Positions 1 through 41,936 of a stretch of 41,936 bases of DNA are shown in pieces. The number at the start of each line of letters is the position of its first letter. Positions within the stretch are counted from its first letter, which is position 1. Both the position numbers and the translations under genes were made by a program. The stretch is taken from NCBI GenBank assembly GCA_938049325.1, contig CALICC010000003.1, positions 1-41,936 on the forward strand, in the 5' to 3' direction. A model generated the notes under the pieces. It saw only the letters and a list, made by a program, of their open reading frames with translations, was not told the origin of the DNA and did not search any database. Origin of the DNA: an uncultured Ilumatobacter sp. (GTDB lineage: Bacteria; Actinomycetota; Acidimicrobiia; Acidimicrobiales; Ilumatobacteraceae).

Positions 1-1
1 T

Positions 2-421
2 GCCGATGTTTTGGCGCTCGGAGGAACCACCGCGTTCAAGCTGTTCGCGTTTCATCGCTCATGGCCGGTTCAGCAGCTCCTCGAGCGCATTCCCCAACTG
101 CTTGCCGACAACCCACCGGCAGGCGGATGGGCAAGCGAGCCGCTCGTGAGTCACATGGGGGCCGACGCCGTCGAGATCGGCCCGGGCGGAGCCGACAAAC
201 GTGCGGGGCTCCAGTGGTTGTGTGCACTGCTCGGCGTCGACCGCAACGACGTGATCGCAGTCGGCGACGAGTGGAACGACCTCACCATGCTCGAGTGGGC
301 CGGCCGGGGTGTCGCGATGGGCAACGCCGACGAGCGTGTGCGAGACGTCGCCGACGAGACGATCGGAACGAACACCGACGACGGTGTTGCTCACTTTCTG
401 GAGACTCTCGTCGGAAGCTGA
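2..421 (+). CDS. HAD-superfamily (Cof-type) hydrolase, C-terminal part; 5' end outside window
   Basis: Reading frame open to window edge (ADVLALGGTTAFKLF...); C-terminal HAD motif VIAVGDEWNDLTMLEWAGRGVAMGNA. Confidence 0.8.
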   Translation, partial: ADVLALGGTTAFKLFAFHRSWPVQQLLERIPQLLADNPPAGGWASEPLVSHMGADAVEIGPGGADKRAGLQWLCALLGVDRNDVIAVGDEWNDLTMLEWAGRGVAMGNADERVRDVADETIGTNTDDGVAHFLETLVGS

Positions 422-607
422 CAGTCCCGGTGACCTGACTTCAGCTCGCGGTCGACCCGAATCGGCAGCGAATCGCTCAAGCGTTCTGTTCCGATGCCGA
501 TACTCAGATGTGCAGTCTGAACTGAACGGCGTTCAACGGACCTCCAACACTCCGCCGTCGCGCTCGTTCCACTTCACCTCGAACGTCTGGCGGAGAGGCA
601 CCACCCG

Positions 608-1582
608 GTGACCGAGCAGTCCTACACTCCCCCCGTGGGAGGAAACGCATCTACCGTCGTCAACGCCCTGATCGACAACATCGACCAGGTGATTCGCGGG
701 AAGCGCAACGAGATTCGCCTTGCGCTGTGCTGCCTGCTGACCGAGGGCCACCTGTTGCTCGACGACGTGCCCGGAACCGGCAAGACGAGCTTGGCAAAAG
801 CCATCGCGAACTCGATCGCCGGCGGGTGGAAGCGCGTCCAGTTCACGCCCGACCTGCTCCCGACCGACATCACCGGCGTGATGGTCTACGACCAGCGCAG
901 CGGACAGTTCAATTTCCGCGAAGGCCCCGTGTTCACCAACGTGCTGATCGGCGACGAAATCAACCGTGGCAGCCCGAAGACGCAGTCGGCGCTCCTCGAG
1001 GTGATGGAAGAGCAGCGCGTCACCTCCGACGGCACGAGCCGCCCGGTGCCACGTCCGTTCTTCGTGATCGCAACGCAGAACCCGCGCGACTTCCAGGGAA
1101 CCTTCCCGCTCCCGGACGTTCAGCTCGACCGTTTCGCCATGAGGCTGAGTCTCGGCTACGCCGACCCCGACACCGAAGTCTCGATTCTGGAGCGGTTCAC
1201 CCGCATCCAACGCGACAACGAACTCGAACCGGTCACCGACACCATCGAGCTCGACAAGGTCATCAACGAGATCGACGAGATCCACGTCGCACGATCAATT
1301 CACGACTACGTGGTGCGAATCGCAGGCGCGACCCGCTCTCATCCAGACCTCCGCCTCGGCGTCTCCACTCGCGGCACGCTCACGCTCATGCGGGTGTCTC
1401 GCGCATACGCGGCGACCGACGACCGAGACTTCGTCACGCCTGACGACATCAAGTTGCTGGTGGCCCCCGTGTTCGGACACCGCGTGGCGCTCACCGCAGA
1501 GGCGGAGCTGCGCGGCCTCTCCGTCGAGACGGTGATGGCCGACATCACCGACAGCGTCCCGGTACCTCGAAGCGGGGACTGA
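608..1582 (+). CDS. MoxR-family AAA+ ATPase
   Basis: Walker A DDVPGTGKTSLAKA, GDEINRGSPKTQSALLEVMEE, ATQNPRDFQGTFPLPDVQLDRF are typical MoxR motifs. Confidence 0.93.
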   Translation: MTEQSYTPPVGGNASTVVNALIDNIDQVIRGKRNEIRLALCCLLTEGHLLLDDVPGTGKTSLAKAIANSIAGGWKRVQFTPDLLPTDITGVMVYDQRSGQFNFREGPVFTNVLIGDEINRGSPKTQSALLEVMEEQRVTSDGTSRPVPRPFFVIATQNPRDFQGTFPLPDVQLDRFAMRLSLGYADPDTEVSILERFTRIQRDNELEPVTDTIELDKVINEIDEIHVARSIHDYVVRIAGATRSHPDLRLGVSTRGTLTLMRVSRAYAATDDRDFVTPDDIKLLVAPVFGHRVALTAEAELRGLSVETVMADITDSVPVPRSGD

Positions 1583-1583
1583 C

Positions 1584-2699
1584 GTGCTCACCCGATCGGG
1601 CCTCGGTGCGATCGTGACGGCGGTGGCGCTCACCGCGCTCGGCATCGTGTGGCGCTACGAGGAACTCGTCGTTGCCGCCATCGGGATCGGTCTGGTCGTC
1701 TTGATGGCGATTCTGATCGCACGTCGACCGCCACGCGCCAAAATCGAACGGCGCCTGACTACGGTGCGCGTCCCGCGTGGCGACCCGATCCGGATCGTGT
1801 ACCGAGCCCGCAACGACACCACCTACCGATCGGCGAGGTCGACGTTGATCGATCGATGCGACGTCGAATCGGTCGAACTCGCCGTGGACTCGATTCCGCC
1901 CGGGGCGCTGCTCGACATTCCGGCAACGATCCCCACGAGCCGTCGTGGCATGTTCGAGATCGGTCCGATCGATGTGCAAAAGGTCGACCCGTTCTATCTC
2001 GCCGGCGGAAACTGGCGAAACGAGACACCTCGCAAGAGCTTCGTCACCGTGCACCCGAAGCTCTTCGCCCTCACGGGCAGCGAAGGATCATCGCGCATCG
2101 TCGAAGACGAGTCGATCGTGCGCCGCGCAGCAACCGACCCCATGTCGGGATTTGTGTCGATGCGCGAATACGTCCCCGGCGACGACCCGCGCCTGGTCCA
2201 CTGGCCGACAACGGCGCGCACCGGCACGCTCATGATCCGCGAAAACGTCGAAGTTCGCCGCCCCGAGTTCACCGTGGTCGTCGACGCCACCGCCGGCATC
2301 GGCACCGCCGACGACTTCGAAGAGGCGGTCGACGTCGCTGCCTCACTCGCCGTGCATGCACTGCGCAGCGGTCTCGATGTCGTGGTGCGCAGCAACAATC
2401 GCGATTGCGCCGGCCAAGCCATTCCGTTGCGCAGCGAAGGTGAAGTGCTCGACCTGCTGACGACCGTCGAGCGCTGCGATGACGAAGCTCCCCTGGGATT
2501 CACCGCCCTGTTCCGCCAAGGATTCGAGCAACGCTCGGTACTGCTCGTCACCGGCCCGGACGGGCCTCTCGGACCTGTGTCACCCAACGACCAGATGCTG
2601 ATCATCCGAATCGGCGAGGGCGCTCAGGCCGGCGGCAAGGTCTCGCTGGCAGCGCGCGATGCGGCTGACTTCGCGAATCGGTGGCGATCATGGGCCTGA
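1584..2699 (+). CDS. DUF58 domain-containing membrane protein
   Basis: Two N-terminal TM segments and DUF58 signature VSMREYVPGDDPRLVHWPTTARTGTLMIRENV; immediately follows MoxR. Confidence 0.9.
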   Translation: MLTRSGLGAIVTAVALTALGIVWRYEELVVAAIGIGLVVLMAILIARRPPRAKIERRLTTVRVPRGDPIRIVYRARNDTTYRSARSTLIDRCDVESVELAVDSIPPGALLDIPATIPTSRRGMFEIGPIDVQKVDPFYLAGGNWRNETPRKSFVTVHPKLFALTGSEGSSRIVEDESIVRRAATDPMSGFVSMREYVPGDDPRLVHWPTTARTGTLMIRENVEVRRPEFTVVVDATAGIGTADDFEEAVDVAASLAVHALRSGLDVVVRSNNRDCAGQAIPLRSEGEVLDLLTTVERCDDEAPLGFTALFRQGFEQRSVLLVTGPDGPLGPVSPNDQMLIIRIGEGAQAGGKVSLAARDAADFANRWRSWA

Positions 2700-4867
2700 C
2701 CGAGTCCGACGTCATCTCCGTCAACGACCCCGTCGTGACGATTGCGAGAACACGCGCCGCGCTGATCACCGCGATGTTGGTCGTCGTGGCCATCGCCGCC
2801 GGTGACGTGTTCGACCGAACCATCTGGTGGCTCGCCGCGGCGCCACTCATGGTTGGAGTCGTCTCCATCGCATCGATCGGTCTGCGGTGGCCGATTCAAG
2901 CGTTGGGCGCCACACTCGGTGCATTGGGAGCGACGGCGCTCGTCGTCTTGGCGAACGATGGCGAACTGGGCGACATCGCCACTTCCATCACAGCCGGATC
3001 GCAGCGACTGCTGAGCACCGACTGGCCGAGCCCCGATCGAGCCGACCTCATCGGCACACTCGCGTTCGGCCTCGGCGTGATCACCGCACTGGGTCTGCTC
3101 ATGGTCCGCAAGCGGGCGTGGCATCTCTCGCCGTTGGTTCCCGTCATCGTCGCGCAGACCATGGTGATCGCGCTCAGCGCTCCGATGGGACTCCGACTTC
3201 GATGGCTCCTGCCGCTCGCCATCCTCGCGTTGACGTTCGCCACATTCCGCCCGGCCGACGACACCGATGTGCGCGGACGACTGGTGACCTTGCGCGGCGA
3301 ACGCCGCCTGCTCCCCGTGTCGATCCTGAGCATCGCTCTCGCCGTGGGCTTGGCGATCCCACTCACGCTGACCAACCGCGCCGACCCGCGTCGCACCGAG
3401 CCAGCGGAACGGACCGCCGCCCTCCTCGACCCGATCGAGGCGACCTTGGCCCTGCGCACGTTGGACCCGCCGGTCGATCTGCATGCGATCACGATCACGT
3501 CGAACAACGCCGATCGCCAACCCACCCTCTGGCGCACGACGGCGCTGGTCGAGTACGACGGCGGACGCTGGGCGCCGGATCTCACACTTCGACCGATCGG
3601 TCGTCGACTCGAGTCGCGAGGCGAACAGTCAATCGACGCAACGATCGCATTTCTCGATCCCGGTCTTCAGCTCGTGCCGTTGCCCGGAGCCGCCGTGGTC
3701 GTCGACGCTCCGATCGAAACCGATGTCGAACGCAACATCGTGCGCTTGGTCGAACGCCCCGACGCCAACACTGTCGTCAGCATCACCGCTCGCCCCGAGC
3801 CGGCGCCGAGCGACGTCAGCGCCGGCCAGATCGCCACTCGCGAGATCGACGAGAACGCTGCGGGTCTGACCGATGTCGCAACGGCGCTCGCCGAGCAGGG
3901 CGGCGCCGCAACCGCCGACGGGTTGCTCGCTCAACTGGAGGCGATCGAGTCCACGATGAGCGATGATTTCGTGCTCCGCTCCGACGCAGCGGGTGGCGGG
4001 CTGCAGCGAGCGCTCATCGATCGCTTCGTGCGCGACACACAACGTGGTAACGCTGAGCAGTTCGTCACCGCATTCGTCTTGTTGACACGTTCGCTCGGTG
4101 CTGACGCCCGAGTAGCGACCGGCTTCGAGGTCGAAGACGGCGGCTACCAGACCGCCAACGGCGTCACGACTGCCATGCTCACGTCAGCCGACGCCGTCAT
4201 CTGGCCTGAAGTGCGCGTCGGCAACGACTGGGTTGCGTTCGACCCGGTACCCGCGTCCGAGGCCAGTGATGCGTTCGAGGAACAGCCCGATCGCCAGCCA
4301 CAGACGCCCGCGGCCGCGCAACCACCATTCCCGCCACCGCCTGAATCCGATGATGAACCGATCGTGACCGAGGGCGCCGATGGCGACGAAGCCGGCGCAA
4401 ACCTGCCGGTGATCGTCACGTGGGCGTTCCGAACCGCGGCATTCAGTGGTGCGCTCCTCGTTCCGGTGCTGTTGGCGATCGGCTTGATCCTCGGCATCAA
4501 GTGGCGTCGACGTCGGCGTCAACTCAGCGGCGCCGCGACCGATCGCATCATGGGCGCGTGGAAAGTTGCCACGAGTCGATTGATCGACGCAGGCATGACG
4601 ATTCCTTCGGCGGCCACGAACAGCCAAATCGCCAACGACGCAACCCCGCTGCTCGCCCACGGCCATCGTGAGGTCCGGCGGCTTGCAGACCTCGCGAGCG
4701 CAACCACGTTTGGGTCACCCGCACGCCCCGACCTGTTGGCGGCCGACGCTGAGGCCTGCCTCACCGCAGTCGAGACATCACTCGCCTCGGCGCGCACACC
4801 GCTCGACCGGCTCCGTTGGCGTTTGAGCTTGCGCAGCCTGCGTCGCAAGACCAGCTCGCCGGTCTGA
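2681..4867 (+). CDS. Transglutaminase-like (DUF3488/TgpA-type) membrane protein
   Basis: Multiple N-terminal TM segments, transglutaminase-like region (AEQFVTAFVLLTRSLGADARVATGFEV...HW-type VRVGNDWVAFDPVP), C-terminal TM; follows MoxR/DUF58. Alternative ATG at 2690. Confidence 0.87.
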   Translation: MAIMGLTESDVISVNDPVVTIARTRAALITAMLVVVAIAAGDVFDRTIWWLAAAPLMVGVVSIASIGLRWPIQALGATLGALGATALVVLANDGELGDIATSITAGSQRLLSTDWPSPDRADLIGTLAFGLGVITALGLLMVRKRAWHLSPLVPVIVAQTMVIALSAPMGLRLRWLLPLAILALTFATFRPADDTDVRGRLVTLRGERRLLPVSILSIALAVGLAIPLTLTNRADPRRTEPAERTAALLDPIEATLALRTLDPPVDLHAITITSNNADRQPTLWRTTALVEYDGGRWAPDLTLRPIGRRLESRGEQSIDATIAFLDPGLQLVPLPGAAVVVDAPIETDVERNIVRLVERPDANTVVSITARPEPAPSDVSAGQIATREIDENAAGLTDVATALAEQGGAATADGLLAQLEAIESTMSDDFVLRSDAAGGGLQRALIDRFVRDTQRGNAEQFVTAFVLLTRSLGADARVATGFEVEDGGYQTANGVTTAMLTSADAVIWPEVRVGNDWVAFDPVPASEASDAFEEQPDRQPQTPAAAQPPFPPPPESDDEPIVTEGADGDEAGANLPVIVTWAFRTAAFSGALLVPVLLAIGLILGIKWRRRRRQLSGAATDRIMGAWKVATSRLIDAGMTIPSAATNSQIANDATPLLAHGHREVRRLADLASATTFGSPARPDLLAADAEACLTAVETSLASARTPLDRLRWRLSLRSLRRKTSSPV

Positions 4868-4914
4868 CGTCGCTGCACCACGACGAGCGCGACCGGCGTC
4901 GAACAGGTGCCGGG

Positions 4915-5655
4915 CTACTGAGTCTCGTAGACACCGAACTCCGGTCCGGTCATCGTGTAGCTGGCGGTTGCCAGGCTGGTGTCGATCGTGGAGGTCACCA
5001 AGGTGCCAGCCACCCAAACAGCACCCCAAGAATCCTCAAGGCTGAGACTCTCCCCGTCAGCGAGGGTGATCAAGACGGTCTGATTCGCGGGAGGTGGAGG
5101 CACGTGAACGCACGCTCCGAAGTACGGCACGAGCAGGAATTCGACGATGTTGTCGCCGTCGTCATAGGTGAGCGGGGCGACGAAACCGGCGAGTTGGATC
5201 GCTTCGTTGTTGAGCTCCTCGTTGACCGAGGCAACGTCGAATTCGGCGTTCATCTCGGCGTAGATGGCATCGATCTCCGGGGAGCCGCGGTCGGCTTCGG
5301 CCAGGCGGTCTCTGTAGCGCTCCAGCACCTGGTCACTCGAGAAGCCGGGAGGAATGAGGTCCTCCCAGTCGACCGAGCGGAAGCCCGGGATCGTGATGTT
5401 CGCCGGCTCGGCCTCGGTCCGGGTGCCGTGAAACTCCTCGAGTGAGTCGCCGAATTCGAGGTCTTCGAAGCCGGGCGCTCGGGGAACGATGTCGGAAGGC
5501 ACCGAAGTTTGAGCGGGCTCGCCGATCTCGACGACGGCGCCGTCGTCGGTGCCCGAGCCGGAACAGGCCGTGGCCGCGATCGCGAGTGCACACAGCACGC
5601 TCGTTACGGTGATCCGTTGCCGGATGTTTGGCTTCGATGAGAGTTCGGGGGTCAT
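4915..5655 (-). CDS. DUF3299 domain lipoprotein
   Basis: Lipobox-like ALAIAATACSG; LAGFVAPLTYDDGDNIVEFLLVPYFGACVHVPPPPANQ is a DUF3299 signature. Confidence 0.82.
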   Translation of the reverse strand: MTPELSSKPNIRQRITVTSVLCALAIAATACSGSGTDDGAVVEIGEPAQTSVPSDIVPRAPGFEDLEFGDSLEEFHGTRTEAEPANITIPGFRSVDWEDLIPPGFSSDQVLERYRDRLAEADRGSPEIDAIYAEMNAEFDVASVNEELNNEAIQLAGFVAPLTYDDGDNIVEFLLVPYFGACVHVPPPPANQTVLITLADGESLSLEDSWGAVWVAGTLVTSTIDTSLATASYTMTGPEFGVYETQ

Positions 5656-5662
5656 ACGCTTC

Positions 5663-6919
5663 CTACACCTTGAGGGCCAGACCGTCTTGGATCGAACGGC
5701 GATACGCGATGAACCCTGGGATCAACGCAACCAGCATCGCGGCGCCGATCACTCCACCGATGATACCCAGCTGTGTGGAGTCGAGCCAGGTCGCGGCGAG
5801 GTCAACGCCGAAACGCCGTGCCACGATCGGGCGAGCGATCGCCATGAGGCCGTAGAGCATGCCGACGCCGAGTGCGCAGCCGGCCGCGACGACCAGGAGC
5901 GTTTCGAGCACGATCAGCATCACGACGTGACGCCCTCGAGCCCCAATGGCCCGGAGGACGGCGATCTCGCGCCGCCGCTCGTTCAACGTCGACAGAATCG
6001 TGGTCAGCATGCCGAGCAGTCCGGCGAGCAACACGAACCCGGAGATCACGAACAGCACCTGCTCGACGGGCGAGATCGTCCGCCAGAAGTCCGAGAGCGT
6101 GGCTCCGGGCAGGATCGCCGACATCGGTTCGGCCTGGTACTCGTTGATCTCGCGCTGGACCGTGAACGTCTGCGCGCGATTCTCGAGCCCGACCATGAAG
6201 GCGGTGATCGAAGTCGGCGTGAGGTCGAAGAGCAGCGCTTGCTCGGCGTCGAGCGGCACCCCGGTCCGGCCACCGTCCACCCAGTCGACGTGAATCGCCT
6301 CGATCCCTGCGAGGCTCACGTGCACCGTGCGATCGACCGGAGTCCCGGTCCGGTCGAAGATGCCGACCACCGTAAACGGCTTGTCGTCGTGCCCCGCGAA
6401 GTCGGCCGAGGACAAGCCGTGCGCGATGATGATCTCGTCGCCGATGTCGTAGCCGAGGTCGCGGGCGACGTCAGCGCCCAGCACCGCGTCGTAGACCTCC
6501 GCAAAGCGCTCGCCTGAGTCGAGCGTGAGCGACCGCTTGTTGCCGTACTTGTAGTACTCGAAGTAGTCCGTCGAGGTCCCCATGACTCGGAAGCCTCGGT
6601 GGGAGTCGCCGAGCGAGATCGGGATCGTCCACGCGACTTCGTCGCGTTCGGCAATCGACTCGTAGGTCTCCCAGCTGACGTTGTTGGTGGCGTTGCCGAT
6701 GCGGAACACGCTGTAGAGCAACAGGTTCGTCGGAGAGCTTCGAGCACCGACGATCAGGTCGGTTTGCGACACGGTGTTGAAGAAGCTGGCGCGGGATTCT
6801 TTGCGGATCTTGTCGACACCGAGGAGCAACGTCGCGCTGATCGCGATTGCGATCACGGTGAGCACGATGCTGGTCCGGCGAAAGCGGGCGCTCTTGAGCG
6901 CGATCAACAACAAGGTCAC
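5663..6919 (-). CDS. ABC transporter permease, FtsX/MacB-like
   Basis: N-terminal TM, periplasmic domain, C-terminal FtsX-like region (LNERRREIAVLRAIGARGRHVVMLIVLETLLVV). Confidence 0.9.
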   Translation of the reverse strand: MTLLLIALKSARFRRTSIVLTVIAIAISATLLLGVDKIRKESRASFFNTVSQTDLIVGARSSPTNLLLYSVFRIGNATNNVSWETYESIAERDEVAWTIPISLGDSHRGFRVMGTSTDYFEYYKYGNKRSLTLDSGERFAEVYDAVLGADVARDLGYDIGDEIIIAHGLSSADFAGHDDKPFTVVGIFDRTGTPVDRTVHVSLAGIEAIHVDWVDGGRTGVPLDAEQALLFDLTPTSITAFMVGLENRAQTFTVQREINEYQAEPMSAILPGATLSDFWRTISPVEQVLFVISGFVLLAGLLGMLTTILSTLNERRREIAVLRAIGARGRHVVMLIVLETLLVVAAGCALGVGMLYGLMAIARPIVARRFGVDLAATWLDSTQLGIIGGVIGAAMLVALIPGFIAYRRSIQDGLALKV

Positions 6920-7659
6920 GGAGCACTCCGAGCCATCTCGTCGACCGCGTCGAATGGAGTATCAGGGTCGACAGCGGCGTCGAGCTCGATCGATCGATCG
7001 AAGCGTTCGGCGAGTTGTGGATCGTGACTCACGAAGATCAGCGTGCACCCGCGCGCCTCGCTCTCGCGGAACAACAGGTCCATGAACCTGTCCCGGTTGT
7101 CGGCGTCGAGAGCCGAGGTCGGTTCATCGGCGATCAGGATCTCCGGCCCACCGATGAGCGCCCGGGCGACCGCCACTCGCTGCTGCTGTCCAACACTCAA
7201 CTTGTTGACCGAGGCCCCGTGGTACTCGGGAGCGAGGTTGAGGTCGGTCAGCAGACGTCGCGCTGTCGCCTTGACGTCGGCTGACTCCGCGGCACGCCGC
7301 TTCTTGCGGCCCGAGAACGAACAGGCCAACGTCACGTTCTCCAGCGTCGAGAGGTAGGGCAAGAGGTTGAACTGCTGGAAGACCACACCGATGTGATCGG
7401 CACGAAACTGGTCGCGGCGTCCGGGCGCGAGCTGCGCGAGATCCGTGCCGAGGAGGCTCACCGTTCCGCTCGACGGCGAGTGGATCCCGCAGAGCAAGTT
7501 GAGCAACGTGGTCTTGCCGCTCCCACTCGAGCCACGCACGAACAGATGCTCGCCTGCGTCGAGATGCAAGTCATCGATCGAGACGGTGTCAGAGGTCTGG
7601 CCTGGCCAACGGAATCGCACGTCCGTGAGGCCAACGACGTCGCCCGCCCGATTCGTCAC
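6916..7659 (-). CDS. ABC transporter ATP-binding protein (LolD/MacB type)
   Basis: Walker A GSSGSGKTTLLNLL, signature LSVGQQQRVAVARAL, Walker B ILIADEPTSALD. GTG at 7659 overlaps the upstream stop (GTGA); longer ORF starts at 7728. Confidence 0.92.
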   Translation of the reverse strand: MTNRAGDVVGLTDVRFRWPGQTSDTVSIDDLHLDAGEHLFVRGSSGSGKTTLLNLLCGIHSPSSGTVSLLGTDLAQLAPGRRDQFRADHIGVVFQQFNLLPYLSTLENVTLACSFSGRKKRRAAESADVKATARRLLTDLNLAPEYHGASVNKLSVGQQQRVAVARALIGGPEILIADEPTSALDADNRDRFMDLLFRESEARGCTLIFVSHDPQLAERFDRSIELDAAVDPDTPFDAVDEMARSAP

Positions 7660-8339
7660 CGATCGAGTGACACCGTTGCAGACGATGGGGAGAGCTCCGC
7701 CGACGACTGTTGCGTGTCGGAGATCCATTGGACGTCGATGTCTTCGAAGTTCGAGAACTCGGCGAACAGGCCACTGAAGTCGACCTCACTCACCGCATCG
7801 GCGTTCTCGCACTCGAACACCCACGAGACCGTGATCTCGGAATGGGTGCCGTCGCGCTCGACTTCGGTGCTCACCGGGTCAATCATCGCGCACCGCGCGT
7901 CGTCGTTGACCGCGACCATGCCAGGTCCGGTGAGCACTTCGGTGCGGTCAGCCTCGATCGCGAGGTCGTCGTCGCTGGTCGGCTCGTACTCGAACCCGAA
8001 GACGTTGAAGGTCGGGCTGACGAGATCGATCGCCACCTGCGCATCGATCCAGGCCACCGACAGCTCAGCTGTGCCGTGTTCGTGTGCGCCCAGTCCGCCG
8101 GACTCGTCGTCATGATCGTCATGGTCCTCGTCGTCATGGTCCTCGTCGTCTTGGTCCTCGTCGTCGCCGTCGTGACCTTCCTCGCCACCGTGGTCGTCGT
8201 CGGATGTCGCCGTCGCGGGGCCGGCCGTGGTCTCAGGGGCCTCGTCGTCCGACGCGTTGCTGTCCGAACCACATGCCGAACCTGCGATCGAGGAAACGAG
8301 CACGACGGGAACCACAGCACGGCGGAGTCGATTGATCAT
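7656..8339 (-). CDS. ZrgA-like (DUF2796) zinc-associated lipoprotein
   Basis: Start MINRLRRAVVPVVLVSSIAGSACGSD (lipobox); Asp/His-rich tract; GAHEHGTAELSVAWIDAQVAIDLVSPTFNVFGFEYEP is DUF2796-like. Track ORF extends to 8396 but ATG at 8339 fits the lipoprotein signal. Confidence 0.8.
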   Translation of the reverse strand: MINRLRRAVVPVVLVSSIAGSACGSDSNASDDEAPETTAGPATATSDDDHGGEEGHDGDDEDQDDEDHDDEDHDDHDDESGGLGAHEHGTAELSVAWIDAQVAIDLVSPTFNVFGFEYEPTSDDDLAIEADRTEVLTGPGMVAVNDDARCAMIDPVSTEVERDGTHSEITVSWVFECENADAVSEVDFSGLFAEFSNFEDIDVQWISDTQQSSAELSPSSATVSLDR

Positions 8340-8341
8340 GT

Positions 8342-8356
8342 TGAGAATGGTAATCA
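8342..8356 (-). promoter_or_regulatory. Fur/Zur-family operator-like box TGATTACCATTCTCA overlapping a probable -10 (TACCAT)
   Basis: 11 of 14 non-central positions match a TGATAAT-N-ATTATCA type Fur-family box; lies 2 nt upstream of the ATG of the ZrgA-like gene. Confidence 0.55.
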
Positions 8357-8434
8357 ATCGCTGGATGGAAGTCCACGCGCCCAGAGGATTGCCCAAGCGA
8401 GTACGACCTCTGTCGCCATCGCGACCTCGCGAGG

Positions 8435-11400
8435 TCAGCCGATGGTCGTCGTGGGCGCGATCGTGGTCGTGGTGGTCGTGACCGGCACCGTCGTCGTGGT
8501 CGTGGTCGTGGTCGTGGTCGTCGTGGTCGTCGTGGAGGTGGTGTTCGTGGTCGTCGTCGCGTTGATGGTCACCACGGCCGGGTCCGACGTGTCCTGACCA
8601 TCGAACGCCTGATACTGCACCGTGAACGTGCCATCGAAGGTGGGCTGGACGGTGATCGACGTGCCGGAGTCATCGAGCACCACACCACTGGGATCGCTCA
8701 GGTTGACGATCTGGATGACATCGGCAGGGTCGTCATCGCTCACGCTGAGCGGGATCACCGTGACCGCGTTCGTCTCGACGTCGACCGTTTGATCGAACGC
8801 TTCGGGCGGGTTGTTCGGGACGATCGTCGTCGTGGTGGTCGTGGTTGTTGTGGTCGTGGTTGTTGTCGTCGTCGGTACGACGACGTCAGGCCCGGTCACG
8901 GTGACGATGGCCGATCCGGAGACCGCTCCGCCGATGTCGACGATGGTGTAGATGAACGACGCCGTTCCCTGGCCGTTGCCGGCGTTGACGGTCACCGTGC
9001 GATCGTTGTTCCCCAGCGTGATCGTGCCGGACTCGCCGTTCGTGAACTCGAGCTCGCTCGGAATCGTCTGCACCCGGAGTTGACCGTTGGGCCCGTCGGC
9101 ATCGTTGTCGTTGCTGACAATGTCGGCCGAACCCGTTCCGTCCGACGCATCGATCGTGTCGGCAAGCGCCACCGGCGCGGCGTTACGAATCGTGACCGAG
9201 ACGTTCACGGTTGTGGTGAGCCCGCCCGGATCGGCCAGGGTGGTGGTCCACGCGAACGTCTCGTACCCCGCGTTGTTCGGCACGTTGATCAGCAACCGTT
9301 CGCCGGTCGTGGTGACCCAAGCAGGAGCCCCGCTGCTCTGCAAGATCGTCAGCTGCTCATCGTCGCTCCCGAGCTGACCAACGCCGATTTCGGCACTGGC
9401 ACCACGGTCGAGTGTGAGCGACCTGTTCTGACCGGCGGGGCTCTGGTTGACGTCGACCGTGATCGTGCCGCTGGCGCGCTGACCACACTCGTTGCGGACG
9501 CCGTACGAAATCGTCACGTTGCCGTTGGTTCCGGACGGCGGCGTGTAGATGCCGCCCTGATACGTCGCAGGGCCGACGACGTCGACAATTTGCCCGTTGG
9601 TCGCGTAGTCGTTGAGGTTGATGGCGATCGGCTGTTGGTAGCCGGTTTCGAGGAACGCGTCGGCAGCGCCCGGCACCGATGCCTGACACGTGGCCACGAC
9701 AACGCGCAGCGTCGCGCTGTCGGTGAGCTGTCCATCGCTCACCTGATAGTTGACAACAGCGGTGCCCGACTGGCCCGAGCGCGCATCGAAGCGGATCGAC
9801 CTCTCAGCGGTGACGGTCGCCGTGCCGAGCGGGGACTCCGCACCTCCGAGAATCGAGATGGTGAGCGGGTCGCCGTCGGGGTCACTGTCGTTGAACAGCA
9901 CGGCCGTCGTCACCGAACCACCGTTCGGCACCGACGCCGAGTCGTCGACGGCGGTCGGCGGTCGGTTGATGGGCGCGGTCACCGTGAGCGTGTAGGTGGA
10001 CGACGCCGTGAGGGAGTCCTCGTCCTCGATGGTGTAGGTCGCGGTGAGGTCGCCGATGTAGTCGGGGTCGGGCGTGATCGTGACGTTCTCACCCGATCGG
10101 TTGAGCTCACCTTCTCCCGTGACGAGCGTTGCGCCGATGACGATGAGCGAACCGGGCGACGAATCGGCATCGGTGTCGTTCGCGAGCACGTTGACCGTCG
10201 TGGGAACACCCGGACCGACGATTTCGCGTGTATCCGGACGCGCCACCGGAGCAACCAGCTCAGGGGCCCGGATCTGGATCTGGACTCGGCCGGTTGCCAA
10301 CGCACCGAGCGCATCTTCGACCACGTAATCGATCGTGGTCACGCCCGCCACGTTGCCGGCCCGGAACGAGATCGTGTTGTCGGTGCGCGTCGCGGTGCCC
10401 AGATTCGGCGTGGTCGACGATGTGACGCGCAGTGCGTCGTCGTCGCCATCGGGGTCCTCGTCGTTGTCGGTCAGCGGGATCAGAGCAGAGCCGCCCAACT
10501 CGACGATGGCTGTATCGAGACGAGCGATGGGCGGTTCGTTGGTGAGCTCACGTTCGCGGACCGAGATGAGGATCTCGGCACGGTCGGTGAGGTTCTGCGA
10601 GTTGGTGACTTCGTACGTGCACCGGAACGCTCCGGCACGACCAGGCGGTGGGTCGTAGCGCACCTGCCCGTCGGCGGCGACCGTGGCCCTGCCGCCCGTC
10701 GGGCAGCCAGGGGTTCCGACGATTGTGGGACGCTCACCCGACGGGTCGCCGTCGTTGCGTAGCACGTCGATCGTCACCGGTTCGTCGACGAACGTAAACG
10801 TCGAGTCGTCGCGTGCATATGGCGGCTCGGGCAAGGCCTCTGCCAACACGGTCACGGTGACTTCACCCTGCACCTCGTGGCCGTTGCCATCGGTCACCGT
10901 GTAGGTGAATCGGACATTGGCATCGGTCTCTTCGTCGATCGACGACGGTGTGAACTCGACCTGGTTGCCACCAGCGTTGGTGACCGAACCGCCGCCGTCG
11001 GGTTGCGTCACCGAGATGACGGCGAGCGGGTCCCCATCGGGATCGGAGTCATTCGCGGTGACGTCGATCAGGATCGTCTGGCCGACGACTGCGGTCTTGA
11101 TGTCAGGGTTGGCCACCGGCGGCCGGTTGGGCTCGCTCTCGTCGATGACCACGACCAGGACCGAGCCGGTCACCTCGTGGCCGCGTCCGTCGTTCACGAC
11201 GTACTCGAAGGTTTCGGTCGGGTCGCTCCCCGCTCGTGGGGTGACCTGCAGCTCGTCACCCAAGACCGTGACGTCGATGCCATCCGGAAGCGGGCCGGCG
11301 AGCGACAGCGTCATGCGGTCACCATCAGGATCGGAGTCGTTGACGAGCACCGGGACAAACGCCGCCGTGTCACGTCGAGTTCGCACCGCATCAGGACGAA

Positions 11401-13237
11401 CGGTTGGTGGCCGGTTGGCGTCACCGAGCCGAGCAATGTCGACGACCACGTCGACGGGCTCACCCGCCGCGCCGAACGCGTCGACTGGCACGTAGGAGAA
11501 TCGGGCTCGACCCTCGAGGCCATCGGCGGGCGTGTACTCGAGCGCTGGCAGTCCGGAAGGTCCCTCGGTTTCGTTCACCTCGCCGATCTCGTTCGCCGAG
11601 AACGATTCGATCCGCAGACTGTCGCGTTCAGGGTCGATGTCGTTCAACAAGACGTCGACCACAACCGACACGCCCGGACCGGTATCGGCAGTGTCGGGCG
11701 CCCCGACCGGTGCTTGGTTTGCCGCCTCGGCGGGCAGCAATTCGACGATCACCTCGGCAGTGGCGGTCGTGCCGTCGCCGTCGACGATCGTGTATTCGAA
11801 GTTGTCGGGACCGACGTAGTCGGGTTCGGGCGTGTAGACGACCGTCGACGCGGTCCCGATCTCGACGGCACCGTGGCCCGGTACACCGACCTCGACGACC
11901 GCAACGGCCTCACCATCCGGGTCGAAGTCGTTTGCCGTCACAGCAACCGGAACCGACGCGCCGGATCGGGCGGTCACCTGATCGTCGACCGCCCGCGGTG
12001 GATCGTCGAAGCCGTTGTTGTCGGGATCGTTCTGATCGTCGTCGGCTCCGCTGCCGTCGTCGCCACCGACCGCATTGCCGGACTCTCCGTCGCCAGACTC
12101 GACGACGGCGCCGTCTTCACCGATGACCAAGGTGCTCGACTCGTTCTTGTCGATCCCCTGGATGCCCCACGGGTGCACCGACCACACGAACTCGCCTGAC
12201 CGGTCGTCGAGCCAGATCACGTCGGTGGTCGCGGTGACGTCGAGCGTTGCGTTGCCGCTCACGGACACGACACGCTCATCGAGAATCTCGCCGGCGCGCC
12301 AATCGAATTGCACGACCTCGGTCGGGCCGCGACGAATGACCACGGCGGCGTCTCCGGCCACGGCGAGGATGCTGCCGCCGTCGATGTCGAGGTCCGCGAT
12401 GTCGGAGCGCTCGTCGATGCCGTCGGTTCCGACGCACCAAACGGTGTCACCGACGCCGACCCAGCCACAATCGGCCTGCGGGCCCGGCCGTTGCGCCACG
12501 AGGTCGCTCCCGTCGAACACTCCGGGGATCGCGACCCACGAACCGTCGCCGAGCCGAACGCGGTTGTTGTCGCGGTCGACCACGAGCGGTCGGTTGCCCA
12601 CGAGCGACAACGCTGCCCGGCCGAGGCTCAGGTCCTCAGAACTCGTCGAGGTCGACGTTGCTCGCTCGAGCGATCCCTCGATCAACGTCCACACCGATCC
12701 ATCAGGTGCGAGCGCGATGGTGTCGGTCGTATCGACGCCCGGGTCGCTGTCGGCGTCGAACTCGATCTCGACGGGATCGCCACCCGTCGGGACCAACGAT
12801 GCGCTTCCGGTGTCGGGGTTCGCGACGAGGAGCCCTGACGACCCGACACGCGCGATTGCACCTCCGTCGCCGAGGGTTGCAATGCCCTGGGGCGCACCGA
12901 GCCGGAGCTCGGCGGTGTCGATCGGACGAACCTCGGCGGTGGCATCGTCGAGCACGAACGCTTGCCCGACCCCTTCAACGACGAAGAGTTCGTCGCCCTG
13001 GGCCGCTCCGAGCTCAAGGGTTGCGAGCGCGCGCCCGCCAAAGCCGTCGACGAGCACGACTCGACCGGTTGGCTCGTGGACGAACCAACGCGTGGCGCGA
13101 GACGACGCAGCGTCAACAGCCGGGAGGCCGTCGGAGCGGATGACGACGACCAGACCAGCGAGCGCGACCGCCGTGGCGACGAGCGCGGCAGCGACGCGTC
13201 GCCACGCCACTGTCTCTACGCCCGGATTCACCGCCAT
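8435..13237 (-). CDS. Large membrane-anchored protein with tandem Ig-like/cadherin-like (NDxDPDGD) repeats and poly-Thr tracts
   Basis: N-terminal TM (VAAALVATAVALAGLVVVI), propeller-like N-terminal region, about 9-10 repeats with VxxNDxDPDGD motif, two poly-Thr linkers near C-terminus. Confidence 0.9.
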   Translation of the reverse strand: MAVNPGVETVAWRRVAAALVATAVALAGLVVVIRSDGLPAVDAASSRATRWFVHEPTGRVVLVDGFGGRALATLELGAAQGDELFVVEGVGQAFVLDDATAEVRPIDTAELRLGAPQGIATLGDGGAIARVGSSGLLVANPDTGSASLVPTGGDPVEIEFDADSDPGVDTTDTIALAPDGSVWTLIEGSLERATSTSTSSEDLSLGRAALSLVGNRPLVVDRDNNRVRLGDGSWVAIPGVFDGSDLVAQRPGPQADCGWVGVGDTVWCVGTDGIDERSDIADLDIDGGSILAVAGDAAVVIRRGPTEVVQFDWRAGEILDERVVSVSGNATLDVTATTDVIWLDDRSGEFVWSVHPWGIQGIDKNESSTLVIGEDGAVVESGDGESGNAVGGDDGSGADDDQNDPDNNGFDDPPRAVDDQVTARSGASVPVAVTANDFDPDGEAVAVVEVGVPGHGAVEIGTASTVVYTPEPDYVGPDNFEYTIVDGDGTTATAEVIVELLPAEAANQAPVGAPDTADTGPGVSVVVDVLLNDIDPERDSLRIESFSANEIGEVNETEGPSGLPALEYTPADGLEGRARFSYVPVDAFGAAGEPVDVVVDIARLGDANRPPTVRPDAVRTRRDTAAFVPVLVNDSDPDGDRMTLSLAGPLPDGIDVTVLGDELQVTPRAGSDPTETFEYVVNDGRGHEVTGSVLVVVIDESEPNRPPVANPDIKTAVVGQTILIDVTANDSDPDGDPLAVISVTQPDGGGSVTNAGGNQVEFTPSSIDEETDANVRFTYTVTDGNGHEVQGEVTVTVLAEALPEPPYARDDSTFTFVDEPVTIDVLRNDGDPSGERPTIVGTPGCPTGGRATVAADGQVRYDPPPGRAGAFRCTYEVTNSQNLTDRAEILISVRERELTNEPPIARLDTAIVELGGSALIPLTDNDEDPDGDDDALRVTSSTTPNLGTATRTDNTISFRAGNVAGVTTIDYVVEDALGALATGRVQIQIRAPELVAPVARPDTREIVGPGVPTTVNVLANDTDADSSPGSLIVIGATLVTGEGELNRSGENVTITPDPDYIGDLTATYTIEDEDSLTASSTYTLTVTAPINRPPTAVDDSASVPNGGSVTTAVLFNDSDPDGDPLTISILGGAESPLGTATVTAERSIRFDARSGQSGTAVVNYQVSDGQLTDSATLRVVVATCQASVPGAADAFLETGYQQPIAINLNDYATNGQIVDVVGPATYQGGIYTPPSGTNGNVTISYGVRNECGQRASGTITVDVNQSPAGQNRSLTLDRGASAEIGVGQLGSDDEQLTILQSSGAPAWVTTTGERLLINVPNNAGYETFAWTTTLADPGGLTTTVNVSVTIRNAAPVALADTIDASDGTGSADIVSNDNDADGPNGQLRVQTIPSELEFTNGESGTITLGNNDRTVTVNAGNGQGTASFIYTIVDIGGAVSGSAIVTVTGPDVVVPTTTTTTTTTTTTTTTTIVPNNPPEAFDQTVDVETNAVTVIPLSVSDDDPADVIQIVNLSDPSGVVLDDSGTSITVQPTFDGTFTVQYQAFDGQDTSDPAVVTINATTTTNTTSTTTTTTTTTTTTTTTVPVTTTTTTIAPTTTIG

Positions 13238-13313
13238 CGTGGGTTCACCGTACCAATCAAGAGGAACAAGAAAACGGACACGACCGACGCTTCAGAACGC
13301 CTGGTTCGAGCCC

Positions 13314-13442
13314 CTACTCCACCTCCCACAGGGTTCCATCGGCAGCTTCTTCGACCGACTTGAGCGAATTCTCGAGAAAATCTGCAAGAAATTCTCCGCG
13401 CTGGGCAATCCGTGATGAGTCATCGTCGAGAGCCACGTCCAC
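13314..13442 (-). CDS. Candidate 42-aa small acidic protein (MDVALDDDSSRIAQRGEFLADFLENSLKSVEEAADGTLWEVE)
   Basis: GTG start preceded by AGGAG with 8-nt spacing; stop TAG; below track length cutoff; directly upstream of the Ig-like gene on the same strand. Confidence 0.35.
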   Translation of the reverse strand: MDVALDDDSSRIAQRGEFLADFLENSLKSVEEAADGTLWEVE

Positions 13443-13459
13443 CGCATAGTCTCCTGCGC

Positions 13460-16400
13460 ATGGATGTCGTGGTGCGCACTCCCCACGGCGACGCCGATGT
13501 GGACGTTCTTGCTGCGCCGGCCGACGCCACGCTGGCTGATCTGCTCCAGACCGTCACCGGGCAAGCCGCCCCCAGTACCGCTCGCGTCGACGAGCGCACG
13601 GTGCCCACGTCTCGACGACTGCGCGAACTCCGTCTCGTCATCGGCACGTTGATCGACACTCGGCCACAACCTGCGCCGATGATCGAAACCCCTGACGACG
13701 TCCGCATCGGCGTCGTCCAGGTCGCCGGACGCGGGGCAGGGTCGGTTGTTCCGTTCACACCGGGCCGATACCGGCTCGGTACCGGCCGTCGACTCCATAC
13801 GCCCGAGATGGAGACCGCTCCGGTCGAGACCACGGCGTTCGAACTCACGGTCGGTGACGACGGATCCGTCGTCGTGAGCAACCACAACAACGTCGACGGC
13901 TCACTCGGTCCGTACAGCCCCACTCTCGGCACCGAACCGCTCAGCAAGGACCTGAAATGGGAGACGGGCAATCTCAACGTGGCCGGCCGCGTCTTCTCGC
14001 TCGAACGGCCGCCCAACGAACCGGAGCGACGCGAGCCGTCCAGTCCTGCCGGTGACGGTTCGGTCCCGTTTCATCGCGAACCCGGAGCGCCTCGCCCCGA
14101 CCGTCCACTCATCGTCGGCGCGGTACGTGATGCAGCGTTGGCGGGCGGATCGCTCTGGCAGTGGCGCCAGGACGGCCCCGGCGCGTTCGAGGTCCCGTTC
14201 GGTATCCACCCGGACGGGTCGATGAAGATGACCGTCGACCTGCAGCGACACCGCGGAGCCGCGCTCGTTGGGTCGGACCGGTTCACCAGCGCCGCGGCAC
14301 GAGCACTGCTGGTCGAGATCTGCACGATGCACGGGCCAGCGGACCTCGGCCTCGCTATCGCGTCGAGCGACGAGCGGATCGCGAGTTGGAGTTGGGCGCG
14401 CTGGTTGCCGCACATCCGCAGCGCTGGACCCAACTCGGCGCCCGAATTGTTCTCCGACGCGGCGTCGCTGTCAACGCTTGCATCGTCGCTCGGCACGACC
14501 GTCCCGCTCATCGACGCCACCCCGGCTCGCCCGCTGTCGGCTGGGCCGATCGTCGATACCACCCCTCCTGCCAGCTGGCGGCCACCCGCCACCGGCGCGG
14601 CAAAACCGCGCCTGACGCTGCTCGTCATCGACGACATCGCACTGTGGAGCCAACGCGACTCGCCGCTGCGCGGACTGCTCACGAATCCGCCACCCGAACT
14701 GCGCGTGCTCGCCCTCTGCGTCGGCCTGCACGAGGCCCCAGGCATGTGCACCAGTCTCATCGAAGAGATGTCGCCGATCGAACATCTCGGAACGCTGCTT
14801 CCGTCCGGTGGGGCCCCAGCACACGAAGCCAGCCGCGCAGGCCTGTTCGGCTCACTCGCCCGACTCCACCTGCGCGTCGGTCGATCACCGGAAGTCGTCG
14901 AGAACATCCGTCCGGCACTCGTTGAACCAACACTCGCTGCCGACGTCGCTCGGGCGCTCGCACCGCTCGACGACATCGAAGCCAACCGGGCACTCGCACC
15001 GCCGACGAGGATCGCCGCACCCACGCTCGCGGAACTGCTCTCCACCGCCGAGCTTCCACCCGACGATCGGAAATTGCCGGTGTCGGTCGGTGTTCGTGCT
15101 GCAGCGAGCCCAACGTCGCCGAGCGCGCGTCGAACCATCGACATCGAACTCGCCAACCCCGTACCCACCGTCATCGCGGTCACCGACGCCGAACAACATG
15201 ACCGCACCGTGGCCGCGATCCTCCTCGGCGCCGCAGCGCGCAGGACACCAGAGCAACTCGCACTGCTCGTCGTCGGACACGAGCGGCCGTTCTGGCACGG
15301 GAAGCTGCCGCACATGGCCGGCTGGGTCAGCCACCACGACGCCGGCGACCCGTCGCGTCTGATTCACCGCGTGGCCCACGTCCTGACCGAACAACGCGAC
15401 CTCGATGTCATCATCTTGATCGAGCAGGCGTTCGGGTCACCCGACTTCGCCGACGATTCGACCAGTGCCCTCGTCGCCGGCTTGTCCGAGTTGGCTGCCT
15501 CGCTTCCGAACGTCCACGTCGTGGTCACCACCCGCGATCCGCTCCTCGTGCCCGAGTCGATTCGCGCCGACGCCCACAGCTTCGTGTCGTTCGGCCCCGA
15601 CGGTGACGGGATCGTCACGCGATTCGGGAGGTCCGTCGGATGCATCGGGGTCACGACCGGAAAACTTCCCGGCGAAACCGTCGCGTCACCCACGTCGTTC
15701 GACGCTCCCAAACTGCTGATCCGTCCGGCCCCTCGAGGCGGCCGGGCAATGACCCCGCTCGAACGCCGGCTCGCCCGCTCGACGCTCGACGATCTCTCAC
15801 ATTCCGACGAGGGCATCTCTCCGATGGCAGCGCTTGCTCGCCAGATCGCAGGTCGGCTTCCCGATGCCGGCGCCGCCAGCCGCCGTCCGGCCCTGCTGCC
15901 GCCACCGCTTCCCAACTCGGTGACGGTGTCGAGTCTGCTGGCATCCCACACGGGCGACGGCATCCCACTGGGGCTCGTCGACCGCCCAGAACGCGCTGAG
16001 AACGAGGCGTACTGGTGGCAACCCGGCAGCGGCGGCTCGTTGCTCGTGCTCGGATCACCGCGGTCAGGAATGACCACCGTTCTCGACCTCCTCATTACCG
16101 GCATCGCGGCGCGGACATCTGCCGACGACCTCCACGTCTACGCCATCGATGCGTTGCCCCAGCGACGCCGAGCGCTGAACGCACTTCCTCACGCTGCCAA
16201 CGTCTTGTCACCCGACGACTCGCTTGCGAGCGCCAAGCTGATCAGCGGACTCCACGAACAACTGAAGGACCGCATCGACGCGCGACGCCACGACGATCTC
16301 CCCGACCTGTTGCTGCTCCTCAGCGACGTGGCGCGTATCTACCGGTCGTTGCCCGACGAGTCGCGCGAGACGTTGATGCGCAAGCTCGGCGACATCGCCG

Positions 16401-16711
16401 CAACCGGCGCTGCGGTCGGGATCAACGTCGTCGCCGTGGCGACCCGACTCGCGGACGTTCACGAACTCGTCCGCCTCACCGGCGACCGACTGGTGGGTGC
16501 CGTCTCGGAGTCCAGCGATCGCACGAAACTCGGCGCACCATCGATCACACCAGCCGATCGACACACGGGCCGGTGCTGGTCGACCACGTCCGACCGCCGA
16601 GTCCAACTCGCTGAGCCGCCGGACTCGCTCGAGCACGAGATCGCGTTTCTTGCGCCTCCCGACCCGACCACTCGTTCGCCGCAGGCCATGATCCTGAACG
16701 AGCCGACATGA
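13460..16711 (+). CDS. FHA-like + FtsK/SpoIIIE (EccC-like) multi-module protein with degenerate P-loops
   Basis: Three ATPase-like modules (RGAALVGSDRFTSAAARALLVEICTMHGPADL; VPTVIAVTDAEQHDRTVAAILL; LLVLGSPRSGMTTVLDLLITGIA); N-terminal FHA-like region. Track start GTG 13412; ATG at 13460 avoids the opposing small ORF. Confidence 0.72.
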   Translation: MDVVVRTPHGDADVDVLAAPADATLADLLQTVTGQAAPSTARVDERTVPTSRRLRELRLVIGTLIDTRPQPAPMIETPDDVRIGVVQVAGRGAGSVVPFTPGRYRLGTGRRLHTPEMETAPVETTAFELTVGDDGSVVVSNHNNVDGSLGPYSPTLGTEPLSKDLKWETGNLNVAGRVFSLERPPNEPERREPSSPAGDGSVPFHREPGAPRPDRPLIVGAVRDAALAGGSLWQWRQDGPGAFEVPFGIHPDGSMKMTVDLQRHRGAALVGSDRFTSAAARALLVEICTMHGPADLGLAIASSDERIASWSWARWLPHIRSAGPNSAPELFSDAASLSTLASSLGTTVPLIDATPARPLSAGPIVDTTPPASWRPPATGAAKPRLTLLVIDDIALWSQRDSPLRGLLTNPPPELRVLALCVGLHEAPGMCTSLIEEMSPIEHLGTLLPSGGAPAHEASRAGLFGSLARLHLRVGRSPEVVENIRPALVEPTLAADVARALAPLDDIEANRALAPPTRIAAPTLAELLSTAELPPDDRKLPVSVGVRAAASPTSPSARRTIDIELANPVPTVIAVTDAEQHDRTVAAILLGAAARRTPEQLALLVVGHERPFWHGKLPHMAGWVSHHDAGDPSRLIHRVAHVLTEQRDLDVIILIEQAFGSPDFADDSTSALVAGLSELAASLPNVHVVVTTRDPLLVPESIRADAHSFVSFGPDGDGIVTRFGRSVGCIGVTTGKLPGETVASPTSFDAPKLLIRPAPRGGRAMTPLERRLARSTLDDLSHSDEGISPMAALARQIAGRLPDAGAASRRPALLPPPLPNSVTVSSLLASHTGDGIPLGLVDRPERAENEAYWWQPGSGGSLLVLGSPRSGMTTVLDLLITGIAARTSADDLHVYAIDALPQRRRALNALPHAANVLSPDDSLASAKLISGLHEQLKDRIDARRHDDLPDLLLLLSDVARIYRSLPDESRETLMRKLGDIAATGAAVGINVVAVATRLADVHELVRLTGDRLVGAVSESSDRTKLGAPSITPADRHTGRCWSTTSDRRVQLAEPPDSLEHEIAFLAPPDPTTRSPQAMILNEPT

Positions 16712-17709
16712 GTGAGCCGGTCATCCGAGGAGACGGCGTCGGTATCGAAGTCGCCGATTCGATTCTGCGCGGCGTACGAATCCGTCACGACGCGAACGGT
16801 CGGTTGAATGCCGCCGCCGAGATTCCGATCAACACCGCCGATGACGACCTTGCACTCGATGCGTTCGTGATGCTGCGCGCCGAGCTCGGCGAACCGACCG
16901 AACCGACCCGGCTCGCGACGTTCCCGACCACGGCCATGCTGCAACGGATCGACATCACCGGTCGGTCGGGGCCCGAACTCAATGAGCTCCGGTCCAACCT
17001 CGATCGACGTCACGGCATCAATTCCACGGTCATCGCCGACGACGGTCCTCGACGGTGGCTGCTCGCGATCAGGTGGGACGCACATGCAACTCGTCGCCTC
17101 GAAGAGCTGGCCGAACGCGCAGGGTTCGTCGACGTCGCGGCAGAACCATCGCCCATGGCGGTCGCCCGCGTGGTTCGCGCCGACTCGACGTATCTCCGAC
17201 GACTCGTCGCTCAAGGAGACTCGTACCACGCCGTGATCAGCAACCGGATTCCTGTGGCAGCGCTCGCCGTGTCGACCACCGGCCGCAGCCATCCCGACCT
17301 CGACGTCAGCGAGCTCGGGTTCAATCTCGCTCACTTCGACGACTTCATGTCCGACGCTGCGCTCGGCGCGGCGGTCGACCGGATCATGGTGCGTGTCGAC
17401 AACGAACATCAACGGACGCTCGAACTCGACATCGCCGGTGATCGGTACCCCGGCTTCCCGGTCCATGATCACCGGTCCGCACAACGCCAAGCGGTGGCGC
17501 TCGGCGCTGCCGTCGGCGCGGCAGGACTCGCCGGAGCGATCAAGCCCGTCGACATGATGCTCGCGTCCGCCGACCCGGTCGACGAACAGTTCGACCGACC
17601 GTGGGCGGTCGAGGCCGTGTCGAATCTGCCCGACATCGAAGAAGACACGGCAACCACCAGCGGAATGCGTCGCCTCACTCGGCATCTGCGCCCGCGAAAT
17701 CGCCGCTGA
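16708..17709 (+). CDS. Uncharacterised protein, possible actin-like/PilM-fold
   Basis: VGIEVADSILRGVRI, LATFPTTAMLQRIDI, RRLEELAERAGFVDVAAEPSPMAVARV resemble PilM segment order; ATGA overlap with preceding gene. Confidence 0.6.
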   Translation: MSEPVIRGDGVGIEVADSILRGVRIRHDANGRLNAAAEIPINTADDDLALDAFVMLRAELGEPTEPTRLATFPTTAMLQRIDITGRSGPELNELRSNLDRRHGINSTVIADDGPRRWLLAIRWDAHATRRLEELAERAGFVDVAAEPSPMAVARVVRADSTYLRRLVAQGDSYHAVISNRIPVAALAVSTTGRSHPDLDVSELGFNLAHFDDFMSDAALGAAVDRIMVRVDNEHQRTLELDIAGDRYPGFPVHDHRSAQRQAVALGAAVGAAGLAGAIKPVDMMLASADPVDEQFDRPWAVEAVSNLPDIEEDTATTSGMRRLTRHLRPRNRR

Positions 17710-17739
17710 TCCGAGCGGAGCAGCGCCGACCAGAACGAG

Positions 17740-18144
17740 TCAGTCGCGGTCGAAGATGCTGGGACGCTTGCCGAACACGGCAACAGCCTGTCTCAGCGGT
17801 ACGAGATCTCCGCCGCGATCGCGAGCCCCCGCTGCCTCCGCTTCGCGGATCGCGTGCAATGCGATCTCGCGGGCCTGACCGAGTTCGTCGCGCAGCCGAG
17901 CGTTTTCGTTTTCCAACTCCATCACACGTCGGATGCCTTCGAGGTTGAGGCCCTCGTTGGTCAGCTCGGAAATGCGCTGCAGCAAGGCGATGTCGGCATC
18001 GCTGTATCGACGGTTTCCGCCGTCGGTACGCGCCGGCGACACGAGGCCGCGCCGCTCGTAGATGCGCAGCGTTTGTGGATGCATCCCGGCGAGCTCGGCA
18101 GCAACCGAGATCACGTACACCGCTTTCAACTTCTGGTCGCTCAT
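17740..18144 (-). CDS. hspR: MerR-family heat-shock regulator HspR
   Basis: Mer[54 protein letters not shown]; last gene of dnaK operon. Confidence 0.92.
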
Positions 18145-19265
18145 GGCGTCTCCTGGCTGTCGTCCACCGTAGTGGCTGCGGCCAATGCCTCGATTGCCGA
18201 ACGCTGAGCGTCGGTCAATTCGGTCGGCACCTCGACGTCAACGGTCACGATCAGGTTGCCCTTCGTCGTGCCGTTCCTTGTGGTGCGCTCGATGCCTTTG
18301 TCTTTGACTCGATGTCGACTTCCCGATTGGGTTCCGGGCTTGATCCGCAGCGTGACGTCGCCACCGTTGAGCGTCGGAACCAAGACATCGGCACCGAGCG
18401 CCGCGTCGGCGAACGAGATCGGGACATGCACTGTCAGGTTGTCGCCCGAGCGACCGAACCGGTGATGCGGCATGACCTTGAGTTCCACCAACAGGTCGCC
18501 GGCCGGCCCGCCATTCCGGCCCGGCGCGCCGCGACCTTTGAGCCGGATCGTCTGGCCGTCTTTGACGCCGGCCGGGATTCGGGTCTTGACCTCACGCTGG
18601 CGCCTTTCGATGCCGGTGCCGCGACACGTCGTGCACGGATCATCGATACGCACGCCGTTGCCCTGGCAGACGCCGCACGGTGCGGTCATCGCAAAGAAGC
18701 CTTGGTTGTCGTCGACCACCCCGCGACCGCCGCAGCTCTGACACACCTTTGGGCTGGTTCCGGGCTTCGCGCCCGAACCGGTACACGTGGAGCACTGAGC
18801 GTCAGAAGTGAGGAAGAGCGAGGTTTCGATCCCCGCAACAGCGTCCTCGAAATCGACGGTGAGTTGCGCTTCGACGTCGGCACCGCGACGCGGCCCAACG
18901 CCTGCGCCCGAGCGAGACCTGCCCTGACGTCCGCCGAACGCATTGCCCAGCAGGTCGCCGAGTCCGCCGCCCATGTCGCCGACGTTGAACGAGAAACCAC
19001 CGGGTCCGCCGCCACCACCGCGCATCGGTCCGAGTGCACGGACCTCGTCGTATTCGCTGCGTTTGTCGGGATCGCCCAGCACGTCGTAGGCCGCCGAGAT
19101 GTCCTTGAACTTCTCCTCGGCGACGTCGTTGCCCGGGTTCTTGTCGGGATGGAGATCGCTGGCGAGCCTGCGATAGGCCTTCTTGATCTCTTTGTCGCTT
19201 GCGTTCTTCGAGACGCCGAGCGTCTCGTAGTAGTCCTTCTCGAACCACTCTCTTTGGGGATTCAT
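18141..19265 (-). CDS. dnaJ: Chaperone protein DnaJ
   Basis: J domain [38 protein letters not shown] region; CxxCxGxG-type zinc motifs ([36 protein letters not shown]). Confidence 0.96.
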
Positions 19266-19294
19266 CGCTGAGGTTCACCTCCTCTCGAGCGAAT

Positions 19295-19324
19295 GGTTGC
19301 GTTGACGGCGTCGCCAACGCAACC
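19295..19324 (-). other. Intercistronic stem-loop between grpE and dnaJ
   Basis: GGTTGCGTTG-ACGGCGTCGC-CAACGCAACC: perfect 10-bp stem, 10-nt loop region. Confidence 0.6.
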
Positions 19325-19335
19325 GGGGCTGGGGA

Positions 19336-19977
19336 CTAGTCCGTGGTCTTGACCATGGCGGCGCGAAGAGTTTGACCCTTCCAGCGGTACCCGCTGCGCA
19401 GCACCTCGGCCACGACAGGGTCGCCACCGTCGACCGGTTCGTGCGCAACCGCTTCGGCCACTTCAGGATCGAACGGTTGGCCGTCGAGGTCGAGTGTTTC
19501 GAGACCGTGCTTCTTCAACTCGACGAGCATCTGGTTCAGCAACGGACCGACCTCTTCGGGGTGGCGTAGGAACGCCGCCTCGGCCGCATCGAGCACGGGG
19601 AGCATCGCTTCCGCGAGCCGACCGGTTGCTCGATCGGCTTCGGCTTGCGAGCGGATCGCTGACTGTTTGCGGAAGTTGTCGAAGTCGGCCTGCACGCGCT
19701 GTGCCATCGACTTGAACTGGTCGCGCTCGTCGAGCACGGCCGGTACGTCGACCTCGGAGTAGTCGATCTCTTCGACGACCTCCGCGGCCTCTTCGTCGAG
19801 CAGACGGTTGATGCCGGCGGTGACATCGTCGACTTCGCTCGCTCGCTCGTCGCCGTCTCCGGCGCCCGACCCCCCGGACCCGTCGGCGGCACCGGAGGCG
19901 CTGCCGCTGGGTCCGAGATCTGGGTCGTGGACATCCGGGTCGTAGTTGTCACCGTCTCCGGTGTTCTGGTCCGACAC
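19336..19977 (-). CDS. grpE: Nucleotide exchange factor GrpE
   Basis: GrpE core RVQADFDNFRKQSAIRSQAEADRATGRLAEAMLPVLDAAEAAF; GTG start at 19977 just after dnaK stop; track start 20049 lies inside dnaK. Confidence 0.93.
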   Translation of the reverse strand: MSDQNTGDGDNYDPDVHDPDLGPSGSASGAADGSGGSGAGDGDERASEVDDVTAGINRLLDEEAAEVVEEIDYSEVDVPAVLDERDQFKSMAQRVQADFDNFRKQSAIRSQAEADRATGRLAEAMLPVLDAAEAAFLRHPEEVGPLLNQMLVELKKHGLETLDLDGQPFDPEVAEAVAHEPVDGGDPVVAEVLRSGYRWKGQTLRAAMVKTTD

Positions 19978-19984
19978 AGCGGCC

Positions 19985-21844
19985 TCAGCTCTCGTCGTCG
20001 ACGATTTCGGCGTCAACGATGTCGTCGTCGTCAGGTGCGTTGTCGCCACCCTCGCCCGACTCCTGGCCCGAGGCCGACGAGCCGGCGCCGCCGGCGTCTT
20101 TGGCAGCTGCTTCGTACAGCTTCTGGCTGAAGGCCTGACTCGCCGACATCAGCGTGTCGGTGGCGGTCTTGATGGCCTCGTTGTCGTTGCCTGCCAGCGC
20201 CGTCTTGAGGTCGGCGAGCGGCTGCTCGACCGCGTCCTTCTCGGCAGCGTCGACGTTGTCGCCCTGATCCTTGAGGACCTTCTCGGTCTGATGGACCAAC
20301 GATTCGGCGTTGTTCCGGATCTCAGCTTCCTCGCGGCGCTGCTTGTCTTCTTCAGCATGCGCTTCGGCGTCTTTGACCATCTGCTCGATGTCGTCCTTGT
20401 TGATGGTCGACTGGCCGGTGATGGTCATCGACTGTTCCTTCTTCGTCGCCCGGTCGGTGGCCGACACGTGGACGATGCCGTTGGCATCGATGTCGAACAC
20501 GACCTCGATCTGAGGCACGCCGCGTGGGGCCGGCGGCAGGTCGACCAGCTGGAACTTGCCGAGCGTCTTGTTGTACTGCGACATGTCGCGCTCGCCCTGA
20601 AGGACGTGGATCTCGACCGACGGCTGGTTGTCTTCAGCGGTCGTGAAGACCTCCGAGCGCTTGGTCGGGATCGTGGTGTTGCGCTCGATGAGCTTGGTCA
20701 TGATGCCGCCCTTGGTTTCGATACCAAGCGACAGCGGGGTCACGTCGAGCAGCAGGACGTCCTTGACGTCGCCGCGCAGCACGCCAGCCTGGATCGCTGC
20801 ACCGATGGCGACGACCTCGTCGGGGTTGACGGTCTTGTTCGGCTCTTTGCCGGTCAGGCTCTGCACCAGATCGGTGACAGCGGGCATGCGGGTCGAGCCG
20901 CCCACGAGGATCACGTGGTGCAGGTCGCCCTTGGCGACGCCAGCGTCCTTGAGTGCCTGCTCGAACGGCACACGGCAGCGCTCGATGAGGTCGGCGGTCA
21001 TCTCCTGGAACTTCGAGCGGCTGAGGCTCTCGTCGAGGTGAAGCGGGCCATCGGCGGTCGCGGTGATGAACGGCAGGTTGATCTGCGTCGACTGCGTCTG
21101 GCTCAGTTCGATCTTCGCCTTCTCAGCAGCTTCCTGCAGGCGCTGCGCGGCCATGCGGTCTTGGCTCAGGTCAACGCCGTGGGCTGCCTTGAACTGATCG
21201 ACCAGCCACTGGATGATGCGCTGATCCCAGTCGTCGCCGCCGAGGCTGGTGTCGCCGTGGGTCGACTTGACTTCGAACACGCCGTCACCGATTTCGAGCA
21301 CCGACACATCGAAGGTGCCGCCGCCGAGGTCGAACACGAGGATGGTTTCGTCTTCGGAGCCCTTCTCGAGGCCGTACGCGAGCGCAGCGGCGGTGGGCTC
21401 GTTGATGATGCGGAGCACTTCGAGGCCCGCGATGGTGCCGGCTTCCTTGGTGGCGGTGCGTTGAGCGTCGTCGAAGTACGCGGGAACGGTGATGACGGCC
21501 TGAGTGACCGTGTCACCCAGGTAGCTCTCGGCGTCGCGCTTGAGCTTCATCAGCGTGCGAGCGCTGATCTCCTGTGCGGTGTACTGCTTGCCGTCGACGT
21601 CGTCGGTCTTCCAGCCGGCCTCGCCGATATGGCGCTTCACGCTCCGAAATGTGCGGTCAGGGTTGGTGATCGCCTGGCGCTTGGCCACTTCACCGACGAG
21701 CACTTCGCCAGTCTTGGAGAATGCGACCACCGAGGGAGTGGTGCGGGCGCCTTCGGAGTTGGGAATGACGACGGGGTCGCCACCTTCGAGAACCGAGACG
21801 ACGGAGTTGGTGGTACCGAGGTCGATGCCGACTGCTTTGGCCAT
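19985..21844 (-). CDS. dnaK: Molecular chaperone DnaK (Hsp70)
   Basis: [54 protein letters not shown]-type; [10 protein letters not shown]. Confidence 0.98.
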
Positions 21845-21880
21845 GATGTGCTCGCTTTCTGCGGGGAACGGTATTCAGAT

Positions 21881-21901
21881 CTTGAATTGGTGAGACTCAA
21901 G
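21881..21901 (-). promoter_or_regulatory. HAIR-type HspR operator upstream of dnaK
   Basis: CTTGAAT-TGGTGAG-ACTCAAG versus HAIR consensus CTTGAGT-N7-ACTCAAG (one mismatch), 37 nt upstream of dnaK ATG. Confidence 0.88.
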
Positions 21902-21982
21902 ATAGAGGGCGTGACCCCCTTCACCAACCCCACCATCAGAAATCCTGAGTCACATCAACTCAACTTCTGCGCCGATCATCCG

Positions 21983-22034
21983 TTTCACGCCAGGCGTAAA
22001 ACAACAGCTCGTGGATTCACGCCTGGCGTGAAAA
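21983..22034. repeat. Pair of 17-bp palindromes TTCACGCC-W-GGCGTRAA, centres 32 bp apart
   Basis: TTCACGCCAGGCGTAAA (21984-22000) and TTCACGCCTGGCGTGAA (22016-22032) in cdd-dnaK intergenic region. Confidence 0.85.
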
Positions 22035-22039
22035 CACAT

Positions 22040-22447
22040 TTAGAGGAGGTTTTCGGGGCCGAAGGAGGCAGGAAGCAGCTCGTTCATCGTCATGGTGAGC
22101 ACCTTGCCGGACAGGGTCGTGGCATGGATCCGAGTCGACGCATCGCTGAATTCGCGGATCCGTTGCCGACACCCACCGCACGGAGTGCCCGGCGACTGCT
22201 CATCGGTCACTGTGACAATCTCGGCAATGACCGGCGTGCGTGCCGACGAGGCGACCATGGCGGCAATCGCGCCGGCTTCGGCACACGTGCCTTCGGGGTA
22301 CGACGCGTTCTCCACGTTGCAACCAACAAACACCTCGCCCCCGACCGAACGGATCGCGGCGCCGACCGGGTACTTCGAATACGGGCTGTGTGAGCGCTCC
22401 CGCACAGCACACGCAGCATCGAACAGGTCGGCGATCGTCTCGTCCAT
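22040..22447 (-). CDS. cdd: Cytidine deaminase
   Basis: SPYSKYPVGAAIRSVGGEVFVGCNVENASYPEGTCAEAGAIAAM and TPCGGCRQRIREFS catalytic motifs. Confidence 0.95.
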   Translation of the reverse strand: MDETIADLFDAACAVRERSHSPYSKYPVGAAIRSVGGEVFVGCNVENASYPEGTCAEAGAIAAMVASSARTPVIAEIVTVTDEQSPGTPCGGCRQRIREFSDASTRIHATTLSGKVLTMTMNELLPASFGPENLL

Positions 22448-22592
22448 ACGTCGAGCTTGTCACTTCGACGCCGCGCCATCACGCCACTTCGCAGCGACAT
22501 GCCCAACACGCGGCACAACATGTCGCTCACTGCGGCGCCGGGAAGTTCTCCCCAGTGCGGGTGCGACCGGTACCTCACTATTGTCACCAGCT

Positions 22593-24098
22593 GTGGAGCT
22601 GACCGACACCTTGATGCAGACGCCCGTGTGGAGCGACGTCGACATCGCGCAGCATCAGATCCCGATCATCGACACACCGTTCGTGTCGGTCGGCGGCGGG
22701 ATGGGTTCGCTTGCGATGATCGACACGCTGCGCATCGCAGGCATCCCGGCCGAGTCATTGACCGTGCTCTCCGATCTCGGTGTGCCGTCGCAAACGTACG
22801 AGTACTTGGCCAACAACAGCCAGATCCCTCGCGAAGAGCGCCTCCGCAGCGACTCCAGTTCGACGATCGACTGCATCTGGGGATGGCCCGGCTACGCGCT
22901 CCGCGAAGCAATCGCCAAGCGCGATCCGAAGCCGGCAATTCAAGTGTTCGCCGAACCCATTCTCACCGAGTACTTCACACCGCAGGCCGGTCAGGTCTAC
23001 GAGTCGGTGCGCCGCGAAGCGCAACGCATTGGATGGGAACGCATGTTGCGCCGAGGCGTCGTGCGCACAGTTCGCCGCCGACGCGAGGGCGGGTACTTCG
23101 TGATCCACACGCCGAGTGGCGAGACGGGGACCACACAAGGACGCATTGCCTACCGCTGCCACCACGTCCACGTTGCCGTCGGCTACCCCGGTGTGCGGAT
23201 GTTGCCCGATCTGCAGGCCTACCTCACGAAACACAACGACTACGCCCGCGTCGTGAACGCCTACCAACCACATCTCCACGTCTACGAAGAAGCACTCAAG
23301 CGACCGTGCACGATCGTGATACGCGGCGCCGGCATCGTCGCATCACGCATCTTGCAACGCCTGATCGATGACCGCGACCTCGGTAACGCGAACACGCGAA
23401 TCGTCCACCTGTTTCGGAGCTACCCCGACGGGCCACAGGGCGAAAGCCTCACCTTCCGACGCCCCGCTCGGCGCGGTTGGGCCTATCAGGCGTTCAACTA
23501 CCCGAAGGCTGCGTGGGGCGGACAGCTGCGCGTTCAGCTCGAGCAGCTCGAAGGCGAGGAGCGTTCCAAGCTGATCGACGACATGGGTGGCACCAACACC
23601 GCACCCCGAGCCGACTGGAAAGAGCAACTCGACCGCGGGAACGCCGAAGGCTTCTATCAACAACTCGTCGGCACGCTCTCGTCGATCCAGCCCTCCGGCA
23701 ACGGCATCGAGACCACCATCCAACAACCGAGCGGCGCGGTCGCGACGCTCGAAGCCGACTTCATCATCGATGCGACGGGGCTCGAAGCGGGGATCGAAGA
23801 ACACCGCGTCCTTCGCGACCTCGTCGACTACGGCGGCGCACAGAAGAACCCCAAGGGCCGTCTCGACGTGGAGCGCGATTTTCTCGTGCGGGGCACCGAG
23901 TCAGGCACGGGGCGCATGTACGCCTCGGGATCGATCACACTCGGCGGTTACTACGCAGGCGTCGACTCGTTCCTCGGGCTGCACTACGCCGCACTCCGCA
24001 TTGCCGACTCACTCGCCGAGAACGGTTTCGGCAGCAAGATCGGTCCGGTTCGTTCCGCCACCCAGTGGTGGAAATGGGCCCGCAACATCCCCATTTGA
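22593..24098 (+). CDS. FAD/NAD(P)-binding flavoprotein (uncharacterised oxidoreductase)
   Basis: VSVGGGMGSLAMIDTLRIAG, second dinucleotide-binding motif IVIRGAGIVASRILQRLI, C-terminal ASGSITLGGYYAGVDSFLGLHYAALRIADSL; start GTG 22593 or ATG 22614. Confidence 0.7.
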   Translation: MELTDTLMQTPVWSDVDIAQHQIPIIDTPFVSVGGGMGSLAMIDTLRIAGIPAESLTVLSDLGVPSQTYEYLANNSQIPREERLRSDSSSTIDCIWGWPGYALREAIAKRDPKPAIQVFAEPILTEYFTPQAGQVYESVRREAQRIGWERMLRRGVVRTVRRRREGGYFVIHTPSGETGTTQGRIAYRCHHVHVAVGYPGVRMLPDLQAYLTKHNDYARVVNAYQPHLHVYEEALKRPCTIVIRGAGIVASRILQRLIDDRDLGNANTRIVHLFRSYPDGPQGESLTFRRPARRGWAYQAFNYPKAAWGGQLRVQLEQLEGEERSKLIDDMGGTNTAPRADWKEQLDRGNAEGFYQQLVGTLSSIQPSGNGIETTIQQPSGAVATLEADFIIDATGLEAGIEEHRVLRDLVDYGGAQKNPKGRLDVERDFLVRGTESGTGRMYASGSITLGGYYAGVDSFLGLHYAALRIADSLAENGFGSKIGPVRSATQWWKWARNIPI

Positions 24099-24170
24099 TT
24101 CGTCCGACTTCACACGACCTCACCGCATCGCTCCGCACACCGAGCTCAACTCAGCACACATCGAGCACAC

Positions 24171-24647
24171 ATGACACCCACACTCTTCGGCAGAATCCAG
24201 ACTCGCGTCGTGATGATCCTTGTCCTCGGCTTCCCCTGGACGGTCGTCATCACACCGTTCTTGCCGAATCCCGACAGCGCATCGCTCGACGATCAATACA
24301 TCACGATGTTCACCGCGCTCCTCGTCGTCGGCGTCGTCGGGGTCGGATGGGAGTGCGTCTATCACGGGCTTCAGCAGTTCCGCTGGGAGAAGGACTGGCC
24401 GACGATCTTCGGCCTGGTCGTCGCGTTGCCGGAAGGCATCCTCACGTATCTGATCCTGAACGCCGGTGCGCCGTGGGATCGCCGCCCGCGCCCGGGCTCC
24501 TTCGACCCCGGCTCGATCCCCCTCTCGACGTTCGTCCCGATGTTCCTGACCGTCTGGATCATCATCTGGGCGTTCACCAATGGCCCGATGCAGATCTTCT
24601 CGCTGCGCTGGCGCTTCCGCGGCGGACGATTCGACTCGAACTGGTGA
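24171..24647 (+). CDS. Small integral membrane protein
   Basis: Several hydrophobic segments (VVMILVLGFPWTVVITPFL, MFTALLVVGVVGVGW, FVPMFLTVWIIIWAF). Confidence 0.75.
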   Translation: MTPTLFGRIQTRVVMILVLGFPWTVVITPFLPNPDSASLDDQYITMFTALLVVGVVGVGWECVYHGLQQFRWEKDWPTIFGLVVALPEGILTYLILNAGAPWDRRPRPGSFDPGSIPLSTFVPMFLTVWIIIWAFTNGPMQIFSLRWRFRGGRFDSNW

Positions 24648-25927
24648 ACAATCTCGACATCGACGCGATCGTCGGCGAGGCCGACGCGGCGCGAACGGCG
24701 GTCGATCGACGTCGAGCCATCGGTGCACAATCGGTGTCGATCGTGATCACGATCGTGTGGCTCGTGTTCGTCACCGGACGCGAACACTGGGACCGCGTCC
24801 TCGACAACTGGATTGCCTCGGTCACGATGGTCTTCGGCAGTTTCGTGGCGGGCGCAACACCACAGGGCGGGGGTGCCGTTGCGTTTCCGGTGTTCACGAA
24901 GGGCCTCGAGATCCCCAGCGAGGTCGCACGCACGTTCTCGCTGTGCATCCAGACGGTCGGTATGGGCGCCGCCGCGCTCGCCATTTTGATTCGGCGCCGT
25001 CGCGTCGAACTCCGCGCGCTCGCCGTCGCCGGTCCGGCAGCAACGGTCGGTTTCGCGGTCGGTTATTTCGTGTTGAGCGACCGCAACGCGCCGTTCGCTC
25101 CGTCGATTCTGCCGGGCGCGTACGTGAAGGTCAGCTTCACACTGCTCACGGCCGCGATGGCCTACGTGACGTATCTCGCCTACCGCGTCCATCTCCTCGC
25201 GGTCCGACCGACCGTCACTTCCTACAGCACCCGGTTCACGATCACGCTCGCGCTGTGCGGTCTGTTCGGTGGTGTCGCGAGCTCACAGGTCGGCTCCGGC
25301 GCCGACGTATTCCTGTACCTCGGGCTGGTGGTCCTCGCGGGATTGAGCCCTCGGGTCGGCGTCGCGACGAGCGTCGTCTTGATGGCGATGATCTCGACGC
25401 TCGGACTGCTGGTCAGCGGCGTGTTCGACGGCCACCTCGCCATCGCGTTCGACTCGATCGGCGACGTGACGTCAGTCGGCGGCGACGCCGTCGCATCACG
25501 TCCGGATGGTCCAACGTTCGCAACCGGAGCCGGGCTCGAGGCGAGCCGATTCGATCTGTTCGGACTCTGGATCGCCGCCGTACCCATCGTGGCCTGGGGC
25601 GCTCCGCTCGGAGCATGGGTCACATCACGCATCACCGATCGGCGGCTCGTGATCGCCGTCATGGCACTCGCCGCCATCGAGGTCGTCACCACGATGATCT
25701 TCGTGACCGAACTGCGCTCTGACCTCACACTCGTCGTCTTCGCGGTGGCCGCAATCGGGCTCTTGCTCGCAACGCTGCGGTGGTTGCAACGCAACCGCGT
25801 GCAACTTCTGCAGCTCGATGCGGTCGGCGCCGACACGGTGTTGCGTCGCAGCGGCGTCGACATCGGCCCTCGCTTCCGCGAGCAGCTCGGTCAGGTCGAC
25901 GACACGTCGGAGAATGGTCCAACATGA
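24644..25927 (+). CDS. TauE/SafE-like sulfite/anion exporter family membrane protein
   Basis: FVAGATPQGGGAVAFPVFTKGLEIPSEVARTFSLCIQTVGMGAAALAIL plus many TM segments; GTG start overlaps preceding stop (GTGA). Confidence 0.82.
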   Translation: MNNLDIDAIVGEADAARTAVDRRRAIGAQSVSIVITIVWLVFVTGREHWDRVLDNWIASVTMVFGSFVAGATPQGGGAVAFPVFTKGLEIPSEVARTFSLCIQTVGMGAAALAILIRRRRVELRALAVAGPAATVGFAVGYFVLSDRNAPFAPSILPGAYVKVSFTLLTAAMAYVTYLAYRVHLLAVRPTVTSYSTRFTITLALCGLFGGVASSQVGSGADVFLYLGLVVLAGLSPRVGVATSVVLMAMISTLGLLVSGVFDGHLAIAFDSIGDVTSVGGDAVASRPDGPTFATGAGLEASRFDLFGLWIAAVPIVAWGAPLGAWVTSRITDRRLVIAVMALAAIEVVTTMIFVTELRSDLTLVVFAVAAIGLLLATLRWLQRNRVQLLQLDAVGADTVLRRSGVDIGPRFREQLGQVDDTSENGPT

Positions 25928-26787
25928 GGCTGGGCGACTACGAGCTCATCGAGCGACTCGGCGATGGCAACCACGGCATCTTCCACATCGCCAAGCCACC
26001 TGCGCGTCTCGGCCTGGCCGATCCGATGGTGACGCTGAAAGTGCTCGATCACTTCGGGTCGGCAGACGACTTCAAGCGGATCACGAACGAGCTGCGGCTC
26101 CTCCACTCGTTGCAGTCACCGCACCTCGTCGAACTCCTCGATGCAGGGTCGGTCGACGGGCGCATGTACCTGGCGACACGGTTCTACCCGGGAGGCCCGC
26201 TGTCCGACATTCGTGACACGCTCGATCGAGCGACGCTGGTCGCCGTGGTTGCCGACGCCGCCCGAGGCGCGCACGCCATGCACGAGGTGGGTGTTGCGCA
26301 CCGCGACATCAACCCACAAAACGTCTTCATCGATCGCACTCGAGGCCGCCTGGCCGACCTCGGATTGGCACAAACGCTGGCAGGAGCAACCGCCACGGTC
26401 GGCACCGGTCCGATCGGTTCGCTCCAGTTCATCGACCCCGAGCTCGCATGGGGTGGCCAAGCTTCGCGAGCGACCGACGTGTGGTCGATCGGCATCACGC
26501 TGCACTGCGCGCTGAGCGACCAGCTGCCGTTCGGCGAGATTCCGACGTCGAGCCTGATGGCCGCGCTGCGCCACGTGGTGCACACCCCACCCTCGCTCGA
26601 CCACCGCTTCGAACCCGAGCTGCTGAATGTCGTCAGCCGTTGCCTCGCGCCGATCGGCGAACGATTCAGCACTGCGCTCGAAGTCGCCGAGCAACTCGAC
26701 GACGTGAGCCGCCAACTCGCACAAGCAATGCCCGCCGACCGTCGGACCGAGCAGACTGATCACATGGAGGACCATCCCGATGTCTGA
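25924..26787 (+). CDS. Serine/threonine protein kinase (no TM)
   Basis: ERLGDGNHGIFH glycine loop, TLKVL lysine, VAHRDINPQNVF catalytic loop, LADLGLA, DVWSIGITLHCAL; ATG overlaps stop of upstream gene (ATGA). Confidence 0.88.
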   Translation: MRLGDYELIERLGDGNHGIFHIAKPPARLGLADPMVTLKVLDHFGSADDFKRITNELRLLHSLQSPHLVELLDAGSVDGRMYLATRFYPGGPLSDIRDTLDRATLVAVVADAARGAHAMHEVGVAHRDINPQNVFIDRTRGRLADLGLAQTLAGATATVGTGPIGSLQFIDPELAWGGQASRATDVWSIGITLHCALSDQLPFGEIPTSSLMAALRHVVHTPPSLDHRFEPELLNVVSRCLAPIGERFSTALEVAEQLDDVSRQLAQAMPADRRTEQTDHMEDHPDV

Positions 26788-28102
26788 AATCGCAGACCGC
26801 TGTCTGGTGAGCGGAGCTGACGGTCACGTCACCGTGACGCCTGCCGGGCGTGTCGTCCTGACCGAAACCCCCACTGCGCAACGCGGTGAAGACCTCGACC
26901 GAATCGCCGGCGACGTCGGCTCCGACGTCGCGCTCCGAACGCTTGCCGGCATCGGCGGTACGGCTGCGCTCCTCGAACCATCGGATGGCCCGCTGCGGTT
27001 GACGATGACGGGACGCATCGGTGTGCTGATCGAGCTGCCGAACGCCGAGATGTTCGTGAGCCCGACGGGCAGCGATGGCCACACCGTGATGATTCCGGGT
27101 GACGCCACGCGATTCGCCGTGGCCATCGGGGCAACCGCGCCGAGCGATCTCACGCCCAACACCGCCGCCAGCATTTCGCACGCGGATGGCCAGCCTGCGA
27201 GCCAGTTCGTGATCGATCTGGTCGGTGCGCAGCCCGACCCGACACCTGTCGGACTCGACATCGTCGACCTGTCGATCGTGGCAGACATCGCACCCGCACC
27301 ACTACCGATCGTGGCCGCCGAGCCGCAACCGCCGGCACCGCGCCCACCGTCGGATCCGTCGATCATTCCGCCTCAGCCGCGCTCGTCGCAGCCACCGCCA
27401 CCCAATCCGAGCGACATCATCCCGCCGCAGCCGATCTTCGGCCAGGCCGCCTCACCGCAACCAGCCTCACCCCAACCCGCGCCACCCCAACCTGCGCCGC
27501 CCGCTTCCACGCCGCCGCCCGCCGAGACGCCAGCTCCTGACGTCGCACCCGCACCGGCCGCAGCTGCTGCCCCCGGTCCAGGATCCGGAGCGACCCAAGC
27601 GCATGACGCATCTCCCGACGATCCGAATTGGGTGCTCGGAATCCGGTGTCCACTCGACCACCACAACCATCCCGAAGCCGAGTACTGCTCGCAGTGCGGT
27701 CGCAAGATGGGCATCAACTCGACGGCCGTGTTCGTCGGTGGACCTCGCCCGCCGCTCGGGCTGTTCCTCCTCGACGACGGCGGTGCGATCCCGATCGCCA
27801 CCGACCTCCTGATCGGCCGCGACGCGACGACGCACGAAGACGTGCGCGCCGGCGACCGCCAGGCCGTCCTCCTCACTGATGCGAGCAACGTGGTCTCACG
27901 CCACCATCTGGCGATCACGTTGGATGAGTGGAACGTCACGGTCACCGACCTCGGGAGCGCGAACGGCACGTCACTCGTGAGCGACCTCACCGGCCGCGCG
28001 ATGACCCTCGACCCCCATCAGGTCGTGACGATGCAACCGGGCGACCTGTTGCAGATCGGCCCGCGCACGCTGCAGCTTCAGCTGCACCACGTCGCGAGCT
28101 GA
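26780..28102 (+). CDS. FHA-domain protein with Pro-rich linker and zinc-ribbon motif
   Basis: Pro/Ala-rich linker, CPLDHHNHPEAEYCSQCGRKM, FHA core LIGRDA...SNVVSRHHLAITLDEWNVTVTDLGSANGT. Confidence 0.88.
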   Translation: MSEIADRCLVSGADGHVTVTPAGRVVLTETPTAQRGEDLDRIAGDVGSDVALRTLAGIGGTAALLEPSDGPLRLTMTGRIGVLIELPNAEMFVSPTGSDGHTVMIPGDATRFAVAIGATAPSDLTPNTAASISHADGQPASQFVIDLVGAQPDPTPVGLDIVDLSIVADIAPAPLPIVAAEPQPPAPRPPSDPSIIPPQPRSSQPPPPNPSDIIPPQPIFGQAASPQPASPQPAPPQPAPPASTPPPAETPAPDVAPAPAAAAAPGPGSGATQAHDASPDDPNWVLGIRCPLDHHNHPEAEYCSQCGRKMGINSTAVFVGGPRPPLGLFLLDDGGAIPIATDLLIGRDATTHEDVRAGDRQAVLLTDASNVVSRHHLAITLDEWNVTVTDLGSANGTSLVSDLTGRAMTLDPHQVVTMQPGDLLQIGPRTLQLQLHHVAS

Positions 28103-28123
28103 GCACCGCGCCCGCCGCGAGCG

Positions 28124-28777
28124 TCAGTCGACCGCGGCCAGCACGTCGGCGCGGTGCTTGACCGCGTCGACGACTCGGGCGTTTGGTTCGTCTGACGACT
28201 GGACGAACGTCGCTGCGTCGGCTGGCGACTTCCCAAACTCGATGTGTCGGGCGACGAGACGTTCGACCCGGAGCCCTGGATCGATGTCGAGATGAACCGT
28301 GAGATCGAAGAGACCAGCGAGCGCATCCCACGGTGGCGTCTCGAGCAACAGGTAGTTGCCTTCGACGATGACGATGTGGGCCGAGGCATCCACGTGGATC
28401 TGCTCGTCGATCGGTTCGTCGATGACCCGATCGAATGCGGGCAACGACACCGTCTGCGTTGCCGATCGCAGCGCTCCGACCGCGGCCACGAAGGCATCGG
28501 CAGCGAACGTGTGCGGGGCACCTTTGACGTGCCGCACGCCGCGCTCGTCGAGCACCGAGTTGGGCAGGTGGTAGCCGTCCATCGGGACGATCGCGGCGTC
28601 GAGTTCTGCTGCCAACGATGCCGCGACGGTGGACTTGCCACTCCCGGGCGCTCCGGCGATTCCGACGAGGAAGCGGTCGTGGCCAGCCGAGCGCGAGGCA
28701 ATGAGTGCGCCGAGTCCAGCGGCGTCGACGTGCTGTTGCGTCACGTCACGACGGCGCCGTTCACGCCGCAGCCGCAC
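28124..28777 (-). CDS. Nucleoside/nucleotide kinase-family protein (PanK/uridine-kinase-like; FrcK-like)
   Basis: Walker A GIAGAPGSGKSTVAASLA, VPMDGYHLPNSVLDERG, IVIVEGNYLLLETPPW. Confidence 0.85.
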   Translation of the reverse strand: MRLRRERRRRDVTQQHVDAAGLGALIASRSAGHDRFLVGIAGAPGSGKSTVAASLAAELDAAIVPMDGYHLPNSVLDERGVRHVKGAPHTFAADAFVAAVGALRSATQTVSLPAFDRVIDEPIDEQIHVDASAHIVIVEGNYLLLETPPWDALAGLFDLTVHLDIDPGLRVERLVARHIEFGKSPADAATFVQSSDEPNARVVDAVKHRADVLAAVD

Positions 28778-29537
28778 CGGTCATGATGGCAACGGCCTCG
28801 GCCATCGTGTGCGACTCGGGCGTCACGACGGTGGCGCGCCGACCCAAGCGCTGGATGTGGATCCGGTCGGCGACCTCGAACACGTGTGGCATGTTGTGAC
28901 TGATCAGGATCACAGGCAGACCGCGTTCGCGCAGGTCGCCGATCAGTTGCAACACCTGGCCTGACTCCTTCACCCCGAGCGCCGCCGTGGGTTCGTCGAG
29001 GATCACGACCTTGCTTCCGAACGCCGCGGCGCGGGCAACCGCCACTGCCTGGCGCTGACCGCCTGACAGCGTTTCGACGGCTTGCGTGATGTCTTGCAGC
29101 GTGCCGATGCCCAACTCGTCGAGTGCTTCTTTGGCCTGGCGTCGCATCCCGCGCTTGTCGACCTTGCGGAAGATGCTGCCGAGCGGCCCGGCGACACGAC
29201 GTTCACGTCCGAGAAACATGTTCTCGGCGATGTCGAGCGCCGGAGCGACGGCGAGCGTCTGGTACACGGTTTCGATCCCGACCGCTTGGGCGTCAGGCGG
29301 CCCCTTGAACGTGACCCGCTCACCGTTGAGATACATCTCGCCTTCGTCGGGTTCCATGGCGCCCGACAGGCACTTGATGAGCGACGACTTCCCCGCGCCG
29401 TTGTCGCCGATCACCGCGAGGACTTCGCCGGGATACAGCTCGAGGTCGGCACCGCCAAGCGCGGTGACTCGACCGAACCGCTTGACGAGGCCCCGCGCTT
29501 CGAGCACGGGCGTCGTGGCGCTGGACGCGTCGCTCAT
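28761..29537 (-). CDS. Sugar ABC transporter ATP-binding protein (single-domain, FrcA-like)
   Basis: GDNGAGKSSLIKCLSGAMEPDEGEM, LSGGQRQAVAVARAA, VVILDEPTAALG; true start MSDASSATTPVLEARG at 29537, overlapping permease stop. Confidence 0.92.
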   Translation of the reverse strand: MSDASSATTPVLEARGLVKRFGRVTALGGADLELYPGEVLAVIGDNGAGKSSLIKCLSGAMEPDEGEMYLNGERVTFKGPPDAQAVGIETVYQTLAVAPALDIAENMFLGRERRVAGPLGSIFRKVDKRGMRRQAKEALDELGIGTLQDITQAVETLSGGQRQAVAVARAAAFGSKVVILDEPTAALGVKESGQVLQLIGDLRERGLPVILISHNMPHVFEVADRIHIQRLGRRATVVTPESHTMAEAVAIMTGAAAA

Positions 29538-30625
29538 TTTCCAACCTTTCGGATCCAGGTGTCGAGGGCAACTGCGAAGAGGATGAGGAGCCCGATCGCC
29601 AAGTTCTTGTAGAACGCATCGACTCCGGCAAGGCTCAGCCCGGTATCGAACATCGTCACGATCATCGCTCCGATCAACGTGCCGACCAGCCGACCGCGAC
29701 CGCCGAAGAGACTGGTTCCTCCGATTACCACGGCGGTGATCGTCTCGAGATTGATGTCGGTGGCCGCGTTGCTCGATGCGGAGAGCGAGCGGCCAAGTTG
29801 CACCCAGCCACCAATGGCGTAGATGAGTCCGGCAACCATGTACACGCTGATCAAGACACCGCGTGTGTTGATGCCGGCGAGCCGCGCGGCTTCGGCGTCG
29901 TCGCCGGTGGCGTAGATGTGCCTGCCCCAGGCGGTGCTCGACAGGATGTATGCGAACACGACGTACATCGCGAGCGCCAGCAGCACGCCGACCGTGATGC
30001 GCATCGTGCCGATCGAGATGCCTCGTCCGAGAACGAGGAGCAGACCCTCTGCGACGTCTCGGGTTTCGCCGTTGTCTCCCAGCGCCTCCTTCGACGTGGT
30101 CTGCGCCTTGCTGTAGACGTTGCCGAGCGACTGGTACACGTAGAACGTGCCGAGCGTGACGATGAACGGTGGGAGTCCGAATCTGGTCACGAGCCCACCG
30201 TGGATCGCACCGAGGAACAGCCCGAGCAACACGCCGAGCAACAGACCAAAGACCGGGTGAATGGGGTCGATCACCCACCCGGCGATCGGCACGGTCGCAC
30301 CGAACGCGACCATTCGAGCGATCACGAGATGGACGAGGATCATCGCGGTGCCGACCGACAGGTCGATACCGGCGGTGAGGATGATGAGCGTCTGGCCGAT
30401 CGCCAAGGTGGCGAGCACAGCGGTCTGCTGCAACATGATGCCGATGGTGCTCGGCTGGTGGAAGCGGCCGTCACCGAGCATCGTGAACACAAGGCCGGAG
30501 ACGATGAGCACGAGTGCCGGGCTGAGGACCGGATACTTGTGGAGTGCGTGCTGGAGTTGGTCGAGCGGCGTACGTGACTGGCTCAGCAGACCGGTTGCGT
30601 CGTCGACGGGTGTCGCGGATGTCAT
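29534..30625 (-). CDS. Sugar ABC transporter permease (FrcC/RbsC-like)
   Basis: TAGIDLSVGTAMILVHLV, LPPFIVTLGTFYVYQSL, AARLAGINTRGVLISVYMVAGL, ITAVVIGGTSLFGGRG. Confidence 0.92.
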   Translation of the reverse strand: MTSATPVDDATGLLSQSRTPLDQLQHALHKYPVLSPALVLIVSGLVFTMLGDGRFHQPSTIGIMLQQTAVLATLAIGQTLIILTAGIDLSVGTAMILVHLVIARMVAFGATVPIAGWVIDPIHPVFGLLLGVLLGLFLGAIHGGLVTRFGLPPFIVTLGTFYVYQSLGNVYSKAQTTSKEALGDNGETRDVAEGLLLVLGRGISIGTMRITVGVLLALAMYVVFAYILSSTAWGRHIYATGDDAEAARLAGINTRGVLISVYMVAGLIYAIGGWVQLGRSLSASSNAATDINLETITAVVIGGTSLFGGRGRLVGTLIGAMIVTMFDTGLSLAGVDAFYKNLAIGLLILFAVALDTWIRKVGK

Positions 30626-30680
30626 TCGTCCCCCAGACGGTGATGACGATGTGTGTGAGTAACGGCGTGCAGGAACGACA

Positions 30681-30710
30681 ACGGGGCGGCCGGCGCACCG
30701 ACCGCCCCGT
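30681..30710 (-). other. Intercistronic GC-rich stem-loop between substrate-binding and permease genes
   Basis: Minus strand ACGGGGCGGTCGG-TGCG-CCGGCCGCCCCGT: 13-bp stem with one G-U pair, UGCG (UNCG-class) tetraloop. Confidence 0.75.
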
Positions 30711-30770
30711 CATCCTGACATGTGTCTTCGTGGTGACCCGGTGCCGGAGCACCAGGTCAAGCTGCGGCGA

Positions 30771-31910
30771 TCAGCCCCAGCAGATCTCGGTGCCGTCGGC
30801 AACCGAGATGCTGTCGACACCGTCGACGGCGCTGTCGGTGACGAGCGCGACGCCGGTGTTGAAGAAGTCGAGGCCGTCGGTCGGCGTAGGTGCGTCTCCG
30901 CCGTTGGCGAGGTCGACGATTGCTTCCATGCCGAGCGTGGCCATCCGACCGGGGTACTGCTGAGCGGTGGCACCGATGACACCTTCGGCGACGAGGCGCA
31001 GACCCGGGTCACAACCGCCGTCGACCGAGACGATCAGCACGCCGTCAGCGCTGCCTGCAGCGGTGAGTGCGTCGAACGCACCCTGAGCTGCCGGCTCGTT
31101 GATCGTGTAGACGACGTTGATGTCGGGGTTCTGAGCCAGGCAGGTTTCCATCGCCGTGCGGCCTCCGTCGACGGCGCCGTTGGTCGGTTCGTGGCAGACG
31201 ATTTCGTAGTCGCCACCCGAGTAGCTGCCGGTGGCGGGTTCGTTGCCGTTGCCCGACGTGTCGATGGCATCGATGATGCCCATGCCGATCAAGAAGCCTT
31301 GGTCACGCAGGTAGTCGACGGAGACCACCTGGTCGTTGAAGAGGTCGAGCATGGCGATGGTCGCCTTCTCGCCGCCGAGGGTCCCGGCGGCCCACTGGCC
31401 GATCAGTTCGCCGCCGAGCTGGTTGTCGGTCGCGAAAGTGATGTCGACCGCATCAGCCGGATTCGGCGGCGTGTCGAGTGCGATCGTGTAGAGCCCCGCG
31501 TCGCGTGCTGCCTGCAGTGCGGGCACCACGGCATCGCCGCTCGGCGTGATGAGGATGCCAGCGTCACCGCGGGCAACAGCGGCTTCGATCGCATCGATCT
31601 GACTCTGCGTGTCGCCGTCTTCTTGACCGGCGGCCACCGTGAGGCTCACGCCCAGTGCGTCGGCTTCGGCTTCGGCCGAGTTGGCCATCGACACGAAGAA
31701 CGCATTCGACGTGTTCTTGAGGATCAACGACACGCCCACGCCGTCTCCTCCGGTGTCGGCAGCGGCGGTGCCGTCGGAACTCTCGGCAGCGGTACTCGCT
31801 TCCGGTGCGTCGTCGGATGCCTCGTCGTCGCTCCCACACGCCGCGAGCACCAGTGCGCCAGCAGCGAGCGCGCTCGCAACGCGCCGGCCATACATCGATG
31901 ATTTCTTCAC
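30771..31910 (-). CDS. Sugar ABC transporter substrate-binding lipoprotein (FrcB-like)
   Basis: Lipobox ALVLAACGSDDE; periplasmic binding fold VSLILKNTSNAFFVSMANSAEAEADALGVSLTVAAGQEDGDTQSQIDAIEAAVARGDAGILITPSG; GTG at 31910 preceded by GAGGGGG; track start 31961 lies in the operator. Confidence 0.9.
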   Translation of the reverse strand: MKKSSMYGRRVASALAAGALVLAACGSDDEASDDAPEASTAAESSDGTAAADTGGDGVGVSLILKNTSNAFFVSMANSAEAEADALGVSLTVAAGQEDGDTQSQIDAIEAAVARGDAGILITPSGDAVVPALQAARDAGLYTIALDTPPNPADAVDITFATDNQLGGELIGQWAAGTLGGEKATIAMLDLFNDQVVSVDYLRDQGFLIGMGIIDAIDTSGNGNEPATGSYSGGDYEIVCHEPTNGAVDGGRTAMETCLAQNPDINVVYTINEPAAQGAFDALTAAGSADGVLIVSVDGGCDPGLRLVAEGVIGATAQQYPGRMATLGMEAIVDLANGGDAPTPTDGLDFFNTGVALVTDSAVDGVDSISVADGTEICWG

Positions 31911-31946
31911 AACAGTCCCCCTCAGGAATGAATTCACGTCGCCGGG

Positions 31947-31960
31947 TGACAACGTTGTCA
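31947..31960. promoter_or_regulatory. LacI-type operator copy 1, TGACAACGTTGTCA
   Basis: Perfect 14-bp palindrome with central CpG. Confidence 0.85.
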
Positions 31961-31972
31961 AGGACAGTACGC

Positions 31973-31998
31973 ATCGCTTGACAACGTTGTCAAGCGAT
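31973..31998. promoter_or_regulatory. LacI-type operator copy 2, 26-bp perfect palindrome ATCGCTTGACAACGTTGTCAAGCGAT
   Basis: Contains TGACAACGTTGTCA core at 31979-31992; also carries TTGACA on both strands. Confidence 0.88.
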
Positions 31999-32013
31999 TT
32001 CGTGACGAACCCT

Positions 32014-32027
32014 TGACAACGTTGTCA
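32014..32027. promoter_or_regulatory. LacI-type operator copy 3, TGACAACGTTGTCA
   Basis: Perfect 14-bp palindrome, third copy in the divergent intergenic region. Confidence 0.85.
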
Positions 32028-32104
32028 CACATCTGGAAACTGCTCGATGTGCTCGGCACCTACACTCGACCCCGCCGACGAGCGGCGTAAGGCGGGCACC
32101 AGGG

Positions 32105-33136
32105 ATGCAACAGCGACGACCAACCATGCGCGACGTCGCCGAACGGGCCGGCGTGAGCTTCAAGACGGTGTCGCGCGTGGTCAACGCCGAAGGTGGCGTG
32201 AGCGAAGTGCTTGCCGACCGCGTCGCCGGCGCCATTTCCGAACTCGGGTACCGCCCCGACGAACGCGCACGCCGGTTGCGCCAGAGCGACGCCAAGACGG
32301 GAGCCATCGGGTTCGTGATCGTTGACGTCTCCAACCCGTTCTTCTCGTCGGTCCTGCGCGGCATCGAAGAGGTCGCAACCGCCCATGACTCGATCGTCAT
32401 GTCGGGCAGCACCGATGGCGACAAGGACCGCGAGCGCCAGCTCATCGACGCGTTCGTCTCGCGTCGAGTCGACGGCCTCATCGTCGTTCCCGAGGGGTCG
32501 ACCGACAACACCCTCCGCGTCGAGATCGAACGAGGCACGCCGATCGTCTTCGTCGACCTCGAACCGTCAGAGCTCACCGCCGACCTGGTGCGCAGCGACC
32601 ATCATCTCGGCTCGGTCGCCGCGACTGAGCACCTCATCGCACACGGGCACCGCGACATCGCGTTCTTCGGTGATCACCCCGACATCTCCTCGTCGCGCCT
32701 TCGCCGGGCGGGATACGAACAAGCGCTCACCGCTGTCGGCATCGACATCGACGAGAACCGCATCGTGCAGGATCGACTTCGACCCGACGAGTGGCGTGAC
32801 GTGATTCGGACCTACCTCGAGACGCACGAGCGCCCGACGGCGATCTTCTCCGCACAGAACTTCGTCACGGTCGGATGCACTCAGGCTCTCCACGACCTCG
32901 ACCTCCACACCACGATCGCCCAGGTCGGCTTCGACGAAATCGAGCTCGGCGATGTGGTGACGCCCGGTATCACGACCGTTCCGCAACACCCGCTCGACCT
33001 CGGTCGTCGAGCAGCCCAGACGTTGTTCAATCGAATCGGCGGCGACCGTGGCGACGTGACCAAGGAGATCATCGCCAGCCCGATCATCCAGCGCGGATCC
33101 GGAGAGATCCGCCCGGCTGCGACACCGGCCGACTGA
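32105..33136 (+). CDS. LacI-family transcriptional regulator
   Basis: HTH RPTMRDVAERAGVSFKTVSRVVNAEGGVSEVLADRVAGAISELGYRPDERARRLRQ; sugar-binding domain. Confidence 0.95.
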   Translation: MQQRRPTMRDVAERAGVSFKTVSRVVNAEGGVSEVLADRVAGAISELGYRPDERARRLRQSDAKTGAIGFVIVDVSNPFFSSVLRGIEEVATAHDSIVMSGSTDGDKDRERQLIDAFVSRRVDGLIVVPEGSTDNTLRVEIERGTPIVFVDLEPSELTADLVRSDHHLGSVAATEHLIAHGHRDIAFFGDHPDISSSRLRRAGYEQALTAVGIDIDENRIVQDRLRPDEWRDVIRTYLETHERPTAIFSAQNFVTVGCTQALHDLDLHTTIAQVGFDEIELGDVVTPGITTVPQHPLDLGRRAAQTLFNRIGGDRGDVTKEIIASPIIQRGSGEIRPAATPAD

Positions 33137-33184
33137 ACAGGATTCGCCGGGTGCCCAACACCGGTTGATTCGTAGGCTGCCCGC

Positions 33185-34825
33185 ATGAGTTCGCTGTCGC
33201 TCACACCGCACCCGTCATTCTCGGGCCGACCGGGTCCCGTGCTCGTGGTCGTCGCCGACGGTGTCGGCGTCGCACCTCCCGGGGCCAGCAATGCCGTGAC
33301 CGAGGCGAACACGCCGACGCTCGACGAACTCACCGGCACCGAGCTCTACACCGAACTCGCCGCACACGGACCAGCGGTGGGGCTGCCGACCGACGACGAC
33401 ATGGGCAACAGCGAGGTCGGCCACAACGCCCTCGGCGCCGGCCGCATCTTCGCTCAAGGCGCCAAGCTCGTGAACAAGGCCATCAAGACCGGTGCGATCT
33501 TCGAGTCCGAAGTGTGGGGCAAGGCGATCGAGCACGGGAGGAGCGGGACACTCCACCTCCTCGGCTTGCACTCCGACGGTGGGGTCCACTCGAGCCTCGA
33601 GCATCTGTACGCGCTCCTCCGCCAAGCCGCCGATGAAGGCGTCACGAGCTGCGCTGTCCACATCTTGCACGACGGTCGCGACGTCGACGCTCGCTCGGCG
33701 CTGCGCTACATCGAGCAGACCGAAGCAGTGCTGAGCGAGATCAACGCAGGCGCTGACGACCGCGATTTTCGCATTGCGTCGGGCGGCGGCCGCATGGGGA
33801 TCACGATGGATCGATACGGCGCCGACTGGCCGATGGTCGAGCGCGGTTACCGCTGCCACGCACACGGCGAAGGCCGCGAGTTCGCGTCGGCAACCGAGGC
33901 GGTCGAGACCATGTACGCCGAGTCCGACTCGGGCGATCAGTACCTCGGCGAGTTCGTCGTGATGCGCGACGGAGCTCCAGCGGGCACCATCGTCGACGGC
34001 GACGCCGTGGTGTTGTTCAACTTCCGCGGCGACCGAGCGATCGAGATCTCGCGCGCCTTCGAGGAGACCGACTTCGACGTCTTCGACCGCACCGGCGCCA
34101 ACGGACGCCCACACCCCGACGTCTTCTACGCGGGGATGCTGCAGTACGACGGCGACGCGTTCGTCCCGAAGCAGTACCTGGTGGCGCCTCCTGCGATCGA
34201 TCGCGTCATGGGTGAGTTCCTCTGCGCGGAAGGTGTGCGCAGTTTTGCGATCAGCGAGACGCAGAAGTTCGGCCACGTGACGTTCTTCTGGAATGGCAAC
34301 CGGTCGGGCTACATCGACGAAGAACTCGAGACCTACATCGAGATTCCGTCCGACAACGTGGAGTTCGACACGACGCCGGCCATGAAGGTGCGCGAGATCA
34401 CTGACGAGACCATCGACCTGTTGCGGTCCGGCGAGTACCGCTTCGGCCGGCTCAACTTCCCGAGCGGCGACATGGTCGGCCACACCGGCCACCTGCACGC
34501 AACCGTCGAAGCAATGGAGATCATCGACGAATGCATGGCCCGCCTCATCGAAGTGATCGACGACCTCGGTGGTGTGCTCGTCTTCACCGCCGACCACGGC
34601 AACGCCGACATCATGTTCACCGAGAAGGACGGCGTGCGATCACCCAAGACGAGCCACACGCTCAGCCCTGTACCGTTCGCCATTCACGACCCGAACTACG
34701 ACGGCGAGTACCACATGAGCGCTGCCGTCGGTGTCGGCCTTGCCAACGTGGCGTCGACCGTGTTCAACCTGCTCGGGTACGAAGCGCCGAACGACTACCT
34801 CGACTCGCTGATCACGTTCGGCTGA
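33185..34825 (+). CDS. gpmI: 2,3-bisphosphoglycerate-independent phosphoglycerate mutase
   Basis: DDDMGNSEVGHNALGAGRIFAQGAKLVNKAI, LLGLHSDGGVHSSLEHL, HGDGRD-type HDGRDVD, FTADHGNADIMF. Confidence 0.96.
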   Translation: MSSLSLTPHPSFSGRPGPVLVVVADGVGVAPPGASNAVTEANTPTLDELTGTELYTELAAHGPAVGLPTDDDMGNSEVGHNALGAGRIFAQGAKLVNKAIKTGAIFESEVWGKAIEHGRSGTLHLLGLHSDGGVHSSLEHLYALLRQAADEGVTSCAVHILHDGRDVDARSALRYIEQTEAVLSEINAGADDRDFRIASGGGRMGITMDRYGADWPMVERGYRCHAHGEGREFASATEAVETMYAESDSGDQYLGEFVVMRDGAPAGTIVDGDAVVLFNFRGDRAIEISRAFEETDFDVFDRTGANGRPHPDVFYAGMLQYDGDAFVPKQYLVAPPAIDRVMGEFLCAEGVRSFAISETQKFGHVTFFWNGNRSGYIDEELETYIEIPSDNVEFDTTPAMKVREITDETIDLLRSGEYRFGRLNFPSGDMVGHTGHLHATVEAMEIIDECMARLIEVIDDLGGVLVFTADHGNADIMFTEKDGVRSPKTSHTLSPVPFAIHDPNYDGEYHMSAAVGVGLANVASTVFNLLGYEAPNDYLDSLITFG

Positions 34826-34876
34826 GATCGGCGGGAAGACCACCGTCGACCCCGCACCTGTCGCCATGATCGGGAA

Positions 34877-35506
34877 CTATGCGCGGACCACCGACGGAGT
34901 GTGAAGGCCGACGAGCACCGACATGGTGGGGGCGACTTGGATCTCGGTGGCGCGAACGTCGGGGTGCGTCAGCCAATGGTGGCGACCTTGGTCGATCTCA
35001 CCGTTGAAGTGCGGCGGCCACTGCTTCATCGGGGCGAAGTCGTCGATCGTGAACGAACCGAACGGCTTGACGACGTCGGCCAGTTCGACTCGCCGGTCGC
35101 CGGTCTTGCCGGTTCCCCACCCGCCGTCGAACACCAACAGATCGAACGGCCCCTGTTCGTAGAGCTCGCCCGCGTCACCCTGCAGCACCGTGACGTTCGA
35201 GACGTCGCGGAAGACGGTTTGAGCGGCAGCCGCACGAGCCTCGTCGAGCTCGATACTGACGAACTCGACGGCGGGGTCGGCATAGCTCGACAGCCACCCC
35301 AGCCCTGCACCGGTGCCGGTGCCGATCTCGGCGACACGGCCGCCCGGCGCAACTCCGGCTCCGAGCGACTGCAACAACCGTCCCGTCGCTGGGTGCACAC
35401 ACAGCTCGAACGACAGCTGCTCGGCAGCGGCGACCGCGTCACGTACGAGCGGCGGCACGGTGGCGGGATCGAGCGCCGCGTACATCGCAGTTCCTCCGAG
35501 CGACAT
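34877..35506 (-). CDS. Class I SAM-dependent methyltransferase (O-methyltransferase-like)
   Basis: VAEIGTGTGAGLGWLSSY, VSIELDEARAAAAQTVF, LLVFDGGWGTGKTGDRRVELADVVKPFGSFTIDDFAP. Confidence 0.82.
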   Translation of the reverse strand: MSLGGTAMYAALDPATVPPLVRDAVAAAEQLSFELCVHPATGRLLQSLGAGVAPGGRVAEIGTGTGAGLGWLSSYADPAVEFVSIELDEARAAAAQTVFRDVSNVTVLQGDAGELYEQGPFDLLVFDGGWGTGKTGDRRVELADVVKPFGSFTIDDFAPMKQWPPHFNGEIDQGRHHWLTHPDVRATEIQVAPTMSVLVGLHTPSVVRA

Positions 35507-36121
35507 CTACATCTCCTCGGCGTACTCGGCGAGCAGCTTGTCGGCGGCTTCGCGCAACAAGCTCGCTTCGGTTCGATTGGTCGCCCGGGACAGCGCAGCC
35601 AAACGGTCGAGAGTCGCCCGGCTGTAGTAGTTGCTCTTCATCACCATCTTGTCTTCGACGTAGATTCCGACGCGGTTCCGCCCGGCGCGTTTGCTTCGAC
35701 TGAGCGCCTCGTCGGCGGCGCGCAGCAGCTCGTCGCCAGTGGTGCCGTGCGGAGGACGCGCTGCGAGCCCTGCGGACAGCGTGACCGGATGCGCCTCCGA
35801 GCCGAGTCCGATCGATTCGATGTGCACCCGCACTTCGTTGATCAACACCAGCGCGTTCTCGAGGCTGACGCCGGGAAACGCGACCACCCACTCGTCACCA
35901 CCAATCCGGTCAACGAGTGACTCCTTCGGGAGATTGGTGCGCAAGGCTCGCTCGAACGTGGCAAGCAATCGGTCTCCGTCAGCGCGGCCCGCCGCATCGT
36001 TGAAGTCGCCGAACCCGTCGAGGTCGGTCATCACCACGCTGATCGGAAGATCACGAGCGAAGTCGTCGATGGCGAGCGCCACCTCGCCTCGGCCCACCAC
36101 CTTGGAGATCCTCATACTCAC
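35507..36121 (-). CDS. GGDEF-domain protein with C-terminal ribbon-helix-helix-like segment
   Basis: VVMTDLDGFGDFNDAAGRADGDRLL, VDRIGGDEWVVAF, SAGLAARPPHGTTGDELLRAADEALSRSKRAGRNRV; C-terminus SNYYSRATLDRLAALSRATNRTEASLLREAADKLLAEY. Start GTG 36121 or ATG 36115. Confidence 0.85.
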   Translation of the reverse strand: MSMRISKVVGRGEVALAIDDFARDLPISVVMTDLDGFGDFNDAAGRADGDRLLATFERALRTNLPKESLVDRIGGDEWVVAFPGVSLENALVLINEVRVHIESIGLGSEAHPVTLSAGLAARPPHGTTGDELLRAADEALSRSKRAGRNRVGIYVEDKMVMKSNYYSRATLDRLAALSRATNRTEASLLREAADKLLAEYAEEM

Positions 36122-36123
36122 TA

Positions 36124-36152
36124 CATATATACGTGTGTGGTACCAATGTCAA
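36124..36152 (-). promoter_or_regulatory. Sigma70-type promoter TTGACA-N17-TATATG
   Basis: Minus strand TTGACA TTGGTACCACACACGTA TATATG; exact 17-bp spacer; contains palindrome TGGTACCA (36138-36145). Confidence 0.7.
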
Positions 36153-36174
36153 CCGTCTGATGCGCTGCGCAGGT

Positions 36175-36221
36175 TTCTGGTCCACGGAAGCGTCGGAAAC
36201 CGACGCAGTTGTGGACCAGAA
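36175..36221. other. 47-nt bipartite stem-loop element
   Basis: TTCTGGTCCAC-GGAA-GCGTCGG-AAA-CCGACGC-AGTT-GTGGACCAGAA: 11-bp outer stem, symmetric 4x4 internal loop, 7-bp inner stem, 3-nt loop. Confidence 0.85.
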
Positions 36222-36285
36222 CAAGCCAGGGGAACAGACAAAGGGAGCGAGCGGGAGGGAGGGACCACCCGGGTGGGGCGTCGCG

Positions 36286-36885
36286 TCAGCGAGTGATGCG
36301 TTGTTGCGCAGCCCACTGCAGGAGCAACACGGTCTTGCCATCGTTGATCTCGCCGCTCGCCACGCGACCGAGGGCGTCGTCGAGGCCGAGTTCGAGTACC
36401 TCGATGTCCTCGCCCTCGTCGGCGACGCCACCGCCGTCTGCCACCTTGTCATCGGGCGAGTAGTCGGCAGCGAAGAACGCCACGCGCTCGGTCACCGAAC
36501 CCGGGCTCATGAACAACTCGAACAGGTACGTCACCGAACCGACCCGGTAGCCGGTCTCCTCTTCGACCTCGCGCCGGATCGCCGACTCGGGATCGTCACC
36601 GTCGAGCAGTCCGGCGGGCGCTTCGATCAGCATCCCGTCCGGATGACCGTTCAGATATGCAGGTACCCGGAACTGGCGTGTGAGCACGACGGTCTCGCGC
36701 TCCCAGTCGACGAGCAAGATCGTCGCGCCATTCCCTCGGTCGTACGCCTCACGCTGGTGGCGAGCCCACTCACCGTTCGCAGACCGATAGTCGAACTCGA
36801 CTCGACGCAAGGTGTACCAGCTGTCGGACAGCACGTCGACGCGCTCGATGCGGACGTTCGGATTCGAGTCAGGACCCGGAGACAT
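36286..36885 (-). CDS. NUDIX hydrolase (ADP-ribose pyrophosphatase-like)
   Basis: Nudix-type EAPAGLLDGDDPESAIRREVEEETGYRVG. Confidence 0.92.
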   Translation of the reverse strand: MSPGPDSNPNVRIERVDVLSDSWYTLRRVEFDYRSANGEWARHQREAYDRGNGATILLVDWERETVVLTRQFRVPAYLNGHPDGMLIEAPAGLLDGDDPESAIRREVEEETGYRVGSVTYLFELFMSPGSVTERVAFFAADYSPDDKVADGGGVADEGEDIEVLELGLDDALGRVASGEINDGKTVLLLQWAAQQRITR

Positions 36886-36913
36886 CGCGACACGGTACGC
36901 GGCGGCCGGGTTC

Positions 36914-38728
36914 CTACTCGTTCACCCAGTCGGGGCCGAGGTAGAACGACGAGATGCGCTCGGCTCGATACGTCACCCAGAGTTCGTTCGGCGCCGATCT
37001 GAACTCCCACACGACGTCGCCGCCTGACTGACCATCGGGCACGACTTCGCGCACCAGGATGTGCAGCGGATCCGCTGGATCGGGCGGGAACGCCCCGATG
37101 CCGCCGTGGGTGATCAGCACGTTGCCGTTCTCCAACACATCGGCGTCTCCGATGAATTCGGCATAGGCGACATCGCCCGACGCTTCGTTGTCGATGTGCT
37201 CCCAACGCTGTCGAGCAGACCAGTCAGCGGGGTCTTCCGAAGCATCGTCCACGTCGTAGATGACCGCGCGGCTGAACAACGGATTCGCCGGATCATCGGC
37301 AGAAGTACCCGGACGAACGTTGCCGTTGTCGTAGACCACCAGCGAACCGTCGACGTTCACTTCGACCGCGTGCTGGTAGTAGGTCGGCTCACCGTCGAGC
37401 GGCATCGTCGCGCCCGCACCGAGAATCCATCGAAGCTCCGATTGTGGGCCTTCGGCGTCGAGGTGGTTGAACGCAACGATCTGATTCGTGTGGCGCGACG
37501 AGATGATGATCGCGTCGCGCTCGGGGTCGTACACCGCGCTGTTCGCGTGCGTCCAGTCTCGTGTGTTCTCTTCCTGGAAAATCCCTTGCGGGACACAGAG
37601 TTCGATCCCGGGATGCTCATCGATACTCACCACGTCCCACAGGTCCCACGTGCGCACCACCGTGCCGTCGGGCTCGAATTCGACCGCGACGTCGCTCACC
37701 GCGTTGAACGGCGCCGGGTCGTCGGGGCAGAACGTCGCCCGCTGTTCGGGAGTGAGTTCGTGCACCGTGGTCGAGAGCGTCAAGATGTTGCCGTTCGGCA
37801 TCGGCCAGTTCTCATGATGCACTCCCACCAGGTCGATCCAGTCGGAGCGAACCGGAAGCGGATCGATGTCGCCCGGGTTGCCGGCGAGGGCCCCGACCCC
37901 ACCCTGAAATTCGACCTGATCGGGGTCCACTTCAGCAATCACCAGGTCGTCATCGACCGTGTCACCTTCGACCGACGACGGTTGCGGTCGCCAATGGCCC
38001 ACGACGTTGCCGAGCATGTCGATCTCGCGGATGCCGAACGGCCAGTAGAAGATGTTGAACGTGCCATCGGGCGTCGGCTCGAAACCCGCCTGCGCGCCCG
38101 TGTTCGCGTAGTACCACACGACCTCGCCGTCGTTGTCGTAGGCAACGAGGGTCTGGCTCGAGGGCGCTCCCTCTGGAATCTGGAGTGAGTCGAGCTCGAG
38201 CACCGTGTATCCGGGCGCGGCGCGGTCGGCGTCGACCGTGACCTCGTGCTCGGAGAACCACTCGGGGAGCGCCGACGTCGTGAACTCGCCCGCCTCAACC
38301 GATCCGAGCGATTCACCGTCTTCGTCGAACGCCTCGACGTCGACGAGGTAGGTGAGCTCGGCGCGCATGCCGACCAGCGGAATTTCGTGGTCGACCGCGG
38401 CCGCCACTGTGCGAGGTACCGCGACGCTGTGATCGTCGGAGGTTGCGGTGACTTCGATCTGGGCGGCCTGAGCAAGCGCAACCTCCACCGATGCGGCGAG
38501 TCCGATGTACGGACTGGGCTCGATCGCGATTCGAGTCACGACCCCTGGCTCGGTCGTGGTGGGTGAGTCGGTGGCGGGCGGCGCCTCGTTCGTCGCCACG
38601 GCCGGCGCAGTCGTGGCCGCATCAGATGGTTCGGTCGCGACTGTGGGCGCAGCGTCGTTGCCGTCGCTGGCACACGCACCAGCGAGGAACACGAACGAGG
38701 CAAACGAAACGACGAATCGACGAGGCAC
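36914..38728 (-). CDS. Arylsulfotransferase (ASST)-like lipoprotein
   Basis: Lipobox FVFLAGACASD after start VPRRFVVSF; GEVVWYYANTGAQAGFEPTPDGTFNIFY, HHENWPMPNGNILTL, YYQHAVEVNVDGSLVVYDNGN. Track ORF begins at 38812. Confidence 0.78.
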   Translation of the reverse strand: MPRRFVVSFASFVFLAGACASDGNDAAPTVATEPSDAATTAPAVATNEAPPATDSPTTTEPGVVTRIAIEPSPYIGLAASVEVALAQAAQIEVTATSDDHSVAVPRTVAAAVDHEIPLVGMRAELTYLVDVEAFDEDGESLGSVEAGEFTTSALPEWFSEHEVTVDADRAAPGYTVLELDSLQIPEGAPSSQTLVAYDNDGEVVWYYANTGAQAGFEPTPDGTFNIFYWPFGIREIDMLGNVVGHWRPQPSSVEGDTVDDDLVIAEVDPDQVEFQGGVGALAGNPGDIDPLPVRSDWIDLVGVHHENWPMPNGNILTLSTTVHELTPEQRATFCPDDPAPFNAVSDVAVEFEPDGTVVRTWDLWDVVSIDEHPGIELCVPQGIFQEENTRDWTHANSAVYDPERDAIIISSRHTNQIVAFNHLDAEGPQSELRWILGAGATMPLDGEPTYYQHAVEVNVDGSLVVYDNGNVRPGTSADDPANPLFSRAVIYDVDDASEDPADWSARQRWEHIDNEASGDVAYAEFIGDADVLENGNVLITHGGIGAFPPDPADPLHILVREVVPDGQSGGDVVWEFRSAPNELWVTYRAERISSFYLGPDWVNE

Positions 38729-38838
38729 CCTTGCATTCGACCAGTCCTCACGACGAAAAGCTCGCAACTCAGAATTTGCAGCGACGCGCGGTTCGCCCGT
38801 AACTCCGCGCACGGCGCGAATGCGTAGTGTGTTCGTCC

Positions 38839-39264
38839 ATGGTCAGTAACAAGCAGCAAGTCGAGAGCCTGCGCAACGTCAAACTGTTCAGCAGTTGCAC
38901 CGACAAAGAACTCCGCAAGGTCGCAAAGGCGACCGACGAAGTGTCGATGACCGAGGGAACGCTCATCATCGACCAAGGCCAAACCGGCCGCGAGGCATTC
39001 GTCATCGTCGAGGGCGAGGTGATCGTTCGTCGCAACGGTCGCAAGGTCGCCGAGCTGGGCGCTGGTTCAGTGGTTGGCGAGATGTCACTGCTCGACAAAG
39101 GTCCGCGCACCGCAACCGTTGTGTGCCAGACCGACTGCACGCTGCTCGTCATCGACCAACGCCGCTTCCTCGGTGTGCTCGACGAAATCCCGTCCATCAG
39201 CCACAAGCTCATGGCGAGCCTCGCGTCAAAGATCCGCGAACTCGACCGCGCGTCGTTCGGCTGA
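38839..39264 (+). CDS. Single cyclic nucleotide-binding (CNMP/Crp-like) domain protein without HTH
   Basis: GTLIIDQGQTGREAFVIVEGEVIVRRNGRKVAELGAGSVVGEMSLLDKGPRTATVVCQTDCTLLVID; no C-terminal HTH. Confidence 0.88.
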   Translation: MVSNKQQVESLRNVKLFSSCTDKELRKVAKATDEVSMTEGTLIIDQGQTGREAFVIVEGEVIVRRNGRKVAELGAGSVVGEMSLLDKGPRTATVVCQTDCTLLVIDQRRFLGVLDEIPSISHKLMASLASKIRELDRASFG

Positions 39265-39354
39265 CTCGCCGTTCGCTCGATCCTCCCGCGCACCGTCTTC
39301 GAGGATCCCCATGACGATCGAGCGTCAGTACTGCGAGTTGCGTAAGTTCACGCC

Positions 39355-40104
39355 ATGAACTTCGTGCAACTCCCCGACGACTGGCCGACACAACGAGGAA
39401 CCCTGCAACGAATCGCGACGCACGTCGTGGCCCAGGCTCAGCAGAAGGTGACCGGCCACTTTGCACTCATGGCCGTACCCGGCGGCTTCGGCACGCCACA
39501 GTTCGGCGCGGACCGCCAACGTGTCCGCGTGTCGGGCGGCTCGGTCTTCGTCGAAACCGCCAAAGGCCCGCGTGACGGTGGAGCCGAAACCTCGGTGCAC
39601 ATGATCGCCGGATCGACGCTGCGCGACCTTTGTGCCGCAGCGGGGTTCGAGCCCGACCCGGACTTCTCGGTCGGACACGACACACCCGAGCTCGGCGACG
39701 TCGACGAACCGCTCATGCTCGACTCGGAAACCACGACCGTGGTCGGCGACTGGTACCTCCTCGGTCAACGTGCGATGGATGTGACAATCGCCTCGCTGCC
39801 CGACCCGCAAGCGTCGGTCGCTCGCCTCTGGCCCGAACACTTCGACATCGGTATCGACCTCGCCGTCGACCCTGCCAACAAACCGGGCATCCGGACCAAT
39901 CTCGGCGCAGCGGCGGGCGATTCCTACCACGAAGAGCCGTATTTGTACGTCGGACCGTGGGATGACTCCCGACCCGGCCCCGCCGAGTTCTGGAACGCTC
40001 CGTTCGGCGCGACCCTCGGTTTCGGCGAACTCGATGCCGCCGAGAACCCCCTCGCAGCGGCCACCGAGTTCTTCTTGCACGGCGTTGCGTACTTGCGAAG
40101 CTGA
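39355..40104 (+). CDS. Hypothetical protein
   Basis: Intact 249-aa ORF in otherwise non-coding gap; no recognised family. Confidence 0.75.
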   Translation: MNFVQLPDDWPTQRGTLQRIATHVVAQAQQKVTGHFALMAVPGGFGTPQFGADRQRVRVSGGSVFVETAKGPRDGGAETSVHMIAGSTLRDLCAAAGFEPDPDFSVGHDTPELGDVDEPLMLDSETTTVVGDWYLLGQRAMDVTIASLPDPQASVARLWPEHFDIGIDLAVDPANKPGIRTNLGAAAGDSYHEEPYLYVGPWDDSRPGPAEFWNAPFGATLGFGELDAAENPLAAATEFFLHGVAYLRS

Positions 40105-40137
40105 AAGTTGATGATGGCGGGGTTATGACCGCGACGT

Positions 40138-40151
40138 CTACCCGCGGGTAG
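40138..40151. promoter_or_regulatory. Candidate operator: 14-bp perfect palindrome CTACCCGCGGGTAG
   Basis: Perfect inverted repeat ending 12 bp before the ATG at 40164. Confidence 0.5.
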
Positions 40152-40163
40152 CTTTGACACCGC

Positions 40164-41936
40164 ATGAGTACTGCTGAAGACACCACCTCTGAAACGGGTT
40201 CTGAAACAGGCACGCGAGCGCGGATCAAGCCGCACCAGCTGCCACTCGTCATCTTCACGGCGATGGCGGTCTTCACCGTCGTTTCGGGCATCATCCCGCA
40301 GATCACCGGGTGGAAGAGCGACAGCCCGATTCACCGCACGGTGTTCGTGAACGTTCCGGGTCCGCTGCAGATCGCGTTCTACACGGTGATCCCGGCGCTG
40401 CTCGTGTGGGTCGCGATCATGTTCTCGCACCGGATGAAGAACTGGGAGCGCGGCGCACCCTCTCAGCGCAAGACCACGACCAAGAACGCCGCCAAGCGAC
40501 TCAAGGACTTCCGAGCCGGCGTCTACATGCAGACGCTGCTGCGCGACGCCGGTGCGGGCCTCATGCACTCGATGATCTACTTCGGGTTCCTCGGACTGCT
40601 CGGCGTGACGACGGTGCTCGAAGTCGACCACCAGATGCCTGAGGCACTGAAGTTCCTCCACGGCGACGTGTATCGCGGTTACGTCGCCTTCGGTGACCTC
40701 ATGGGCCTGATCTTCATGGTCGGCATCGTGTGGGCGATCGTGCGCCGCTACGTGCAGCGCCCGTACCGCATTCGCATCAAGTCGAAGCCCGAGCACGCCA
40801 TCATTCTCGGCACGTTCTTCGTCATCGGCCTCTCCGGCTTCGGCGCCGAGATGTTCCGCATCGCACTCGAAGGCCAGACCCGCAACGTCGACTACGAGAA
40901 GTGGAGCTTCATCGGCTACCCGCTCTCGACACTCGTCGACGGTTGGGGCACCTCGACCCTGCAGCTGTGGCACCAGATCTGGTGGGTCGCTCACGTCGTC
41001 AGCTTCCTCGTCTTCCTCGCGATCCTGCCGATCACGATGCTGCGCCACATGTTCACCTCGCCGATCAACATGTACCTCAAGGACAAGGACCGCCCGAAGG
41101 GCGCCATGCGTCCGATGGCAAACCTCATGGAGACCGAGCTCGAGTCGTTCGGCGCCTCCGTCGTCGAAGACTTCACCTGGAAGCAGCTGCTCGACCTCGA
41201 CGCCTGCACCATGTGCGGACGTTGCACCTCCGTGTGCCCGGCGCACGCCACCGGCAAGCCGCTCGACCCGCGCGAGATCGTGCTCAAGTCGGGCGAAGTC
41301 ATGGCCGCAACCGGCACCCCCGCCGTCTCGCCGCCGCTCGGCACCGATAAAGAGATCACGGTCTCGGCCAACTCGCTGTTCGAACGCATCACGGCCGAAG
41401 AGCTGTGGGCGTGCACCACGTGCAAGGCCTGCGACGAGATCTGCCCGGTCAACATCGAGATCACCGACAAGATCTTCGACATGCGTCGCTACCTGTCGCT
41501 GATGGAGTCGAACTTCCCCGCCGAGCTCGGCAACGCCTACCGAGCGATGGAGAACCAGGGCAACCCGTGGGGCCTCAACCAAGGCGAGCGTGCCGACTGG
41601 GCCGAAGGCATCGAAGGCGTGCAGATCGTCGACCCGGGCGAAACCCTCGACACCGAGTACCTCTACTGGGTCGGTTGCGCCGGTTCGTTCGACGACAAGA
41701 ACAAGAAGGTCACCCAGGCCATGGCGAACCTGCTTCGCCGTGCCGGCATCGATGTCGCCATCCTCGGCCCGTCCGAGATGTGCACGGGCGACTCCGCTCG
41801 CCGTTCGGGCAACGAGTACCTGTTCCAGATGCTCGCCCAACCCAACGTCGAGATGCTCAACGAGATGGGCGTCAAGAAGATCATCGCCCAGTGCCCGCAC
41901 TGCCTCAACACGTTGAAGAACGAGTACCCGCAGCTC
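40164..41936 (+). CDS. Membrane-bound (Fe-S)-binding oxidoreductase, heterodisulfide-reductase-like; 3' end outside window
   Basis: Direct translation of an ORF open to the window edge (absent from the track): MSTAEDTTSETG..., NarI-like TM region, two 4Fe-4S motifs CTMCGRCTSVCPAHATG and CTTCKACDEICPVN, CCG-type segment YWVGCAGSFDDKNKK...CPHCLNTLKNEYPQL. Confidence 0.92.
   Translation, partial: MSTAEDTTSETGSETGTRARIKPHQLPLVIFTAMAVFTVVSGIIPQITGWKSDSPIHRTVFVNVPGPLQIAFYTVIPALLVWVAIMFSHRMKNWERGAPSQRKTTTKNAAKRLKDFRAGVYMQTLLRDAGAGLMHSMIYFGFLGLLGVTTVLEVDHQMPEALKFLHGDVYRGYVAFGDLMGLIFMVGIVWAIVRRYVQRPYRIRIKSKPEHAIILGTFFVIGLSGFGAEMFRIALEGQTRNVDYEKWSFIGYPLSTLVDGWGTSTLQLWHQIWWVAHVVSFLVFLAILPITMLRHMFTSPINMYLKDKDRPKGAMRPMANLMETELESFGASVVEDFTWKQLLDLDACTMCGRCTSVCPAHATGKPLDPREIVLKSGEVMAATGTPAVSPPLGTDKEITVSANSLFERITAEELWACTTCKACDEICPVNIEITDKIFDMRRYLSLMESNFPAELGNAYRAMENQGNPWGLNQGERADWAEGIEGVQIVDPGETLDTEYLYWVGCAGSFDDKNKKVTQAMANLLRRAGIDVAILGPSEMCTGDSARRSGNEYLFQMLAQPNVEMLNEMGVKKIIAQCPHCLNTLKNEYPQL

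Follow-up and report, generated by a model that had tools for sequence, protein, structure and literature searches.

A stand-alone GGDEF protein with a C-terminal ribbon-helix-helix-type tail and a conserved dyad at its own promoter: a candidate autorepressed diguanylate cyclase

Introduction

Control of GGDEF proteins is in most cases exerted by sensor domains and through an inhibitory site, the I-site, to which the product binds. The nearest precedents of the protein described here, in which a GGDEF domain is fused to a tail of the ribbon-helix-helix (RHH) type, are CdbA, VieA and the DgcY/HhmR pair. CdbA of Myxococcus xanthus is an RHH protein that binds c-di-GMP (PMC7156744). VieA of Vibrio cholerae is a c-di-GMP enzyme with a C-terminal DNA-binding domain, for which an autoregulation of its operon has been suggested (PMC4352251), and in the DgcY/HhmR system of Halomonas, a GGDEF protein without autoinhibitory site is subject to feedback via a transcription factor (PMC12421958). 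A fusion of GGDEF and RHH domains was not found in the literature covered by our search, which was largely open-access, and this agrees with the initial annotation of the gene, which did not recognize the architecture as a characterized one.

The gene lies on a contig of an uncultured Ilumatobacter sp., and the whole stretch of 41,936 nucleotides that was analysed is referred to as the window in the following. We describe the protein, its relatives and their promoters, and we discuss which mode of control best agrees with these data.

Results

The GGDEF-RHH gene occupies positions 35507-36121 on the minus strand, exactly where the initial annotation had placed the open reading frame, and encodes a protein of 204 aa. 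The GTG start codon at 36121 is the counterpart of the ATG start codon in the homologue L053, an alternative ATG is present at 36115, and the frame ends with a TAG stop codon at 35509-35507. The protein consists of a sensor-less GGDEF domain and about 48 C-terminal residues, and with about 24 residues ahead of the GGDEF domain core, the N-terminal sensor is indeed missing, as had been claimed. The GGDEF domain (35663..36067, minus strand; residues 19-153) matches PF00990 over residues 19-150 with an E-value of 2e-25, and its score of 89.9 bits, compared with a cut-off of 23.8, places it among the GGDEF domains. AlphaFold2 models this domain with a pLDDT of ~97, and the PDB fold matches obtained with Foldseek are PleD, DosC and WspR.

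The signature motif (35888..35902, minus strand; residues 74-78) was correctly read as GGDEW in place of GGDEF. Catalytic positions were assigned by the PleD numbering, which was checked against an alignment. The window protein possesses the metal-binding residues D33 and D76, the guanine-contacting residues N41 and D50, and also E77, K144 and R148. According to a residue table of the protein family described below, D33, D35, F37, N41, R72, D76 and K144 are kept in every full-length member, and (G/S)GDE is kept in 11 of the 12. The same table indicates that the equivalent of R446 is missing in several members and that the FK lysine, whose position is occupied by Gly38 in the window protein, is replaced in 11/12. 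A diguanylate cyclase activity is plausible, but uncertain, as this otherwise conserved lysine is lost so widely. Two relatives show further exchanges that possibly reflect a change of product or a loss of activity: L053 (8843-9469) has an SGDEW motif and a Thr at the guanine position, and L054 (8900-9511) has an AGDAY motif, in which the fourth residue of the GGDEF motif is lost. The guanine-contacting Asp is replaced in L055 as well as in L053, and is kept in the window protein. As Ser or Thr at the guanine position accompanies cGAMP synthesis in Hypr GGDEF enzymes (PMC6456294), the product of L053 may differ.

The RxxD motif of the I-site, which would be expected five residues ahead of the GGDEF motif, is absent in all 12 members. 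Residues 65-68 of the window protein read PKES, and the absence of the inhibitory site that had been supposed for this protein is thereby borne out; the other full-length members carry PxxA/S/T or SDGA at this position.

A search for GGDEF-RHH fusions yielded 12 full-length members, the window protein included, and one partial member, and all of them are compact GGDEF-RHH proteins to which no domain is added. Close relatives are L001 (70%) and the partial L002 from public genomes; L005 (49%) stems from the order, L035/L052 and L036/L053 were obtained from the order and the class, and L049/L054 belong to a different class of the same phylum. A broader search within the order added L115-L121, with L121 apparently being the same record as L002. 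Members thus occur in many taxonomic families of the order, in other parts of the class, and in one further class. Carriers are nonetheless sparse. Of 397 genomes sampled in the order, the window genome among them, 10 encode a member, none was found among 36 other genomes sampled from the genus and its taxonomic family, and each of three searched genomes of one taxonomic family has a single copy. On viral contigs, neither the full protein nor the tail nor VapB-type RHH proteins had a relative, and the tail had no match on plasmids. The idea that the C-terminus is merely a variable GGDEF tail can be rejected, because the architecture is kept across the protein family and the tail is its best conserved part, with a mean pairwise identity of 70-74% compared with 49% in the GGDEF domain and 17% in the N-terminal extension.

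This C-terminal domain of the antitoxin RHH type (35507..35656 including the stop codon, minus strand; residues 156-204, EDKMVMKSNYYSRATLDRLAALSRATNRTEASLLREAADKLLAEYAEEM) gave only sub-threshold matches to RHH_3 (0.013) and Antitox_RHH (0.054) when the window protein was scanned as a single sequence. Across the protein family, homology to the RHH class is evident: PF20605 (Antitox_RHH) is matched by 13/13 members (best 1.3e-5), RHH_3 by 8/13 (best 8e-4), and a RelB-like antitoxin model by 11/12 tails alone (best 3e-5). A comparison of the tail profile with an alignment of VapB-type RHH proteins by hhalign resulted in a probability of 97% with an E-value of ~1e-11, which is not fully independent evidence, as these RHH proteins had been gathered with the tail profile itself; the Pfam and NCBIfam matches are independent of that gathering. 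In 100 column-shuffled controls, the probability did not exceed 4.5%, and ten tails taken from other GGDEF proteins gave VapB-profile scores close to zero. The tail profile leads to stand-alone proteins that are short and of the RHH type, several of them encoded beside PIN-domain toxin genes, and the signature R-T-E-A-S-L-L-R-E is nearly invariant in the tails of the members. Against PDB sequences, the tail profile gave only a weak match to CopG (E 0.44).

The RHH-like C-terminus postulated by the initial annotation therefore stands at the level of sequence homology (13/13 for PF20605, relation to VapB-type RHH), by which the tail belongs to the RHH type and the pattern in the window protein is confirmed as real, whereas the fold itself was not reproduced by structure prediction: in two AlphaFold2 runs with three near-identical rows, the tail appeared as a single helix of low confidence. 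As the input consisted of three near-identical rows and an RHH fold is an intertwined dimer, this result is weak evidence against an RHH domain.

Directly 5' of the start codon of the window gene, a 12-bp dyad, ACGTATATATGT, is found at 36123..36134 (minus strand; 14-bp form at 36122-36135), which represents an operator-like repeat that overlaps the gene's own promoter and is the predicted operator. A -35 element TTGACA (36147..36152, minus strand) is positioned 17 bp ahead of TATATG (36124..36129, minus strand), which lies inside the dyad and is predicted from this spacing to be the -10 element; a generic promoter scan did not list it. The position of the dyad and the -10 element relative to the start codon suggests that transcription begins at or beside the start codon and that the transcript is probably leaderless; no Shine-Dalgarno sequence is visible ahead of the start codon in the window.

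What is new here is that this dyad is conserved in 11 of the 12 promoters of the protein family, where ACRTATATAYGT or a close variant is placed 3' of a TTGAC -35 box and 5' of the start codon. TTGAC is present upstream in all 11 of these promoters, and it is followed by one base, 11-17 bp, and a dyad of about the form RACRTATATAYGTY that ends 0 to ~6 bp before the start codon. Between members, the identity is 75% in the dyad, compared with 27-31% in the spacer and 26% in the upstream DNA, which is the chance level. Since the motif was derived from the family promoters themselves, its presence there is partly circular, and the evidence lies solely in its spacing, its conservation relative to the flanks, and its uniqueness. 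Among six single promoters tested, the dyad symmetry was mostly no better than in shuffled sequences, with L052 and L054 as exceptions, and the sequence needed for a -10 element coincides in part with the conserved TATATA core. A promoter control set from the same loci (TTGAC plus TANNNT) comprised 4 sites only, which is too few. The farthest member, L054, which has the degenerate AGDAY motif, also possesses a Shine-Dalgarno sequence and a different repeat, i.e. the inverted repeat TATATATACTGGTAGTATATATA at -44 to -22 relative to its start codon, which is unlike the dyad of the other members.

Without mismatches, CRTATAYAYGT occurs in the window genome G000 (3.9 Mb) at the own promoter only, and the same is true for G045 and G419; the own site of G088 deviates at one position, and a single exact match lies at another place in that genome. 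With one mismatch allowed, the 12-mer is about as frequent in G000 as a reversed-pattern control (11+11 vs 8+9), and a motif-based regulon search gave nothing clearly above background. The exact ACRTATATAYGT was found in 19 of 298 genomes of the order, four of which are carriers that have it at their own promoter. Of the remaining sites, fifteen were inspected, and none of them had TTGAC and a start codon in the family arrangement, most being located in AT-rich sequence. The combination of tail and dyad (KSNYY...RTEASLLREA, ACRTATATAYGT) gives a sequence-based annotation marker for genes that general models label merely as diguanylate cyclase.

The neighbouring gene (34877..35506, minus strand) encodes a SAM methyltransferase-like protein (Methyltransf_25, 7e-6), and as its ATG directly follows the stop codon of the GGDEF-RHH gene, both are probably co-transcribed. 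A homologue is found in the same order at L001 (5625-6248) and not at the other members inspected, and the methyltransferase was thus rejected as a conserved operon partner; beyond this closest pair, there is no conserved neighbour. When the open reading frames beside the inspected members were read, no PIN or other toxin gene was recognized. The window also encodes an arylsulfotransferase (ASST) family protein (36914-38812, minus strand; PF05935, 1e-40) and a short stand-alone cyclic-nucleotide-binding domain protein without recognized partner domain (38827-39264, plus strand; PF00027, 1e-19).

Discussion

We consider it rather likely that this stand-alone GGDEF protein, which probably is a diguanylate cyclase or, failing that, a GTP-binding GGDEF protein, represses its own promoter by binding of its RHH tail to the predicted operator dyad ACRTATATAYGT. 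RHH dimers would sit on the dyad and block RNA polymerase, and the same RHH dimer would also pair two GGDEF domains. Transcriptional autorepression could in this way stand in for the feedback at the I-site and limit the output, and a nucleotide bound to the GGDEF domain may modulate the DNA binding. That the protein might regulate its own promoter had been a guess of the initial annotation, and it gains support from the conservation of the protein family, the VapB-type RHH homology, and the conserved dyad at the own promoter, for which the genome has no second strict match. As the motif suggests no other target, the effective output is probably c-di-GMP and not a regulon. More tentatively, the active GGDEF dimer and the DNA-bound RHH dimer could be alternative states, in which case the occupancy with GTP or c-di-GMP would directly set the transcription of the own gene only, and the cyclase would operate without product inhibition.

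Which other explanations could account for such an architecture? The GGDEF domain could have little or no catalytic activity and serve as a sensor of GTP or c-di-GMP, with the RHH tail as ligand-switched output. The loss of the FK lysine in 11/12 members and of the R446 equivalent in several, the replaced guanine Asp in L055 and L053, the AGDAY motif of L054, and a tail that is conserved better than the GGDEF domain would all agree with such a nucleotide-gated repressor, and there is a precedent in CdbA, an RHH protein that no longer binds DNA in the presence of c-di-GMP (PMC7156744). This alternative nevertheless appears unlikely, as D33, D76, N41 and K144 are present in all full-length members and (G/S)GDE in 11/12, and as no second genomic target was found, which means that a pure repressor would control itself alone, together with the downstream methyltransferase in two genomes.

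It is even less likely that the tail is a mere dimerization helix or coiled coil of a constitutively active cyclase and that the element in the promoter represents a strong -10 box of the usual kind. GGDEF enzymes require dimerization, AlphaFold2 predicts the tail as a single helix, and a -10 element has to be AT-rich, but antitoxin RHH models match all members, R-T-E-A-S-L-L-R-E is almost unchanged among them, and a -10 element alone neither needs the conserved ACR...YGT flanks nor predicts uniqueness in the genome. That a GGDEF gene captured a VapB-type antitoxin tail which, as a relic of a toxin-antitoxin fusion, still binds or neutralizes a VapC-like toxin encoded elsewhere is very improbable. 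RHH antitoxins, several of them adjoining PIN toxin genes, are the stand-alone proteins most closely related to the tail, but no toxin gene was recognized beside the inspected members, and the toxin-binding segment that comes after the RHH in VapB is missing, as the protein ends with the second helix.

If the proposed autorepression via the RHH tail is true, a single polypeptide would exert its feedback at the level of transcription instead of by enzyme allostery, and the gene offers a small, directly testable system with one protein and one predicted 14-bp site. In comparison with PleD, WspR and DosC, the GGDEF-RHH proteins are alike in fold and sequence, and the metal, guanine-N and phosphate-lysine residues are kept, but they have no sensor or receiver domain and no RxxD, the FK lysine is replaced, and a C-terminal RHH is added. 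With RHH antitoxins of the VapB/RelB type (PF20605, NF048017), they share the strand-helix-helix sequence pattern and a signature of the type T-x-R-T-E-A-S-L-L-R-E-A, and in both cases AT-rich repeats are found at the own start codon, with TATAC/GTATAC-type repeats at the starts of the VapB-type genes reached by the tail profile; they differ by the fusion to a GGDEF domain, by the absence of a toxin partner at the loci seen, and by the lack of a C-terminal toxin-binding segment. CdbA is a 67-aa RHH protein without GGDEF domain that binds the nucleoid globally, and its homologues have been reported in Myxococcales only (PMC7156744). VieA, unlike the proteins described here, is a phosphodiesterase of the REC-EAL-HTH type, and the autoregulation described for it is an activation (PMC4352251). 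In the DgcY/HhmR system, finally, a separate LysR protein lowers the enzyme activity, and no DNA-binding domain is fused to the cyclase (PMC12421958).
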